Shown piece after piece: positions 1 to 64,000 of a DNA stretch of 64,000 nt. Positions within the stretch are counted from its first letter, which is position 1. Every line of letters starts with the position of its first letter. The stretch is taken from assembly GCF_002943465.1 (NCBI RefSeq), contig NZ_PTQY01000004.1:310001-374000 (forward strand). The letters run 5' to 3'. This DNA comes from Rhodoferax sp. TS-BS-61-7. Lineage in GTDB: Bacteria > Pseudomonadota > Gammaproteobacteria > Burkholderiales > Burkholderiaceae_C. The notes beneath the pieces were generated by a model. The model saw nothing but the letters and a program-made list of their open reading frames with translations, made no database searches and was not told the DNA's origin. The translations under genes and the position numbers were made by a program.

Positions 1-592
1 CCTCGGGGGCGTTGTTGACCTTGAACTCCACCAGAATGCTGCGCATGTCGCGCTGGTACCGGGCCAGCGTGCCGTAAAGCAGCAGCGCGCGTTCGGCCTT
101 GTTGAGCTGCAACAGGCCGGCCAGGGCGTTGATGTTTTTTTCTACCAGCGTGGACTGCTTTTTGAGTGCATGGCGCAACCACTCGCCGGTGACCGAGAGC
201 ACCGAAATCAGGTCTTTGGGTTGGTCTTTGGCGTATTCGTCCAGAAAGAAGAACAGGGTGGCTTCGTCATACGGGCCGCACCACACACCGTAACGTGCCA
301 GAAACTCGGTCGCCTCCAGCGCCTCGTGGCCCCGCCAAAGCTCGTTGCCCTGGCAGCGGCGCGCCAGAAACTCGCGCAAGCGGCCCAGCACCGACACCGG
401 CCAGACCAAATGCCGCCCGGCCAGGCCCACCACGCCATTGAAATCGCGGCGCACATTGAAGTTGGCCCCCTGGCGCGCGGCCAGGGTGAGCACAAAGTGG
501 GAGCACATCAGGTCCAGCACCGGCGCCTCTTGCAGGCCCGGTGAGGGAATGAGATGCCCACCCAGAGGATGGAACAGCGTACGCTTGACCAT
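1..592 (-). CDS. Unrecognised protein, N-terminal part only
   Basis: The minus strand is open from an ATG at 592 to the left edge of the window, so about 197 residues are visible and the C-terminus is missing. The protein starts MVKRTLFHPLGGHLIPSPGL and carries a soluble, mixed charged/hydrophobic sequence ending in an alpha-helical, leucine-rich stretch (INALAGLLQLNKAERALLLY). No signal peptide, transmembrane segment or nucleotide-binding loop is visible in this part. I vaguely associate such N-termini with AAA-type ATPases of Burkholderiales, but the diagnostic Walker motifs would lie outside the window, so I assign no function. It is divergent from the small membrane peptide at 769. Confidence 0.7.
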   Translation of the reverse strand, partial: MVKRTLFHPLGGHLIPSPGLQEAPVLDLMCSHFVLTLAARQGANFNVRRDFNGVVGLAGRHLVWPVSVLGRLREFLARRCQGNELWRGHEALEATEFLARYGVWCGPYDEATLFFFLDEYAKDQPKDLISVLSVTGEWLRHALKKQSTLVEKNINALAGLLQLNKAERALLLYGTLARYQRDMRSILVEFKVNNAPE

Positions 593-768
593 TCAAACGC
601 CTCCAGCACAGTGACGTGCTGAAATGACGATAGCGCAGTCTGGGCCAAGATGGAAGACATGGGCCCAGATTTCCATACCGGCACGCCCAAGTGACCAAGT
701 GAGGGCCCAACCGCGGGTGGTGTGGGTAAAATTCGCGTTTTGCAATCGAAGAACCCAAGGATTCCGCC

Positions 769-909
769 ATGTCCGCACCTGACAACCACACCGACCACCA
801 TGCCGCAGACCCCGTGGACGACGTGGTGCCTTTGATGCCCATCGTGTTGCCTATCGTGGGCGGCGTGCTGATGTTCCTGCTGGCATTTATTGCAGTGTCC
901 ATGGCCTAA
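769..909 (+). CDS. 46-residue single-pass membrane peptide
   Basis: A short frame with an AAGG ribosome binding site a few bases upstream of its ATG. Residues 1-21 are polar and rich in His and Asp (NHTDHHAADPVDD), and residues 22-46 form one hydrophobic segment (PIVLPIVGGVLMFLLAFIAV). The layout is that of a membrane peptide with an acidic, His-rich head. The His/Asp head could bind metal, but that is inference only. It lies between a divergent gene and pckG, separated from pckG by 427 bases, so it is probably its own transcript. Confidence 0.6.
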   Translation: MSAPDNHTDHHAADPVDDVVPLMPIVLPIVGGVLMFLLAFIAVSMA

Positions 910-1336
910 ACCCCACCCGTCCGCACGCCCAGCCCTGCACCGGGGCAAGCATCCATTGCGGACGTGGTCGCGTCTGGCGCCACGGCGCGTCGGACGTCTG
1001 TATCTGGCCCCTGCCGCGCTGCAGGCTGCCGCTTTCTCCCCTCTCCTATTTTTTGTCATGGCCCGGCCCCATGTGCTGCGGCCCTGCGACGCACACAGCC
1101 CTATCATTCCGCATTGCAACAAACAATGGTGTTTTGAGCATTTTGTGATGTTATTTATGCATAGTTATTCGATGTAATCGCTTCGTAACTTCGGTACCAG
1201 TTCTTAGAATTCGGGAGAAGCGCTTCAGTGGGCGTGCGCATCGCACACCTTCCGGAGCCGTCTTCTCAAAGCTGCAGGCTGCCGGCCCCGTGGACCCTGG
1301 TTTTGAAAAGACGATTTTCAAACTTAGGAGCTTTTC
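910..1336. other. 427-base intergenic region upstream of pckG
   Basis: No gene is seen here. Bases 1115-1200 are markedly AT-rich compared with the surroundings and are the likely promoter region of pckG, but no hexamer pair is convincing. A 10-base palindrome GAAGCGCTTC lies at 1217-1226, and a small hairpin GTGCG-CAT-CGCAC follows at about 1234-1246. The untranslated leader may therefore be long. The pckG ribosome binding site TAGGAG is at about 1325-1330. Confidence 0.4.
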
Positions 1337-3220
1337 ATGAACTCACCGGTAATGCAGGGGTTGAACCTCAACACCCCCAGCTACGTTAAGAACGCCCGCC
1401 TAATCGCATGGGTCGCCGACATGGTGGCCCTGTGCAAACCCAAAGATGTGGTCTGGTGCGATGGCTCCGAAGAGGAATACCAGCGTCTCTGCCAGCAACT
1501 GGTGGACGCCGGCACCTTCAAAAAGCTCAATCCTGCCAAGCGCCCCAACAGCTTTTTGGCCTGCTCCGACCCCAGCGATGTGGCCCGTGTGGAAGACCGC
1601 ACCTATATCTGCTCCGAGAAAAAAGAAAACGCCGGCCCCACCAACAACTGGATGGCCCCCGCCGAGATGCGCACGCTGCTGCAAACCGGCAAAGCGGGCG
1701 AAAAGGCCCTGTTCGACGGCTGCATGAAAGGCCGCACCATGTATGTCGTGCCCTTCTCCATGGGCCCGCTGGGTTCGCACATTGCGCACATTGGCATCGA
1801 GCTGTCGGACAGTGCGTACGTGGCGGTGAACCAGCGCATCATGACGCGCATGGGCAAAGCCGTTTACGACGTATTGGGTGTGGACGGGGCTTTTGTGCCC
1901 TGCGTGCACACCGTCGGGGCGCCGTTAGAGGCGGGCCAGGCCGATGTGAAATGGCCTTGCAGCAAAACCAAATACATCGTGCATTACCCCGAGACGCGCG
2001 AGATCTGGAGCTACGGCTCGGGTTACGGCGGCAACGCGCTGCTGGGCAAGAAGTGTTTTGCGCTGCGTATCGCCTCCAACATGGGCCGCGACCAAGGCTG
2101 GCTGGCCGAACACATGCTCATCTTGGGCGTGACAAATCCCGAAGGCAAGAAGTACCACGTGGCAGCCGCTTTCCCCAGCGCCTGTGGCAAGACCAACTTC
2201 TCGATGCTGGTACCGCCCGCCGGTTTTGAAGGCTGGAAGGTCACCACGATTGGTGACGACATCGCCTGGATCAAACCCGGTACCGACGGCAAGCTGTACG
2301 CCATCAACCCCGAAGCGGGTTATTTTGGTGTAGCCCCCGGCACGAACTTCCATACCAACCCCAACTGCATGGCCAGCCTGGACAAAAACGTGATCTTCAC
2401 GAACGTGGCACTGACCGACGATGGCGACGTGTGGTGGGAAGGCATGGAAAAAGACACTGGTGGCCTGCCCGACCATTTGATCGACTGGCAAGGCAAGAAC
2501 TGGACACCCGCGATTGCCAAGGAAACCGGAGCCAAGGCCGCACACCCCAACGCCCGCTTTACTGTGGCCGCTGGCAACAACCCCGCGCTGGACAGCCAGT
2601 GGGACGACGCCAATGGCGTGCCGATCGACGCCTTCATCTTCGGTGGCCGCCGCTCCACCACGGTGCCGCTGGTGACCGAAGCCCGCAGCTGGACAGAAGG
2701 TGTCTACATGGCCGCGACCATGGGGTCGGAAACCACCGCCGCCGCCGTGGGGCAAATGGGTGTGGTGCGCCGCGACCCGTTCGCCATGCTGCCCTTCATG
2801 GGCTACAACATGAGCGACTACTTCCAGCACTGGCTCAACATCGGCAACAAGCTGGGTACCTCCGGCGCCAAACAGCCCAAGATCTTCACGACCAACTGGT
2901 TCCGCAAGGGTGAGGACGGCAAGTTCGTCTGGCCCGGCTACGGCGAAAACATGCGTGTGTTGAAGTGGATGATCGACCGCCTGGAAGGCAAGGCCACCGG
3001 CACCGAGACCGGTTTTGGCGTCGCACCCCAGTATTCCGAGATCAACTGGACCGGCCTGGACTTCAGCCAGGCCCAGTTTGACTCTGTGACCAGCCTGAAC
3101 AAGGACGACTGGAAGGCCGAATTTGCCCTGCACACCGAGCTGTTCACCCAGCTCGCCTACCATTTGCCGAAGGAACTCGAAGAGACCCAAGCCCAACTGG
3201 CGCAGCGTTTGGCTGCCTGA
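1337..3220 (+). CDS. pckG: Phosphoenolpyruvate carboxykinase (GTP)
   Basis: Cytosolic enzyme converting oxaloacetate plus GTP to phosphoenolpyruvate, CO2 and GDP, the first committed step of gluconeogenesis. It is 627 residues, close to the usual 600-620 of the GTP class. Diagnostic features are the kinase-1 loop [13 protein letters not shown], with the hyper-reactive Cys at about residue 283 that marks GTP-dependent enzymes. Also present are the kinase-2 region (TIGDDIAWI) and the guanine-binding [12 protein letters not shown] block. The ATG is preceded by TAGGAG. It stands alone, with a strong terminator 90 bases downstream. Organisms growing on organic acids, as the catabolic genes here suggest, need this enzyme. 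Confidence 0.97.
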
Positions 3221-3303
3221 AGGGCGATACAAGACCTGGCCCGGCGCACCCCGCCGAGGCCAGGCGTCGGCTCGCCAACCACCCGTTTGCGGCCGCACAA
3301 CGC

Positions 3304-3333
3304 AAAAAGCCACCGAACCGGTGGCTTTTTTTT
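3304..3333. terminator. Bidirectional intrinsic terminator after pckG
   Basis: Perfect 7-bp stem GCCACCG-AAC-CGGTGGC (3309-3325) with eight T on the plus strand and five A before the stem, so it can stop both pckG and the convergent membrane-protein gene. Confidence 0.9.
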
Positions 3334-3368
3334 GCCCGCCTGCATGGCGGGCTTGCGACGAAAACCGT

Positions 3369-3761
3369 TTAGGCTTCGTTGCGGCTGCGCATCACAGCGT
3401 GTTGCAGTTCGGCCATGATGCGGGGGTCGCGGTGGGCGTATTCCCACATTTTTTCTTCCATGCGGCGCTCTTGGGCAGCGTGCACCCAACCCATGATCAC
3501 GGCAGATGCGGTAGCCGACATTTTGCGCAGGGGAGGTGCCAACAAGGCCAGGGCAGCAAAGGCCACGGTCCACAAAGCAACCCAACCCACCAACAAGTGG
3601 CCGTCGACCCAGGTATCGATCACCTGGTCTGCCACCACCAACAGGGCGGACAACACCGCGGCGAGCAACATGCCCGCCAGAGTGCGCGAGCCCTCGGCCT
3701 TGGGGGCCGACAACACGGCGGGGGCAGAAGCAAAATACGAGGAAGAGAGTACGGTGGTCAT
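3369..3761 (-). CDS. Small membrane protein of unknown function
   Basis: 130 residues from the ATG at 3761, chosen because AAGGAG sits six bases upstream. An ATG farther upstream would add an unlikely Arg/Pro-rich leader. Two hydrophobic segments are visible (about residues 29-48 and 58-77), followed by a cytosolic-looking tail rich in Met, Glu and Arg (AAQERRMEEKMWEYAHRDPR). I do not recognise the family. It is divergent from the LysR gene at 3891, and the shared 129-base gap holds a LysR-type inverted repeat, so control by that regulator is a fair inference. Confidence 0.75.
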   Translation of the reverse strand: MTTVLSSSYFASAPAVLSAPKAEGSRTLAGMLLAAVLSALLVVADQVIDTWVDGHLLVGWVALWTVAFAALALLAPPLRKMSATASAVIMGWVHAAQERRMEEKMWEYAHRDPRIMAELQHAVMRSRNEA

Positions 3762-3852
3762 GGTCAACTCCTTAAAAAGGTTGAAGCTCACTGGGTTAAA
3801 TCTTTTGGATGGACGAATCATAGGGTTTTCCCTTATGCGATTCAACTTTTGG

Positions 3853-3876
3853 TTGGTGATGTTTGGTATTCACCAA
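3853..3876. promoter_or_regulatory. Probable LysR operator between divergent genes
   Basis: Perfect inverted repeat TTGGTGA-N10-TCACCAA placed between the divergent membrane-protein and LysR genes, a classical position for autoregulation and target control. Confidence 0.65.
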
Positions 3877-3890
3877 AGTTATGATTGGCC

Positions 3891-4853
3891 ATGTCGCCCC
3901 CAGCCCTCAACCTGCGCACCTTTGACCTGAACCTACTCAAGGTGTTTGACACGGTCATGGCCGAGCGCAGCCTGACCAAGGCCGCCGAACAGCTGGCGCT
4001 GACCCAGCCGGCGGTGAGCAACGCCCTGCGCCGCCTGCGCGATGCCCTCGGTGACGAGCTGCTGGTGCGCAAGGGCCGCAGCCTGGAGCCCACACCGCGT
4101 GGCCAGGAACTCTGGCCTGCCGTGCGCGAAACCCTGCAAAAACTGCAGGCCTCGCTGGCGCCCAGTGTGTTTGACCCCGCCACCGCCACCAACACCTTTG
4201 TGCTGACCATGGCCGACGCCACAGCGGCCGAACTCATGCCGCCGCTGGTGGAAGTGTTGGCGCGTGACGCACCCGGTGTCTCGCTGCGTGTGGTGCCACT
4301 CACCACCCGCGACCCGCGCCGCGTACTGGACGAAGGAGCGGCCGACCTGGCCATTGGCCACTTCCCGGCCGTGCTGACCGACCTCACCGCGCGCGCGCAG
4401 GCCGGCGCGGGCGAGTCCTTCCGCCACCACCGCCTGTTTGTAGGCGACTATGTGTGTGTGATGCGCAAGGACCACGCGATGACCCAGGGCAAGTTCACGC
4501 TGGACCGCTTTTGTGAGGCCCACCACATGCTGGTGAGTTTTTCGGGCCGGGCCTTTGGGTTTATTGACGAATCGCTGGTCAGCCTCAAACGCACGCGGCG
4601 TGTGGTGCTGACGGTGAACCAGTTTTTCACCGCGGGCCGCGTGGTGGTGCACTCCGACCTGCTCACCGTGCTGCCACGCCACTTTGTGCATGTGACGGGT
4701 TATGCCGACCAACTGGTGATTCGCGAGCTGCCGTTTAATGTGCCGCCCATCCAGGTGGATGCGCTGTGGCACCAGCGCCTGGACGCGGCCGCCCCACATG
4801 CCTGGCTGCGCCAGCAAATTGCCCTGCTGGGTGACCGCCTGTTTTCCGCATGA
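3891..4853 (+). CDS. LysR-family transcriptional regulator
   Basis: 320 residues, a normal length for the family. The N-terminal winged helix-turn-helix is clear (residues 7-65: LRTFDLNLLKVFDTVMAERS, then LTKAAEQLALTQPAVSNALR), followed by a periplasmic-binding-protein-like effector domain. The opening LNLLKVFDTVMAERSLTKAA is reminiscent of the NodD/NahR-like branch. I take the ATG at 3891; a TTG six bases earlier is possible. The gene overlaps the following metallophosphoesterase by four bases (ATGA), so the two are probably co-transcribed. Effector unknown. Confidence 0.9.
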   Translation: MSPPALNLRTFDLNLLKVFDTVMAERSLTKAAEQLALTQPAVSNALRRLRDALGDELLVRKGRSLEPTPRGQELWPAVRETLQKLQASLAPSVFDPATATNTFVLTMADATAAELMPPLVEVLARDAPGVSLRVVPLTTRDPRRVLDEGAADLAIGHFPAVLTDLTARAQAGAGESFRHHRLFVGDYVCVMRKDHAMTQGKFTLDRFCEAHHMLVSFSGRAFGFIDESLVSLKRTRRVVLTVNQFFTAGRVVVHSDLLTVLPRHFVHVTGYADQLVIRELPFNVPPIQVDALWHQRLDAAAPHAWLRQQIALLGDRLFSA

Positions 4854-5656
4854 AGATCCAGCTGCTGTCCGACCTGCACCTCGAAGGCAACCCGCACTGG
4901 CAGGCCCAGCCGATACCCGGTGCCGACCTGCTGGTGCTGGCCGGCGATGTGGGCTCGTACCAAACCGGCTCGCAGCTGACGGACGAGGACTTTGGCCTGG
5001 GCCGCTTTTCCCCCTTGCAGGGCTGGCCCACACCCGTGGTGTTTGTGCCTGGCAACCACGAGTACGACACGTTTGACTTTGACACCGCCCACGCCCGGCT
5101 GCGCGCCACCTGCGAGCGGCTGGGCATTCTCTGGCTGGAGCGTGAAACCCTGGTGATACACGGCGTGCGCCTGGTGGGCACCACACTGTGGACCGACTTT
5201 GACGCGCTGGCCATGCATGCGCCCGAGGCCCAGCGCCTGAAGGCGCGCGACAAGGCCTACCGCGCCGCCAACTACTACCTGAAGAAAACCCTGACCACAC
5301 GCCACGGCGAGCCCTGGCTGGCCGAGGGCCTGCGCGCCCAGGCACTGGAATGCCAGGCCTGGCTGCGTGCCGCGTTGGCCACGCCGTTTGACGGACCGAC
5401 GGTGGTCATCACCCACTTTGCGCCCAGCCTGCACAGCGCCGACCCGCGCTACGGCCTGGTACCCGGCACGGCAGGCTTTTGCAATGGCCTGGACGAACTG
5501 CTGCCCTACGCACAGCTGTGGCTGCACGGCCACCTGCACGCGCCCAGCGACTACCGCGTGGGCCACTGCCGCGTGGTGGCCAACCCGCTGGGGTATGCGC
5601 GCAAAAACGAACAGCTGGGCTACCGGGCCGACTTTTTGATCGAAATCAGCCCCTAG
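4850..5656 (+). CDS. Metallophosphoesterase (calcineurin-like)
   Basis: 268-residue predicted cytosolic hydrolase. The metal-binding motifs come in canonical order: DLHLE near the N-terminus, GDVG, GNHEYD, a mid-protein THFAP and the C-terminal LHGHLHAPSDY. They bind two metal ions and the substrate phosphate. Substrate cannot be told from sequence; relatives cleave phosphodiesters or phosphomonoesters. Translationally coupled to the LysR gene by an ATGA overlap. Its TAG stop codon is formed by the edge of a copy of the dispersed repeat. Confidence 0.9.
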   Translation: MKIQLLSDLHLEGNPHWQAQPIPGADLLVLAGDVGSYQTGSQLTDEDFGLGRFSPLQGWPTPVVFVPGNHEYDTFDFDTAHARLRATCERLGILWLERETLVIHGVRLVGTTLWTDFDALAMHAPEAQRLKARDKAYRAANYYLKKTLTTRHGEPWLAEGLRAQALECQAWLRAALATPFDGPTVVITHFAPSLHSADPRYGLVPGTAGFCNGLDELLPYAQLWLHGHLHAPSDYRVGHCRVVANPLGYARKNEQLGYRADFLIEISP

Positions 5657-5696
5657 CCCCCGTGGATATTGCGCAAGCAGCTATCTATTTAATAGC
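5653..5696 (-). repeat. Dispersed Comamonadaceae-type repeat, copy A
   Basis: Reverse-orientation copy: CTAGCC, then TTGCGCAAGCAGCTAT and a small GCTAT/ATAGC hairpin. It overlaps the stop codon of the metallophosphoesterase gene. Confidence 0.7.
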
Positions 5697-5732
5697 GACC
5701 TGCGGCCTACCACCGCCGGTTGTTGCCGCTTG

Positions 5733-6626
5733 TCAGAGGCCAGGCTCGGGCGCCACCCGCACAAAACTGGCAAAACGGGGCACACCTTTGTCGGTCAACC
5801 CACGGTAGCGGTAAGTCACCCAGCTGCCCACAGACGGTGGGGCAGCACGCTCGGCATCGCTGAACCCCGTGCCGAGTTTGAAGCGCTGCGCGGGCTGCCC
5901 GGCCTGCGCCGGCAACTCCAGCCACAAGGCGCCCAGGCGGCCCACATGTTTGCCCTGCCCCGGCACATGGGCCAGCACACGGGCTTCGGCGTCGGCATGG
6001 GGTTTGAGTTTGCGCAGCGCCTCGCTACGCTGCGGCGTGTAACGTGCGTCGCCTTGGTGCAGCATCAGGCCCTCGCCACCGGCACGCACGGTGTCGTCGA
6101 GCAAACGCTGCAGGGCCCGGGCATCGGGGGCCGGAGTTTGCGCCACCGCTTGCACCCAGGGCTGGGCAATCTGCTGCACGGTGGTTTGCAGGGCGGGCAG
6201 GCGTTCGTCAAAAGTGCCTCCATGGGCCGGCAGGTCAAACACCATGTACCGCACGGCGCGCCAGGCCGCCTCGTCGGGGCGCTGGTCGCGCACCGTGGCC
6301 ACGGCCCGGGCAAACTGCCCGCGCCCGGCCCACAACTCGCCGTCCATCGGCTGCGCGGGCCAGCCTGCGGTAAACCAGGGCGGCGCGGCAATGGCATGGC
6401 CGCCGCGTGTGCGCAGGTGTTGGCCATCCCAGTAGCCGCGCACACCGTCGTATTTTTCGCTCACCCACACACCGGCCAGCGGCTGGCCAGCCTCGTGCAA
6501 CCGGGCCAGCATCAGCGCAGGCGGCAGGGTTTGCGCGTCGCTGCGCCGCGAGGCGGCTCCCAGCGCCAGGCACACCGCACTGACTTTGAGCAGCACCCGG
6601 CGCGTGACATTTTTCTGCATGGGCAT
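5733..6626 (-). CDS. Exported ATP-dependent DNA ligase, LigE type
   Basis: 297 residues. The nucleotidyl-transferase motif I is KYDGVRG with the adenylated Lys at about residue 58. It is followed by motif III-like FDLP, motif IV EGLMLH and motif V (LKPH), then a short OB-fold. There is no extra DNA-binding domain, which matches the minimal LigE/Lig-E class. The N-terminus (VTRRVLLKVSAVCLALGA...SDAQ) is a signal peptide with twin arginines, suggesting export, possibly by Tat. LigE enzymes are proposed to seal DNA in the periplasm during uptake or in extracellular matrix. Start ATG 6626 has AGGAG six bases upstream. Confidence 0.88.
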   Translation of the reverse strand: MPMQKNVTRRVLLKVSAVCLALGAASRRSDAQTLPPALMLARLHEAGQPLAGVWVSEKYDGVRGYWDGQHLRTRGGHAIAAPPWFTAGWPAQPMDGELWAGRGQFARAVATVRDQRPDEAAWRAVRYMVFDLPAHGGTFDERLPALQTTVQQIAQPWVQAVAQTPAPDARALQRLLDDTVRAGGEGLMLHQGDARYTPQRSEALRKLKPHADAEARVLAHVPGQGKHVGRLGALWLELPAQAGQPAQRFKLGTGFSDAERAAPPSVGSWVTYRYRGLTDKGVPRFASFVRVAPEPGL

Positions 6627-6668
6627 GCGTGTCTCCTCCCTGTTGTGCGCGGAGTTTGATATACCGCA

Positions 6669-6686
6669 CGCACTTGCGCAATAGCA
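6669..6686 (+). repeat. Fragment of the dispersed repeat
   Basis: CTTGCGCAATAGC (6673-6685) is identical to the core of copy C at 14164. It is a short remnant upstream of the universal stress protein gene, and could be chance. Confidence 0.3.
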
Positions 6687-6720
6687 CCACTACACTGGCG
6701 TTTTTACCGAGGAGCTCTCC

Positions 6721-7143
6721 ATGAAAATTCTGTTGGCCGTTGACGGCAGTGCGTACAGCAAAAAAATGCTCGCTTACCTGAGCACCCACCCAGCCCTGCT
6801 GTCGGCCGACCACGACTACACCGTGTTCACCGCCCAGCCCGACTTGCCACCCCGCGCCAAAGCGGCGGTGGGCAAAGAGGTGGTCAAGAGTTACCAGTCG
6901 GAAGAGGCAGAAAAAGTGCTGGCCCCCGTCAGCAAATTCCTGCTGCGCCACGGTATCAATGCCAAGACGGACTGGAAAATCGGCCATGCCGGCGCCCTGA
7001 TTGCCAAGACCGCTGACAGCGGCAAGTTCGACCTGCTGGTGATGGGCAGCCACGGCCATGGCGCGCTGGCCAAACTGGTGATGGGCTCGGTCACCACGCA
7101 GGTGTTGGCACACTGCGGGGTGCCCGTACTGCTAGTCCGCTAA
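6721..7143 (+). CDS. Universal stress protein, UspA family
   Basis: 140-residue cytosolic protein with the complete Usp fold. The N-terminal strand MKILLAVDGSAYS carries the conserved Asp. The C-terminal ATP-binding signature G-x2-G-x9-G-S is seen in GSHGHGALAKLVMGSVT, ending in VPVLLVR. The intact motif predicts an ATP-binding rather than a UspA-type non-binding member. Ribosome binding site GAGGAG lies just upstream. Monocistronic, transcribed away from the ligase and toward the aldo/keto reductase. Confidence 0.93.
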   Translation: MKILLAVDGSAYSKKMLAYLSTHPALLSADHDYTVFTAQPDLPPRAKAAVGKEVVKSYQSEEAEKVLAPVSKFLLRHGINAKTDWKIGHAGALIAKTADSGKFDLLVMGSHGHGALAKLVMGSVTTQVLAHCGVPVLLVR

Positions 7144-7170
7144 GGCTACGCGGCCCCCCCTGCGTTGGGT

Positions 7171-8154
7171 TTACCAGCGCTGGTGCACCAGCGGCTTGGC
7201 GTAACGGGCGTACACGTCGGCCAGGGCCTGCATGGTGGCGTCGCTCAGCGGCGGTAAGTCTGCCGCAGCCACGTTGTCTGCCACCTGCGTGGGGGTTTTG
7301 CCGCCGGGGATGGTGCAGGTCACGGCCGGGTGCATCTGGATCCAGCGCAGCGCCATTTGCGCCATGCTCTGGCCAGCCGGCACCAGGGGGCGCATGGCCT
7401 CCACCGCCTGCAGACCCACGTGGTAGTCCAGCCCCGAAAACGTCTCACCCTTGTCAAAGGCCGCACCTTCGCGGTTGAAGCCGCGGTGGTCGTCTGCGCC
7501 AAAGGTGCTTTGCGCCGTCATCTTGCCGCTGAGCAGCCCGCTGGACAGCGGCAGGCGCGCCAGAATGCCCACGCCGCGTTTTTGGGTTTGCTCAAACAAC
7601 AGCTCGGCCGGGCGTTGGCGGAACAGGTTGTAGATGATCTGCACACTTTGCACGCCGGGGTACTCGATGGCCTTGAGCGCCTCTTCCACCTTCTCCACAC
7701 TCACACCGTAGTGGCGCAGCTTGCCGGCCGCCACCAGGTCATCCAACACGCCAAACACTTCGGGCATGTAAAACACCTCGGTAGGTGGGCAGTGCAGCTG
7801 CAGCAGGTCGATGGCTTCGGTGTTGAGGTTCTGCAGGCTGCGCTCCACAAATGCCGTCAGATTGGCACGCGTGAAGCCCGCGGCTACGTGCGGGTCGAGC
7901 CGACGGCCGGCCTTGGTGGCCACATAGAAGGGTTCGCTGCGCTCCTGGCGCAGGCGCGCCAGCAGGCGCTCGCTGCGGCCGTCGCCATACACATCGGCCG
8001 TGTCAAAGAAGTTGACGCCCAGGTCCAGCGCGCGGTGCAGCGCGGCCATGGAGTCGGCATCGTCCACGGCGCCCCAGGTGCCGCCAATAGCCCAGGCGCC
8101 GAAGCTGACGGTCGAGATGTTCCAGCCAGTGCGGCCGAGGGGACGGTATTGCAT
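7171..8154 (-). CDS. Aldo/keto reductase
   Basis: 327-residue NADPH-dependent TIM-barrel oxidoreductase. The catalytic tetrad is readable: Asp and Tyr in FDTADVYGDG, Lys in YVATKAG and His in LLQLHCPP. The C-terminal cofactor block (CTIPGGKTPTQVADN) is of the type seen in AKR families 11-13. Some relatives act on sugars such as L-fucose or D-threo-aldose, and the sugar transporter just downstream makes a sugar substrate plausible but unproven. A copy of the dispersed repeat lies directly upstream of the start. Confidence 0.9.
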   Translation of the reverse strand: MQYRPLGRTGWNISTVSFGAWAIGGTWGAVDDADSMAALHRALDLGVNFFDTADVYGDGRSERLLARLRQERSEPFYVATKAGRRLDPHVAAGFTRANLTAFVERSLQNLNTEAIDLLQLHCPPTEVFYMPEVFGVLDDLVAAGKLRHYGVSVEKVEEALKAIEYPGVQSVQIIYNLFRQRPAELLFEQTQKRGVGILARLPLSSGLLSGKMTAQSTFGADDHRGFNREGAAFDKGETFSGLDYHVGLQAVEAMRPLVPAGQSMAQMALRWIQMHPAVTCTIPGGKTPTQVADNVAAADLPPLSDATMQALADVYARYAKPLVHQRW

Positions 8155-8171
8155 GTGTTGCCTTCGTTTAA

Positions 8172-8229
8172 ATTGCTATGATTTCAGGAGCTGCTTGCGC
8201 AACATCCACGGGCGCTAGAGGCCTATTTG
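8172..8229 (+). repeat. Dispersed repeat, copy B
   Basis: Forward copy: GCTAT, TCAGGAGCTGCTTGCGCAA, GGGCGCTAGAGGCC. It fills most of the gap between the aldo/keto reductase start and the end of the transporter operon. Confidence 0.75.
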
Positions 8230-8239
8230 ATCCCAAACT

Positions 8240-9208
8240 CTAAGCCCCTGGCTTGCGCCCGGCTTCAAACACCCGTTGCAGCACGCAGAACACAAACAGC
8301 AGTGCGCCAATCACGATGCGTGTCCACCAGGAGCTCAAGCTGCCGTCAAACATGATGAGCGTCTGGATCACACCCAGGGTGAGTACGCCGAACAAGGTGC
8401 CTGCCATATAACCCACACCACCACTGAGCAGGGTTCCGCCAATCACCACGGCGGCGATGGCGTCCAGCTCCAGCCCCACGGCATGCAGGCCATAACCCGA
8501 CAGCATGTAGAAGGTGAACACCACGCCGCCCAGCGCCGCGCAGAAACCACTCAGCGCATACACCGCCACATTGGTGCGCGCCACCGGCAGGCCCATCAGC
8601 ACGGCCGAATGCTCGGACCCGCCAATGGCATACACGGTGCGGCCAAACTGGGTGCAATGCGCGATGAACACCGCACCCGCCAGGACCAGCAGCGCCAGAA
8701 CCGCGCTGATGGACACCATGGGGCCTTCGGGCCAGAGGTGGATACGCGTCTGCGCCAGCACGGTGTAGGCCTCGTCGGTGATGCTGATGGAGTCGATGCT
8801 GATGAGGTAACACAGGCCGCGTGCCAAAAACATGCCCGCCAGCGTGACGATGAAGGGTTGCAGGCGGAAACGCTGGATCAGCCAACCCATGAAGGCGCCA
8901 AACAGCGTGCCCATACACAACACCAGCGGAATCGCCACCATCAGGTCCCAGTGCAGATGCTGCACCAGCTTGGCCAGCACAATCGTGCTGAGCGCCACCA
9001 CCGAGCCCACCGACAGGTCGATGCCGCCGGACAGGATCACAAAGGTCATGCCCACCGCCACGATGACCAGGAAGGCGTTGTCGATCAGCAGGTTGAGAAA
9101 CACCTGGGCCGAGAAAAATCCGGTGTACGACACCGAACCAAACACCGACATGGCCGTGAACAGCGACACGGTGGCCGCCAGGGGAATAAATTTGCTTTGC
9201 AGCTTCAT
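8240..9208 (-). CDS. yjfF: Sugar ABC transporter permease, YjfF type
   Basis: 322 residues with about eight to nine membrane segments and the EAA-like loop of the ribose/galactofuranose permease family (GGIDLSVGSVVALS near residue 65). With YtfT it would form the membrane channel. The ATG at 9208 overlaps the stop of the preceding permease by four bases; the frame stays open farther upstream but that portion is a shadow of ytfT. Last gene of a ytfQ-ytfR-ytfT-yjfF order identical to the E. coli galactofuranose system. Substrate is inferred from gene order and a neighbouring aldose epimerase. Confidence 0.9.
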   Translation of the reverse strand: MKLQSKFIPLAATVSLFTAMSVFGSVSYTGFFSAQVFLNLLIDNAFLVIVAVGMTFVILSGGIDLSVGSVVALSTIVLAKLVQHLHWDLMVAIPLVLCMGTLFGAFMGWLIQRFRLQPFIVTLAGMFLARGLCYLISIDSISITDEAYTVLAQTRIHLWPEGPMVSISAVLALLVLAGAVFIAHCTQFGRTVYAIGGSEHSAVLMGLPVARTNVAVYALSGFCAALGGVVFTFYMLSGYGLHAVGLELDAIAAVVIGGTLLSGGVGYMAGTLFGVLTLGVIQTLIMFDGSLSSWWTRIVIGALLFVFCVLQRVFEAGRKPGA

Positions 9209-10272
9209 GCTTGGCTCCCTGCGTTGGGACGCACCACCCAGCCGCGCACCGCACGGCGAAACTCCGCCGATTGCATCAGCATGACCACAAACACCACCGC
9301 GGCCTTGACCACGAGGTTGATTTCCGGCGGCACACCAATCGAATAAATGGTGGAAGTCAGCGTCTGGATGATGAGCGCACCAATCATGCTGCCGGCCAGG
9401 CTGAAACGCCCACCGGTGAGCAGGGTGCCACCCAGAGTCACCGCCAAGATGGCGTCCAGCTCCAGCAGGTTGCCGGCGTTGTTGCCGTCCGCACTCTTCA
9501 CGTTGGAGCTGATGATCAGCCCGGCAATGCCCGCGGTGAGGCCGCAGAATGCGTAGACACAGATGCTGATAAGCCGCTCGCGTACACCGGCCACACGGGC
9601 CGCCGCGGGGTTGATGCCAATGGCCTGGATGAACAAGCCCAGCGCCGTGCGTGTGACGGCCAGGTGCATCAACAGGTAAACAAAGGCCGCAATGAACAGC
9701 GCAAATGGCAAGCCCCACAGGTAACCGCTGCCAATGTAGAAGTAGGGCGGGTAATACACCGTGACAATTTGCCCGTCGGTGAGCAGCTGCGCCACGCCCC
9801 GGCCGGCCACCATCAGGATCAACGTGGCAATGATGGGCTGCAGGCCGATTTTGGCCACCAGCACCCCGTTCCACAACCCACACGCCAGCGCGGTGAGCAG
9901 TGCACACACAATCGCCAGCCACATGGGGAAACGGCTGATGTGTTGTGCCACACCGTCGGTGATGACCAGCTTGCCGCCCACCATCAGGGCGGCCACGGCC
10001 GCGCTGATGGCCACGGTGGCACCGACCGAGATGTCAATCCCGCGCGTCGCAATCACCAGCGTCATGCCCAGCGACACCAGCATCAGCGGTGCGGCACGGT
10101 TCAGGATGTCGATGATGCTGCCGTACAGGTGGCCATCGCGCCACTGCAGCATCCAGAAGCCGGGGTTCAGGCTGGCGTTGACCATCAGGATCAGCACCAG
10201 CGTGACCACCGGCCACAACAAATGGTGCGTCTGCACCCGCTTCCACAAAGAAGGCGTCGTAGAGGTACTCAT
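9205..10272 (-). CDS. ytfT: Sugar ABC transporter permease, YtfT type
   Basis: 355-residue polytopic inner-membrane protein of the ribose/arabinose/galactofuranose permease family. Recognisable are the TRGIDISVGATVAISAAV block and the repeated GGTLLTGGRFSL region. It begins with a short cytosolic N-terminus (MSTSTTPSLWKRVQTHHLLW). Its start overlaps the ATPase gene by four bases and its end overlaps the second permease by four bases, indicating tight translational coupling. Two different permease genes are typical of the YtfT/YjfF heterodimer. Confidence 0.92.
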   Translation of the reverse strand: MSTSTTPSLWKRVQTHHLLWPVVTLVLILMVNASLNPGFWMLQWRDGHLYGSIIDILNRAAPLMLVSLGMTLVIATRGIDISVGATVAISAAVAALMVGGKLVITDGVAQHISRFPMWLAIVCALLTALACGLWNGVLVAKIGLQPIIATLILMVAGRGVAQLLTDGQIVTVYYPPYFYIGSGYLWGLPFALFIAAFVYLLMHLAVTRTALGLFIQAIGINPAAARVAGVRERLISICVYAFCGLTAGIAGLIISSNVKSADGNNAGNLLELDAILAVTLGGTLLTGGRFSLAGSMIGALIIQTLTSTIYSIGVPPEINLVVKAAVVFVVMLMQSAEFRRAVRGWVVRPNAGSQA

Positions 10273-11807
10273 GCCTGCCCCGCAATCATGGCGTAGACCG
10301 CCTGGTCGCTCGTGCCGCCGGGCAGCTCGCCCACCTTGGCGCGATCGCGCAGTACCACGATGCGGTCAGAGACGCGCACCACCTCGTCCATCTCGGAGGA
10401 GATGAACAGCACGGCCATCCCCTGTTTGGCCAGTGCCAGTATCTCGTTCATGATTTCCTGCTTGGCGGCAATGTCGATGCCGCGGGTGGGTTCGTCCAAT
10501 ATCAACAAGCTGGGCTGCGTGGCCAGCCAGCGCGCCAGCACGGCTTTTTGCTGGTTGCCGCCCGACAGCTGCCCGATGGGAGTGTCCACATCGGCGGTTT
10601 TGATGCCCAGGGCTTTCACGTAGCCCTCGGCCAGCGTGGTTTGCTGCACCCGGCCGATGGCGGGCCACAGGCCTTGGCGGGCCTGCAAGGCCAGCACAAT
10701 GTTTTCGCGCACCGAAAGCTCGGCGATGATGCCCTCGGCCTTGCGGTCCTCCGGGCACAGGGCCAGCCCCAGCTGGATGGCGGTGGCGGGTGAATCCATG
10801 CGCACGGCCTTGCCGCCCAGCAGAATTTCGCCCGCATCGCTGCGGTCCAGCCCAAACAGCAGGCGCGCCAGCTCGGTACGGCCCGAGCCCAGCAGGCCGC
10901 CCAGCCCCACCACCTCGCCGCGGCGGATGCCGAGGTCTACCGCTTTCACATGGCCGCGGCGGTTTAGCGCCTTGGTTTGCAGCCATTCCGGTTCCGCCGC
11001 ACGGGCCTCGCCATCGGCAGCCTCTGCACTGTGGGCGGCCACCAGCTCGCGGCCCACCATGGCCGCGATCAGGGCGTTGTGACCCAGCTCGGCGGCCGGG
11101 TATTCACCCACCAGCTCGCCATTGCGCAGCACGGTGATGCGGTCGCACAAGGCATACACCTGGTCCAGAAAGTGGGTGACAAACAAAATCGCCATGCCCT
11201 GGTCGCGCAGCTGGCGCAGCACGCCGTACAGGCGCTCCACCTCTTCATCGTCCAGGCTCGATGTGGGCTCGTCCAATATGAGCACCTGGGCCGAGATGCT
11301 CAGGCCGCGCGCAATCGCCACCATCTGCTGCACAGCGACCGAGTAGCTGGAGAGTGTCTGGGTGACGTCAATGTCCAGATTCAGGCGGGCCAGCAGTTCG
11401 CGCGCCTCGCGGTGCATGCGGGTCCAGTCGATCGACCATGCGCCGGTCAGGCCCCTGCGCGGGTAACGGCCGGCAAAAATGTTCTCGGCCACCGACAGGT
11501 TGGGGCAGAGGTTCACTTCCTGGTAGACGGTGCTGATGCCCAGGCGCTGCGCGTCTAGCGTGGACGTGGCGCGGATGGACTGGCCGTTCAGGCGCATATC
11601 GCCCTGGTCGGCCGGGTAGACGCCGGTCAGGACCTTGATGAGCGTGGACTTGCCCGCGCCGTTCTGGCCCATGAGGGCGTGGACTTCGCCGGCAAACAAG
11701 CGCAAGTTCACGCCCGAGAGGGCCCGCACGGCGCCGAACTGCTTGGCCACGCCGGAAAGCTCCAGCACGGGCGCAGCGGCATCGCGGGCCGGTGGTGTGT
11801 GTGTCAT
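10269..11807 (-). CDS. ytfR: Sugar ABC transporter ATP-binding protein, YtfR type
   Basis: 512 residues with two fused ATPase domains, the usual arrangement for monosaccharide importers. The first half has Walker A GQNGAGKST, Walker B LILDEPTSSLD and a degenerate signature (LSSYSVAVQQM). The second half lacks a canonical Walker A Lys (GLLGSGRTE) but has a good signature LSGGNQQKA and Walker B LILDEPTRGID, a normal asymmetry in this family. I start at the ATG at 11807 (MTHTPPARD); the upstream extension has no ribosome binding site. Downstream of an attenuator-like hairpin after ytfQ. Confidence 0.93.
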   Translation of the reverse strand: MTHTPPARDAAAPVLELSGVAKQFGAVRALSGVNLRLFAGEVHALMGQNGAGKSTLIKVLTGVYPADQGDMRLNGQSIRATSTLDAQRLGISTVYQEVNLCPNLSVAENIFAGRYPRRGLTGAWSIDWTRMHREARELLARLNLDIDVTQTLSSYSVAVQQMVAIARGLSISAQVLILDEPTSSLDDEEVERLYGVLRQLRDQGMAILFVTHFLDQVYALCDRITVLRNGELVGEYPAAELGHNALIAAMVGRELVAAHSAEAADGEARAAEPEWLQTKALNRRGHVKAVDLGIRRGEVVGLGGLLGSGRTELARLLFGLDRSDAGEILLGGKAVRMDSPATAIQLGLALCPEDRKAEGIIAELSVRENIVLALQARQGLWPAIGRVQQTTLAEGYVKALGIKTADVDTPIGQLSGGNQQKAVLARWLATQPSLLILDEPTRGIDIAAKQEIMNEILALAKQGMAVLFISSEMDEVVRVSDRIVVLRDRAKVGELPGGTSDQAVYAMIAGQA

Positions 11808-11817
11808 GGTGTCGTGT

Positions 11818-11847
11818 AAAAAAGGCCTGCAGCGCGAGCCGCAGGCC
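11818..11847 (-). terminator. Intra-operon terminator/attenuator between ytfQ and ytfR
   Basis: On the minus strand GGCCTGC-N10-GCAGGCC is followed by six T. It lies between the binding-protein gene and the ATPase gene, so partial termination would give more binding protein than transporter. Confidence 0.8.
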
Positions 11848-11881
11848 AAGACCTGGTAACTAAATGGAGAAGTCGTCGCGA

Positions 11882-12847
11882 TCAGTACTGGCGGCTGGGG
11901 AACTCTTTGGCCGCAGTTTCCATGGGGTACACACCGTCTTTGCCGATGATGCGGCGAGGCACGGTTTTACCTGCAGCGATGTCTTTGGCGGTGGCCATGA
12001 CCAGCGGTCCCAGCAGGGGGCTGCATTCCACGCTGACATTCAGTTTGCCGGCGATCATGGCTTCAAACGCGCCCTTCACACCGTCCACCGAAATGACCAA
12101 GATGTCTTTAGCGGGCTTGAGACCGGCTTCCTCGATGGCCTGGATGGCACCAATCGCCATGTCGTCGTTGTGTGCGTAGAGCACATTGATCTTCTTGCCT
12201 TCCGCCTTCAGGAAGGCTTCCATGACTTCCTTGCCCTTGGCACGGGTGAAGTCACCAGTTTGCGAACGGATGATCTTGATGTTGGCATTGCCCTTGATGG
12301 CAGTCTCGAAACCCTTCTTGCGGTCAATGGCGGGCGCAGAACCCACGGTGCCTTGCAGCTCGACCACATTGATGTCGCCCTTCATGGTCTTGGCTTTTTC
12401 CACCAACCACTGGCCCGCCATTTCACCTTGTTTGACAAAGTCAAAACCGATGTGGGTGGCGTACAAAGACGTGTCTTTGGAGTCCACCGAACGGTCCATC
12501 AGGATCAAAGGAATCTTGGCATCCTTGATTTCCTTCAGCACGGTGTCCCAGCCGGACTCGACCACGGGCGTCAGGGCAATCACGTCCACTTTTTGGGCGA
12601 TGAAGGAGCGCAGGGCCTTGATCTGGTTTTCCTGCTTTTGTTGCGCGTCGGAAAACTTCAGCTCAATGCCGGCGGCCGCAGCGGCAGACTTCATGGAGTT
12701 GGTGTTGGCAGTGCGCCATTCACTCTCGGCACCAATCTGGCTGAAGCCGACCACAATTTTCTTTTGTGCGAATGCGCTCAGGGGCATGGCCATGGCCAGG
12801 GATGCGGCGGCCGCAGTGGCCAGCAGGGTACGTCGGTTGTTTTTCAT
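11882..12847 (-). CDS. ytfQ: Sugar ABC transporter periplasmic binding protein, YtfQ type
   Basis: 321 residues. A cleavable signal peptide (MKNNRRTLLATAAAASLAMA...SAFAQ) is followed by a ribose-binding-type fold beginning KKIVVGFSQIGAESEWRTAN, highly typical of galactofuranose-binding YtfQ. The hinge and sugar-contact stretch (LYAHNDDMAIGAIQAIEEAG, then ISVDGVKGAFEAM) is intact. Start chosen at 12847 with GAGGAG upstream. First gene of the operon. Likely ligand is galactofuranose or a related pentose/hexose; the exact sugar cannot be read from sequence. Confidence 0.92.
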   Translation of the reverse strand: MKNNRRTLLATAAAASLAMAMPLSAFAQKKIVVGFSQIGAESEWRTANTNSMKSAAAAAGIELKFSDAQQKQENQIKALRSFIAQKVDVIALTPVVESGWDTVLKEIKDAKIPLILMDRSVDSKDTSLYATHIGFDFVKQGEMAGQWLVEKAKTMKGDINVVELQGTVGSAPAIDRKKGFETAIKGNANIKIIRSQTGDFTRAKGKEVMEAFLKAEGKKINVLYAHNDDMAIGAIQAIEEAGLKPAKDILVISVDGVKGAFEAMIAGKLNVSVECSPLLGPLVMATAKDIAAGKTVPRRIIGKDGVYPMETAAKEFPSRQY

Positions 12848-13246
12848 GTCTGTGTCTCCTCGTTTTGTAAGTGGATGCGGGCCCACGGATGTCAGAAGGG
12901 CCACCCGCGTCCGGCCTGCTTCTGTGCCTCTTGTGCCTCACCAGAAATTCCCTGAAATCGGTACCAAGAAGTGAGCGGATAGTAAGCAGCGAATTGATAT
13001 TGATCTAATAGAGATTTGCGTATCTCACATACAGAACTTCGGATTCAGGTTAACCCTAGGCCCTTGTAATTCAACGTTTGTTTAGTCTGGTTGTGTGATT
13101 TAGTCTGCGCAGTGTCGTAAGCATCTATTGCAAAAGAGATAAGTCAGACGGCGAACTTTCTATTTCTCAAGCGCCTGCCACGTCCTTAGCATGCGAGACC
13201 TGCCGCCCTTTGTGGCTGCGTTTCTGACCTCCTGCACCGGACCCCC
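12848..13246. other. 399-base divergent regulatory region between ytfQ and galM
   Basis: No gene seen. The central part (12970-13160) is AT-rich and must hold promoters for the transporter operon and probably galM. A direct repeat TTTAGTCTG occurs at 13081-13089 and 13099-13107 (18-base period) and may be a regulator site. No regulator gene for this locus is present next to it. Confidence 0.45.
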
Positions 13247-14161
13247 ATGACACCCACTGCCCCCCCCACCATCCATTGGCTGCAACACGCCGGCCAACGC
13301 CTGGGCTTGCTGCCCACCCTGGGCGGCAGCGTCGCCAGCTGGCAACGCGACACGGCGCAAGGCGCACTGGACCTGTGGCGCCCCTGGGGCGGTGTGGCCG
13401 ACCTCTACACCACGGCCTCCTTCCCGCTGGTGCCCTGGTCCAACCGCATTGGCCACGGTGGCTTTACCCACCAAGGCGTGACCCACCCCATGCGCCCCAA
13501 CCGCGAGGGCGAGCCTTATCCCATCCATGGCGACGGCTGGCTGCAGCCCTGGGCGATCCGCCAGCCGCGGCTGGACACGCTGGAGATGGCGCTCGAATCC
13601 AAAGGCTTTGATGGCAACCCCTATCACTACCGCGCGTTGCAGCGTTTTGTGCTGCGCGAGGACGGCATGGACCAGCTGCTGGAAGTCACCCACCTGGGCG
13701 CGGACAGCCTGCCCTACGGCCTGGGCCAGCACCCGGCGTTTTTGCGTACGCCGAATGCGCGTTTGCATGGGGCGGTGCAGGGCGTGTGGCTCAGCGGGGC
13801 CGACCCCATGCCCACGGTCCACACCAGCGACTTTCCGCCCAGCTGGGACCCACGCCAAGGCATGGGCGTGAGTGGCAGCCTGATCGACAACGCCTACACC
13901 GGCTGGAGCGGCCAGTCCCACATCGACTGGCCCGAGCACGGCCTGCGCCTGCACATGCGCGACCCAGCCGTGGTGGCGCGCGGCAAGAACGATGGGTTTT
14001 GCCTGCTGTACCGCCCGCCGCAAGGCCAGCACTTTTGTTTTGAACCGGTGACCCACCCGATCGACGCCTTCCACGCCGAAGGTCAGCCGGGCTTGCAGGT
14101 ACTGCAGACCAGGCAGACATTGGCGCTGCAGGTGGAATGGCGGTTTGAAGTATTGACTTAA
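13247..14161 (+). CDS. Aldose 1-epimerase
   Basis: 304-residue galactose-mutarotase-fold enzyme interconverting alpha and beta anomers of aldoses. Features: early strand LGLLPTLGGSVASWQ, NRIGHGGF, the His of HGDGWLQPWAI, the second His in GLGQHPAFL and a C-terminal catalytic-Glu region (FCFEPVTHPIDAFH). It is divergent from the YtfQ-type transporter, which supports a role in preparing imported galactose or arabinose anomers. No clear ribosome binding site is visible; the start is set by homology of the first strand. Confidence 0.88.
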   Translation: MTPTAPPTIHWLQHAGQRLGLLPTLGGSVASWQRDTAQGALDLWRPWGGVADLYTTASFPLVPWSNRIGHGGFTHQGVTHPMRPNREGEPYPIHGDGWLQPWAIRQPRLDTLEMALESKGFDGNPYHYRALQRFVLREDGMDQLLEVTHLGADSLPYGLGQHPAFLRTPNARLHGAVQGVWLSGADPMPTVHTSDFPPSWDPRQGMGVSGSLIDNAYTGWSGQSHIDWPEHGLRLHMRDPAVVARGKNDGFCLLYRPPQGQHFCFEPVTHPIDAFHAEGQPGLQVLQTRQTLALQVEWRFEVLT

Positions 14162-14163
14162 AA

Positions 14164-14219
14164 CGCTATCAATTCAGGAGCTGCTTGCGCAATAGCTATA
14201 AGGGCTAGCGGGCATTTAG
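14164..14219 (+). repeat. Dispersed repeat, copy C (near full length)
   Basis: GCTAT, AATTCAGGAGCTGCTTGCGC, AATAGC and GGGCTAGCGGGC in order. It sits between the convergent epimerase and TetR genes, and its GCTAGC supplies the TAG stop of the TetR gene. Confidence 0.8.
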
Positions 14220-14822
14220 GCCATCAAAACAGGTGGACAATACGAGCTCGATAATTTCATCGTCCGTCTGCAGTTCACCCATCTTGAGGAATTCCAGCAC
14301 CGGGTCGCACGCGCGTGCGTACAAGGTGTAGAGCACCGCAATGGCCGGCAGTTTGGGGTTGATCAGGCCTTGCGCCTGCGCCGCCACAATCCAGGCGCCC
14401 AGGCGGTCGCTCACGTCCATCAGCCCGTCCATATAGGCCTTGTGGCCCATGAGGGTGGCGCGCAGCGTGGAGTTCTGGCTCGGCAGCGACGGCATCTCGC
14501 CGCCCAGCTTCAGGCCCATGGTCCAGCGCACCACGGCGCGCAGCTTGTCCAGCGGCGCTTGATCCTCAGGCAAGGTGTCCAGAAAGGCCTGGGCCTGGCC
14601 CATGAGGTGGGCCATGGCGGCAGCGGCCAGGTCTTCTTTGCTGGGAAAGTGTTTGTACAGGCTGGCCTTGGCAATGCCCACATTGGCGGCCACCTCGTCC
14701 ACCGTCATCGCCTCAAACCCCTTCTCGGCCAGTAACAGGTTCACGGCGCGGATGATGGCGTCCTCCCGCGCCTGCAGCATCTGCTGTTTGAAAGAGATTT
14801 TGGCGGGGGCGGCGGTGTTCAT
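14205..14822 (-). CDS. TetR-family transcriptional regulator
   Basis: 205 residues. The N-terminal helix-turn-helix is textbook (residues 18-64: IIRAVNLLLAEKGFEAMTVD, then EVAANVGIAKASLYKHFPSK). The C-terminal ligand domain is typical in size but gives no hint of effector. It is convergent with aldose epimerase and is not obviously in an operon. The stop codon lies inside the dispersed repeat, so the original C-terminus may have been altered by repeat insertion. Confidence 0.9.
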   Translation of the reverse strand: MNTAAPAKISFKQQMLQAREDAIIRAVNLLLAEKGFEAMTVDEVAANVGIAKASLYKHFPSKEDLAAAAMAHLMGQAQAFLDTLPEDQAPLDKLRAVVRWTMGLKLGGEMPSLPSQNSTLRATLMGHKAYMDGLMDVSDRLGAWIVAAQAQGLINPKLPAIAVLYTLYARACDPVLEFLKMGELQTDDEIIELVLSTCFDGLNAR

Positions 14823-14875
14823 GCGGCCATTCTATTCGGCGGCGTCAAATTGCAGAGAGGCCGCCCAGTTTGTGA

Positions 14876-15793
14876 CTAAGCAGTCTTCTCCACCAGAATG
14901 CGCCCCGCCGCTTGCGACAGCGCGGCCGTCAGCCGGTCAATCACCTCGGAATTCAGGTTCCAGCAGTGCCAGTACAGGTTCACCGGCAGCGTGACCGTGG
15001 GTACCAGGTTCACCAGTTGGCCGTTGTCGATCAGGCCGCGCACCAGCAGCTCCGGCACCACGCTGGCGCCCCAGCCGGCCAACACGGCGCGTACCATGCC
15101 CTCGGAGCTGGGCACAAACCGCTGGCTGACCGAGACGCGGCGCAGGTTCAGTGCCCGGCCCACAAATTCAGACGGCAAGTCGTCCTTGCGGTTGAAGGCT
15201 ACGAACGGAATGCTGCGGAAGTTGTGCGGCGTAAGGCCTTGTGGGCAGTGCGCCTGCGCATAGGCCTGGCTCACCACCGCCACGTAGTGCATGGCACCCA
15301 GTGGCAGCACCTTGCAGCCGCGCAGCGCCTGTTTGAGCGTGGTCACACAGCCCAGCACCTGGCCTTCGCGCAGCCATTCGTGGGTGAAATCCTGGTCGTC
15401 GGTAATGATTTCCAGCGGCAGTCCGGCGTGCACCAGCGGGTCCAGCGCCGACAGCGCCCAGGTGGCAATGCTGTCGGCGTTCACCGCAATCGAGATGCGT
15501 TCGTCCTCGCGCGTCGCGCCTGTGTTGGGGGCCAGCTCCTGCAGATCACCCTCCAGGTCGGCGCGCAGCAGGCGCATCTGCATGGCATGTTTGATCAGCA
15601 GGCGGCCCGCTGTGGTGGCCTTGACCGGGCGGCTGCGCACCAACAGCACGGTGCCCACCTGCGCCTCCAGCGCGCGCAGGCGCTGCGACACGGCAGACTG
15701 GGTGATGGACAGGCGCACGGCGGCGCGCTCAAAACCGCCCTCTTCCACAATGGCGGCCAGGCATTCCAGGGCATCGGTATCAAAGGTTCGCAT
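14876..15793 (-). CDS. LysR-family regulator, ArgP/LysG-like
   Basis: 305 residues beginning MRTFDTDALECLAAIVEEGG, with the helix-turn-helix FERAAVRLSITQSAVSQRLRALE. This opening is characteristic of the ArgP (IciA)/LysG branch, whose members sense lysine and arginine. Usually they control the exporter lysE or argO. Here the divergent neighbour is instead D-amino-acid dehydrogenase, suggesting control of amino-acid catabolism (inference). An inverted repeat lies in the 85-base divergent gap. Start taken at 15793; an in-frame upstream extension lacks support. Confidence 0.85.
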   Translation of the reverse strand: MRTFDTDALECLAAIVEEGGFERAAVRLSITQSAVSQRLRALEAQVGTVLLVRSRPVKATTAGRLLIKHAMQMRLLRADLEGDLQELAPNTGATREDERISIAVNADSIATWALSALDPLVHAGLPLEIITDDQDFTHEWLREGQVLGCVTTLKQALRGCKVLPLGAMHYVAVVSQAYAQAHCPQGLTPHNFRSIPFVAFNRKDDLPSEFVGRALNLRRVSVSQRFVPSSEGMVRAVLAGWGASVVPELLVRGLIDNGQLVNLVPTVTLPVNLYWHCWNLNSEVIDRLTAALSQAAGRILVEKTA

Positions 15794-15803
15794 GGCCCAC
15801 ATT

Positions 15804-15818
15804 ATTAGCGCTGCTAAT
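15804..15818. promoter_or_regulatory. Probable operator of the ArgP-like regulator
   Basis: Perfect inverted repeat ATTAGC-GCT-GCTAAT in the divergent gap between the LysR gene and dadA, with the size and position of a LysR recognition site. Confidence 0.55.
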
Positions 15819-15878
15819 GTTTTCGCAAACGCTTTCATTTCGCTTTTGCAGGCGCGCCCCTTGCATCACACTGGCACT

Positions 15879-17204
15879 ATGAAAATCATTGTTCTCGGCG
15901 CCGGCACCATCGGCATTTGCACCGCCTGGCACCTGTTGGAGCTGGGCCACGAGGTGACTGTGGTGGAGCGCCAGCCTGACGCCGCCATGGAAACCAGCTT
16001 TGCCAACGGCGCGCAAATTTCGGTGAGCTACTGCGAACCCTGGGCGAATAAGGAAGCCCCGCTGAAGGCCCTGAAATGGATGCTGAGCAAGGAAGCGCCG
16101 CTGCTGTTCCGCCCGCAAAACCCGTTTGGCCCCGGCCTGCACCAGTACACCTGGGGCCTGCAGTTCCTGGCCAACTGCAACGACACCGCGTTTGAGCGCA
16201 ATGTGCAGCAGCTCGTCGCCCTGGGCGCCTACAGCCACGCGGCACTGAAAGACGTGGTGGCCGCCACCGGCATCGAATACAACCGGCTGGAGCGTGGCAT
16301 TGCCCACTACTACTGCGACCAAAAGTCCTTCGACACGGCAGGCGACGCCGCCGCGCTGATGCGCAAATACGGCGTGAACCGCCAGGTCATCAGCAAGGAA
16401 GAGCTGCTGAAGATCGAGCCCGCGTTCACGTCGTTCAGCAGCAACATCGTGGGCGGCACCATCACCCCCAGCGACGAGTCGGGCGACTGCCGCGTGTTCA
16501 CCCAGGAACTGGCCAAGTTGTGTGAAGCGCGCGGCGCCGAGTTTTTGTACGAACACAGCGTGGATGGTTTGAACGTCAGCCTGGGCGCTATCAAATCAGC
16601 AGCTGTTCGCGCACTATCCACCGGCCCAAAAGGCAAAAAAGTGCCTGGATCGCTGCGCACACTGCAAGCCGACCACATCGTGGTGGCGGCCGGTTCGTAC
16701 ACCGCACCGCTTTTGCGCACCGTGGGTGTGGACCTGCCCATCTACCCCGGCAAGGGCTACAGCGCCACCTTCAAGATCCTGAAGCCCGAACTGGCCCCCT
16801 TGGTCTCCACCATCGACGACGCCAAGAAGATCGCCATCAGCCGCCTGGGCGACCAGCTGCGCGTGGCCGGCACCATCGAGGTAGGCGGGTTCGACCTGTC
16901 ACTGGACACTCCCGTGGCCCAGGCGCGCTGCAACATGCTGGCACGCCGCATTGAGGAAGTGTTGCCCGGCGTGTGCGACACCCGCAGCGAGGCCGAAGGC
17001 GGCCAGCCCAACTACTGGACTGGCCTGCGCCCCGCCACCCCCACCAACATCCCCTACATCGGCCAAAGCCCGGTGCGCGGCCTGTGGGTCAACGCCGGCC
17101 ATGGCACGCTTGGGTGGACGCATGGCGCGGGGTCGGGCAAGGCGATTGCCGAGCTGATCCATGGCGAGAAGCCGGCGATGGATTTCAGGTTTTATGGTGT
17201 CTGA
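15879..17204 (+). CDS. dadA: D-amino-acid dehydrogenase small subunit
   Basis: 441-residue FAD flavoprotein of the DadA family, which oxidises D-amino acids to 2-oxo acids and passes electrons to the respiratory chain. The dinucleotide-binding fold MKIIVLGAGTIGICTAWHLL starts at residue 1. Later marks are FANGAQISVSYCEPWAN, the PIYPGKGYSAT block and the C-terminal WTGLRPATPTNIPYIG / NAGHGTLGWTHGAGSGK flavin loop. Slightly longer than the usual 415-435 residues. Bases 16585-16630 read as a copy of the dispersed repeat translated in frame, adding a segment around residues 236-251. The gene lies divergent from an ArgP-like regulator. Confidence 0.93.
   Translation: MKIIVLGAGTIGICTAWHLLELGHEVTVVERQPDAAMETSFANGAQISVSYCEPWANKEAPLKALKWMLSKEAPLLFRPQNPFGPGLHQYTWGLQFLANCNDTAFERNVQQLVALGAYSHAALKDVVAATGIEYNRLERGIAHYYCDQKSFDTAGDAAALMRKYGVNRQVISKEELLKIEPAFTSFSSNIVGGTITPSDESGDCRVFTQELAKLCEARGAEFLYEHSVDGLNVSLGAIKSAAVRALSTGPKGKKVPGSLRTLQADHIVVAAGSYTAPLLRTVGVDLPIYPGKGYSATFKILKPELAPLVSTIDDAKKIAISRLGDQLRVAGTIEVGGFDLSLDTPVAQARCNMLARRIEEVLPGVCDTRSEAEGGQPNYWTGLRPATPTNIPYIGQSPVRGLWVNAGHGTLGWTHGAGSGKAIAELIHGEKPAMDFRFYGV
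16585..16630 (+). repeat. Dispersed repeat, copy D, inside dadA
   Basis: GCGCTATCAAATCAGCAGCT, GTTCGCGCA and ACCGGCCCAAAAGG match the repeat's blocks in order, within the coding frame of dadA. Confidence 0.55.
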
Positions 17205-17217
17205 AGCGGCGCGTAGC

Positions 17218-17598
17218 CTAGTGCACTCCTGCCGGATGCGCCACGCCAAATCGCTGTGCCAGGCCTGCCAAGCGCTTGTCCAGCGTCCATAAGGTTGCAC
17301 CAGGCGTGATGCGGGTGGATGCCAGCAGCACCAAGTCCACCAGGCCACACCCCAGACCAAACAGCTTGTCACGCTCGATCATGGCGACGACCTCCTCCAA
17401 ACCTGCTTGATTGGCGACTCGCAACAGGCCAATGTCTCCCAGTGTTCGCTCTCGCGGGGCAGGTGGGGTCCCGCACGCCAGCTCGGCAACGACCATCGGA
17501 TGCGTCAGCGCTTGGTCCAGCACCACCAAGTCGACCAAGGCTGCATTGCCTTGGCGAAAGTGGTCTACCCATACCGAGGTGTCAATAAGAACGCTCAC
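17218..17598 (-). CDS. vapC: PIN-domain toxin, VapC type
   Basis: 126-residue putative ribonuclease toxin. The PIN acidic residues are present: Asp in MSVLIDTSVWVDHF, Glu in VVAELACG, and Asp in VDLVLLA and WTLDKRL. The gene overlaps its antitoxin by four bases (ATGA), the usual arrangement of VapBC modules. Members cleave tRNA or rRNA when the antitoxin is lost. The target here is unknown. No sign of truncation. Confidence 0.88.
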   Translation of the reverse strand: MSVLIDTSVWVDHFRQGNAALVDLVVLDQALTHPMVVAELACGTPPAPRERTLGDIGLLRVANQAGLEEVVAMIERDKLFGLGCGLVDLVLLASTRITPGATLWTLDKRLAGLAQRFGVAHPAGVH

Positions 17599-17801
17599 TG
17601 CGACAGCGGCTCTACACTGCGACGGGGCACGTCCGGCATCTGCGGCACACTGCCGCCCAGTGCGGCAAGACGCTTAGCCGCTTGAACGCGCACAAAGGTC
17701 TTCATGGCCTCACGAAAAATGTCGGCCTTGTCCACGGACGGGTCTGCGACCCGGAGCGCCTGCTCGTACAACGCATCGTCGATAGTGACTGTAGTTCTCA
17801 T
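17595..17801 (-). CDS. vapB: Ribbon-helix-helix antitoxin, VapB type
   Basis: 68 residues from the ATG at 17801, preceded by AGGAG. Starts MRTTVTIDDALYEQALRVAD, the ribbon-helix-helix signature of Arc/MetJ-like VapB proteins. The C-terminal tail (VPQMPDVPRRSVEPLSQ) is the flexible part that would wrap the toxin. An upstream inverted repeat fits autoregulation by the toxin-antitoxin complex. Confidence 0.87.
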   Translation of the reverse strand: MRTTVTIDDALYEQALRVADPSVDKADIFREAMKTFVRVQAAKRLAALGGSVPQMPDVPRRSVEPLSQ

Positions 17802-17818
17802 TAAAAGACGGCTCCTTA

Positions 17819-17840
17819 TTTGATGCAAATTATCATCAAA
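17819..17840. promoter_or_regulatory. Operator of the vapBC module
   Basis: Perfect inverted repeat TTTGATG-N8-CATCAAA upstream of vapB, with one more CATCAA half-site at about 17846-17851. Size and place fit ribbon-helix-helix binding. Confidence 0.65.
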
Positions 17841-17865
17841 ATTTACATCAATGCAAGACCCATCG

Positions 17866-18804
17866 TCAGACCGGGGGATGCGCCAAGGCTAAACACGCCT
17901 GAAACGCCCGCGTCGCCCGGCTCGGCTGTGGTGATTTCCGTGTAATAGCGAAAAACTGGCAGGCATAGTTCAGCAGGTCCGGCCGCACGGCCTGCATCAG
18001 GCCGCGGCGCACAAAACTCTCCGCATAGTGGTCGGGCAGAAAGCCTAAAAACTGGCCCGAGAGGATCAGCGTGGCGATCGACTCCTGGTCAAAGCCCGTG
18101 GCGCGGCGCGGCAGGCGCATGCGCTGGCTCAGCTCCATATTCGGCGAGTGGTAGCCCAGCCCTGCGAACGCATGCTTGGGCAAGGTGTCCCAGGCCAGGG
18201 TGCGGTGGTCGGCGTTCCACAGCGGGTGGCGCGTGCCACAGTACAGCAGCATGTGTTCATCAAACAGTGGGGTGTATTCCAATACGTCAGAGGCACGGTG
18301 GCCAGGGATGATGCCCACGTGGAACTGCCCGTCGAGTACGCCGCGCTCAATGGCGGTAAGGGTGGCCACATGCAGGTTGAGCCCCACGTCCGGCGCCTCT
18401 AGATGAAAGTGAGCGATAGCTTCGGCAATGTGGCTGGCCGGGTTGCTGGCGGTTTTGTCAAACACCGCCATCTGCAGCTGCCCGCCCATGCGCTGGTGGA
18501 TTTCGTCCACGCTGCTCCGAAACGCGTCAGTAGCAGCCAGCAGCTGGCTGGTCTGGGCGTAGATCTTTTCGCCCTCGGGCGTGAGCGCAAAGCCGGCCCG
18601 GCCGCGCCGGCACAGGGTCAGGCCCAGCCGGGTTTCCAGATCTTTGATGTGGCGGCTGACCGTGGATGTGCCTATATTGAGCTCGAGCTCGGCCGCAGCC
18701 ATGCCACCGCAGTCGACCACGGCCTTGAACACGCGCAACAGGCGCAGGTCCATGTCGCCGATCTGGCCCAGAACGGCCTTGTTTTTAGAGGGCGAAGCTT
18801 TCAT
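17866..18804 (-). CDS. LysR-family regulator of the omega-aminotransferase locus
   Basis: 312 residues from ATG 18804 (MKASPSKNKA). The helix-turn-helix is seen in DLRLLRVFKAVVDCGGMAAA, then ELELNIGTSTVSRHIKDLE, followed by a usual effector domain. The frame is open up to 18879, but that part lies in a GC-rich repeat with no start signal. It is divergent from the beta-alanine:pyruvate aminotransferase gene. LysR proteins in this position commonly activate such aminotransferase-dehydrogenase pairs. Effector unknown, possibly an omega-amino acid. Confidence 0.88.
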   Translation of the reverse strand: MKASPSKNKAVLGQIGDMDLRLLRVFKAVVDCGGMAAAELELNIGTSTVSRHIKDLETRLGLTLCRRGRAGFALTPEGEKIYAQTSQLLAATDAFRSSVDEIHQRMGGQLQMAVFDKTASNPASHIAEAIAHFHLEAPDVGLNLHVATLTAIERGVLDGQFHVGIIPGHRASDVLEYTPLFDEHMLLYCGTRHPLWNADHRTLAWDTLPKHAFAGLGYHSPNMELSQRMRLPRRATGFDQESIATLILSGQFLGFLPDHYAESFVRRGLMQAVRPDLLNYACQFFAITRKSPQPSRATRAFQACLALAHPPV

Positions 18805-18811
18805 CGCCGGG

Positions 18812-18900
18812 CCGCCCCAAGATGGGGATTTGGGGTTTTGCCAAAGGCGCCCCCTTGGGGGGCAGCGACCCACATGCAATGGGGGAGCGTGGGGGCAAAA
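18812..18900. repeat. GC-rich palindromic element
   Basis: Successive short hairpins: CCCCA..TGGGG, CCCCC-TT-GGGGG (18850-18861) and CCCAC..GTGGGGG. I recall similar blocks in other Comamonadaceae genomes, so it is probably a dispersed element. Only one copy is seen here. Confidence 0.45.
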
Positions 18901-18901
18901 G

Positions 18902-18925
18902 TTACTTTCATAGTTTGCGAAGTAA
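18902..18925. promoter_or_regulatory. Probable LysR operator upstream of the aminotransferase
   Basis: Inverted repeat TTACTT-N12-AAGTAA, with a wider GTTACT (18901-18906) and AGTAAC (18951-18956) pair around it, in the divergent gap. Confidence 0.55.
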
Positions 18926-19018
18926 ATAGTGATATTTGTGACTTTATAAGAGTAACAGAGCTACCCACAATGCACCATCGCCCCTAAGGCTTAACAACCT
19001 CATCCCCTGGAGTTCCCC

Positions 19019-20395
19019 ATGAAGCTCAACGACACCAGCAGCCCCGCCATTGGCGAAGCCGTCACCAGCGCATCCACCTTCCCCATGAGCCGTGAATGGA
19101 TGGAGTCGCACTGGATGGCCTTTACCGGCAACCGCGATTTCAAAGCCAACCCGCGCATGATGGTGAGCGCCCAAGGCGCCTACTTCACCGACTCCAACGG
19201 CAAGAAGATTTTTGACGGCCTCTCCGGCCTGTGGTGTGCGGGCCTGGGCCACGGCCGCCGCGAGATCACCGAGGCGGTGAGCAAACAAATGGCGACCATG
19301 GACTACTCGCCCGCTTTCCAGTTTGGCCACCCGCTGTCGTTTGAGCTGGCTAACAAGATTGTGGAACTGACCCCCGAAGGCCTGGACTATGTGTTCTACA
19401 CCGGCTCCGGCTCCGAGTCCGCGGACACCGCGCTGAAGATGGCCCGCGCTTACTGGCGCGCCAAAGGTATGGGTAGCAAGACCCGACTGATCGGCCGCGA
19501 GAAGGGTTACCATGGTGTGAACTTTGGCGGCATCTCGGTGGGCGGCCTGCCCGCCAACCGCAAGACCTTCGGCCAGGGCATTGAGGCCGACCACCTGGCC
19601 CACACCCAGCTGGCATCCAACGCCTTCAGCAAGGGCCTGCCTGAAAAAGGCGGTGACATGGCCGACGAGCTGCTGCGCCTGATTGCTCTGCACGACGCCT
19701 CCAACATTGCCGCTGTCATCGTGGAGCCCATGTCCGGCTCTGCCGGCATTGTGGTGCCGCCCGTGGGCTACCTGCAGCGCCTGCGCGAGATCTGCACCCA
19801 GAACAACATCCTGCTGATTTTTGACGAAGTGATCACCGGCTTTGGCCGCCTGGGTGCCTACACCGGTGCGGCCTACTTTGGCGTGGTGCCGGACATCCTG
19901 AACGCCGCCAAACAAATCACCAACGGCGCACAGCCCCTGGGCGTGACGGTGGCCAAGAAAGAGATTTACGACACCTTCATCAACCAGGGCGGCCCGGACT
20001 ACATGCTGGAATTCCCCCACGGCTACACCTACTCCGCCCACCCCGTGGCCTGCGCGGCCGGCATTGCGGCGCTGGACCTGCTGGTCAAGGAAAACATGAT
20101 TGAGCGGGTGAACGCTTTGGCCCCCTACTTCGAAAAAGCGGTGCACAGCCTGCGCGGCACCAAACACATCACCGACATCCGCAACCTGGGCTTGTCGGCC
20201 GGCTTCACGCTGGCCGCCGTGCCCGGCGAACCCGCCAAGCGCCCCTACGAAGTGGCTATGCGCTGCCTGGACAAGGGCTTTTACGTGCGTTACGCCGGCG
20301 ACTGCATTGCGCTGGCACCCCCCTTTATCAGCACCGAGGCCGAGATCGACAGCTTGGTCAACGCGCTGGGTGAGGCCATCAACGAGACGGCATAA
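19019..20395 (+). CDS. Beta-alanine (omega-amino acid):pyruvate aminotransferase
   Basis: 458-residue class III aminotransferase using pyridoxal phosphate. The catalytic Lys is at about residue 298 (NAAKQITNGAQPLG) and the cofactor Asp at 269 (LLIFDEVITGFGR). The glycine loop is YTGSGSESADTA. Typical opening HWMAFTGNRDFKANPRM of the omega-amino acid:pyruvate subgroup. It would convert beta-alanine plus pyruvate to malonate semialdehyde plus alanine. The next gene removes the semialdehyde. Beta-alanine is the end product of the pyrimidine operon at 44-49 kb. Regulated presumably by the divergent LysR. Confidence 0.93.
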   Translation: MKLNDTSSPAIGEAVTSASTFPMSREWMESHWMAFTGNRDFKANPRMMVSAQGAYFTDSNGKKIFDGLSGLWCAGLGHGRREITEAVSKQMATMDYSPAFQFGHPLSFELANKIVELTPEGLDYVFYTGSGSESADTALKMARAYWRAKGMGSKTRLIGREKGYHGVNFGGISVGGLPANRKTFGQGIEADHLAHTQLASNAFSKGLPEKGGDMADELLRLIALHDASNIAAVIVEPMSGSAGIVVPPVGYLQRLREICTQNNILLIFDEVITGFGRLGAYTGAAYFGVVPDILNAAKQITNGAQPLGVTVAKKEIYDTFINQGGPDYMLEFPHGYTYSAHPVACAAGIAALDLLVKENMIERVNALAPYFEKAVHSLRGTKHITDIRNLGLSAGFTLAAVPGEPAKRPYEVAMRCLDKGFYVRYAGDCIALAPPFISTEAEIDSLVNALGEAINETA

Positions 20396-20427
20396 GCCGA
20401 TTGACGTTAGTTTCAAGCGCATCCACT

Positions 20428-20482
20428 TACTATTATTTTTATAGCTGCTTGCGAACACCCCATAAGCGCTAGCGGCATTTTT
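20428..20482 (+). repeat. Dispersed repeat, copy E
   Basis: TATTATTTTTATAGCTGCTT, GCG and AAGCGCTAGCGGCATTTTT. It fills the 105-base gap between the aminotransferase and dehydrogenase genes, so it may affect coupling of the two. Confidence 0.75.
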
Positions 20483-20500
20483 GGCACTTAAACCACTCCC

Positions 20501-22006
20501 ATGTCCCAACTCCCCACCGTAGGCCACCTCATCGGCGGCAAGATCATCACCACCAGCGAACGCGCCCAGGACGTCTTCAACCCCGCCACCGGCCGCGCCG
20601 AGAAACGTGTACTGCTGGCCCCCAAAGCCACCGTAGAAGACGCCATCGCCAATGCGCAGGCTGCCTTCCCAGCCTGGCGCAACACGCCGCCGCTCAAGCG
20701 CGCCCGCGTGATGGGCAACCTGAAGGTGCTGCTGGAGAAACATGCCGAAGAACTCTGCGCTTTGATCACCGCCGAACACGGCAAGGTGCTGAGCGACGCG
20801 CTGGGTGAACTGCAGCGCGGCATTGAAAACGTGGAATACGCGTCTTACGCGCCCGAACTGCTCAAGGGCGAGCACAGCAAAAACGTAGGCCCGGCCATCG
20901 ACAGCTGGTCCGAATTCCAGGCGCTGGGCGTCACCGCCGGCATCACCCCCTTCAACTTCCCTGCCATGGTGCCCCTGTGGATGTGGCCCATGGCCGTGGC
21001 CTGCGGCAACACCTTCATCCTGAAGCCGTCAGAGCGCGACCCCAGCTCCACGCTGCGTATTGCCGAGTTAGCACTGGAAGCCGGCCTGCCACCCGGCGTG
21101 CTGAACGTGGTCAACGGCGACAAGGAAGCCGTGGACACGCTGCTGACCGACCCACGCGTGAAAGCCGTGAGTTTTGTGGGCTCCACACCGATTGCCGAAT
21201 ACATCTACGCCACAGGCTGCGCACACGGCAAGCGCGTGCAGGCGCTGGGTGGCGCCAAGAACCACGCCGTGGTGATGCCCGATGCCGACGTGGCCAACGC
21301 GGTGAGCGCACTCATGGGCGCGGCCTATGGCTCGTGCGGCGAGCGCTGCATGGCGATTCCGCTGGTGGTGGCCGTGGGCGACGCCACGGCGGACGCCGTG
21401 ATTGCCGGCCTGAAGGTTGAGATCGCCAAGATGAAAGTCGGCCCCGGCACTGCGCCCGGCATGGACATGGGTCCACTGGTGACCAAGCCGCACTTCGAGA
21501 AGGTGAAGGGCTATGTGGACCAGGGCGTGAAGGAAGGCGCCACACTGGTGGTGGATGGCCGCGGCCTGACGGTGGCCGGCCACGAAGACGGCTACTACCT
21601 GGGCCCCTGCCTATTTGACAACGTGAAGCCCGGCATGGTGATCTACCAAGAAGAAATTTTTGGCCCGGTATTGGGCGTGGTGCGCGTCAAAACCTTGCAA
21701 GAGGCCATGGACATGATCGACGCGCATGAATACGGCAACGGCACCTGCATCTTCACGCGGGATGGTGAAGCGGCCCGTTACTTCAGCGACAACATCTTGG
21801 TTGGCATGGTGGGGGTCAACGTGCCGTTGCCCGTACCCGTGGCCTACCACTCGTTTGGCGGCTGGAAGCGCAGCCTGTTTGGCGACCTGCACGCCTACGG
21901 CCCGGATGCCGTGCGCTTTTACACCAAGCGCAAGACGATCACGCAGCGCTGGCCTTCGGCCGGCGTGCGCGAAGGCGCGGTGTTCAGCTTCCCCAGCAGC
22001 CGCTAA
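20501..22006 (+). CDS. mmsA: CoA-acylating (methyl)malonate-semialdehyde dehydrogenase
   Basis: 501 residues of the MmsA/IolA branch of aldehyde dehydrogenases. The catalytic Cys at about residue 283 lies in GSCGERCMAIP, typical of CoA-dependent members, and the cofactor-binding region is ITPFNFPAMVPLWMWP. The enzyme converts malonate semialdehyde to acetyl-CoA, or methylmalonate semialdehyde to propionyl-CoA, with NAD and CoA. Next to a beta-alanine aminotransferase, the first reaction is the likely one, though valine or inositol use is possible. No strong ribosome binding site is visible before the ATG. Confidence 0.93.
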   Translation: MSQLPTVGHLIGGKIITTSERAQDVFNPATGRAEKRVLLAPKATVEDAIANAQAAFPAWRNTPPLKRARVMGNLKVLLEKHAEELCALITAEHGKVLSDALGELQRGIENVEYASYAPELLKGEHSKNVGPAIDSWSEFQALGVTAGITPFNFPAMVPLWMWPMAVACGNTFILKPSERDPSSTLRIAELALEAGLPPGVLNVVNGDKEAVDTLLTDPRVKAVSFVGSTPIAEYIYATGCAHGKRVQALGGAKNHAVVMPDADVANAVSALMGAAYGSCGERCMAIPLVVAVGDATADAVIAGLKVEIAKMKVGPGTAPGMDMGPLVTKPHFEKVKGYVDQGVKEGATLVVDGRGLTVAGHEDGYYLGPCLFDNVKPGMVIYQEEIFGPVLGVVRVKTLQEAMDMIDAHEYGNGTCIFTRDGEAARYFSDNILVGMVGVNVPLPVPVAYHSFGGWKRSLFGDLHAYGPDAVRFYTKRKTITQRWPSAGVREGAVFSFPSSR

Positions 22007-22028
22007 TCTTTAGCCGACCGCCAAAACA

Positions 22029-22058
22029 AAAGGGCTTGCCAACTGGCAAGCCCTTTTT
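22029..22058. terminator. Bidirectional intrinsic terminator
   Basis: Perfect 12-bp stem with arms 22029-22040 and 22045-22056 around the loop AACT, flanked by A and T runs. It separates the convergent mmsA and PEP-CTERM genes. Confidence 0.9.
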
Positions 22059-22076
22059 GCTGGGGTGAACCGGGAA

Positions 22077-22577
22077 TCAGGCTTCGGCCGAGGCTTTCAT
22101 GCGGCGGCGGGCGATGGTGCCCACCAGACCCAGACCCGCCAGCAACAGCGCGTAGGACTCGGGCTCTGGCACCGGAGTAACGGTGTAGTTGGCGGCTACC
22201 AGAGACACGCCGGGCAGCTGGCCGCCCGTCACGTAACCACTGGCTTTGACAATGTAATTGCCGATGGCCACGTTTTTGAACGAGAAACCGGCCGCACTGG
22301 CGTCCAGGTCAGTTCCCAGGGTGCCAACGGTGCCGCTGGTGAAAGTCACCGAACCCAGAGTCAGGGTAATGGGCCCATAAGCCACCGAGCTGGCGCCAAA
22401 AAAACTGCCCACCAGGTCGGACAGGGTTGCAATGTAAATGCTCCCGACCTCCAGATCGGAGAACGACGCACCTGCAGGAGGTGCGTAAATGGTGCCCGTC
22501 GCCGCATTGGCGCCCAGGGATGCACCGGCCAACACGGCTGCGGTAGCGGCAGTGCCAAGAATGGACTTGAGTTTCAT
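22077..22577 (-). CDS. PEP-CTERM sorted extracellular protein
   Basis: 166 residues: a signal peptide (MKLKSILGTAATAAVLAGAS), a Gly/Ser/Thr-rich beta-type middle and the C-terminal sorting tag VPEPESYALLLAGLGLVG followed by IARRR. Such tags are recognised by exosortase in bacteria that make extracellular polysaccharide or floc. The protein is therefore predicted to be exported and processed at the cell surface. No enzyme motif is present. Upstream is a good sigma-54-type promoter, matching the known PrsK/PrsR-RpoN control of many PEP-CTERM genes. The exosortase itself is not in the window. Confidence 0.92.
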   Translation of the reverse strand: MKLKSILGTAATAAVLAGASLGANAATGTIYAPPAGASFSDLEVGSIYIATLSDLVGSFFGASSVAYGPITLTLGSVTFTSGTVGTLGTDLDASAAGFSFKNVAIGNYIVKASGYVTGGQLPGVSLVAANYTVTPVPEPESYALLLAGLGLVGTIARRRMKASAEA

Positions 22578-22630
22578 AAAACACCTCTAAAGGTTGGAAA
22601 GGTGGACTCAGTATTAACCCTGTGCTGCAT

Positions 22631-22646
22631 TGCAACAATAGTTCCA
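22631..22646 (-). promoter_or_regulatory. Sigma-54-type promoter of the PEP-CTERM gene
   Basis: On the minus strand TGGAACT-N4-TTGCA has the exact GG-to-GC spacing of the RpoN consensus (TGGCACG-N4-TTGCA), with 10 of 12 positions matching. The start codon is about 50 bases downstream. Confidence 0.7.
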
Positions 22647-22679
22647 TCGGACTAGCGGGAGCAAGGTTTTAGGGTTCTT

Positions 22680-23738
22680 ATGACAATTGCTTACATGAAT
22701 GCTCTGAAAAACACCCGTTTGTCGCTGTTGGACCTGGTTGCCGTGCGTGAAGGCGGCACGGTGGCGGAAGCCCTGCAAATTGCCCTGCGCACCGCGCAAC
22801 ATGCCGAAAAACTGGGTTTTAGCCGCTATTGGCTGGCCGAACACCACAACATGCCCGGCATTGCCAGCTCGGCCACGGCGGTGCTGGTGGGCCACATTGC
22901 GGGCGGCACCGAGCGCATCCGCGTGGGGTCGGGCGGCATCATGCTGCCCAACCATGCGCCGCTGGTGGTGGCCGAGGCCTTTGGCACGCTGGCCGAGCTG
23001 TACCCCGGCCGCATCGACCTGGGCCTGGGCCGCGCGCCTGGCACCGACCAGGCCACCATGCGCGCCCTGCGCCGCAGCAAGGTGGAGAACGAGGAAGACT
23101 TTCCGCGCGATGTGATGGAGCTGCAAACCCTGTTGGGCCCACTTCAGCCGGGGCAAAAGCTGGTGGCCATGCCGGGTGCGGACACCAACGTACCCATCTG
23201 GTTGCTAGGCTCCAGCCTGTACTCAGCCCAGCTGGCCGCGCACATGGGACTGCCCTACGCGTTTGCCTCGCACTTTGCGCCGCGCTTTTTGCACCAGGCC
23301 GTCAGCATGTACCGCAGCCTGTTCAAGCCCTCGGCCACGCTGGCCAAGCCCTATGTGATGGTGGGCGTGCCGCTGGTGGCGGCGCCTACGGATGAGGAGG
23401 CCGAATTGCTGGCCAGCAGCATTTACCAGCGCGTGCTGGGAATCCTGACCGGCCAGCGCAAGGCCTTGCCAGCCCCGGTACCGAACTTTTTGGCCCAGTG
23501 CCCGGCCGACGCGCGTGCCGCGATTGCCGACTTTTTGGGTGAGGCCGTGATTGGCGGGCCCGATACCGTGCGCGACGGCCTGCTTGCCATGGCCGAGGCC
23601 ACGCAGGCCGACGAACTGATGCTGGTGTGTGATGTGTATGACCCTGCGCTGCGCCTGCGTTCGCTGGACATTGCCGCCCAGGCATTGAAGGACGCGCAGG
23701 CCGATGCGGCTAAGGGCGCCGTGCTGGCAGCGGGATAA
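22680..23738 (+). CDS. LLM-class flavin-dependent oxidoreductase
   Basis: 352-residue luciferase-like monooxygenase. Diagnostic block: [20 protein letters not shown], then the [20 protein letters not shown] strand and [13 protein letters not shown]. This is the MsnO8/YhbW-like subgroup, usually FMN-dependent with unknown substrate. The start at 22680 is tentative; an ATG at 22695 would remove five residues. The C-terminus overlaps the convergent pirin gene by 29 bases. Confidence 0.9.
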
Positions 23739-24576
23739 ATTCGGTCTCGCCGGGCACGGTGGGAAAACGCTGCGCCTCCCAGTCGTCCTGCGCCTGCACG
23801 ATGCGCTCTTTGCGGCTGGAGACAAAGTTCCACACCATGTGGCGGTGCCCCAGCGGCGCGCCACCCACCAGCATCACGCGCGTGGTCTCGCGGGCGCACA
23901 GCGTGGGGGTGCTGCCCGCCTCCAGCACCAGCATCTCACCGGGCTCCAGCAGTTCTCCGTCCACTTCCAGCGGGCCGTCCACGCTGTAAATGCCGCGCTC
24001 CTGCGCCGCATCGGGAATAGTGACTAGTGCACCCGCCTGCAACTCCAGCGCCAGGTACAGCGTGGGCGAGAGCGTGGCCACGGGCGAGGTGGCGCCAAAC
24101 GCCGTACCGATCAGCACACGCACCGTGGCACCCGGCAGTTGCACTTCAGGGATCGCGCTGGCCGGTGTGTGGGCAAACGACGGCGCGTCCTCTTCACGCT
24201 CGGCCGGCAACGCCGACCAGAGCTGGAAGCCATGGCTGCGGCGGGTGATGCTGCGCAAATCATCAGGCGTGCGTTCGGAGTGCACGATGCCGCGGCCCGC
24301 CGTCATCCAGTTGATGGCGCCGGGCTCGATACGCTGCACCACGCCCGTGGAGTCACGGTGCATCATCGCGCCCTCCAGCAAATAGGTCACCGTAGCCAGG
24401 CCGATATGGGGGTGCGGACGCACATCGTGGTTATCGGTGGGTTGCGCGGTCACCGGGCCGAAATGGTCAAAGAACACAAAGGGGCCGATGGCCTGGCGTT
24501 GCATGGCGGGCAGCACGCGCCGTACGGTGAAGCCGCCGCCCAGATCGTGGGCGCGGGGGATGATGCGTTCCGGCAT
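23710..24576 (-). CDS. Pirin family protein
   Basis: 288-residue bicupin. The N-terminal cupin holds the metal ligands in [18 protein letters not shown] (two His) and the following HRDS...IHS-type region ([11 protein letters not shown]), which is the classic pirin pattern. Bacterial pirins such as YhhW act as quercetin dioxygenases, while others bind metabolic enzymes. The role here cannot be fixed. It ends inside the convergent oxidoreductase gene. Confidence 0.93.
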
Positions 24577-24675
24577 GGTTGTCCTTGCGGTTGGTGGGAT
24601 GCGGGCATCCTACCAATCCTGCGGGGCTGGAGGCAGTTTTGTCACACCGTGGCTGCTACAGTCTTTGGTTCAGCC

Positions 24676-25851
24676 ATGGACCAAATCTTCCTATATTCCC
24701 TGCGAAAGACGACTGCGCGCTGGCGCGCCGAAGATGCCCAGGTCGCAGACGACGCCACCGGCGTCAATCTGTTCCGGCTGCGCATGCTGTGGCCCGTGGC
24801 CGCCGGGTTCAACGGCTTGTTCCTGATCGGATTTTTGTGGCGCCTGCTGGACGCGTCGCTCCCGCCAGCCGTGGCGGCATGGAACCTGCGGCTCGTCTGG
24901 GCCCATGCCTTCATTGTCAGTGCCGCACTGGCCATGGGCTGGCTGGTTCACCGGGCAGGGCAAATCCGCCACACGCGCACAGCCCGCTGGCTGGCCACGG
25001 CCAATGCCGCACTCATCATGGTCGACGGCCTGATTCTGGTGGCGGTAGACCAGCCCATCACGCCCAACATCACGGCTTACCTCATCGCCTGCCTAGTGGC
25101 GGGTGGTGCTGTGTACCTGCAACCCCGCATGGCAGCAGCGGTGTATGCCCTGTCTTATCTGGCCTTTTTCAAGCTCATGGGGTGGGCCCAGGTCCACCCC
25201 GAGCTGCTGCTGTCCAACCGCCTCAATGGTTTCGCGGCCTGTGTGCTGGGTTGCCTGTGTTCTTGCTTCATGTGGCGCCAGTTCTGCACCCTCACCCTGC
25301 AACAACGGCAGCTGGAAAAAGCCAACGCCGAGCTCAGCCAAAAGCAGCGTGACCTGGAGCGCCTGACGCGGCAAGACGGCCTCACCGGCCTGTTCAACCG
25401 CAACACCTTTGTCGAACTGAGCCGCAGCGAGCTCAAGCGCGCCCAGCGCCAGGGCAGTGCCACCACCATCCTGCTGCTGGACCTGGACCACTTCAAGCGG
25501 GTGAACGACACCTGGGGCCACCCTGCGGGCGATGCCGTGCTGCGCCATGTGGCCACGCTGGCCAGCACCACCGTGCGCAGTACCGACCTGGTGGGCCGTC
25601 TGGGAGGCGAAGAATTCATCGTGCTGCTGCCCAACACCTCGGCCGAGGCTGGGCGCAAGCTGGCCGAAAAGCTGCGTTTCCGGCTGGAAAGCACGCCCGT
25701 GCAATGGGAGAAGACCACCATTGCCGTCACCGCCAGCTTTGGCCTGGCCAGCACCACGGCGCAAGAGAAGCGCGACTTCGACACGCTCTATACCGAGGCG
25801 GACAAGGCCCTCTACCTGGCCAAGCAGCGCGGGCGTAATAGAGTGGTCTGA
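24676..25851 (+). CDS. Membrane-bound diguanylate cyclase (GGDEF)
   Basis: 391 residues. Five to six hydrophobic segments (about residues 35-205) form a membrane sensor of unclassified type, then a short coiled coil (LQQRQLEKANAELSQKQRDL), then a complete GGDEF domain. The active site is GGEEF, so the enzyme should make cyclic di-GMP. The RSTD motif five residues upstream is a proper inhibitory site. The DGLTGLFNRNTF and LDLDHFKRVNDTWGH blocks are intact. The start at 24676 is inferred from the first membrane domain, although the frame is open upstream. Probably monocistronic. Confidence 0.92.
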   Translation: MDQIFLYSLRKTTARWRAEDAQVADDATGVNLFRLRMLWPVAAGFNGLFLIGFLWRLLDASLPPAVAAWNLRLVWAHAFIVSAALAMGWLVHRAGQIRHTRTARWLATANAALIMVDGLILVAVDQPITPNITAYLIACLVAGGAVYLQPRMAAAVYALSYLAFFKLMGWAQVHPELLLSNRLNGFAACVLGCLCSCFMWRQFCTLTLQQRQLEKANAELSQKQRDLERLTRQDGLTGLFNRNTFVELSRSELKRAQRQGSATTILLLDLDHFKRVNDTWGHPAGDAVLRHVATLASTTVRSTDLVGRLGGEEFIVLLPNTSAEAGRKLAEKLRFRLESTPVQWEKTTIAVTASFGLASTTAQEKRDFDTLYTEADKALYLAKQRGRNRVV

Positions 25852-25912
25852 ACCTCCGCAGCGGAGGGGCAAACAGCCCACAAGGGATAATCGGGGGCTA
25901 CACCGGATCCTT

Positions 25913-27874
25913 ATGGCACTTATTACCCTTCTCGACGCCCAGCTGGCATTTGGGCACGTCCCCCTGCTCGACCACGCTGACTTTTCCCTTGAAACGCAGG
26001 AGCGCGTGGGCCTGATCGGCCGCAACGGCGCGGGTAAATCCTCCATGCTCAAGATTTTGGGCGGTATGGAACGGCCCGACGATGGCACCCTGCAGGTACA
26101 AGGCGGCACCCGCATTTCTTACGTGGCCCAAGAGCCGCAGCTGGATGGCGACGCTACGGTTTTCATAGCTGTTCGCGCAGGTTTGGAGCGGGTTATTGGC
26201 CTGATTGAGCAGTATTGCGCGGGCGAAGGTGACCTGGACGCGATGCAAAGCGAGATCGAAACCCTGGACGGCTGGAACTGGGAACAGCGCGTGAATGAAA
26301 CGCTGCAGCGCCTGCACCTGAACCCCGACGCTATCGTTAGCACCTTGTCCGGCGGTACCAAAAAGCGTGTGGCCCTGGCCCAGGCATTGGTGGCCCAGCC
26401 CGATGTGCTGCTGCTCGACGAGCCGACCAACCATTTGGACTTGGACTCCATCGAATGGCTGGAAGGCCTGCTGGTCGATTTCAAAGGCTCCATCATCACC
26501 ATCACCCACGACCGGTCCTTCCTCGATAACGTGGCCACGCGCATCGTTGAGCTGGACCGCGGCAAGCTGATGAGTTACCCCGGCAACTTTGCCGCCTACC
26601 TGCTGCAAAAAGAAGAACAGCTGGCGCAAGAAGCCGTCATCAATGCCAAGGCAGACAAGCTGCTGGCGCAAGAAGAAGTGTGGATTCGCAAGGGCGTCGA
26701 AGCGCGCCGCACCCGTGCCACCGCGCGCATCGTGCGCCTGGACGAGCTGCGCAGCAAACGCGAAGCGCGCCGCGATGTGGTTGGCAGCGTGAACATGGAT
26801 GTGAACACCGGCGACAAGAGCGGCAAGCTGGTGGCTGAACTCACGCACGTGTCCAAAACTTTTGGCGACCGCAAGATCGTCGACAACTTCACCGCCACGA
26901 TTCTGCGCGGCGACAAGATTGGCCTGCTAGGCCCCAACGGCGCGGGCAAGACCACGCTGCTCAAACTCATTCTGGGCGACCACAAGGCTGACCCGGCACC
27001 GGCCAATTCCCCCAAGCCCGAACCCGGCCACAGCCCCTGGGGCACGGTGCGCCAGGGTGCGAACATCACCGTCGCCTACTTCGACCAGATGCGCAACGCG
27101 CTGGACCTGGACGCCACGCTGGAAGACTTCATCAGTCCCGGCAGTGAGTGGATCGAGATTGGCAACCAGAAGAAGCACCGCAAGAGTTACCTGGGCGACT
27201 TTTTGTTCTCGCCGGCCCGCGCCACCTCACCTGTACGCAGCTTGAGCGGTGGCGAACGCAACCGCCTGCTGCTGGCCCGCCTGTTCGCCCGCCCGGCCAA
27301 CGTGCTGGTGCTGGACGAGCCGACCAACGATCTGGACATCGACACACTGGAACTGCTGGAAGACCTGCTGCAAAACTACGACGGCACGGTGTTCCTGGTC
27401 AGCCACGACCGGACCTTCTTGGACAACGTCGTCACCAGCACCATTGCCTACGAAGGCGACGCCAAGTGGCGCGAATACGAAGGCGGCGTCAGCGACTGGT
27501 TGATACAGACCAAACGGGCCAACGCCATCAATGCAGCGCAAGGCAAAACCACGGCCAAGCCCTTTAACTACGAGCGCGAGCAGCTACAAAAACAGGAGCA
27601 AGCCACCGCCCAAGTGAGTGCGGCTGCGCCGGCGGCGCCCGCGCCCACGAAGGCCAAAAAGCTCAGCTTCAAGGAACAACGCGAGCTGGACGCCCTGCCC
27701 GAGCAGATTGCGGCGCTGGAAGCCGAGCAGAAAGACATCACCGAGGCCCTGGCCGACGGCAGCCTCTACGCCAGCGACAACGCGCGCGCCATCGCCCTGT
27801 CCGAGCGCAATGCGCAGATCGACGAAGAACTGATGAACGCGCTGGAGCGTTGGGAAGTGCTGGGCAAGGCCTAA
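25913..27874 (+). CDS. ABC-F family ATPase, Uup-like
   Basis: 653 residues with two soluble ATPase domains and no membrane part. First domain: GRNGAGKSS, signature LSGGTKKRV, Walker B VLLLDEPTNHLD. Second: GPNGAGKTT, LSGGERNRL, VLVLDEPTNDLD. The linker between them is charged, and a C-terminal coiled coil (residues about 585-645) follows an Ala/Pro-rich hinge. This matches Uup, a ribosome- and DNA-associated protein. Two short stretches of the gene (26153-26190 and 27574-27602) resemble the dispersed repeat, in frame. Confidence 0.93.
   Translation: MALITLLDAQLAFGHVPLLDHADFSLETQERVGLIGRNGAGKSSMLKILGGMERPDDGTLQVQGGTRISYVAQEPQLDGDATVFIAVRAGLERVIGLIEQYCAGEGDLDAMQSEIETLDGWNWEQRVNETLQRLHLNPDAIVSTLSGGTKKRVALAQALVAQPDVLLLDEPTNHLDLDSIEWLEGLLVDFKGSIITITHDRSFLDNVATRIVELDRGKLMSYPGNFAAYLLQKEEQLAQEAVINAKADKLLAQEEVWIRKGVEARRTRATARIVRLDELRSKREARRDVVGSVNMDVNTGDKSGKLVAELTHVSKTFGDRKIVDNFTATILRGDKIGLLGPNGAGKTTLLKLILGDHKADPAPANSPKPEPGHSPWGTVRQGANITVAYFDQMRNALDLDATLEDFISPGSEWIEIGNQKKHRKSYLGDFLFSPARATSPVRSLSGGERNRLLLARLFARPANVLVLDEPTNDLDIDTLELLEDLLQNYDGTVFLVSHDRTFLDNVVTSTIAYEGDAKWREYEGGVSDWLIQTKRANAINAAQGKTTAKPFNYEREQLQKQEQATAQVSAAAPAAPAPTKAKKLSFKEQRELDALPEQIAALEAEQKDITEALADGSLYASDNARAIALSERNAQIDEELMNALERWEVLGKA
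26153..26190 (+). repeat. Partial dispersed repeat, copy F, inside the ABC-F gene
   Basis: GCTACGGTTTTCATAGCTGT followed by TCGCGCAG keeps the GCTAT-like/ATAGC hairpin and the CTG-TTCGCGCA core. It is read in frame as ATVFIAVRAG. Confidence 0.45.
27574..27602 (-). repeat. Partial dispersed repeat in the ABC-F linker
   Basis: GCGCGAGCAGCTAC...CAGGAGCA matches copy I at 58557 in about 22 of 26 positions. It may be coincidence, since the encoded residues fit a Uup linker. Confidence 0.35.
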
Positions 27875-27896
27875 GGCGGTTTCGGCGCAAGGTCGG

Positions 27897-29168
27897 CTAG
27901 ACCACCTTGGCTGCGCGCAGCGCGGCAATGGCTGCCGCGTCCAGCCCCAGCCCCGCCAACACGTCGTCGGTGTGCTCGCCCAGCGCGGGCGGCGCATGGC
28001 GCAGCTGTACTGGTGCGTCGCCCAGGCGTAGCGGGCTGGCCACGGTTGCTATGCTTTCAATAGCTGTTTGCGCAGTAGCTACGGGCGCTAGGGCCTGTTT
28101 TTGCACCAAACCACGGGCCTGCACCTGGGCGTCGGCAAAGGCCTGGTCCACGGTGTTGATGGGGCCACAGGGCACGGCCTTGTCCTCCAGCAGCGTTATC
28201 CACTCGGCCGTGGTGCGCCAGCGCGTGACCTCCCGCAAGATCGGAATCAGCGTGGCGCGGTGCGCCACACGTTCGGTGTTGGTGCCAAAGCGCGGGTCTT
28301 GCGCCCACTCGGGGTGGCCCGCCGCCGCGCTGAAACGGGCAAACTGCCCGTCGTTGCCGATAGCCAGCAGCATGGCGCCATCCGCCGTGGGGAAGTCCTG
28401 GTAGGGCACCAGGCTGGGGTGGGCGTTGCCCATGCGCTGCGGCACCTGGCCGGTGTTCAAAAAGCCCGCGGCCTGGTTGGCCAAGATGGCCATGCCCACG
28501 TCTAACAGCGCCATGTCGATGTGCTGGCCCTGCCCCGTGCGGTGCCGCATTTCCACCGCTGCCAGGATGGCGCTGGTGGCATAGATGCCGGTGAACACAT
28601 CGGTAATGGCCACGCCCGCGCGCTGCGGGCCGCCACCGGGTTCACCATCGGCTCGGCCGGTGATGCTCATCATGCCGCTCATGGCCTGCACCATGAGGTC
28701 GTAACCCGCGCGCTCGGCGTAGGGGCCTGTCTGGCCAAAGCCCGTGATGGAGCAATAAATCAGGCGCGGGTTCACTTCTTTGAGGCTGGCGTAATCCAAC
28801 CCGTAATGCGCGAGGCCTCCCACCTTGAAGTTCTCCACCAGGATGTCGCTCTGCAGCGCCATCTGGCGGATCAGCGCCTGGCCCTCGGGCTTGGCGATGT
28901 CGATGGTGATGGAGCGTTTGTTGCGGTTGCAAGCCGTGAAGTAACTGGCGTGCGCCGTGTCGTGGCCGCGCGCGTCCTGCAAAAAGGGCGGACCCCAGTG
29001 GCGGGTGTCATCGCCCACCTCGGGCCGCTCCACCTTCACCACATCGGCGCCCAGGTCGGCCAGCATTTGTGTGCACCAGGGGCCGGCCAGCACGCGGGAC
29101 AGGTCCAGCACCTTGAGGTGGCTCAGGGCACCGGTGGGCACAGGGCTTGGGGGGGAAGTGGCTTGCAT
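27897..29168 (-). CDS. Class III CoA-transferase, probably succinyl-CoA:glutarate CoA-transferase
   Basis: 423-residue CaiB/BaiF-family enzyme. The opening GALSHLKVLDLSRVLAGPWC and the GDDTRHWGPPF motif resemble those of glutarate CoA-transferases (GcdG/SUGCT) as I recall them. The catalytic Asp follows in HIDMALLDVG. It would activate glutarate to glutaryl-CoA for GcdH, encoded nine kilobases away at 37.4 kb. Other dicarboxylates are possible. A copy of the dispersed repeat is translated within the C-terminal third (around residues 354-374), an insertion relative to family expectation. ATG at 29168 chosen by domain start. Confidence 0.8.
   Translation of the reverse strand: MQATSPPSPVPTGALSHLKVLDLSRVLAGPWCTQMLADLGADVVKVERPEVGDDTRHWGPPFLQDARGHDTAHASYFTACNRNKRSITIDIAKPEGQALIRQMALQSDILVENFKVGGLAHYGLDYASLKEVNPRLIYCSITGFGQTGPYAERAGYDLMVQAMSGMMSITGRADGEPGGGPQRAGVAITDVFTGIYATSAILAAVEMRHRTGQGQHIDMALLDVGMAILANQAAGFLNTGQVPQRMGNAHPSLVPYQDFPTADGAMLLAIGNDGQFARFSAAAGHPEWAQDPRFGTNTERVAHRATLIPILREVTRWRTTAEWITLLEDKAVPCGPINTVDQAFADAQVQARGLVQKQALAPVATAQTAIESIATVASPLRLGDAPVQLRHAPPALGEHTDDVLAGLGLDAAAIAALRAAKVV
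28047..28105 (+). repeat. Dispersed repeat, copy G, inside the CoA-transferase gene
   Basis: GCTATGCTTTCAATAGC hairpin, TGTTTGCGCAGTAGCTACGG, then GCGCTAGGGCCTG. All blocks of the family are present, within a coding region and read in frame on the minus strand. Confidence 0.75.
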
Positions 29169-29262
29169 GGTGAAGAACTCGCGAAAGGCGGAAAAGCCCA
29201 TGTTACCCGCCCAAAACGCTCGGTGTTTTCCCTGAGTTTGGCAACCGGAAGCGGTTTTGGCG

Positions 29263-29291
29263 TTGACAGGTAACTGCATAAATTCTTTAAT
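29263..29291 (+). promoter_or_regulatory. Sigma-70 promoter of the sugar operon
   Basis: TTGACA (29263-29268), 17-base spacer, TTTAAT (29286-29291): full -35 match and five of six at -10. Confidence 0.85.
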
Positions 29292-29297
29292 TTCTAT

Positions 29298-29315
29298 CTT
29301 GAAAACGTTTTCAAG
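29298..29315. promoter_or_regulatory. LacI-family operator
   Basis: Perfect 18-base palindrome CTTGAAAACGTTTTCAAG with central CG, the hallmark of LacI-type sites. It starts seven bases after the -10 hexamer, so a bound repressor would cover the transcription start. Confidence 0.88.
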
Positions 29316-29390
29316 CGTTCTTTTTGCCGATTGGCAACGATTTCATGTGGTCCCGTGTTTTCGTACCCAACAACTTTTCAGGAGACAGCG

Positions 29391-30623
29391 ATGCGCACTT
29401 TCAAACACAGCACCCTGGCCGTATTGGCCGCCAGCATGGGCCTGGCCGGTAGCGCCATGGCCCAAACTGCCGAAGTGATCCACTGGTGGACCTCGGGCGG
29501 CGAATCTGCCGCCGTGCAAGAGCTGGCAGCCGCCTACAAGGCCGCTGGCGGCACCTGGGTAGACACCGCCATTGCCGGCGGCGACAACGCCCGCAACACC
29601 ACGCTGAACCGTATTGCTGGCGGCAAGCCGCCCACCGTGGCCCAGTTCAACACCTCCAAGCAGTACCACGAAGTGGTGGCCGAAGGCCTGTTGAACGATA
29701 TCGACGCCGTGGCCGTGAAAGAGGGCTGGGACAAGATCTTTCCCGAGCCATTGAAGAAGTTCGTCAAGATCAACGGCAAGTACTTCGCCATGCCGGTGAA
29801 CATCCACAACCCCTCGTGGTTCTGGTACTCCAAGGCGGTGCTGGCCAAGGCCGGCGTTACCGCCGAGCCACAGAGCATGGAGCAGTTTTTCGCCGCGCTG
29901 GACAAGATCAAGGCCTCGGGTGCTATTCCCTTGGCTCTGGGTGGCCAGACTTGGCAAGAAGGCATTCTGTTCAACGCCATCTTGCACACTGCTGGTGGCG
30001 CCGACCTGTACCGCAAGTTCTACGCTAGCACCGACGGTGCCGTGGCCACCTCGGCCGAGTTCAAGAAGATCCTGAGCGACTTCAAGCGCCTCAAGGGTTA
30101 TGTGGATGCAGGCTCCCCCAACCGCGACTGGAACGTGGCCACCGCCATGGTGATCTCCAACAAGGCCGGTTTCCAAGTCATGGGTGACTGGGCCAAGGGC
30201 GAATTCGCCGTGGCCAAACAAACCGCCGGCAAGGACTTTGGCTGCTTCCCCGGCTGGGGTGCCAAGGCGCCCTACATGATTGAAGGCGATGTGTTTGTGT
30301 TCCCCAAGACCAAAGACGCCAACGCCATCAAAGCCCAGCAACTGTTCGCCACCGTGGCCACATCGCCAGCCGTGCAAGTGGCCTTCAACGCCAAGAAGGG
30401 CTCCATCCCCATCCGTACCGATGTGGACATGGGCAAGCTCGACATCTGCAGCCAGCAGGGTGTAACCGCGCTGAAAGACCCCGCACGCCATCTCGCGTCG
30501 CCCAACCAGTCAGTAGCCCCCGAAAAGAAGGGCCAGATTGACGACGCCATCACCAAGTTCTGGAACACCGACCAGTCTGTGGACGACGCAGCCAAGGCCT
30601 TTGCGGCCATCCTGAAGGGCTAA
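29391..30623 (+). CDS. Carbohydrate ABC transporter substrate-binding protein
   Basis: 410 residues with a signal peptide (MRTFKHSTLAVLAASMGLAG...AMAQ), then AEVIHWWTSGGESAAVQELA, an opening shared with the glucose-binding GtsA proteins of pseudomonads. The sugar-binding extracellular family 1 fold is otherwise normal. Given the two GH1 beta-glucosidases in the same operon, glucose, cellobiose or a beta-glucoside is the likely ligand. Preceded by GGAGA and downstream of a LacI operator. A strong hairpin separates it from the permease genes, probably raising its expression over theirs. Confidence 0.92.
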   Translation: MRTFKHSTLAVLAASMGLAGSAMAQTAEVIHWWTSGGESAAVQELAAAYKAAGGTWVDTAIAGGDNARNTTLNRIAGGKPPTVAQFNTSKQYHEVVAEGLLNDIDAVAVKEGWDKIFPEPLKKFVKINGKYFAMPVNIHNPSWFWYSKAVLAKAGVTAEPQSMEQFFAALDKIKASGAIPLALGGQTWQEGILFNAILHTAGGADLYRKFYASTDGAVATSAEFKKILSDFKRLKGYVDAGSPNRDWNVATAMVISNKAGFQVMGDWAKGEFAVAKQTAGKDFGCFPGWGAKAPYMIEGDVFVFPKTKDANAIKAQQLFATVATSPAVQVAFNAKKGSIPIRTDVDMGKLDICSQQGVTALKDPARHLASPNQSVAPEKKGQIDDAITKFWNTDQSVDDAAKAFAAILKG

Positions 30624-30636
30624 ACCCCTCACCTTC

Positions 30637-30677
30637 ACCGCAGTGCGCTGCCCCGGTGGTGCACTGCGGTGTGTTTT
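30637..30677 (+). terminator. Attenuator-like hairpin after the binding-protein gene
   Basis: Perfect 10-bp stem ACCGCAGTGC (30637-30646) and GCACTGCGGT (30661-30670), followed by GTGTTTT. It lies inside the operon, parallel to the hairpin after ytfQ. Confidence 0.7.
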
Positions 30678-30704
30678 GACTTTGACTCTGTAGGTTCTCT
30701 GTAT

Positions 30705-31598
30705 ATGCACAAGCTCAAGCGGGGGCGACCACCGAACTGGTGGCTCATGGTGGCCCTGCTGCCCATGGCCGTGACGGCCCTGGTTGGCTACCTGACCACC
30801 GTGGTGTGGTCCATCGGTATTTCGTTTACCAGTTCCCGGATGTTTCCCAAGGCCGAGTTCGTCGGCCTGCTGCAGTACAACAAGCTCTTTGCCAATGAGC
30901 GCTGGCTCATCTCGGTGAACAACCTGGTGGTGTACGGCGTGCTGGCCATCAGCCTGTGCATGGTGCTGGGCTTTTTGATGGCGGTCTTCATCGACCAGAA
31001 AATCCGGGCCGAGAGCCTGTTTCGCAGCATTTTTCTCTACCCCTACGCCATGTCCTTTGTGGTCACCGGCCTGGTCTGGCAGTGGATGCTGAACCCGACC
31101 ATGGGCCTGCAGTCCGCTCTGCGCAGCCTGGGCTTTGCCAATGCCACGGTCGACTGGATCGTGAGCCAAGACAAGGTGATGTACTGCATCGTTATCGCCG
31201 CCGTCTGGCAGGCCTCGGGCCTGGTCATGGCCATTTTGCTGGCCGGCCTGCGCGGGGTGGATGCCGAAATCTGGAAGGCCAGCCGGCTGGACGGCATTCC
31301 CACTTGGCGCGTCTACGTGAGCATCGTGCTACCCATGATCCGCGGCGCCGTGGCCACCGCTTTCATCTTGCAAGCCATTGCGGCCATCAAGGTCTACGAC
31401 ACCGTCAACTCCATGACCGGCGGCGGCCCCGGCCTGGCCAGCGAGGTGCCGGCCAAATTCATCCTGGACCACCTGTTCCAACGCGGCGCCATTGGCCTGG
31501 CATCCGCCGCCTCGGTGGTGATGCTGGCCACGGTGCTCGCGCTGCTAGTGCCCTACTATTTTGTGCGCAAGCACCAGGCCCAGGGAGGCCGCGCATGA
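30705..31598 (+). CDS. Sugar ABC transporter permease (first)
   Basis: 297 residues, six membrane segments, MalF/UgpA-type without extra periplasmic domain. The EAA loop region reads EIWKASRLDGIPTWRVYVSI, the cytosolic contact to the ATPase. I start at ATG 30705 (MHKLKRGRPP) rather than upstream in the hairpin region. The end overlaps the second permease by four bases. With the next gene it forms the channel of the beta-glucoside/glucose importer. Confidence 0.92.
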   Translation: MHKLKRGRPPNWWLMVALLPMAVTALVGYLTTVVWSIGISFTSSRMFPKAEFVGLLQYNKLFANERWLISVNNLVVYGVLAISLCMVLGFLMAVFIDQKIRAESLFRSIFLYPYAMSFVVTGLVWQWMLNPTMGLQSALRSLGFANATVDWIVSQDKVMYCIVIAAVWQASGLVMAILLAGLRGVDAEIWKASRLDGIPTWRVYVSIVLPMIRGAVATAFILQAIAAIKVYDTVNSMTGGGPGLASEVPAKFILDHLFQRGAIGLASAASVVMLATVLALLVPYYFVRKHQAQGGRA

Positions 31599-32482
31599 CC
31601 ACTACAAAAACCATAGCACATCGCGCACGTTCCACCTGGACTCCGGCCCGAATTGGCACTTATGCCTTCTTGCTGAGCGCAGCTGCGTTTTTCTTGCTGC
31701 CGCTATACGTGATGCTGGTCACGTCGTTCAAGACGATGCCCGAAATCCAGGACAGCTCCATCTTCGCCCTGCCCATGGCCCCCACGCTGGACGCCTGGGT
31801 CACCGCCTGGTCCAGCGCCTGCACCGGGCTGGAATGCAAAGGCCTGCAAGTGGGCTTCTGGAACTCGGTGCAAATCGTGGTGCCCAGCACCATCGTCTCC
31901 ATCCTGATTGGTGCCATCAACGGCTACGCACTCTCGTTCTGGAAATCACGCTATGCCAACGCCCTGTTTGCCATCCTGCTGATTGCGGTGTTTGTGCCCT
32001 ACCAGGTCATCCTCTACCCGCTGGTGCGCATGCTGTCGGCGGTAGGCCTGTTTGGCTCCTTGCCCGCCATCGTGGTCATCCACACCATCTTTGGCATGCC
32101 AGTCATGACGCTGCTGTTCCGCAACTACTACAGCGCCATCCCGGACGAGTTGTTCAAGGCCGCCCGCATTGATGGTGGTGGTTTTTGGCGCATTTTTCTG
32201 GAGCTGATGTTGCCCATGTCGGCCCCGATCGCCATCGTGGCCACCATCATGCAGGTCACCAACATCTGGAACGACTACCTGCTGGGCCTCACCTTCGGCG
32301 GCACCGAGTTTTCGCCTATGACGGTGCAGCTCAACAACATCGTCAACAGCACGTTTGGCGAGCGCACCTACAACGTCAACATGGCCGCCACCATCCTCAC
32401 CTCGGCGGTTCCTCTCCTCATTTACCTCGTCTCCGGGCGCTGGTTTGTTCGCGGCATTGCCTCCGGCGCCGTCAAAGGTTGA
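31595..32482 (+). CDS. Sugar ABC transporter permease (second)
   Basis: 295 residues, MalG/UgpE type, six membrane segments. The EAA loop is ELFKAARIDGGGFWRIFLEL. Starts with ATGA overlap to the first permease. A periplasmic Cys pair lies in the loop SSACTGLECKG. The N-terminal coding bases 31600-31630 weakly resemble the dispersed repeat. Followed after seven bases by the ATPase gene. Confidence 0.92.
   Translation: MTTTKTIAHRARSTWTPARIGTYAFLLSAAAFFLLPLYVMLVTSFKTMPEIQDSSIFALPMAPTLDAWVTAWSSACTGLECKGLQVGFWNSVQIVVPSTIVSILIGAINGYALSFWKSRYANALFAILLIAVFVPYQVILYPLVRMLSAVGLFGSLPAIVVIHTIFGMPVMTLLFRNYYSAIPDELFKAARIDGGGFWRIFLELMLPMSAPIAIVATIMQVTNIWNDYLLGLTFGGTEFSPMTVQLNNIVNSTFGERTYNVNMAATILTSAVPLLIYLVSGRWFVRGIASGAVKG
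31600..31630 (+). repeat. Possible degenerate dispersed repeat at a gene start
   Basis: CTACAAAAACCATAGCACAT followed by CGCGCACG keeps the hairpin and GCGCA core spacing of copy E. Similarity is weak. Confidence 0.25.
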
Positions 32483-32489
32483 TTTCTCC

Positions 32490-33572
32490 ATGGCTTCCAT
32501 TTCCATCCAATCCCTCGACATCACGCTGGGCCACAACCCTGTCATCAGCCAGCTCAACCTGGAGGTGCAGGAAGGCGAGTTCCTGGTGCTGCTGGGCCCT
32601 TCAGGCTGCGGCAAGTCCACCCTGCTGCACAGCATTGCAGGGCTGATTGACGTGACCGACGGCAGCATTGCCATTGGTGGCCAGGACGTGACTTGGGCCG
32701 ACCCCAAGGACCGTGGCATCGGCATGGTGTTCCAGAGTTACGCGCTCTACCCCACCATGACGGTGGAGAAAAACATGGCCTTCGGCCCCCGCATCAGTGG
32801 CGTGCCCAAGGCCGAGATCGCCAAACGCGTGGAGCGCGCCGCCAGCATGCTGCACCTGACCGAGCTGCTGCAGCGCAAGCCCGCCAACCTCTCGGGCGGC
32901 CAGCGCCAGCGCGTGGCCATTGGTCGGGCCTTGGTGCGCGAGGCCGCGGTGTTTCTGTTTGACGAACCGCTCTCCAACCTGGACGCCAAGCTGCGCTCCG
33001 AATTGCGCCGCGAGCTCAAGGAACTACACGCCAGCCTGGGCGCCACCATGGTCTACGTGACCCACGACCAGGTGGAAGCCATGACACTGGCCAGCCGCAT
33101 TGCGGTGATGCGCGGCGGCAAGATCCAGCAGATCGACGCCCCCGCCGTGGTCTACGGCAAACCGGCCAATATGTACGTGGCCGGCTTCCTGGGTTCGCCC
33201 AGCATGAACTTCATCGAAGGCCGCCTGCACAACGGCGACCAGGGCGTGCGCTTTGTCAACGACACGGTGAGCCTGGATGTGTCGGCCTACGCCTTTGCGC
33301 AGGTCCCCCTGGACGGCCAGGCCGTGGTGCTGGGCATCCGCCCGGAGGACCTGAGCGCGGCCACGCAGCCCGGCAACCACCACCTACAGGCGCGCGTGCG
33401 CTTGGTCGAACCCATGGGCCCCAACCAGGTGTTGTGGCTGCAGGTCGGTGCACAGCAGCTGGGCCTGACCACCGACAGCACGCTGGCAGCGCCCGCTGGC
33501 GCCGAGGTGTACGTGACGCTGGCAGCGCACCGCGTCTCGCTGTTTGACCCCAGCACCCAGGACCGCCTGTGA
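32490..33572 (+). CDS. Sugar ABC transporter ATPase, UgpC/MalK family
   Basis: 360 residues. N-terminal ATPase: Walker A GPSGCGKST, Q-loop FQSYALYP, signature NLSGGQRQRVAIGRA, Walker B VFLFDEPLSNLD, switch His in YVTHDQVEAMT. The C-terminal OB-type regulatory domain (TOBE) is present from about residue 240, which links such ATPases to regulation. Its stop codon overlaps the first beta-glucosidase start (TGATG). Confidence 0.94.
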   Translation: MASISIQSLDITLGHNPVISQLNLEVQEGEFLVLLGPSGCGKSTLLHSIAGLIDVTDGSIAIGGQDVTWADPKDRGIGMVFQSYALYPTMTVEKNMAFGPRISGVPKAEIAKRVERAASMLHLTELLQRKPANLSGGQRQRVAIGRALVREAAVFLFDEPLSNLDAKLRSELRRELKELHASLGATMVYVTHDQVEAMTLASRIAVMRGGKIQQIDAPAVVYGKPANMYVAGFLGSPSMNFIEGRLHNGDQGVRFVNDTVSLDVSAYAFAQVPLDGQAVVLGIRPEDLSAATQPGNHHLQARVRLVEPMGPNQVLWLQVGAQQLGLTTDSTLAAPAGAEVYVTLAAHRVSLFDPSTQDRL

Positions 33573-34927
33573 TGCCAGCACACACCCTGCCAGACCCACA
33601 GGCCTTTCCGAAGGAATTCCTCTTCGGCGCGGCCACCAGCGCCTACCAGATCGAGGGCGCTGTGCATGCCGACGGCCGTGGCTTGAGCATGTGGGACAGC
33701 TTTGCCCACAACAGCGGCCGCATTGCCGATGGCAGCACCGGCGACGTGGCCTGCGACCACTACCACCGCATGGAAAGTGATGTGGCGCTCATCCAGTCGC
33801 TGGGCCACACGGCCTACCGCTTCTCGGTAGCCTGGCCACGTGTGCTGCCCACCGGGCGCGGCACCGTCAACACCCCGGGCCTGGACTTTTACGACCGCCT
33901 GGTGGACCAACTGCTGGCACGTGGCATCACGCCCTACGCCACGCTGTACCACTGGGACCTGCCGTTGGCCCTGCACGCGCAGGGCGGCTGGCTGCGCCGT
34001 GATACCTGCCACGCCTTTGCCGAATTTGCCGAGGTGGTGGCGCGCCGCCTGGGCGACCGGGTGCACAGCTATGCCACGCTAAACGAGCCACGCTGCAGCG
34101 CCACCGTGGGTTACCAAGAGGGCCGCCACGCGCCCGGCCTGCAAGACCGCGGCATGGCCCTGCAGGCCGCCCACCACCTGATGCTGGCGCACGGCCTGGC
34201 AGTGCCCGCCCTGCGCGCCCACACCCGTACGGCGCAAGTCGGCGTGGTGCTGGACGTGAAGCCCTACTACGCGGCTGACACCCGCACTGAGACCACCCAC
34301 GCCGTGCAGATGGCCGATGGGGTGTTCAACCGCTGGTTTCTGGACCCGATCTTCCACGGCCACTACCCGCAGGACGTGTGGCAAGCCCATGGCGACCTGG
34401 TGCCCGTGGTGCACGCCGATGACCTGCAGACTATCTGCCAGCCGCTGGACGCACTGGGCATCAACTACTACACGCGTGGCCATGTCGTGCACGACGGCGC
34501 CCTGCCTTTCCCCCATGCGCGCGAGGTGCCGGTGGACGGTGCCACCTACACCACCATGGGTTGGGAGGTGTTTCCCGAAGGCCTGCGCCAGATGCTGGTG
34601 CGCATCCACCGCGAATACGCGCCTGCCAACCTGTACGTGGCCGAGAACGGTGCCGCGCTGGACGACCACGTGCACGCAGGCCGCGTGCACGATCCGGTGC
34701 GTGTGCGTTACCTGCAAGAACATCTGGAGGCTTGCGCCCAGGCTCTGGCCCAGGGTGTTCCGTTGCAGGCCTGGTTGGGCTGGAGCCTGATGGACAACTA
34801 CGAATGGGGCAAGGGCTACACCCAACGCTTTGGCCTGTGCCATGTGGACTACGCCACCCAGACCCGAACCCCCAAAGACAGTGCCCTCTGGCTGCGTGAG
34901 TTCATTACGCGCCACCGGGCAATCTGA
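33572..34927 (+). CDS. GH1 beta-glucosidase (first copy)
   Basis: 451 residues, glycoside hydrolase family 1, cytosolic (no signal peptide). It opens FLFGAATSAYQIEGA. The acid/base Glu is at about residue 172 (TLNEPR) and the nucleophile Glu at about 358 (VAENGAAL). It hydrolyses beta-glucosides or cellobiose after uptake. The nucleophile motif is AENG rather than the common TENG, a conservative change. The start is coupled to the ATPase gene (TGATG). A second GH1 gene follows 30 bases later, with many shared segments, suggesting an old tandem duplication. Confidence 0.95.
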   Translation: MPAHTLPDPQAFPKEFLFGAATSAYQIEGAVHADGRGLSMWDSFAHNSGRIADGSTGDVACDHYHRMESDVALIQSLGHTAYRFSVAWPRVLPTGRGTVNTPGLDFYDRLVDQLLARGITPYATLYHWDLPLALHAQGGWLRRDTCHAFAEFAEVVARRLGDRVHSYATLNEPRCSATVGYQEGRHAPGLQDRGMALQAAHHLMLAHGLAVPALRAHTRTAQVGVVLDVKPYYAADTRTETTHAVQMADGVFNRWFLDPIFHGHYPQDVWQAHGDLVPVVHADDLQTICQPLDALGINYYTRGHVVHDGALPFPHAREVPVDGATYTTMGWEVFPEGLRQMLVRIHREYAPANLYVAENGAALDDHVHAGRVHDPVRVRYLQEHLEACAQALAQGVPLQAWLGWSLMDNYEWGKGYTQRFGLCHVDYATQTRTPKDSALWLREFITRHRAI

Positions 34928-34957
34928 TACCTTTCAACTTCACCACTTGGTTTACCT

Positions 34958-36268
34958 ATGAGCACTCTGAACTTTCCCTCTACCTTCCACTGGGGCGTGG
35001 CCACCAGTGCCTACCAAATCGAGGGCGCCGCCAACGAAGGCGGCCGTGGCCCGTCGATCTGGGACACCTATTCGCACACCCCCGGCAAAGTGCTGAACGG
35101 CGACACCGGCGATGTGGCCTGCGACCACTACCACCGCCTGGAAGAAGACCTGAACCTGATCCAGAGCTTGGGCGTGGACAGCTACCGCTTCTCCATTGCC
35201 TGGCCACGCGTGCAGCCCCTGGGCTACGGCGCCTGGAACCCTGAAGGCCTGGCTTTTTACGACCGCCTGGTCGACGGCCTGCTGGCACGTGGCATTGCGC
35301 CCCACATCACGCTTTACCACTGGGACCTGCCCCAGGGCCTGCAAGACCGCGGTGGTTGGGAGTCGCGCGAAACAGCGCTGCACTTTGCCGAATACGCCCG
35401 CGTGATGGGCGAGCGCCTGGGCGACCGCGCCGCCAGCATCTGCACCCACAACGAACCCTGGTGCACCGCGGTGCTGGGCAACGAGTTGGGCCGCTTTGCA
35501 CCGGGTATCCAAGACCAGAAGGTCATGCTGCGCGTGGCGCACCACCTGCTGCTTTCACACGGCCTGGCACTGCAGGCCATGCGCGGCGCGGGTGTGAAAG
35601 CGCCGCTGGGCATTGTGCTGAACCAGTCGCCCGCCACCCCAGCCACCGACAGTGCCGCCGACAAAGCCCTGGCCGCCAAGGAATACGCCATGTTTGTGCG
35701 CTGGTACATGGACCCGCTGTTCAAGAAGGCCTACCCCGAAGGCGCCGACCTGCCGGTATGCGACGTGGTGCAGGCCGGTGACATGGACACCATTGCGCAA
35801 CCCATGGATTTCCTGGGCATCAATTACTACACCCGCATCTGGAGCTCCGCGGCAACCCCCCCCGTGCCTGCGCCCAATGCCCACGGCGTGTCTGACATGG
35901 GCTGGGAAAACTACGCCCAGGGCCTGCGCGATCTGCTCGTGCAAATCCACACCGACTACACCCTGCCCCCCATCTTCATCACCGAGAACGGCTTTGCATC
36001 CCCCGATGCGGTGGTAGACGGCACAGTGGCTGACCCACGCCGCATTGACTACATGCGCACCCATTTGCAAGCGCTGTTGGACGCCATGGCTGCGGGTGTC
36101 AACGTGCAAGGCTTCTTTTACTGGAGCCTGATGGACAACTTCGAGTGGGATTCGGGTTACGACAAGCGTTTTGGCCTGTTTTATGTGGACTATGCCACCC
36201 AGGTGCGCACCGCCAAGGACAGCGCACACTGGTACCGCGCCCTGATTGCGCAGCACCGCGCCGCATAA
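34958..36268 (+). CDS. GH1 beta-glucosidase (second copy)
   Basis: 436 residues, cytosolic GH1 enzyme. Opening FHWGVATSAYQIEGAANEGG; acid/base Glu at about 166 (THNEPW) and nucleophile Glu at about 343 (ITENGFAS). All expected catalytic motifs are present. Relative to the upstream copy, the aglycone-side loops differ, so the pair may split substrates by linkage or chain length (inference). Last gene of the operon, followed by a hairpin and the convergent repressor gene. Confidence 0.95.
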   Translation: MSTLNFPSTFHWGVATSAYQIEGAANEGGRGPSIWDTYSHTPGKVLNGDTGDVACDHYHRLEEDLNLIQSLGVDSYRFSIAWPRVQPLGYGAWNPEGLAFYDRLVDGLLARGIAPHITLYHWDLPQGLQDRGGWESRETALHFAEYARVMGERLGDRAASICTHNEPWCTAVLGNELGRFAPGIQDQKVMLRVAHHLLLSHGLALQAMRGAGVKAPLGIVLNQSPATPATDSAADKALAAKEYAMFVRWYMDPLFKKAYPEGADLPVCDVVQAGDMDTIAQPMDFLGINYYTRIWSSAATPPVPAPNAHGVSDMGWENYAQGLRDLLVQIHTDYTLPPIFITENGFASPDAVVDGTVADPRRIDYMRTHLQALLDAMAAGVNVQGFFYWSLMDNFEWDSGYDKRFGLFYVDYATQVRTAKDSAHWYRALIAQHRAA

Positions 36269-36281
36269 AGGTATTCGCACA

Positions 36282-36307
36282 GGGCCGCCCCATGCCGGGG
36301 GGCCTTT
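36282..36307. terminator. Terminator-like hairpin between GH1 and lacI-type genes
   Basis: GGCCGCCCC-ATGCC-GGGGGGCC with one mispair, followed by TTT. It sits in the 37-base convergent gap and touches the stop of the repressor gene. Confidence 0.6.
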
Positions 36308-37343
36308 ATGTGGTGGGCAGGGCCCGCGTGGTCTGGCGAACCATCAGCTCCAGTGGCGGCACCTGCACCGCCTCGCTGGGGTAACCCATCATCTCCAGCA
36401 GGGTGTGGGCCGCGTACAGGCCCACCTCGTACACCGGCTGGCGCACGCTGGTCAGCGGTGGCGTCATGTAGTTGCACATGGGCAGATCGTCAAACCCCAC
36501 CAGCGATACGTCTTCGGGCACCCGGATGCCGCGCTGGTACAGCGCCAAGCGCGCGCCCAGGGCAGACTCGTCGTTGGCACAAAAAATGGCGGTAAAGGAC
36601 TCACCGCTGTCCAGCAGCTTTTGCGCGGCCAGGTAACCCCCCTTGTCGGTGAAGTTGCCACGCACCACACAGCGGGGGTTGGGCGTTACACCCGCTTCCT
36701 CGTGCGCCTGCAGGTAACCCAAGTAGCGTTGCTGGGCATCAGGCCGGTCTTCTACGCCAGCCAGGTGGGCAATGCGGGTGTGGCCCAGGGCCAGCAGGTG
36801 CTGCGTCGCCAGGTAACCGCCACGCTGTTGGTCCAGGTTGATGGAGCGCACATTCGGGCCTTCCAGCTGCCGCTCGGTAATCACCACCGGCTGCTGCTGT
36901 GCCACCGCCAGCACCTCGCTGTCTGCAATGTTGCCGGTCAGGATGATCACACCGTCCACACGGCGCGAGGTCAGCAGCTTTAGACTGGCCACGTCGGCCT
37001 CGGCATTCCAGTGGCCGCTCACAATGATGGACGAATGGCCACTCTCGGCCAGCCCCATCTCGATACCCTTGAGCGCACGCGAGTAAAACTGGCTTTCGAT
37101 GGCCTGCGTGAGCACACCCACCGTCATGGTGATGCCGGTCTTCAGGCTGCGTGCAAACAGATTGGGTTTGAAGTGGAGGCGGCGGATGGCCTCTTCCACC
37201 GCTTCACGCTTGGCTGGCGCTACTTTGGCCGTGCCATTGAGAATGCGCGACACCGTGCTGGCCGACACTCCCGCCGCGCGGGCCACATCCAGCAAGGTGA
37301 CCGGCTCAGGAGCGATGGGAAACGTATCGGAAGGAGAGGCCAT
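36306..37343 (-). CDS. LacI-family repressor of the sugar operon
   Basis: 345 residues. Helix-turn-helix and hinge: VTLLDVARAAGVSASTVSRI, then LNGTAKVAPAKREAVEEAIR, then LHFKPNLFARSL. The second half is a sugar-binding periplasmic fold. The hinge helix Leu-type insertion predicts binding to a CG-centred palindrome, exactly what is found at 29298-29315. The gene lies at the far end of the operon it probably represses, convergent to it. No matching operator lies in front of its own start. Confidence 0.93.
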   Translation of the reverse strand: MASPSDTFPIAPEPVTLLDVARAAGVSASTVSRILNGTAKVAPAKREAVEEAIRRLHFKPNLFARSLKTGITMTVGVLTQAIESQFYSRALKGIEMGLAESGHSSIIVSGHWNAEADVASLKLLTSRRVDGVIILTGNIADSEVLAVAQQQPVVITERQLEGPNVRSINLDQQRGGYLATQHLLALGHTRIAHLAGVEDRPDAQQRYLGYLQAHEEAGVTPNPRCVVRGNFTDKGGYLAAQKLLDSGESFTAIFCANDESALGARLALYQRGIRVPEDVSLVGFDDLPMCNYMTPPLTSVRQPVYEVGLYAAHTLLEMMGYPSEAVQVPPLELMVRQTTRALPTT

Positions 37344-37393
37344 AACTCTGGCGAGTTTATGCGATGCGCATGGCCATGCGCAGCCCCACCCTC

Positions 37394-38590
37394 TCAGTTG
37401 GCAAAGGCTGCAATCCCCGTCTGTGCCCGTCCCAAAATCAGCGCATGGATGTCGTGTGTGCCCTCGTAGGTGTTCACCACTTCCAGGTTCACCAGATGGC
37501 GTGCCACGCCAAACTCGTCGCTAATGCCATTGCCGCCCATCATGTCGCGCGCCAGGCGCGCAATGTCCAGCGCCTTGCCGCAGCTGTTGCGCTTGAGAAT
37601 GGAGGTAATCTCCACCGACGCTGTGCCCTCGTCCTTCATGCGGCCCAGGCGCAGACAGCCTTGCAGACCCAGCGCGATTTCGGTTTGCATGTCGGCCAGC
37701 TTCTTTTGGATGAGTTGGTTGGCGGCAAGTGGGCGGCCAAACTGTTTGCGGTCCAGCGTGTACTGGCGGGAGCGAAACCAGCAGTCTTCTGCCGCGCCCA
37801 GTGCACCCCAGGCAATGCCGTAGCGCGCACTGTTCAGGCAGGTGAACGGACCTTTAAGGCCCTGCACTTCAGGGAAGGCGTTCTCTTCGGGGCAAAACAC
37901 ACCGTCCATCACGATCTCGCCGGTAATGCTGGCGCGCAGGCCCACCTTGCCATGGATGGCGGGTGCAGAGAGGCCAGCCATGCCTTTTTCGAGTACAAAG
38001 CCGCGGATGGGACCGACCTTGCCGCCCTCACTCACCTCTTTGGCCCAGACCACAAACACATCGGCAATCGGGCTGTTGCTGATCCACATCTTGCTGCCGC
38101 TGAGCTTGTAGCCACCGGCCACCTTGTGGGCGCGCGTGGCCATGCTGCCGGGGTCGGAGCCGTGGTCGGGTTCGGTCAGGCCGAAGCAGCCGATGTATTC
38201 GCCGGTGGCCAGCTTGGGCAGGTACTTTTGTTTTTGCGCCTCGGTGCCAAATTCAAAAATCGGCACCATCACCAAGCTGCTCTGCACGCTCATCATGCTG
38301 CGGTAGCCGCTGTCCACGCGCTCCACTTCACGGGCAATCAGGCCATAGGCCACGTAGTTGAGGCCGGGGCCGCCGTATTGCTCGGGGATGGTGGGGCCCA
38401 AGAGGCCCAGCTCGCCCATCTCTCTAAAAATAGCCGGATCCGTGCTGCCATCGCGAAATGCCTGCGTCACGCGCGGTAGCAGCTTGTCCTGGCAATAGGC
38501 CGCAGCGGCGTCCCGCACCATGCGTTCGTCATCGCTGAGCTGGCTGTCCAGCAGAAAGGGGTCTTGCCAGTTAAAAGCGGCGTGCGGCAT
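37394..38590 (-). CDS. gcdH: Glutaryl-CoA dehydrogenase
   Basis: 398-residue flavoprotein of the acyl-CoA dehydrogenase family that oxidises and decarboxylates glutaryl-CoA to crotonyl-CoA. Marks: [13 protein letters not shown] substrate/flavin block, [13 protein letters not shown], and the catalytic Glu in [17 protein letters not shown], which together are typical of GcdH. It is divergent from davB, and glutaryl-CoA is the late intermediate of the lysine pathway those genes begin. Electron acceptor would be electron-transfer flavoprotein. Confidence 0.95.
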
Positions 38591-38790
38591 AGGGGGCTCC
38601 AGGCGATCATCGGGATGGCTATGGTAGCCCGTGGGCCCGGTTCACACAATCAAGGCTTTTGCACTTAGGTATGCATTAATGACATTTTTAACCCTTGAAC
38701 ACGCATTGCTGTACCAATACACCCCATCAACAATCTTGCGATTCACGCATGCCTATGCCATAGTGTGTTTTTGTTTCGGGGCTTCTTGCC

Positions 38791-40476
38791 ATGGGCAACA
38801 CCACTCAGACCACTACGACCGAAAAACGCCCACCGGTCACTATTTTTGGGCCGGACTTCCCCTTCGCGTTCGACGACTGGATTGCCCACCCCGCGGGTCT
38901 TGGCCAGCTGCCTGCCGCGCGCCTGGGCGAAGAGGTCGCCATTGTGGGCGCAGGCATGGCCGGCATGGTGGCGGCCTACGAGCTCATGAAGCTGGGCCTC
39001 AAGCCCGTGATCTACGAAGCCTCGAAGATGGGCGGCCGCCTGCGTTCTCAGGTCTTTGAAGGCACAAAGGCCACGGTGGCCGAGCTGGGTGGTATGCGCT
39101 TCCCGGTGTCGGGCACGGCCTTCTACCATTACGTGAATCAACTGGGCCTGCAGACACGCCCCTTTCCCAACCCACTAACACCCGCATCGGGCAGCACGGT
39201 GATTGATCTGGAAGGCGAAACCCATTACGCGGAGTCGCTGGCCGATTTGCCGGCCGTGTTCCGCGAGGTGGCCGAGGCCTGGGCCCAGGCGCTGGAAGAC
39301 GATGCCCGCTTTTCGGACATGCAGAACGCCATCCGTACGCGCGACGTGCCCACCCTCAAACGCCTGTGGAACACGCTGGTGCCGCTGTGGGACGACCGCA
39401 CGTTTTACGACTTCATCGCCAGCTCCCAGGCGTTCTCCAAGCTGTCGTTCCGCCACCGCGAGATTTTTGGCCAGGTGGGTTTTGGCACGGGTGGCTGGGA
39501 TTCGGACTTTCCCAACTCCATGCTCGAAATCTTGCGCGTGGTGCTGACCAACTGTGACGACGAGCAGCGCCTGATTGTCGGTGGGGCTGACCAAGTGCCC
39601 CACGGCCTGTGGCGCCATGCGCCCACGCAGCTGGCGCACTGGCCACAGGGCACTACGCTGGCCAGCCTGCACGCGGGCGCCACCCGTGCCGGGGTGGCCG
39701 GCATTGCGCGCACCGCCGATGGCCGCCTGGCCGTCACCGACTGCTGGGGCGACACACGCCACTACAGCGCCGTGCTGACCACCTGCCAAAGCTGGCTGCT
39801 CACCACGCAAATTGCGGTGGAAGAGTCGCTGTTCTCGCAAAAGATGTGGATGGCGCTGGACCGCACGCGCTACATGCAATCCAGCAAGACCTTTGTCATG
39901 GTGGACCGCCCGTTCTGGAAAGACAAAGACCCCGAAACCGGCCGCGATGTGATGAGCATGACACTGACCGACCGGCTCACGCGCGGCACTTATCTGTTTG
40001 ACAACGGGCCGGACCAACCTGCCGTCATCTGCCTGTCGTATGCGTGGATGGGTGATGCGCTCAAGATGCTGCCCCAGTCGCCCGAGAAGCGCGTGAAGCT
40101 TGCGCTACAAGCGCTCAAGAAGATCTACCCCAAGGTGGACATAACCAGCCACATCATTGGCGATCCCATTTGTGTGTCGTGGGAGGCGGACCCGTATTTT
40201 CTGGGCGCCTTCAAGGGCGCGTTGCCCGGCCACTACCGCTACAACCAGCGCATGTACGCCCACTTCATGCAGGACGCGTTTCCGGCCGAACAGAAAGGCC
40301 TGTTCATCGCGGGTGACGATGTGTCGTGGACGCCGGCTTGGGTGGAGGGCGCAGTACAGACCTCGCTGAACGCGGTATGGGGCATCGTCCACCACCTGGG
40401 CGGCCGCACGCACGCCAGCAACCCAGGCCCCGGCGATGTGTTTGCCGAACTGGGCCCCATGGCCCTGCCGGACTAA
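38791..40476 (+). CDS. davB: L-lysine 2-monooxygenase
   Basis: 561-residue FAD enzyme of the tryptophan/lysine monooxygenase group of amine oxidases, converting L-lysine with O2 to 5-aminopentanamide, CO2 and water. The opening TIFGPDFPFAFDDWIAHPAG, the dinucleotide loop VAIVGAGMAGMVAAYE (residues 49-64) and the end FIAGDDVSWTPAWVEGAVQT closely follow pseudomonad DavB as I recall it. The next gene encodes the amidase of the same pathway. A tryptophan-specific role (IaaM) is less likely because that pathway uses an amidase-signature protein. Divergent from gcdH. Confidence 0.95.
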   Translation: MGNTTQTTTTEKRPPVTIFGPDFPFAFDDWIAHPAGLGQLPAARLGEEVAIVGAGMAGMVAAYELMKLGLKPVIYEASKMGGRLRSQVFEGTKATVAELGGMRFPVSGTAFYHYVNQLGLQTRPFPNPLTPASGSTVIDLEGETHYAESLADLPAVFREVAEAWAQALEDDARFSDMQNAIRTRDVPTLKRLWNTLVPLWDDRTFYDFIASSQAFSKLSFRHREIFGQVGFGTGGWDSDFPNSMLEILRVVLTNCDDEQRLIVGGADQVPHGLWRHAPTQLAHWPQGTTLASLHAGATRAGVAGIARTADGRLAVTDCWGDTRHYSAVLTTCQSWLLTTQIAVEESLFSQKMWMALDRTRYMQSSKTFVMVDRPFWKDKDPETGRDVMSMTLTDRLTRGTYLFDNGPDQPAVICLSYAWMGDALKMLPQSPEKRVKLALQALKKIYPKVDITSHIIGDPICVSWEADPYFLGAFKGALPGHYRYNQRMYAHFMQDAFPAEQKGLFIAGDDVSWTPAWVEGAVQTSLNAVWGIVHHLGGRTHASNPGPGDVFAELGPMALPD

Positions 40477-41285
40477 TGGCCATGCGCACGCCCCTGACCC
40501 TGGCCCTGCTGCAATGCGCACCTGCCCCGCTGGACGTGGCCGGCAACCTGCAACGCCTGGACCAAGCCGCGCAGCAAGCCGCCGCAGCCGGCGCCCAAGT
40601 GCTGGTATGCCCCGAGATGTTTATCAGCGGCTACGCCATTGGGGCCGCGGCGGTGCAACAGTTGGCCCAGCCGGCCGATGGCGCCTGGGCCCAGGCCGTG
40701 GCTGCCATTGCACAACGTCACCACATTGCCGTGGTCTATGGCTACCCGGAGCAGGACGCCAGTGGCGCGGTATTCAACGCCGCACAGTGGATCAGCGCGC
40801 AAGGCCAGCGCTGCCTCAGTTACCGCAAGACCTATCTGTTTGGTGACTTGGACAGTAACCAGTTTGCAGCGGGCGCGCCCAGCGCCGCCACCTTCATGTT
40901 GCAGGGCTGGACCATTGGCTTGCTGATTTGTTACGACGTGGAGTTTCCCGAGGCTACGCGGCGCTTGGCGCTGGCCGGTGCCGACCTCATCGTGGTGCCC
41001 ACGGCCAATATGCCGGCATACGACTTTGTGGCCCAAGCGCTGGTGCCCGTGCGCGCTTACGAGAACCAGATGTATGTGGCCTACGCCAACTACATGGGCG
41101 CCGAAGGTGATGTGCACTACGGCGGCCTGAGCCTGCTGGCCGCACCCGATGGTCAGGCCGTGGCGCAGGCGGACCGGCAGCCTACGCTGCTGATTGCCAC
41201 GCTGGACGATGCGCGCCTGAGCACCGCCCGCGCGGCAAACCGCCATGTGCGAGACGCCGCTGCACTGCCACCCCACACCCTCTGA
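40476..41285 (+). CDS. davA: 5-aminopentanamidase (delta-aminovaleramidase)
   Basis: 269-residue nitrilase-superfamily amidase, converting 5-aminopentanamide to 5-aminopentanoate. The catalytic triad is Glu47 (VCPEMF), Lys118 (YRKTYLFGDLD) and Cys152 (LICYDVEFPEA). Its ATG overlaps the davB stop by one base (TAATG); a second ATG two codons on is an alternative. Product would next need DavT and DavD, not present in this window. Confidence 0.93.
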   Translation: MAMRTPLTLALLQCAPAPLDVAGNLQRLDQAAQQAAAAGAQVLVCPEMFISGYAIGAAAVQQLAQPADGAWAQAVAAIAQRHHIAVVYGYPEQDASGAVFNAAQWISAQGQRCLSYRKTYLFGDLDSNQFAAGAPSAATFMLQGWTIGLLICYDVEFPEATRRLALAGADLIVVPTANMPAYDFVAQALVPVRAYENQMYVAYANYMGAEGDVHYGGLSLLAAPDGQAVAQADRQPTLLIATLDDARLSTARAANRHVRDAAALPPHTL

Positions 41286-41294
41286 CACCAATAC

Positions 41295-42194
41295 ATGCGC
41301 CGCAAAATCCCCGCCACCCAGGCCCTGCTGTGTTTTGACGCCGCGGCCCGCCACGAAAGTTTTACCCGCGCCGCGCAAGAGCTGGCGCTGACGCAGAGCG
41401 CCGTCTCGCGCCAGATCACCGCGCTGGAAGAGCTGGTGGGCACGCCGCTGTTTCGCCGCACGCGCCATGGCGTGGCGCTGACCACGGCCGGCGCGCGCTA
41501 CGCCCAACAGGTGGCGCTGCGCCTGCGCGGGCTGGAGCAGGACACGCTGGACCTGATGTCCACCCAAGGGCGCGGCGGCACCGTGCAACTGGCCAGCGTG
41601 CCTACGTTTGCGGCGCGCTGGCTGATTCCGCGCTTGCAGGCCTTTCAGGCACTGCACCCGGACAGCACGGTGCACATCGAAACGCGCACCCGCCCTTTTT
41701 TGTTTGCCGACACGCCGTTCGACGCGGCCATCTTTGCGGGTACCGAGGCCCAGGTGCAGCACTGGGCGGGCACCCACGCCATGCCGCTGATGGCAGAAGA
41801 AGTGGTGGCGGTGTGCAGCCCCGTGCTATTGGCAGGCCGCAAAAGCCTGAGCGCCAAGGCCCTGGCCACCCTGCCCTTGCTGCAGCAAAGCACTCGGCCC
41901 GACAGCTGGCAGGCCTGGTTTGCCGCGCAAGAGGTGGAGGCGCCGCTGGCCTTGTCCGGCCCACGTTACGAGCAGTTCTCCATGACCACGGCCGCCGCCG
42001 CCCAGGGCATGGGCGTGGCGTTGGTTCCACGCCTGTTGATAGAGGCCGAGCTGGCACGGGGCGAACTGGTGCTGGCCCACCCGGCCCCGCTCCCCGGCGC
42101 ACGCCACTATTACCTGGTGCTGCCGGAAGGCAGCGACGACAAACCCGCCTTGCAACACTTCAGCACCTGGCTGCAACAGGCCAGCCAAGCTTAG
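41295..42194 (+). CDS. LysR-family regulator, GcvA-like
   Basis: 299 residues, opening IPATQALLCFDAAARHESFT, then the helix-turn-helix RAAQELALTQSAVSRQITAL, typical of the GcvA subgroup. Starts nine bases after davA in the same direction, so it is probably co-transcribed and controls lysine catabolism, possibly including divergent gcdH. Effector unknown, with lysine or 5-aminopentanoate the natural candidates. Confidence 0.88.
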   Translation: MRRKIPATQALLCFDAAARHESFTRAAQELALTQSAVSRQITALEELVGTPLFRRTRHGVALTTAGARYAQQVALRLRGLEQDTLDLMSTQGRGGTVQLASVPTFAARWLIPRLQAFQALHPDSTVHIETRTRPFLFADTPFDAAIFAGTEAQVQHWAGTHAMPLMAEEVVAVCSPVLLAGRKSLSAKALATLPLLQQSTRPDSWQAWFAAQEVEAPLALSGPRYEQFSMTTAAAAQGMGVALVPRLLIEAELARGELVLAHPAPLPGARHYYLVLPEGSDDKPALQHFSTWLQQASQA

Positions 42195-42225
42195 TCAAGA
42201 CGCTTTTTTTGGGTCAATTTGCAAT

Positions 42226-42243
42226 TTCGCACAATTGTGCTAA
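42226..42243. promoter_or_regulatory. TetR operator, site 1
   Basis: TTCGCAC-AATT-GTGCTAA, an imperfect 7-4-7 inverted repeat with perfect core GCACAATTGTGC, ten bases before the TetR start. Confidence 0.7.
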
Positions 42244-42252
42244 ATTTGCGCC

Positions 42253-42855
42253 ATGGACGCCAAGACCCATAAAAGTGAACTGACCCGCGCCGCCATCGTG
42301 GATGCGGCGCTGCACCTGGCTGCAGACGAAGGGCTGGAGGCCATCAACCTGCAGGTGGTAGCAGACCGCGCCGGTTTGTCCAAGAGCGGGGTGTTCTCCC
42401 GCGTGGGTTCGCGCGAGGCGCTGCAGAAGGCCGTGATCGAAGAGTACGGCCGCCGCTTCCTGGCCGATGTGTTTGTGCCAGCCATGCAAGCCCCCAAGGG
42501 CCTGCCGCGACTGGACGGCATTGTGCAGCGCTGGATTGTGCGCATGCGCGATGTGGAGGTGCACACCGGCTGCCTGTACACCGCGGGCGCCTTTGAGTTG
42601 GACGACCGCGAAGGCGAGCTGCGCGACCTGCTGTTCCAGGAAGTGACCCGCTGGCGCGCTGCGCTGCGCCGCACCGTGCTGCAGGCCGTGGACGCCGGCC
42701 ACCTGCGCCCCGACACCGACCCCGGCCAACTGGTGGCCGAACTCAACGGCATGGCCATGGCCCTGCTGCACGATGCGCGCTTTCTGCGCGACAACCACGC
42801 CGCCCAGCACGCCCAAGCCACTTGGCAGCGCATGCTGGCCAGCTACCGCACCTGA
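42253..42855 (+). CDS. TetR-family transcriptional regulator
   Basis: 200 residues with the helix-turn-helix AAIVDAALHLAADEGLEAIN, then LQVVADRAGLSKSGVFSRVG near the N-terminus and a TetR_C_33-like ligand domain (HTGCLYTAGAFELDDREGEL). An operator lies just in front and an almost identical one stands before the next gene, so it probably represses itself and the small peptide plus hydrolase that follow. The ligand is unknown; hydrolase neighbours hint at an ester or acyl compound. Confidence 0.9.
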   Translation: MDAKTHKSELTRAAIVDAALHLAADEGLEAINLQVVADRAGLSKSGVFSRVGSREALQKAVIEEYGRRFLADVFVPAMQAPKGLPRLDGIVQRWIVRMRDVEVHTGCLYTAGAFELDDREGELRDLLFQEVTRWRAALRRTVLQAVDAGHLRPDTDPGQLVAELNGMAMALLHDARFLRDNHAAQHAQATWQRMLASYRT

Positions 42856-42897
42856 GGTTTTTCTGCATGCCCACCTGTTCCCTTGGTTTGTTTTAAT

Positions 42898-42915
42898 TTC
42901 GCACGACTGTGCGAA
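42898..42915. promoter_or_regulatory. TetR operator, site 2
   Basis: Perfect 7-4-7 inverted repeat TTCGCAC-GACT-GTGCGAA, matching site 1 at 42226, fourteen bases upstream of the 38-residue gene. Confidence 0.8.
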
Positions 42916-42928
42916 GAAAGGAAGTTCC

Positions 42929-43045
42929 ATGCTGATCGTTGCCCTGCTTGCCGCCGTCACCGCCGCGGTGTTTTACCTGGGCTTGCGCCTGTGCCGGCTG
43001 TTGGATGGATTGCCCCGCAGCAATGCGGATTGGATTTACTACTGA
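42929..43045 (+). CDS. 38-residue membrane peptide
   Basis: Short frame MLIVALLAAVTAAVFYLGLR then LCRLLDGLPRSNADWIYY, with one membrane helix (residues 2-20), a positive turn and an aromatic tail. AAGGAAG precedes the ATG and a perfect TetR operator lies directly upstream, which argues that it is translated. It is followed 18 bases later by the hydrolase gene. Function unknown; possibly a membrane anchor or partner of the hydrolase. Confidence 0.65.
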   Translation: MLIVALLAAVTAAVFYLGLRLCRLLDGLPRSNADWIYY

Positions 43046-43063
43046 CACGAAACGGAGCCCACC

Positions 43064-43981
43064 ATGTCCACGACAACCACCGCCCTGCAAGCCACCTCTG
43101 ACTTCTATTCCAGCAACCCCGCCACCCGCGTGTTGCGCCTGGCCCTGGGCACCTCCCAGCGGCTGTGGCCGGCGCTGGGCCTGCGCCTGGCCTACCGCCT
43201 GTTTGGCACACCGCTGCCCCCGCGCTGGCTGCGCCGCGACCGCCCCTGGCCCGGCCACTGGACCCAGGAACGCTGGGCCTTTGAAGACGCCAGCCTGACC
43301 TTGCACCACCCTTTGCGCCATCCCGCAGCACCCGCCAGTAGCGCACCAGCCGAGGGCGCGTGCGTGCTGTTGGTGCACGGCTGGGGTGGCCATGCGGGCC
43401 AAATGCTGCCGCTGGCCCAGGCGCTGATCGTGCGGGGCCTTCGCCCGGTACTGCTGGATTTGCCGGCCCACGGCAAGAATGCCGGCCGGGTGAGCAACCT
43501 GCCACAGTTCGCCCGAGCTATGGAGTACACGCTGGCTAGGCTCGCCCAGCAGGGCCACACCGTACAAGGCGTGGTGGCCCATTCGCTGGCGGCCAACGGC
43601 CTGGCTTTTGCCGCGGCGCGCGGCCTACCAACCCAGCGCCTGGTGTTGCTGGCGCCCCCTGCCTCCCCACGTGAATACACGCGCCTGTTTGCCCAGGTAT
43701 TTGGTCTGCACGAACCTATGCGCGCCGCTCTGCAGCGCCGCATCGAGGCGCGCGAAGGCATTGTGATGGCCCAGTTTGAGCCCGATGCCAGCGGCCCGCG
43801 CATCACCCAGCCCACGCTGGTGGTGCATGACCGGGGCGACCGCATCAACCCCTTTGCCGATGGTGCCGCCTTTGCCGAGGCCATTCCCGGTGCGCAGCTG
43901 CTAGCCACCGACGGCCTGGGCCACACCCGCTTGCTGCGCGATGCCCTGGTGGCGCAGGCTGTGGTTAATTTTTTGGCCTGA
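43064..43981 (+). CDS. Alpha/beta hydrolase
   Basis: 305 residues. Oxyanion strand VLLVHGWGGHAGQM, nucleophile elbow VVAHSLAANG (Ser in A-H-S-L-A instead of G-x-S-x-G), catalytic acid region HDRGDRINPF and His in GLGHTRLL. The triad is complete. The N-terminal 90 residues include an amphipathic stretch but no signal peptide. Substrate unknown; esterase or lipase activity is likely. Belongs to the TetR-controlled group with the 38-residue peptide. Confidence 0.9.
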   Translation: MSTTTTALQATSDFYSSNPATRVLRLALGTSQRLWPALGLRLAYRLFGTPLPPRWLRRDRPWPGHWTQERWAFEDASLTLHHPLRHPAAPASSAPAEGACVLLVHGWGGHAGQMLPLAQALIVRGLRPVLLDLPAHGKNAGRVSNLPQFARAMEYTLARLAQQGHTVQGVVAHSLAANGLAFAAARGLPTQRLVLLAPPASPREYTRLFAQVFGLHEPMRAALQRRIEAREGIVMAQFEPDASGPRITQPTLVVHDRGDRINPFADGAAFAEAIPGAQLLATDGLGHTRLLRDALVAQAVVNFLA

Positions 43982-43993
43982 CCGGCCAACCGG

Positions 43994-44023
43994 CCCGCAA
44001 CCCCGGTGCCACGGGGTTGCGGG
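43994..44023. terminator. Strong hairpin without T-run
   Basis: Perfect 12-bp GC-rich stem with arms 43994-44005 and 44012-44023 around the loop GTGCCA, just past the hydrolase stop. No T tract follows, so it may be an mRNA 3' stabiliser or weak terminator. Confidence 0.55.
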
Positions 44024-44083
44024 GTTGCGGGCAAACCCCTAGTTACAGCGTGGCACGTGGATTGCTAGCATGCACTTCATGAC

Positions 44084-44099
44084 TTGACCAAACGGTCAG
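44084..44099. promoter_or_regulatory. RutR-like operator upstream of the pyrimidine operon
   Basis: TTGACCA-AA-CGGTCAG matches the RutR consensus TTGACCA-NN-TGGTCAA in 12 of 14 fixed positions. It lies 20 bases before the ribosome-binding region of the first gene. RutR senses uracil in other proteobacteria. Confidence 0.72.
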
Positions 44100-44119
44100 T
44101 TTTTAAAGGAGTTGCCAGC

Positions 44120-45472
44120 GTGTCCACCCCCTCACCCTCTCCCGCCGACGTTCGTGCAGGCCGCCTCGCCAGCGAGGAATACGCCAAAGCGTTTGCCGAC
44201 GCCACCCCGCGTTTCACCAATACACAAGCCCTGCTGGAAGCCGAGCGCTGTCTGTATTGCTATGACGCGCCCTGCGCCACGGCCTGCCCCACCAGCATTG
44301 ATGTGCCGTCCTTCATCAAGCGCATTGCCGACGGCAACCTGCGCGGCTCGGCCAAGGCGATTCTGGAGAGCAACCCCCTGGGCGGCATGTGCGCCCGTGT
44401 CTGCCCCACCGAGAACCTGTGCGAAGCCGTCTGCGTGCGCAACACACAAGAAGACCGCCCCGTGGCCATTGGCCGCCTGCAGCGCCACGCCGTGGACGCA
44501 CTGATGGAGAGCGACAAGCCCCAAATCTTTACCCGCGCCCCATCCACCGGCAAAAAGGTGGCCGTGGTGGGCGCTGGCCCCGCGGGCCTGGCCTGTGCCT
44601 ACACGCTGGCGCGTGAAGGGCACGACGTAGTGGTGTTTGACGCCAAGCCCAAGGCCGGTGGCCTGAACGAATACGGCCTGGCCAGCTACAAAACGCCCGG
44701 CGACTTTGCCCAGCGCGAAGTGCAATGGCTGCTGGACATTGGCGGCATCACCATCCAGACCGGCTGGAAACTGGAAACCGTGGCGCAACTGGAAGCGCTG
44801 CGCAAAGACTTTGGCGCCGTATTTTTGGGCATGGGCCTGGCCACCACGCACCAGCTTGGCGTGCCCGGTGAAGACCTGGAGGGTGTGCAAGACGCGGTGG
44901 ACTTTATTGCCACGCTGCGCCAGACCGAAGACAAGGCCACCCTGCCCGTGGGCCGCCGCGTGGTGGTGATTGGCGGCGGCATGACTGCGGTGGACGCCGC
45001 GGTGCAAAGCAAGCTGCTGGGCGCCAAGGTGGTGCACATGGTGTACCGCCGCGGGCGCGACGCCATGGGCGCGTCGCAGGCCGAACAAGACTGGGCGCAA
45101 ACCAATGGCGTGGTGCTGCACCAATGGCTGGCGCCGGTAGAAATTGTGGGCCGTGACGGCCACGTGGCTGGCGTGCGCTTTGCCGACCAGGCGCTGGTGG
45201 GCGGCAAGCTGCAGCCCACAGGCCGCGAGATCACCTTTGAGGCCGACACCGTGCTCAAGGCCATTGGCCAGAAGCTGGGCAACCCCGTGCTGCTGGACGC
45301 CGGCCTGACGCTGAGCGGTGGAAAGATTGGCACCGATGCCGAGGGCACCACCAACCTAAAGGGCGTGTGGGCCGGCGGCGACTGCCGTGCTGGCGGACTG
45401 GACCTGACCGTGGAGGCCGTGGAGCACGGCAAGCAATCGGCCAAAGCCATCCACGCGTACCTCAAGGCCTGA
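44120..45472 (+). CDS. preT: NAD-dependent dihydropyrimidine dehydrogenase, PreT subunit
   Basis: 450 residues from a GTG at 44120, chosen because AAGGAG ends eight bases before it; a TTG at 44084 would lie inside the operator. N-terminal Cys clusters (CLYCYDAPCATACP and CARVCPTENLCEAVC) hold iron-sulfur centres, followed by an FAD fold (VAVVGAGPAGLACAYTLARE) and an NAD fold (VVVIGGGMTAVDAAVQ). It feeds electrons from NADH to PreA for reduction of uracil or thymine. 33 bases separate it from preA. Confidence 0.95.
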   Translation: MSTPSPSPADVRAGRLASEEYAKAFADATPRFTNTQALLEAERCLYCYDAPCATACPTSIDVPSFIKRIADGNLRGSAKAILESNPLGGMCARVCPTENLCEAVCVRNTQEDRPVAIGRLQRHAVDALMESDKPQIFTRAPSTGKKVAVVGAGPAGLACAYTLAREGHDVVVFDAKPKAGGLNEYGLASYKTPGDFAQREVQWLLDIGGITIQTGWKLETVAQLEALRKDFGAVFLGMGLATTHQLGVPGEDLEGVQDAVDFIATLRQTEDKATLPVGRRVVVIGGGMTAVDAAVQSKLLGAKVVHMVYRRGRDAMGASQAEQDWAQTNGVVLHQWLAPVEIVGRDGHVAGVRFADQALVGGKLQPTGREITFEADTVLKAIGQKLGNPVLLDAGLTLSGGKIGTDAEGTTNLKGVWAGGDCRAGGLDLTVEAVEHGKQSAKAIHAYLKA

Positions 45473-45505
45473 GCGGCCATCCCCACAGAACATCGGAGTC
45501 ACACC

Positions 45506-46813
45506 ATGGCCAATCTGCAAACCACTTTCGCTGGCATCAAAAGCCCCAACCCCTTCTGGCTCGCCTCTGCCCCGCCCACCGACAAGGCCTACAACGTCAA
45601 CCGCGCATTCGAAGCCGGCTGGGGCGGCGTGGTCTGGAAGACGCTGGGCGAGGCCGGCCCTCCCGTCGTCAACGTGAACGGCCCGCGCTACGGCGCCCTG
45701 CTCTCGCCCGACCGCCGTCTCATGGGCTTCAACAACATTGAGCTCATCACCGACCGCGACCTGGAGCTGAACCTGCGCGAGATCACCGAGGTGAAGCGCA
45801 ATTGGGCCGACCGCGCGATGATCGTCTCGCTGATGGTGCCGTGCGAGGAGAAGAGCTGGAAGGCTATCTTGCCGCGCGTGGAAGACACGGGCGCCGATGG
45901 CATTGAGCTGAACTTTGGCTGCCCCCACGGCATGAGCGAACGCGGCATGGGCGCCGCCGTGGGCCAGGTGCCCGAGTACATCCAGATGGTGACCGAGTGG
46001 TGCAAGCAGTACAGCAAGCTGCCCGTCATCGTGAAGCTCACGCCCAACATCACCGACATCCGCAACCCCGCCCGCGCCGCAAAAAAAGGCGGGGCCGATG
46101 CCGTGTCCCTCATCAACACCATCAACTCCATCATGGGCGTAGACCCCTACACGCTGACCATGTCGCCCTCCACCGGCGGCAAGGGTTCGCACGGCGGTTA
46201 CTGCGGCCCGGCCGTGAAGCCGATTGCGCTGAACATGGTGGCCGAGATTGCGCGTGACCCGCAGACGGCCGGCATCCCCATCAGCGGCATTGGCGGTATT
46301 GGCAACTGGCGCGACGCGCTGGACTTCATCGCGCTGGGCAGTGGCACCGTGCAGGTGTGCACCGCCGCCATGGTCTATGGCTTCAAGATCGTGCAGGAGA
46401 TGAGCGACGGCCTGTCCAACTACATGGACGAGATGGGCTTCACCAGCGTGGACCAGATCGTCGGCAAGGCCGTGCCGACAGTGTCCGACTGGCGCTACCT
46501 GAACCTGAACCACATCAGCAAGGCCGTCATCAACCAGGACAGCTGCATCCAGTGCGGACGCTGCCACATTGCCTGTGAAGACACCAGCCACCAGGCCATC
46601 ACCTTCATGAAAGACGGCAAGCGCCACTTCGAGGTGAAGGAAGACGAATGCGTGGGCTGCAACCTGTGCGTGACTGTGTGCCCCGTGCCAGACACCATCA
46701 CCCTGCGCGACGTGCCGGCCGGCGAAAAAGACTTGCGCACCGGCCTGCAAGTAAGCGATAAACATGCGGACTGGACCACCCACCCCAACAACCCCATGCG
46801 CCAGGCGGCCTGA
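45506..46813 (+). CDS. preA: NAD-dependent dihydropyrimidine dehydrogenase, PreA subunit
   Basis: 435-residue FMN barrel plus ferredoxin tail. The active-site Cys is at about residue 139 in NFGCPHGMSERGMG. Two 4Fe-4S motifs stand near the C-terminus (CIQCGRCHIAC and CVGCNLCVTVC). It reduces uracil and thymine to 5,6-dihydropyrimidines, the first step of reductive pyrimidine breakdown. Works with PreT; the three following genes complete nearly the whole route to beta-alanine. Confidence 0.97.
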   Translation: MANLQTTFAGIKSPNPFWLASAPPTDKAYNVNRAFEAGWGGVVWKTLGEAGPPVVNVNGPRYGALLSPDRRLMGFNNIELITDRDLELNLREITEVKRNWADRAMIVSLMVPCEEKSWKAILPRVEDTGADGIELNFGCPHGMSERGMGAAVGQVPEYIQMVTEWCKQYSKLPVIVKLTPNITDIRNPARAAKKGGADAVSLINTINSIMGVDPYTLTMSPSTGGKGSHGGYCGPAVKPIALNMVAEIARDPQTAGIPISGIGGIGNWRDALDFIALGSGTVQVCTAAMVYGFKIVQEMSDGLSNYMDEMGFTSVDQIVGKAVPTVSDWRYLNLNHISKAVINQDSCIQCGRCHIACEDTSHQAITFMKDGKRHFEVKEDECVGCNLCVTVCPVPDTITLRDVPAGEKDLRTGLQVSDKHADWTTHPNNPMRQAA

Positions 46814-48331
<1,518 letters not shown>

Positions 48332-48360
48332 ACCCAAAGCTAAGACCCAAGGACACCACC

Positions 48361-49620
48361 ATGACCACCGCAACAGCCATCGACATCGACAAAGTCCGCA
48401 TCAACGGCGATCGCCTCTGGGCTTCGCTCATGGAACTGGCCAAGATTGGCGCCACGCCCAAGGGCGGCGTGTGCCGCCTGACGCTGACCGACCTGGACAA
48501 GCAAGGCCGCGACCTGGTGCTGGGCTGGGCCAAAGAGGCCGGCATGACCATCACCATCGACAAGATCGGCAACGGCTTCATGCGCCGCGCCGGGCGCAAC
48601 AACAGCCTGCCGCCCATCATGACCGGCAGCCACATCGACACCCAGCCCACCGGCGGCAAGTTCGACGGCAACTACGGCGTGTTGGCGGGTATCGAAGTGG
48701 TGCGCACCCTGAACGACCTGGGCATTGAAACCGAAGCGCCCATCGAAGTGGCCTTTTGGACCAACGAAGAAGGCTCGCGTTTTGTGCCGGTGATGATGGG
48801 CTCGGGCGTGTTCGCCAAAGCCTTCACGCTGGAGCATGCGTATGCGGCCACGGACACCGAAGGCAAGAGCGTGAAGGGCGAGCTGGAACGCATTGGCTAC
48901 ATCGGCGAGCAAGAGCCCGGCGACCACCCGATTGGCGCGTACTTTGAGACGCACATCGAACAAGGCCCGGTGCTCGAAGACAACGACGTGACCATTGGCG
49001 TGGTCAGCGGCGTGCTGGGCATTCGCTGGTTTGACTGCACTGTGACCGGCATGGAAGCCCACGCCGGCCCCACGCCCATGGCGCTGCGCAAAGACTCACT
49101 CTTGGCCGCCACACGCATCATGCAAGACGTGGTGGCCGCCGCGCACCGCCATCCGCCGCATGGCCGTGGCACCGTGGGCATGGTGCAGGTGTTCCCCAAC
49201 AGCCGCAACGTCATCCCCGGCCGCGTGAAGTTCAGCATTGACCTGCGCAACGCCACCGACGCGCTGGTGGACCAGATGGCCGACGAGGTGAAAGCCTTTG
49301 CCGCCAAGGTGGGCCAGGAGCATGGCGTGGACGTAAAGATTGAAATGGTGTCCAGCTACAACGCCATCCAGTTCCACGAGAACTGCGTTGACGCCGTGGG
49401 CCGCGCCGCCAAGAAGCTGGGCTATTCCAACATGCCCGCCGTCTCAGGCGCCGGCCACGATGCCGTCTACATGGCCAAGCTGGCCCCCGCCGGCATGATC
49501 TTCATCCCCTGCAAGGACGGCATCAGCCACAACGAGATTGAAGACGCGAAGCCGGAGCACATTACGGCGGGGTGCAATGTGCTGTTGCATGCGATGTTGG
49601 AGCGGGCTGGGGTGGTTTGA
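48361..49620 (+). CDS. N-carbamoyl-beta-alanine amidohydrolase (M20-type)
   Basis: 419-residue zinc-dependent amidohydrolase of the beta-ureidopropionase/allantoate amidohydrolase family. It releases beta-alanine, CO2 and ammonia. Metal ligands are readable: His91 (TGSHIDT), Asp102 (GGKFDGNYG), Glu136/137 (WTNEEGSRF), a later His (ETHIEQGP) and a C-terminal His (KDGISHNE). The dimerisation and substrate block SRNVIPGRVKF is present. Last pathway gene of the operon, ended by an intrinsic terminator at 49647. Confidence 0.94.
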   Translation: MTTATAIDIDKVRINGDRLWASLMELAKIGATPKGGVCRLTLTDLDKQGRDLVLGWAKEAGMTITIDKIGNGFMRRAGRNNSLPPIMTGSHIDTQPTGGKFDGNYGVLAGIEVVRTLNDLGIETEAPIEVAFWTNEEGSRFVPVMMGSGVFAKAFTLEHAYAATDTEGKSVKGELERIGYIGEQEPGDHPIGAYFETHIEQGPVLEDNDVTIGVVSGVLGIRWFDCTVTGMEAHAGPTPMALRKDSLLAATRIMQDVVAAAHRHPPHGRGTVGMVQVFPNSRNVIPGRVKFSIDLRNATDALVDQMADEVKAFAAKVGQEHGVDVKIEMVSSYNAIQFHENCVDAVGRAAKKLGYSNMPAVSGAGHDAVYMAKLAPAGMIFIPCKDGISHNEIEDAKPEHITAGCNVLLHAMLERAGVV

Positions 49621-49646
49621 GTGCCGAATAGCAAATTAGTCGCATC

Positions 49647-49683
49647 GGGCGTCAAGAGGAAAAGCGGCCTCTGACGCCCTTTT
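49647..49683 (+). terminator. Intrinsic terminator of the pyrimidine operon
   Basis: GGGCGTCA-AGAGG hairpin with CCTCT-GACGCCC (one bulged A, loop AAAAGCGG), then TTTTC. Confidence 0.85.
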
Positions 49684-49756
49684 CATTCCAGAATGAATCA
49701 CCAAAAGCCAAAACTACTCGTCAATTTCGGCAAAAACCGCACATATTTGCAAGTCA

Positions 49757-49768
49757 GGGATGCATCCC
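49757..49768. other. 12-base palindrome before the HEPN gene
   Basis: GGGATGCATCCC, perfect, in the AT-rich leader between the pyrimidine operon and the gene at 49840. It could be a regulatory site or recognition sequence; no direct evidence. Confidence 0.3.
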
Positions 49769-49839
49769 GGATATCGCAGTTCAAGTACTCAAAGACAGAT
49801 CAAGCGCAGAAATAACGAGTCACAAAAGGGAAGATTGAA

Positions 49840-51051
49840 ATGAGCGAAGGAGGAGATCTGTACTTTCCAAACTTGGAGATGACGACATCCGATCATCGAC
49901 TTACGTTTTCCATGCACGCGCACCTCACCTATTCGAAGGTCATTGGTGAAACAGATTTTGGAAAGCAAGTACTGCAGAAGTTAGAACGAGATCCCCGCAT
50001 AGCGGAGTTCCAGGGCAAATTACTTTCAAAAGGCTCAAGCGCGGGCGCAGTCCAAACACAACACTTTGCCATGTGGCTAGCTTGGTGCACTAGCAAAATT
50101 GGGGAAGAAAATGCATGGAAGATCCTCGACAAATGGCTAGAGGCCGAGCAAATAGAAGTCCTCAGCTCCCTATGGGTCTTGGGGTTGGAAGCCGATTCCT
50201 CAATTCGATTGAGTGGGGGATTGAGCATTCAAAAAGTTGAAGATATGCCGGACTCAAACGAAAAGGAGAAGTACCTCACCGTAGGCAGGGACAGTTTTGG
50301 AATTGGTGCGGCTTCTTTACCCAAATGCGCCATTACAAAGGCAATCAAGATTCCAAAATTTTGGGCAACCACACCACAAAAGGAAATAGAAGCACAGAAA
50401 TACTGGAACCAAAGCCAAAGCCTATACGACCTAGCGTCGCTGCTAAATACGATTCCAAATTTGTTTTGTGTACCTCACTTCCACACCAACTACACAGTCG
50501 GGCTAGAACCAATTGGGCCGTTCGGCGGCAGCGGGGGGGGTGCGCCCTTATTTGATGTCGGGACAAGTACCGTAAGCAAAATCTCTAGTGACCATTCCGA
50601 ACTTGTTGATTTGCTGCTCTCAAAGTTCGTGTCAAAGGATGATTCCGAAAAAGATCGGTTGCGCCTCATTCTTAGTCGACTTTCACAAGCTAAACGCCGC
50701 ATTCAAATTGAAGACAAGATCCTAGATTTAGGGATCGCTCTAGAGATGCTATTACTCAACGACAACGAGAAGGATCAACTTGCATTGCAATTCAGACTGA
50801 GAGGAAGTTGGTTAGTAGGGGAAACCGCATTGGAAAGGATTGAGATCTATGACCTTCTAAAAGAAATTTATGAAGCAAGAAGTTCGGTCGCGCACACCGG
50901 GTCTCTGCATAGGAAGAATTACAGGAAAGCGGAAAAAACAAAAGCAAATATTCCAAGGTACGAGAATCTTGCTGAAAGTGCACTACAGCAGATCATCCTT
51001 GGCGGAGTTCCTGAGTGGCGTGATCTGGTTCTTGGAGTGAAGGTCAGCTAG
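49840..51051 (+). CDS. HEPN-like protein (Apea-type C-terminal domain), possible defence protein
   Basis: 403 residues, not in any operon. The C-terminal part (about 270-360) follows the Apea-like HEPN pattern: a helix ILDLGIALEMLLLND, LQFRLRGSWLVG and IYDLLKEIYEARSSVAHTG. This contains R347-x4-H352, the catalytic R-x4-6-H of HEPN ribonucleases. The N-terminal 260 residues are not recognised. GC is about 45-50 percent in four lines I counted, against 68 percent in a neighbouring gene, and the codon use is AT-leaning, which indicates transfer. HEPN proteins often act in phage defence or as toxins, but no partner gene is visible, so the role is inference. Confidence 0.75.
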   Translation: MSEGGDLYFPNLEMTTSDHRLTFSMHAHLTYSKVIGETDFGKQVLQKLERDPRIAEFQGKLLSKGSSAGAVQTQHFAMWLAWCTSKIGEENAWKILDKWLEAEQIEVLSSLWVLGLEADSSIRLSGGLSIQKVEDMPDSNEKEKYLTVGRDSFGIGAASLPKCAITKAIKIPKFWATTPQKEIEAQKYWNQSQSLYDLASLLNTIPNLFCVPHFHTNYTVGLEPIGPFGGSGGGAPLFDVGTSTVSKISSDHSELVDLLLSKFVSKDDSEKDRLRLILSRLSQAKRRIQIEDKILDLGIALEMLLLNDNEKDQLALQFRLRGSWLVGETALERIEIYDLLKEIYEARSSVAHTGSLHRKNYRKAEKTKANIPRYENLAESALQQIILGGVPEWRDLVLGVKVS

Positions 51052-51072
51052 TGCAAGTTATTTCTGTCAATC

Positions 51073-52086
51073 TCACCAAATCTCCAACGGCCCAAGCAAC
51101 CCCGCCTTCACGTCCTCGCTCGCAAAACTAGCCTCAATCGAAGTCCGCGCCACCTCCCGCATCACTTCATCCGTCCACCCAAACGCCTGCCGACACAGCG
51201 CGTACTCCCCCACCAGACTCGCCCCCAACAGCGCCGGGTCATCGGTATTGACGGAAACACGCACACCGGCCAACCGCAGCCGCTCGATGGGGTGCGCCTC
51301 GATAGACGGATACACCCCCAGCACCAGATTTGACGTGGGGCATACGCCCAGCGGGATCTGCCGGTCGGCCAGCATCTGCACCAGCACGGGGTCTTCAATG
51401 GCGCGTACGCCGTGGTCGATGCGGTCGGCGCCCAACAGGTCCACCGCGTCCCACACACCTTCGGGGCCGCTGGATTCGCCTGCGTGCACGGTGCGGCGCA
51501 GGCCGGCGCTGCCAGCCTTGCGGAAGGCCTCTGCAAACCGGGGGCCGGTGCGGCCGGCGGTGGCTTCGTTGCCGTCTACCGACAGGGCCACCACGCGCGG
51601 GTGGCGCAGCGTGGTGAGCGTGTCCACCAGCTCGATGGCCGCGTCGGCCGACTGCGTGCGCAGCAGGCTGACGCACAGGCCTACGCCGGGCAGGCCGTCT
51701 TGCTCCGCCGCGCTAAAGCCCGCATGGATGGCATCGAGCATGGCGCCCAGGCGGCCGTGCCATGCGTGCCAGTGGGTGGGGTTGAAGATGACGTCGGCAT
51801 AACCGGTGCCGTTGGCCGCCAGCCGCTGGCTGAGGCCGTAGCTCAGCTCCACCAGCCGGTCTTGGGTGCGGGCCAGGCCGCAGGCCAGGTCCAGGAAGCC
51901 CAGAAAGTCCGCCAGGCCCGAGAACTTGAACAAGTCTTCTTGCGGCCGGGGCAAGGGCACGCCTTCGGTGTGGGCCCACTGGGCGATCAGCGCGGCTTCA
52001 AAGCAGCCTTCCAGGTGCAGGTGCACCTCGGCCTTGGGCAGCGCCTTCAGACGCGCATCTTCTGCAGATGGCAAAGGCAGGCTCAT
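51073..52086 (-). CDS. Adenosine deaminase family protein
   Basis: 337 residues of the metal-dependent adenosine/adenine deaminase family. Motifs in order: [10 protein letters not shown] (first two zinc His), the catalytic HAGE ([10 protein letters not shown]), DHGVRAIED and the final NTDDPALL (zinc and catalytic Asp). It deaminates adenosine or adenine to the hypoxanthine form; which base or nucleoside is preferred cannot be told. It fits with the neighbouring pyrimidine pathway as nucleobase use. Its start overlaps the DUF4287 gene end. Confidence 0.92.
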
Positions 52087-52298
52087 GGTTTGGCCTGGGC
52101 CAGGCAGTGCGCCACCACCGCATTCGCGTGGCCGTGGCCCATGCCGTGTTCGGCCTTCAGCCAGTTGACGATCTCCATCTGCTTCTTGCCCTGCTGTTGC
52201 TTCACCAAGTCAAACCAGTGGGCCATGGGCTGGCCGTAGGTTTTTTCGATGGAGGGGAAGTAGGACACGGGGCCTTTGACTTTCTCAGGGGCTGCCAT
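52083..52298 (-). CDS. DUF4287 domain protein
   Basis: 71 residues, starting at ATG 52298 with AAGGAG upstream. Sequence pattern [20 protein letters not shown], then [20 protein letters not shown] is the DUF4287 signature: small, soluble, helical, Trp-containing. Function unknown. Overlaps the deaminase start by four bases, so the two are made together. Confidence 0.88.
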
Positions 52299-52352
52299 GG
52301 AAACTCCTTGCTGGTGTGGCAATACAGCTCAATTGTTGTCGCAATAGCGGTC

Positions 52353-52381
52353 TTGTTCGCGGGACATGATTGCCATATACT
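52353..52381 (+). promoter_or_regulatory. Promoter of the second toxin-antitoxin module
   Basis: TTGTTC, 17-base spacer, TATACT, with the antitoxin ATG 44 bases after the -10. The -10 is close to consensus and the -35 is weak. Confidence 0.55.
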
Positions 52382-52424
52382 TTGGTACATACCACCTCCA
52401 ATTCTCTCTCAACAGGAGGTCAAC

Positions 52425-52685
52425 ATGACCACCACCGCCAAAATCTTCACCACTGGCCGAAGCCAAGCCGTGCGCCTTCCGCTGGAATTTCGCTTCGATA
52501 GCAATGAGGTCTACATCCGTCGTGACCCAACGACCGGGGATGTGATCCTGTCCCGCCGCCCAGATGCCTGGGACGGTTTCTTTGCCCTGTACCAAAGCAC
52601 TGATGTGCCCGCTGACTTCATGTCAGAGGCCGACCGGCAACAGGGCGAGCATGCGCGCGATCCCTTTGCGGACACCGCAGCATGA
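52425..52685 (+). CDS. vapB: AbrB/MazE-type antitoxin (VapB)
   Basis: 86 residues. Opening [20 protein letters not shown] with [10 protein letters not shown] is a swapped-hairpin AbrB fold used by VapB antitoxins. CAGGAGG lies just before the ATG. The C-terminus ([18 protein letters not shown]) is the flexible toxin-binding arm. Overlaps its toxin by four bases. Confidence 0.9.
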
Positions 52686-53095
52686 GCCTGTATCTGCTGG
52701 ATACCAACATTGCCAGCCACATCATCAAAGGTGACATTCCCGCGGTGGTGGAGCGCCTGAGGCAAGTGCCCATGCATTCGGTAGCCGTGTCCGTGGTTAC
52801 GCAGGCAGAGTTGCTGTATGGCGTGGCCAAGCGTGGGCACCCCACAGGGCTGAGCACGCGCGTGCACGAATTTCTGGTGCGGGTGGAGGTGTTGCCTTGG
52901 ACGCCCGATGTGGCCCAGGTGTACGGTGATCTGCGCGCAGCCTGTGAAGCGGCTGGTGTGCCGCTGGCTCCCATGGACATGATGATCGCGGCACACGCCA
53001 AGGCGGTCGCGGCCGTTTTGGTGACGCGAGACCGCGCGTTCAGCCGCGTGCAGCAAGGTTTGTCGCTGGAAGACTGGACGCAGGCGGCCCACTAA
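52682..53095 (+). CDS. vapC: PIN-domain toxin, VapC/FitB type
   Basis: 137 residues. Acidic PIN residues: Asp in [11 protein letters not shown], Glu in TQAELLYGV, Asp in [10 protein letters not shown] and VTRDRAF. This is the plasmid-addiction-like VapC branch that in enteric bacteria cleaves initiator tRNA. The antitoxin start is coupled upstream. A second, unrelated VapBC (different antitoxin fold) stands at 17.2 kb. Confidence 0.92.
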
Positions 53096-53099
53096 AGGC

Positions 53100-54122
53100 C
53101 TAAGACAGACTCGCGACCCAGCCATTTTGCGCAGAAGACGGGCTAACCAAACACCCCATCCCGTCCAACGCCGCCTCCACCGCCTCGTCCAGCGGCGTGT
53201 GTGGCTCGTGCCCCAGCGCGGCCAGCAGCTTGGTGTTGTCCATGGTCAGCGGCGTGCGCCACAGGTAACGCATCTCGCGGAGTTCGCGAATGGTGGGCAC
53301 AAACGGTGCGATCAATGCCATCAGCCACCAGGGGAATGCGCTGACTTTGGGCTGGGCACCACCACGCTTGACGACCACGCGGCGGATGGTTGCGGCCATC
53401 TGCATGCCATCGGCGTCCCAGTGGCCTTGCATATGAAAGACGGCAAACGGTTCCAGCACTTCGCGGCGCTGCACCAGTTCCACCATGGTGCGGGCCACGT
53501 CGGGCAGATACGACCACTGGTGGCCCACGCCGGGCGCGCCAGGCAGGCTGACGGCCTTGATGGGCAGACCCGGTTTGATGAGCCCTTGCGAGAACCAGCT
53601 GTTGCCGGGCTTGGGGCCAAAGAAATCGCCCGCGCGCACCACGATGACCTTGCAGCCCTGGCGGCTGGCGGCGTGCAGGTGCTGTTCCATCTGCACACGG
53701 ATGGCGCCCTTGCTCGTGAGCGGCTCCTGGGGCGAATCTTCCCGCAGCATGGGGAAGGCGCTGGGGCCGAAGTTGTAAACCGTGCCCGGCAGCACGATGG
53801 TGGCGCCAACGGCCTGTGCGGCGGCAATGGTGTTGTCCACCATGGGCAGCACCAGCTCGGCCCAGCGGCGGTAGCCCGGTGGGTTGACGGCGTGCACGAT
53901 GACGGCGCAGCCCTGGGCGGCGGCCAGCACATCGGCACGGTTCATGGCGTCGCCCTGCACCCATTCGATGCCGCCCTGTTGATCGGTGGCTTGCGCGGCG
54001 CGGCGGCGCAGGGCGCGCACGGCCCAGCCCGCGGCCACCAGTTGCCGGGCCACTTCGCCCCCAATGCCGCCGGTGGCGCCCAAGACCAATGCCGTATGTG
54101 CCAATGCTGTGGTGTTGCTCAT
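53100..54122 (-). CDS. NAD-dependent epimerase/dehydratase family protein
   Basis: 340-residue extended SDR. N-terminal nucleotide loop ALVLGATGGIGGEVARQLVA, then a mid-region GTVYNFGP where the catalytic Tyr would be expected (the usual YxxxK is not clear). It may therefore be an atypical or regulatory SDR. It also has a hydrophobic stretch (FPWWLMALIAPFVPTI) near the C-terminus. Divergent from a LysR gene with an operator-like inverted repeat in the gap, so it is probably its target. Confidence 0.85.
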   Translation of the reverse strand: MSNTTALAHTALVLGATGGIGGEVARQLVAAGWAVRALRRRAAQATDQQGGIEWVQGDAMNRADVLAAAQGCAVIVHAVNPPGYRRWAELVLPMVDNTIAAAQAVGATIVLPGTVYNFGPSAFPMLREDSPQEPLTSKGAIRVQMEQHLHAASRQGCKVIVVRAGDFFGPKPGNSWFSQGLIKPGLPIKAVSLPGAPGVGHQWSYLPDVARTMVELVQRREVLEPFAVFHMQGHWDADGMQMAATIRRVVVKRGGAQPKVSAFPWWLMALIAPFVPTIRELREMRYLWRTPLTMDNTKLLAALGHEPHTPLDEAVEAALDGMGCLVSPSSAQNGWVASLS

Positions 54123-54208
54123 TGCATAACTCCTTCAAAACGTGTTGCGATGGATGAAGTTTGGAAGGGCGGGGGCTATTAAGCAATTGACCAACATGTG
54201 CCAGCCGC

Positions 54209-54224
54209 CATACATTTCTGTATG
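54209..54224. promoter_or_regulatory. Probable LysR operator overlapping a start codon
   Basis: Perfect inverted repeat CATACA-TTTC-TGTATG between the divergent SDR and LysR genes; its right arm contains the LysR ATG. Confidence 0.5.
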
Positions 54225-55148
54225 ACTACCGACAACCACACCGAGATTGGCTGGGAGCTGTACCGCTCGTATTTGGGCGTGCTGGAAGAGGGTTCACTCT
54301 CGGGCGCGGCGCGCGCCATGGGCATTGCCCAGCCCACCGTGGGCCGGCACATTGACGCACTGGAAAAGGCGCTGGGCGTGGCGCTGTTCACCCGTTCCCA
54401 AACCGGGCTGCTGCCCACCGACGCGGCGCTGGCGCTGCAGCCGTTTGCCCAGGCCATGAGCACCTCTGCCGCCGCGCTAAAGCGTGCGGCCGAGAGCCAG
54501 GGCTCGGGCATCAAGGGCACGGTGCGCATTACCGCCAGCGAGGTGATGGGCGTGGAAGTGCTGCCACCCATCATTGCGCAGCTGCAAAGTGCTTACCCCG
54601 ACCTGAAGGTGGAGCTGGTGCTGAGCAACCGCGTGCAAGACCTGCTGCAACGCGAGGCCGACATTGCCGTGCGCATGACACAACCCAAACAAGAGCAGCT
54701 GATTGCCCGCCGTGTGGGCCAGGTGGACCTGGGTTTTCATGCGCACCGCGCTTACCTGGAGCGGCGTGGCACACCCCAAACCCTGGACGAACTGGCGCAA
54801 CACGCGCTGATTGGCTTTGACGAAGAGACCGCGTTTGTGCGCGCGGCGCGCAAGGGCTTTGCGCTGTGGCAGCGTGATGCCTTTGCGCTGCGCACCGACA
54901 GCGATGTGGCGCAGCTGGCGCTGATTCGCGCGGGCTGCGGCATTGGCATTTGCCAAAACGCGCTGGCCGCCCGTGACCCGCAACTGGTGCACCTGCTGCC
55001 TGACAGCTTGACGCTGGGCCTGGAAACCTGGCTCACCATGCACGAAGACCTGCGCAACACCCCGCGCTGCAAGGTGGCGTTTGACGCGCTGTTGCAGGGG
55101 CTGCAGGCCTACATGGGACATGAGGCGGCTGCAGCCCCGGCGGGCTAA
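54222..55148 (+). CDS. LysR-family transcriptional regulator
   Basis: 308 residues from ATG 54222 (MTTDNHTEIG). The helix-turn-helix is seen in YRSYLGVLEEGSLSGAARAM, then GIAQPTVGRHIDALEKALGV, followed by a normal effector domain. Eight residues upstream are possible but lack a ribosome binding site. Divergent from the SDR gene and probably controls it. Confidence 0.9.
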   Translation: MTTDNHTEIGWELYRSYLGVLEEGSLSGAARAMGIAQPTVGRHIDALEKALGVALFTRSQTGLLPTDAALALQPFAQAMSTSAAALKRAAESQGSGIKGTVRITASEVMGVEVLPPIIAQLQSAYPDLKVELVLSNRVQDLLQREADIAVRMTQPKQEQLIARRVGQVDLGFHAHRAYLERRGTPQTLDELAQHALIGFDEETAFVRAARKGFALWQRDAFALRTDSDVAQLALIRAGCGIGICQNALAARDPQLVHLLPDSLTLGLETWLTMHEDLRNTPRCKVAFDALLQGLQAYMGHEAAAAPAG

Positions 55149-55153
55149 AGGCC

Positions 55154-56134
55154 TTAGTACTTCTGCAACAGGTATTCGCTCACTTTGGGCGCATCCTTGT
55201 TGAGCAAGGTGTCCAGGCGCGAGTTCAGCACATAAACGTCTGCACCCACCTGCGCCGCGGTGGTGGGGAACGAGTAGGCGGTCTTGCGTGCGGGCTGCAG
55301 CGTGGCGGTTTTCCAGCCGTCTTTGGACACCAGCTCCACCACCTGGTCGTTGCCTGCGTTTTGCACCACCACCAAATGCGTCTTGTCGCGCAGCAGCATG
55401 CCGTCGGCCCCCTTCACGGCCTCGGGCAGGCTTACGCGTTGAATGTCCGCCCCGTTGCGGGTGCTGATGCGGAAGACCTCGCCGCTGTTGTATTTGTTGA
55501 CCAGCAGGTAGCCGTCCGGATGGGCCACGATGCCGTTCAAATTAAAGCCCTCGCCCTTGAACAGATCGCTTTGCGCAAACACGCTGGCCTGGCCTTTGGC
55601 GTCCACGCGGTAGATGACGGGCGAGAAGCTGTCGGTGATGTAGACATTGCCCGCAGCGTCCACGGCCAGGTCGTTGGCCATGTGGCCACCCTGCACCAGC
55701 CCGCTCAGGTCGTGGTACGCGCGGCGCTCGCCGGTCGTGGCGTCATACGCGGCCACTGCCGCCAGCTTGTAAGCAGTGGTGGCGCTGCTGCGGGTGGAGG
55801 CGCCCAGGTCGGCCACTGCAACCCAGAGCAGGTTGCGTTTCGCATCCAGCGCCAGGCCCACGCTGGCAATCAGTTGGTCGTCTTGAATGAACGGTGTGTA
55901 CACGCCCTGGGGGCTGACCTTGCCGATGGTGCCCGTGTGCACGGAGCTGACGAAGAACACCTTTTGCGCAGGGTGCCAGGCAATGCCTTCGGGGTAGGCC
56001 TGTTCGGCGGTGAAGGTGATGCCTTGGGCAGACACGCCATCGGCGTGCGCCACGCTTGCGCCCAGCAGAGGGGTAGCCAGCAATGCAGCCAAAGTGAGGC
56101 TGCGAACGAGTTGGGAAGTTTTGAATTTGGTCAT
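55154..56134 (-). CDS. Secreted SMP-30/gluconolactonase-like beta-propeller
   Basis: 326 residues: signal peptide (MTKFKTSQLVRSLTLAALLA...AHA), then repeated propeller blades with the motifs YPEGIAWHPAQKVFFVSS, VGLALDAKRNLLWV, NDLAVDAAGNVYITDS and NGIVAHPDGYLLVNKY. The Glu in PEGIAW and Asn/Asp in NDLAVD match the metal site of SMP-30 enzymes. A periplasmic lactonase or ligand-binding role is possible. Begins 23 bases after the end of the GST gene in the same direction. Confidence 0.88.
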   Translation of the reverse strand: MTKFKTSQLVRSLTLAALLATPLLGASVAHADGVSAQGITFTAEQAYPEGIAWHPAQKVFFVSSVHTGTIGKVSPQGVYTPFIQDDQLIASVGLALDAKRNLLWVAVADLGASTRSSATTAYKLAAVAAYDATTGERRAYHDLSGLVQGGHMANDLAVDAAGNVYITDSFSPVIYRVDAKGQASVFAQSDLFKGEGFNLNGIVAHPDGYLLVNKYNSGEVFRISTRNGADIQRVSLPEAVKGADGMLLRDKTHLVVVQNAGNDQVVELVSKDGWKTATLQPARKTAYSFPTTAAQVGADVYVLNSRLDTLLNKDAPKVSEYLLQKY

Positions 56135-56156
56135 CGTGAGCTTTCGGTTTAAGGGG

Positions 56157-56843
56157 TTAGACAGTGGTTGGTTGGGTGTGGGGGTACATCGCGGCCATGG
56201 CGGCTTGGTCCATCTCGGCTTTGAAGGTGTGGGCGTCGGCCAAGGCCTCGGCACGTGCGGCAGCCGGACGAGCGCTGACCTGATCCAGGAAACGTTTGAC
56301 GTGCGGTAGCTCGTCCCAGGCGTTGTCGCCCAATACAAAAGGCACGGCGCGCGCCCAGGCCCACAGTGCCATGTCGACGATGGTGAATTCCTCACCCACC
56401 ATCCAGGTGCGGGTGGCCAGGTGGTTGTTGACGATGCGCCAGTGGCGCCAGGCTTCAAAGTCGTAACGCTGCTGCGCGTAGGCTTTGGGCTCGGGGGCAA
56501 AGTGGCGAAAGTGCACCGCCTGGCCTGAGAACGGCCCGATGCCGGTGGCCACAAACATGAGCCAGGAATACATCTGCGCGCGCACCCCGGGCACATTGCG
56601 TGGCAAGAACTGCCCGGTTTTGACGGCCAGGTAAAGCAGGATGGCATTGCTGTCAAAAACGACCGCATCGCCATCCACCAGCGTGGGGGTTTTAGCGTTG
56701 GGGTTGATGGCCAGGTAGGCAGGCAGGTGCTGCTCGCCTTTGCGCACATCTACCGGCACCAACGTGTAAGGCAGGCCGGACTCTTCCAGAAACAAAGCCA
56801 CCTTGGCCGGGTTGGGCGAGGGGTGGTAGTAGAACTTCAACAT
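56157..56843 (-). CDS. Glutathione S-transferase family protein
   Basis: 228 residues. The N-terminal thioredoxin-like domain begins MLKFYYHPSPNPAKVALFLE (Ser-Pro-Asn active region), with the NPNAKTPTLVDGD cis-Pro loop, then an all-helical C-domain. The start at 56843 is set by this opening. Divergent from a LysR gene, which probably regulates it together with the SMP-30-like gene. Confidence 0.92.
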   Translation of the reverse strand: MLKFYYHPSPNPAKVALFLEESGLPYTLVPVDVRKGEQHLPAYLAINPNAKTPTLVDGDAVVFDSNAILLYLAVKTGQFLPRNVPGVRAQMYSWLMFVATGIGPFSGQAVHFRHFAPEPKAYAQQRYDFEAWRHWRIVNNHLATRTWMVGEEFTIVDMALWAWARAVPFVLGDNAWDELPHVKRFLDQVSARPAAARAEALADAHTFKAEMDQAAMAAMYPHTQPTTV

Positions 56844-56921
56844 GGGGTGTCGCTTTCGTAAGGGTGGGTGACGGAGTGGATTGTGTTTTTTAGCGACAAT
56901 CACAACAATCACCAGAAAAGC

Positions 56922-56938
56922 TAACGTTCTTTGCGTTA
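56922..56938. promoter_or_regulatory. Probable LysR operator between GST and LysR genes
   Basis: Inverted repeat TAACG-N7-CGTTA with GCTAAC recurring nearby (56920 and 56941 region) in the divergent gap. Confidence 0.5.
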
Positions 56939-56966
56939 TTCGCTAACAACACGAGGCAGCCAAGCC

Positions 56967-57929
56967 ATGCTCGACAACATCCAGGCCTTTCTCGACGTGC
57001 ACAAGGCGGGCACGTTTTCCGCCGCGGCCAAGCTGCACAACGTGGCGGTGTCTTCCGTGTCGCGGCAGGTGGATGCGCTGGAGCAGTCGCTGGGCGTGGC
57101 GCTGTTTCAGCGCAGCTCGCGCCGCCTGCTGCTCACCGATGCAGGGGAGCAGTTTTTGCCACGTGCGCAGCTCATCGTGTCGGAAATGGTGGATGCCAAG
57201 GCCGCGCTGCTGGACGCGCAGGCCGAGCCACGTGGCTTGCTGTCGGTGACTGCCACCTCGGTCTTCTGGCGCATGCACATTGCACCCACCGTGGCGTCGT
57301 TCATGCGGCAGTACCCGCTGATTGAGCTGGACTTGCAGCTCAGCGACCACTGGGTCGACCTGGCCGCGCAGCGGGCTGATGTGGCGATTCGCATTGGCAC
57401 CCTGCCCGATAGCGACCTGTTGGCCACGCGCCTGGCGCCCATGCTGCGCGTGGCCTGCGCCAGCCCCGCGTACATCCGGGAGCACGGCCGCCCTGCCAGG
57501 CCCGAAGACCTGCTGCACCACCGCTGCCTGTGCCTGCCCACCGCCCCCACGGGTTTGTGGACGTTTCCGGGTGTGAACCAGGGCAAGCCTTTGGCGGTGC
57601 AGGGGCGTTTTCGCAGTGGCGATGTGGATTCGCTGCTGGACGCCGCCGCGGCCGGGCTGGGCGTGGCGCACCTGGCAAGTTGGCTGGTCTACCAAAAGGT
57701 GGCGTCGGGCGAGCTGGTCAACCTGTTCCCTGACTCGGTGACGGCTACCGCGGCCGCGGTGGCCACGGCCAAGGGCCAGACGCCGGCCATCCATGCAGTG
57801 CGGCTCCAGGGGCGCTCCCACTCGGCCAAGGCGCAGCTGTTTATCCAGCACCTGAAGCAGGCCTTTGGCACACCGCCCTACTGGGACCGCGCGGTAGGCG
57901 CCGCACCCAACGCAGGGCCGGCGGCGTGA
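56967..57929 (+). CDS. LysR-family transcriptional regulator
   Basis: 320 residues from ATG 56967 (MLDNIQAFLDVHKAGTFSAA), followed by AKLHNVAVSSVSRQVDALEQ. A typical CrgA-like LysR with standard effector region. Divergent from the GST gene. Its stop overlaps the DTW gene start (TGATG). Confidence 0.92.
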   Translation: MLDNIQAFLDVHKAGTFSAAAKLHNVAVSSVSRQVDALEQSLGVALFQRSSRRLLLTDAGEQFLPRAQLIVSEMVDAKAALLDAQAEPRGLLSVTATSVFWRMHIAPTVASFMRQYPLIELDLQLSDHWVDLAAQRADVAIRIGTLPDSDLLATRLAPMLRVACASPAYIREHGRPARPEDLLHHRCLCLPTAPTGLWTFPGVNQGKPLAVQGRFRSGDVDSLLDAAAAGLGVAHLASWLVYQKVASGELVNLFPDSVTATAAAVATAKGQTPAIHAVRLQGRSHSAKAQLFIQHLKQAFGTPPYWDRAVGAAPNAGPAA

Positions 57930-58534
57930 TGAGCACCCCACGCCGCCGCCTTCTCTGCGCACAGTGCCTGCGCCCGCAAGCCACCTGCATCTGCCGCTTT
58001 GTCACGCCCACACTGCCCGTGTGTGAGGTGCTGATCCTGCAGCACCCGCTGGAAGCACAACACGCCAAGAACAGTGCACGCCTGCTGCACCTGAGCTTGC
58101 CCGGCAGCCGCTTGGTGGTGGGCGAGGCGTTTGACGATGCGGCGCTGCAAGTGCTGATGCCCGATGACAAGACCACCGTGCTGCTGTACCCGCCCACCGA
58201 CTACGCGGGCCATGCGGCGCCCGCGCCGCTGGACCCCGCGCAGCTTGCCGACCCACAAAAGCTAAGGCTGGTGGTGCTGGACGCCACCTGGCGCAAGAGC
58301 CGCAAGATGCTGCACCAAAGCCCCGCGCTGCAGCGCCTGCCGCGGCTGGCCCTGGACGATGCGCCCGCAGGCCGCTACGCGATTCGCAAGGCGCACGCGC
58401 CAGGGCAGCTGTCTACGCTGGAGGCCACCTGCGCCGCGCTGGCACAGCTGGAGGGAGATGCCGCGCGCTGGCAGCCGCTGCTGGCGGCGTTTGACGGCTT
58501 TGTGGCCCAGCAGCTCAATTTGGTGCCAAATTAG
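57929..58534 (+). CDS. DTW-domain protein, tRNA-uridine aminocarboxypropyltransferase type
   Basis: 201 residues. N-terminal Cys cluster (CAQCLRPQATCIC) that could bind zinc, then the family motifs LILQHPLEAQHAKNSARLL and LDATWRKSRKML, the D-x-T-W that names the domain. Family members (TapT/YfiP) add the acp3U modification to tRNA U47. Coupled to the LysR gene, probably just by transcription. Confidence 0.9.
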   Translation: MSTPRRRLLCAQCLRPQATCICRFVTPTLPVCEVLILQHPLEAQHAKNSARLLHLSLPGSRLVVGEAFDDAALQVLMPDDKTTVLLYPPTDYAGHAAPAPLDPAQLADPQKLRLVVLDATWRKSRKMLHQSPALQRLPRLALDDAPAGRYAIRKAHAPGQLSTLEATCAALAQLEGDAARWQPLLAAFDGFVAQQLNLVPN

Positions 58535-58586
58535 CCTCTATCCCAGGCGGAATATGCGCGAGCAGCTATCAATTCAGGAGCTACTG
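58532..58586 (-). repeat. Dispersed repeat, copy I
   Basis: Reverse copy TAGCCTCTATCCC, ATATGCGCGAGCAGCTATC, AATTCAGGAGCTACTGG. It supplies the TAG stop of the following small membrane protein gene and starts at the DTW gene stop. Confidence 0.75.
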
Positions 58587-58772
58587 GCGTCGGCGCAACC
58601 AGCCAAACCACACCCCCACGGCCACGGGAACGGACAGCACCACACCGGCCAGGATGTCGCCAAAACCACCGTCGCTGAACAGGGCGGACACCAGGCCGAT
58701 GCTGGTGAGGGCCCCAATGGCAATAGGCGCACCCCACATGGCGGCAAAACGCGTGTGGCGGTGGCGGCTCAT
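58581..58772 (-). CDS. 63-residue membrane protein of the iron-uptake operon
   Basis: Two hydrophobic helices (IAIGALTSIGLVSALF and DILAGVVLSVPVAVGVWFGW) with a short basic end (LRRRQ). ATG overlaps the PepSY gene stop by four bases. Small membrane proteins of this kind often follow siderophore-receptor and PepSY genes, so a role in iron-siderophore handling is likely. Its stop codon lies in the dispersed repeat. Confidence 0.75.
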   Translation of the reverse strand: MSRHRHTRFAAMWGAPIAIGALTSIGLVSALFSDGGFGDILAGVVLSVPVAVGVWFGWLRRRQ

Positions 58773-59914
58773 GGGGCGGCCTGCGCCGGTGTGGGTTCAG
58801 GGGAGGAGTTTTGTTGCACTGTTTTGCCTTTGTTGAGCCAGAGGTAGAGGCCGCTGCCCAGCACGATGATGGAAGCGATGTCCAGCAAGGCCCAAAGGAT
58901 TTGCATGGGCATGCCGCCGTAGTCACCAAAGTGCAGAGGCTGCGACACCAGCAGCGCGGTCACGTACCACGGTAACTTGGGGGCGGCGGTGACCTCGGCG
59001 CTTTTGGCATCCACCAGCACGGGCTGTAGCAGCCGTGCTGTGAGGGGCTCATTGCCCCGCAAAAACACCGTGTGGTGGTGCGGGCTAGAGAAGGCCGTGC
59101 CTGGAAACGCGATGAACGAGAGCTTGGAGTCGGGGACCAGGTTTTGCGCGACGGTCAAGGTGCGCTGCACCGATGCCCGCTCCGCCATGGGCACGGTGGC
59201 CTGACCTTTGTAGGGCGCCAGCACCGCGCTCAGCTGGTCGTACTGCCAGTACTTGATCAACAAGTCGGCCCAGGTGTTGATCATGCCAGTGGCGCCCACC
59301 ACCAGCAGCCACACCAGCGTCACGATGCCCAGCAGGTTATGCAGGTCCAGCCATTTCAGGCGTGGCTTGCGTTCGCGGCGCACGGTGCCAAATTCCAGCT
59401 TGCGCATGAACGGGCTGTAAAGCACCACCCCGCTGACGATGGCGACCAGCAGCAGCAGCCCCATAAAGCCCAAAAACAGCTTGCCCGGCAGCCCGGCAAA
59501 CAAGTCCACGTGCAGCTTGAACATGACCCACATGAAGCCTTCGTCAAAACGCGGCTGCGCCAGCACTTCTGCAGTGCGTGCATCCACCGCCACCGAGCGG
59601 AAGTCGTCAGTCGGGTCGGGTGTGGGGGTAAGGGTGACGAACCACAGGTCGTCACTGTCCTCGGCCTGCGACACAAACTGCACCACCCGGTCCGGGTGCT
59701 GCGCACGCGCCACGTCCAGCACCTTGTCCAAGCTGGCCCGGGGCGTGTCTGCAGGCATGGGGGGTGCCTCTACCTCGGTGCCCAGCAGATGCCCGATTTC
59801 GTGGTGAAAAATCAGCGGGAGCCCGGTGATGCACAGCAAGAGCATGAACACGGTGCAGACCAGACTGCTCCATTTGTGGATCCACGACCAGGTTTTGACG
59901 GTCTTGTTGTGCAT
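58769..59914 (-). CDS. PepSY-associated inner-membrane protein (siderophore reductase type)
   Basis: 381 residues with four membrane segments and PepSY-type periplasmic loops. Conserved His occur at HKWSSLVCTVFML, HHEIGHLLG, KLHVDLFAG and LDLHNLLGIVTLVWLL, which are likely heme ligands. Relatives (FoxB/FegB-like) reduce iron-siderophores in the inner membrane. Eight bases downstream of the TonB receptor gene and overlapping the small membrane gene, so the three form one iron-uptake unit. Confidence 0.9.
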   Translation of the reverse strand: MHNKTVKTWSWIHKWSSLVCTVFMLLLCITGLPLIFHHEIGHLLGTEVEAPPMPADTPRASLDKVLDVARAQHPDRVVQFVSQAEDSDDLWFVTLTPTPDPTDDFRSVAVDARTAEVLAQPRFDEGFMWVMFKLHVDLFAGLPGKLFLGFMGLLLLVAIVSGVVLYSPFMRKLEFGTVRRERKPRLKWLDLHNLLGIVTLVWLLVVGATGMINTWADLLIKYWQYDQLSAVLAPYKGQATVPMAERASVQRTLTVAQNLVPDSKLSFIAFPGTAFSSPHHHTVFLRGNEPLTARLLQPVLVDAKSAEVTAAPKLPWYVTALLVSQPLHFGDYGGMPMQILWALLDIASIIVLGSGLYLWLNKGKTVQQNSSPEPTPAQAAP

Positions 59915-59922
59915 GGCAGGTT

Positions 59923-62112
59923 TTAGAACTTGTACTTCAGCGTCGCCGTGGTGCTACGCGGGGCGCCATAGGTGAGTTGGTTGTAGGCGTCAAACATGGC
60001 GAAATAGGTGGTGTCCAACAGGTTGTTGATGTTGATCTGGCCCGAGAGCTTTTTGCTGAAGTCGTAACGCACCATCAAGTTCACCAGTGCGTAAGCACCT
60101 TGCTCGATCCGCTCCGATACGTTCTGCGGATTGGTGGCATAGGTGTAGGTCGCGTCTTGCCAGTTCACGCCACCACCCAGGGTCAGGCCACTCAGGGCGC
60201 CGGGCAGGCGGTAGCTGGTAAACACCCGCAGCAGGCGGCGGGGGTTGATGGTGTTGACATCGGCACCGGCGGCATCGCTCATCCTGAACTGGGTGTAGCC
60301 CGCACTGAGGTTCCAGCCCGGGGACAGTTCGCCGGCCACATCCAGCTCAAACCCTTCGCTGGTGGCGCCCTTGGACGCACGGTAGGCGGTTTCAGCGGGG
60401 GTGGTGTTCGGGATGTTCACGCCCGTGCTCTGCGCCAGGTTGTCCTGGGTGATTTGGAAGATGGCGGCGGATGCATTCACACGCCCGTCCAGAAACTCGC
60501 CTTTCACACCCAGCTCTGTGCTCTTGCCCAAAATGGGGTCCAGGTACTTGCCGTTGATGTCGCGCTTTTGCTGCGGCTGGAAGATGTCGGTGTAGCTGCC
60601 ATACAGGGAGTAGCTGTCGCTCAGGTCGTAGACCAGGCCCGCGTAGGGCGTTACCTGTTGGCTCACCGTCATGGTGAATGGGTTGGTGGTTGCCGTGTCA
60701 CCCGCGCGCTCGTAGTTGCTCAGGCGCGCGCCCACCACCAGTTTCAGCGGGTCCGTGACGTTGAAGCGTGCCGCACCGTAGACCGCCTCTTGTTTGACGG
60801 TGCCCATGCTGTAGTACGACAACGCGCCCCAGGCTGGCTCGGCGTAGGAGCCGTCCCAGGTGTTGAAGTTGGGTGCCGAGCCGCCCGATGCGGAGCGGCT
60901 GTCGGCATTGAAGTTTTGCTTGGACTGCACGTAGCCCATGGACATCTCATGGGTGCGCCCCATCAGATCGAAAGGGCCGCTGGCTTGCAGGCTGATGTCT
61001 TCCTGTTTGGTCTTGACTTTGTAGGCGCCTGGCCAGGTGGACATGCCCAGACCGGTGCTGACATTGGGGGTGCCGTAGACGTACAGCAGGTAGGAGTCGG
61101 CGAGCCGATCGCTCGTGGTGTAGCTGGCTTTGAGCTTCCAGTCGTTGTCCAGCTTGTGCTCCAGCGTGGCGAAGTAGTCCTCGTACACCGAGGCATAACG
61201 CGTCCAGTCAGCTGCCGTGGTTTTGGAGCGGTCCCAGTTGGTACGCGCGCCGTTGCTGTACCAGACGGGCAAACCGCCCCACATGGCGCCGCGCTGGTTG
61301 TTTTCCTGGTGGCTAAAGCCCGCCGACAACAGCGTGTGGGTGCCCAGGTCAGCTTCGATGGTGGCGTACACCGTTTGGCGCTTGTTCTTGAGGTCTTCCA
61401 CCCAGCTGTCACGCTCCGAGTGTTCACCCACCACGCGAGCGCGCAAAGTCTTGGCCTCGTTCACAGGCGTGGACAGGTCGACGGCGGCGCGGCGTTCGTT
61501 CCAGCTGCCGAGGCCGAGTTCGGCAGTGCCGGTCAGCGCTTTGTTATTGGCGCGCTTGCGCACCATATTGATGGCCGCCGATGGGTCACCCGCACCGGTC
61601 GTCAATCCGGTCGAACCACGAACCACTTCCACGCGGTCGTACAGCGCCAGGCTGGTCATCACTTCGCCAGAGCTCCAGGCCTGGTCCCAGGTGGTCGGCA
61701 CACCGTCAATCATCAGCGCATTGATGTCAAACCCGCGGGAGATGAACTGGGCGCGGTTGGTTTCGTACTGGCGCACAGAAACCCCCGTGGTGTTGTTGAT
61801 CGCGTCGGTGATGTTCTGCAGACCCTGGTCTTCCATGCGTTGCTGGGTCACCACCGACACCGATTGCGGCGTATCGCGCAAGGACATGCTCAGCGGTGTG
61901 GCAGTTTTGGCCTTGCCGCTGGTGTAGGAGCCCGTGCCTTGCGTGACTTCGCCCTGGGTTTGGGCCTTGATGGTGACCTCTGGCAGCGCAACCGCGCTGG
62001 CGGGCGATTGCTGGGCATGCACAAACCCCGGAAGGGCCATGGCAATACACAGGCTGAGTTGCGAGACGTTGAATGGACCCGTGGCGCGGGCCGGCGCTAT
62101 AGCGTGTTTCAC
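59923..62112 (-). CDS. TonB-dependent siderophore receptor
   Basis: 729 residues from a GTG at 62112, preceded by AGGAAA. A signal peptide ending ...GFVHAQ, a TonB-box-like VALPEVTIKA, then a plug (RDTPQSVSVVTQQRMEDQGL, GFDINALMIDGVPT, VEVVRGSTGLTTGAGDPSAA) and a barrel ending in YKF. There is no N-terminal signalling domain, so it is not a FecA/FpvA sigma-linked receptor. The pattern fits the ferrichrome/ferric-hydroxamate group. A Fur box lies upstream. Start at GTG is based on the ribosome binding site and signal peptide; an ATG 54 bases earlier is possible. Confidence 0.93.
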   Translation of the reverse strand: MKHAIAPARATGPFNVSQLSLCIAMALPGFVHAQQSPASAVALPEVTIKAQTQGEVTQGTGSYTSGKAKTATPLSMSLRDTPQSVSVVTQQRMEDQGLQNITDAINNTTGVSVRQYETNRAQFISRGFDINALMIDGVPTTWDQAWSSGEVMTSLALYDRVEVVRGSTGLTTGAGDPSAAINMVRKRANNKALTGTAELGLGSWNERRAAVDLSTPVNEAKTLRARVVGEHSERDSWVEDLKNKRQTVYATIEADLGTHTLLSAGFSHQENNQRGAMWGGLPVWYSNGARTNWDRSKTTAADWTRYASVYEDYFATLEHKLDNDWKLKASYTTSDRLADSYLLYVYGTPNVSTGLGMSTWPGAYKVKTKQEDISLQASGPFDLMGRTHEMSMGYVQSKQNFNADSRSASGGSAPNFNTWDGSYAEPAWGALSYYSMGTVKQEAVYGAARFNVTDPLKLVVGARLSNYERAGDTATTNPFTMTVSQQVTPYAGLVYDLSDSYSLYGSYTDIFQPQQKRDINGKYLDPILGKSTELGVKGEFLDGRVNASAAIFQITQDNLAQSTGVNIPNTTPAETAYRASKGATSEGFELDVAGELSPGWNLSAGYTQFRMSDAAGADVNTINPRRLLRVFTSYRLPGALSGLTLGGGVNWQDATYTYATNPQNVSERIEQGAYALVNLMVRYDFSKKLSGQININNLLDTTYFAMFDAYNQLTYGAPRSTTATLKYKF

Positions 62113-62206
62113 TATTGTTTCCTGCAGATAAAACCAACGAACTGGCTGGCTTTCTGCGTAGCGCACCTGGTGCGGCTAGAAACAAATGGCTGGCTATAAC
62201 TAAATC

Positions 62207-62227
62207 TAATTGTAAATCATTCTCATC
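62207..62227 (-). promoter_or_regulatory. Fur box upstream of the TonB receptor
   Basis: On the minus strand GAGAATGATTTACAATTA resembles the GATAATGATAATCATTATC consensus with 7-1-7 spacing; AATGAT is exact. Confidence 0.7.
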
Positions 62228-62292
62228 TACAACGTTTTCAGGAGGGGCCATTCGGGCCGGGATTGACCGCACCCCACAGCCATGCGAGGTGA

Positions 62293-62967
62293 CTAAATTT
62301 GTCGCATGAATTTAAAAATCAAGATCCAGAAGCTCAGGATCAGCGAGGCCACCGGGAACTGCAGCGCGGTGGGCATGAAGTAGATGACCAGCACGCCGGG
62401 GCCCCACACACACCACACGGCAATGATGACGGGCAGGTAGCGCCGGCTCCAAAAGTCACCCGACGCCAAGGTGCGCAGGGTGCTGGTGCGAAAACCCTCG
62501 TCCTTCCAGAGGAAGACGGCCACCATGACGAAGTTGGACACCGGCGAGTAGACGAACTGGTCGAACAGCATCTTCTTGACGATGGTGGCCGCGTCGTTGC
62601 CGCTGCCAAACAGCGCCACCTGCACCGAATACAACACGTCCACCGAGATGCCGATGAGCCCGAACACCACAATGGCAAAGGCCATGTCGCGGGCTATGGT
62701 GCGGGGTACCGGCTGGCGCAGCACCGCCCAGGCCAGCAGCTCGGGCACCAGCACGGCAAACGCGGCGTAGGTGACGAAGGAGCCCGGATAACCCCAGGCC
62801 TGCTTGAGCATGCCCCACTGCGTGAGGCCGCTCTGCACGGCCGGGCTCCAAAGGTAGGCCAGCAAGAGCAACACCAGCCCGCTCCACAGCACCAGCCCCG
62901 GCCGCATATTGGCCAGCACCGCCGTGCGGACCTGGTGCAGGGCCGTGGGTTTGGGGGTTGCCCGCAT
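62293..62967 (-). CDS. Membrane protein resembling the Mpv17/PMP22 family
   Basis: 224 residues, about five to six membrane segments. Residues 131-142 read KKMLFDQFVYSP, and residues 188-205 W-G-P-G-V-L-V-I-Y-F-M-P-T-A-L-Q-F-P, followed by Trp213. This order and content matches the eukaryotic Mpv17/PMP22 signature as I recall it: KKMLLDQ, a W-P-x3-x-N-F/Y-x-x-P block and a final W. Bacterial members of that family are rare. The resemblance was made by eye only. The start overlaps the MYG1 stop by one base (TGATG), so the two are translated together. Downstream of it, 180 bases away, is the divergently placed iron operon regulatory region. Confidence 0.6.
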   Translation of the reverse strand: MRATPKPTALHQVRTAVLANMRPGLVLWSGLVLLLLAYLWSPAVQSGLTQWGMLKQAWGYPGSFVTYAAFAVLVPELLAWAVLRQPVPRTIARDMAFAIVVFGLIGISVDVLYSVQVALFGSGNDAATIVKKMLFDQFVYSPVSNFVMVAVFLWKDEGFRTSTLRTLASGDFWSRRYLPVIIAVWCVWGPGVLVIYFMPTALQFPVASLILSFWILIFKFMRQI

Positions 62968-63956
62968 CAGGCGGCAGCGGCCATGCGGGTCGCCAGCGCC
63001 AGCTCGGCCATCTGCACGGCGCCCTCAAAGCTGCGCGCGCCGCCGATGAACAGGTTCAGGTGGCAGAACACGCTGTCCGCCACGCCGTTCACCGCGGCCA
63101 GCTCGCCGTCGCGCAGGCCGGCCCAGGCATCGGGCAGGTCCATGCGCGCAGTGAAGGAGCCTGACTCCACGGGCACGGTTTTGATCTGGTACTGGTTGCC
63201 ATCAGAGTCGGGGTAGATGACAAACATCACCTCGGGCATCTCGTGCACCACCACATGCGTCCAGGGCATGCCGCCCTCTTGCAGGTGCAGCACGCGGCCA
63301 CCCAGCAGGCGTGGCGCGTTGCGCACGGTGTCCATGGCGCGCAGCTGCGCCACTTTTTTACTGATGGCGTGGTCCAGAAACTTGCGGGTGATGGCAATGG
63401 CTTCGCGGAAACGCGTTTCCAGCAGCGCGGCCTTGGCGGTGTGGTCCAGGCCCTGCTCTTCCAGCCAATGGGTGTTGAGCTGGGCGATGAGGCTGGACAG
63501 GCCAAAGATGCCGGGCGACACATCGCCCTGGCCGGTGTCCACAATGTCCAGGTACTGCACCAGCGAGTGGTCGATGGAGTTGACCACGCTGGCCACGGCC
63601 GCGTCGTCCAGCGTGTGGCCGTGGGTGGTGGCCCAGGCCTGCACATAGGCCGTACCAAAGGCCGACCACACCAGGCCCGCGCTGGCGTAGCCCACGCCAG
63701 GCACGACCACGCCGTCCACCTCGTGCGCGGGGCGCGCGCCGTCAAAGCCGCGCTGGTGGTGGTCAAAGCGGCCGGTGGCCGCATCCCAGGTGCCACCCAC
63801 GTCGACCACAAAGTCAGCGGTCTCAATCAGCTCTTGTTTGCGGGTGCGAATGAGGGTGTGCGATGGGAACACGCCCATCAGGATGCCCACGCCAAATACG
63901 TCGTCGGCATGGAAGGTGCCACTGTGCGTGGCGATGGTGGTGGTAGCAAGGGTCAT
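62967..63956 (-). CDS. MYG1-family metal-dependent phosphohydrolase
   Basis: 329 residues of the MYG1/UPF0160 family, related to DHH phosphoesterases. Motifs: THSGTFHADDVFG (His11, His16, Asp18/19), a DVGG loop and FDHHQRGF (Asp65-His66-His67), followed by IDHSLVQYLDIVDTG. Eukaryotic MYG1 is a 3'-5' RNA exonuclease active in nucleus and mitochondria. The bacterial role is open. The following membrane protein is coupled by a one-base overlap. Confidence 0.92.
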   Translation of the reverse strand: MTLATTTIATHSGTFHADDVFGVGILMGVFPSHTLIRTRKQELIETADFVVDVGGTWDAATGRFDHHQRGFDGARPAHEVDGVVVPGVGYASAGLVWSAFGTAYVQAWATTHGHTLDDAAVASVVNSIDHSLVQYLDIVDTGQGDVSPGIFGLSSLIAQLNTHWLEEQGLDHTAKAALLETRFREAIAITRKFLDHAISKKVAQLRAMDTVRNAPRLLGGRVLHLQEGGMPWTHVVVHEMPEVMFVIYPDSDGNQYQIKTVPVESGSFTARMDLPDAWAGLRDGELAAVNGVADSVFCHLNLFIGGARSFEGAVQMAELALATRMAAAA

Positions 63957-63982
63957 GGGTCGATTTTAGATGCCAAACAGGC

Positions 63983-64000
63983 CTCTAGCCCCCGATGAAT
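63983..64000 (-). repeat. Dispersed repeat, copy J, cut by the window edge
   Basis: GCCTCTAGCCCCCGATGAAT begins like copy A (CTAGCCCCCGTGGATAT) and runs off the window. Confidence 0.6.

Follow-up and report, generated by a model that had tools for sequence, protein, structure and literature searches.

What is a gene for an Mpv17-like membrane protein doing at the very end of a MYG1 exonuclease gene in a betaproteobacterium? The two genes lie near the end of the window, the whole stretch of 64,000 nucleotides from Rhodoferax sp. TS-BS-61-7 that was analysed. The preliminary description, made by eye, took them for an operon of two families best known in eukaryotes and proposed an old functional pair, for instance in the turnover of nucleotides or RNA at the membrane. 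The answer depends on the relationship of the membrane protein to the Mpv17/PMP22 family, on how far the pairing extends and on whether the two families keep company elsewhere.

The overlapping gene pair

The MYG1-family nuclease gene occupies positions 62967..63956 of the minus strand (329 aa, ATG start; identified by PF03690 and by alignment with a PDB chain). It is followed at 62293..62967, also on the minus strand, by a gene for a predicted Mpv17-like integral membrane protein (224 aa, ATG start; assigned from PF04117, its relatives and AlphaFold2 models). As first described, MYG1 ends one base inside the membrane gene. Base 62967 is common to both open reading frames, and the membrane-gene ATG sits inside a TGATG (62965..62969, minus strand) that also contains the MYG1 stop. 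The motifs named by eye, THSGTFHADD and FDHHQ in MYG1 and KKMLFDQ and the W-G-P...YFMP block in the membrane protein, are all present in the translations.

The TGATG overlap likely couples translation of the membrane gene to that of MYG1. A stop/start overlap is found at 19 of 19 junctions (TGATG, n=6; ATGA, n=12; GTGA, n=1), comprising one locus per genus genome (18, matched by score and sequence) and L009, which seems to belong to the same genome as L036; the GTG start, at the L015 junction, is our own reading. The draft locus L015 (genome G029) carries an in-frame TAG in its Mpv17-like gene, which points either to decay of the gene or to a fault in the assembly. The two genes may be co-transcribed. 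Scanning 61900-64000 by consensus detected neither a sigma-70-like promoter, a point against the operon reading, nor any terminator-like site on the minus strand. Both are under purifying selection, with dN/dS of 0.05-0.32 for the membrane gene (six pairs) and 0.09-0.14 for MYG1 (five pairs).

The family call for the first gene is borne out. The protein matches PF03690 with 248.6 bits (E 1.6e-73, residues 7-321), well past the gathering cut-off of 22.1 bits, and its nearest solved chain is the MYG1 exonuclease 24ah (E 1.4e-36). Its two motifs are intact and align with 24ah as HxGTFHxDD/E and DHHQ, which presumably bind metal. With its full-length match, intact motifs and relatives of solved structure, the window protein shows no difference in domain content from the MYG1 family (PF03690/UPF0160); what sets it apart is the overlapping membrane gene, which follows in part of one genus. 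By eye the motifs are also DHH-like, and we take the DHH-family nanoRNases and RecJ to be comparison systems, but neither Pfam DHH nor DHHA1 matches the window MYG1. NCBIfam gave no match for either protein of the pair. By homology, the window MYG1 is predicted to be a 3'-5' RNA exonuclease, as is the characterized enzyme, which acts on mitochondrial and nuclear transcripts (PMC9181182). The notion that MYG1 is specially eukaryotic is contradicted by a 2023 paper, according to which its homologs occur in all taxa (PMC10089162).

Relationship of the membrane protein to Mpv17/PMP22

The sole Pfam match of the window membrane protein is PF04117, at 14.6 bits (E 0.034) against a curated gathering cut-off of 27 bits, and it is confined to residues 173-214 on profile positions 15-57. 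Sequence searches of the PDB gave nothing significant (best E 2.2 and 1.2, and no match at all in one search). Alone, the window protein is sub-threshold; its relatives settle the relation. All 13 sequences of a first alignment (A1; 12 betaproteobacterial and one from Coraliomargarita) match PF04117, the best at 7e-5, and the next families match two of the 13 (E up to 10). For a wider alignment (A2), 75 distinct sequences were gathered, excluding matches below 70 bits or shorter than about 180 columns; without seven near-copies from the genus, A2 holds 68. PF04117 is matched by 50 of the 68, 17 other families by one each (E up to 1), and 18 members have no PF04117 match at E 1. One relative, L063, exceeds the curated cut-off with 29.7 bits. 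In single re-scans, which covered 48 of the 68 members and L031 as an extra, with E limits set between 1 and 0.001, all others were below the cut-off or had no listed match.

An alignment of the A2 profile with yeast Sym1 extends the likeness over most of the protein. The Sym1 sequence used was written out by hand and, as a control, matches PF04117 with 98 bits (3.2e-28). With hhalign the two align over 156 collinear columns (probability 93.3, score 49.5), placing family residues 53-219 on residues 10-176 of this Sym1 sequence. The best scores of the decoys were 20.2 for 29 membrane ORFs, drawn only from loci already collected and several of them from related species, and 19.3 for 100 shuffles. 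Against the same Sym1 sequence the family HMM scores 25.1 bits, and phmmer gives 15.8 bits for the best relative and 4.8 bits for the window protein. Among Sym1-aligned family columns conserved at 75% or more, the consensus is identical to Sym1 in 9 of 22, compared with 29 of 134 other columns; in window positions, the nine are G106, Y113, D136, Q137, 146, W185, W188, P199 and F213.

The bacterial proteins thus have in common with the Mpv17/PMP22 family (PF04117; MPV17, Sym1, PXMP2, PMP22 and Pex37) the collinear core, the DQ, W..W and P positions and the C-terminal stretch that matches PF04117. They differ in carrying about 50 extra N-terminal residues before the Sym1-aligned part, and in having an invariant Gln (Q203) where the C-terminal block of the Sym1 sequence used has an Arg (R160). 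On these comparisons the membrane protein is upheld as a distant homologue of Mpv17/PMP22, in the wider superfamily sense. The by-eye match of the preliminary description survives at the level of the family, through the relatives, L063 and the hhalign result; for the window protein taken singly, the PF04117 profile falls short of its cut-off. The 13/13 and 50/68 matches, together with a Sym1 alignment far above the decoys, rule out a chance motif.

The predicted structure is all helical, with a mean pLDDT of 87.5 from A1 and 90.8 from A2. Helices span residues 9-40, 42-58, 60-83, 91-120, 126-156, 170-197 and 200-221, with a short one at 162-166. The protein may share the four-TM helical fold of MPV17, but a Foldseek search of the PDB with the A1-based model returned nothing better than E 0.96 and does not confirm it. 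Among viral models (BFVD), the A2-based model is matched best by M1I2L4 (probability 0.99, E 0.49, TM 0.67 by target length), which ranks fourth for the A1-based model (probability 0.94, E 1.3). This unnamed viral protein of 147 aa may itself be Mpv17-like and is only a lead.

Among the matches listed in the open-licence literature, we found none that describes an Mpv17 protein from bacteria or an operon joining one to MYG1. The string 'MpV17' in PMC4602308 is the name of a virus with a reference number attached to it.

Distribution and neighbourhood of the two families

Close relatives of the membrane protein, sought in 84,980 species genomes, turned up at ten loci, nine betaproteobacterial and one in Coraliomargarita. 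In the window's genus the membrane gene occurs in 18 of 103 genomes (15 of the 51 good ones), one copy each, and MYG1 in 39, one of these a weak partial match. In all 18 genomes with the membrane gene, MYG1 lies directly upstream. The pair is therefore not peculiar to this strain, a possibility that the preliminary description had set against its own proposal and that the neighbourhoods now rule out. MYG1 is clear in 38 genomes of the genus, and 20 of these lack the membrane gene, though many are incomplete drafts. On a tree of genus MYG1 sequences (33 rows) its presence is patchy, with five label changes; this number is inflated, as G030 was scored absent though its contig ends inside the gene and L138 is an additional copy of MYG1 in G461, whose pair sits elsewhere.

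Beyond the genus the pairing was lost from view. A sample of 399 genomes of the order gave, among the best candidates scored, only the window's own genome and two weak partial matches (G245 and G261; E 2.4e-4 and 9.7e-4), which cover the N-terminal half only and which we put down to chance likeness between hydrophobic stretches. The wider A2 profile, run on 398 Pseudomonadota genomes, gave only the window's genome among the best candidates scored. In many genomes the best seven first-pass candidates were scored for these two samples and the best ten for Verrucomicrobiota, so the absences are unproven. Searches of plasmids and viral contigs with the window membrane protein found no relative. 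The phylum Verrucomicrobiota was sampled as that of the Coraliomargarita record (G435), and here the membrane family is present in at least 57 of 288 genomes, some of which have more than one match. In a tree without a fixed root, all genus sequences group together (SH-aLRT 100), and their long branch lies among the sequences from Verrucomicrobiota.

In the samples searched, adjacency of MYG1 and the membrane gene was found in one genus only. The idea of an old operonic pair does not hold up: no convincing further copy appeared in the order and phylum samples, and in Verrucomicrobiota the two genes lie apart. The pair is a genus-level arrangement.

Within the genus the pair belongs to a partly conserved block and could simply be inherited. 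Twelve distinct species have the pair with enough sequence around it, and in 11 of them a DTW-family gene follows downstream, on the opposite strand. In eight of the 12 it follows closely, while in L006, L007 and the window it stands farther off; L123 has no DTW gene within about 4 kb. In the window it occupies 57926..58534 of the plus strand (its homologs at L001 and L168, 86% and 74% identical, are DTW), 3.8 kb from the pair. Between them are a TonB-dependent receptor gene (59923..62166, minus strand, the strand of the pair; named by eye) and a PepSY-like gene, also named by eye. To judge from the spacing between pair and DTW gene in the eight species, which is too small for it, the TonB receptor is not part of the conserved pair. 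The two intervening genes have the look of an inserted iron-uptake cassette, and just upstream of the receptor gene an AT-rich stretch (62205-62240) holds TCATTCTCAT, which by eye we take to be Fur-box-like.

Upstream, the genes differ between loci. A chemoreceptor gene on the same strand, beyond the window's end, stops about 95 bases before MYG1, and L122 likewise has a chemoreceptor; L001 and L006 have a PnrA-like protein, and L003, L004, L007 and L008 a TIM-barrel protein. In genome G453 (L156), MYG1 is followed by the DTW gene at offsets that leave no room for the membrane gene, and on this evidence the locus is a presence/absence site for it.

The verrucomicrobial surroundings are of another kind. 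Gene calls in these loci, as in those of the genus, are crude longest ORFs, and they include the family gene itself in 43 of 59. A gene for a DsbD-type thiol:disulfide interchange protein stands by the Mpv17-like gene in nine of the 59 (L072, L075, L077, L084, L088, L093, L095, L097 and L120; two of the nine tested against Pfam, the rest by similarity), directly downstream in the seven of these where the family gene was called, and hints at a redox context. In three of the 59 (L010, L102 and L109; one of three tested against Pfam), a PfkB-type gene directly follows the Mpv17-like gene or genes. Two family ORFs stand one behind the other at L109 and three short ones at L102; these may be copies in tandem or broken copies.

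PF03690 matches occur in 47 of the 288 Verrucomicrobiota genomes, nine of them full length; any match was counted as MYG1, and 38 of the 47 cover only about the first 65 profile positions. The divergent MYG1-like group in these 38 genomes, for the most part encoded by open frames of some 280-350 aa, may deserve a family of its own. Both families were detected in 28 genomes, the membrane family only in 29, MYG1 only in 19 and neither in 212, a raw odds ratio of 10.8 (p 1.8e-11). Split by size, the ratio is 6.3 (p 5e-5) for the 97 genomes with 4 Mb or more and 3.7 (p 0.15) for the 191 smaller ones; presence and genome size were transcribed by hand for these statistics. Counting full-length MYG1 only, the membrane family is present in 6 of 9 genomes as against 51 of 279 others (p 0.0024). 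In the 28 genomes with both, the listed coordinates put the two genes on separate contigs in 19 and no closer together than about 190 kb in the other 9, and a tblastn search with the window MYG1 found none in the verrucomicrobial flanks that it covered.

Kinship was taken into account with a quick rpoB-domain tree with long branches, drawn from the highest-scoring rpoB matches. It covers 130 of the 288 genomes (both 24, membrane only 22, MYG1 only 12, neither 72), and 19 listed genomes are left out, among them G583, which has both families. In independent pairs differing in the membrane family, MYG1 on average differed the same way in 5.8 and the opposite way in 0.9 (median p 0.125, with p between 0.016 and 0.73); with the roles of the two families exchanged, the figures were 6.0 and 0.9 (median p 0.125). 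With kinship controlled, co-occurrence points in the right direction, is not significant and is only suggestive.

Possible function and origin

Our favoured reading, to which we give an even chance, is that the genus has a two-gene operon in which a MYG1 exonuclease and a transferred Mpv17-like gated pore or regulator would be made in step. The membrane gene would probably have arrived by horizontal transfer, either from Verrucomicrobiota or from a donor outside the samples, and have landed directly after MYG1. With the membrane gene right behind MYG1, a ribosome finishing MYG1 could restart on it. The protein, presumably located in the membrane, would oligomerise like Sym1, MPV17 and PXMP2 and serve small metabolites as a gated pore or as a regulator in the membrane. 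A permanently open pore of 1.6-1.8 nm would drain a bacterial inner membrane, so the bacterial form would have to be gated, narrower or not a pore. The pores reported for Sym1 and MPV17 are of this size, non-selective, admit metabolites and ATP, and belong to high-mass complexes (PMC6166979, PMC6767901). From our analysis, a gated small-metabolite pore or a membrane-potential regulator, expressed with MYG1, appears most likely. The protein would perhaps handle nucleotides freed by RNA turnover, or a stress that both genes answer; a nucleotide link to MYG1 is the natural guess from homology.

It is quite plausible, if short of probable, that the Mpv17 homology is real and the pairing an accident of where the gene landed, the second gene borrowing the promoter and ribosomes of MYG1 with no link to RNA. 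The restriction of the pairing to one genus in the samples searched fits such an accident, as do the separate positions in the 28 Verrucomicrobiota genomes with both genes, the direct passage from MYG1 to the DTW gene in G453, and the DsbD-type or PfkB neighbours, which are not RNA enzymes, at some verrucomicrobial loci. Adjacency that may be one inherited genus-level arrangement is, moreover, weak evidence for shared function. Against an accident, the overlap is kept at every junction examined, with three different overlap sequences; the families co-occur in the raw counts and in the genomes of at least 4 Mb, but not clearly in the smaller ones; and the independent pairs lean the same way, though not significantly.

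Two further explanations concern the protein itself. A member of the Mpv17 superfamily that is no channel but serves in assembly or stress, tethering MYG1 or RNA to the membrane, would suit the constant place of MYG1 upstream in the 18 genus genomes, the reported part of MPV17L2 in mitochondrial ribosome assembly (PMC4117752) and the action of MYG1 on the 3' ends of mitochondrial mRNA and rRNA (PMC9181182); the model, helical throughout, has no visible soluble RNA-binding or tether domain, and we consider such a tether improbable. That the protein is not related to Mpv17 at all, its aromatic, proline-rich end resembling PF04117 by convergence, strikes us as very improbable. The sub-threshold score over a matched stretch of just 42 residues and the lack of a solved structure for comparison would allow it, but diverse relatives match PF04117 repeatedly with no rival family, and the collinear Sym1 alignment far exceeds decoys and shuffles.

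More broadly, the bacterial family, common in Verrucomicrobiota, could be a prokaryotic branch ancestral to the Mpv17/PMP22 channels of mitochondria and peroxisomes or sharing an ancestor with them. It would be partnered with MYG1-type nucleases to move or sense nucleotides set free by RNA turnover, a partnership of which the Rhodoferax operon would be the version with coupled expression. We offer this tentatively and think it rather unlikely. A 2006 survey labels the origin of peroxisomal PMP22 'euk' (PMC1472686). In humans, MPV17 mutations cause a mitochondrial DNA depletion disease, and the cargo of the channel is given as unknown (PMC6166979).

The larger result is the bacterial Mpv17-like branch itself. 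As the membrane family is widespread in another phylum, bacteria may be a simple setting for Mpv17 function, and so diverse a branch would offer simple hosts in which to study the cargo of the family, a broader alignment from which to predict structures and a clue to where the family arose. The overlap with MYG1, whose relatives are mitochondrial and nuclear RNA exonucleases, names a testable partner for the membrane protein.
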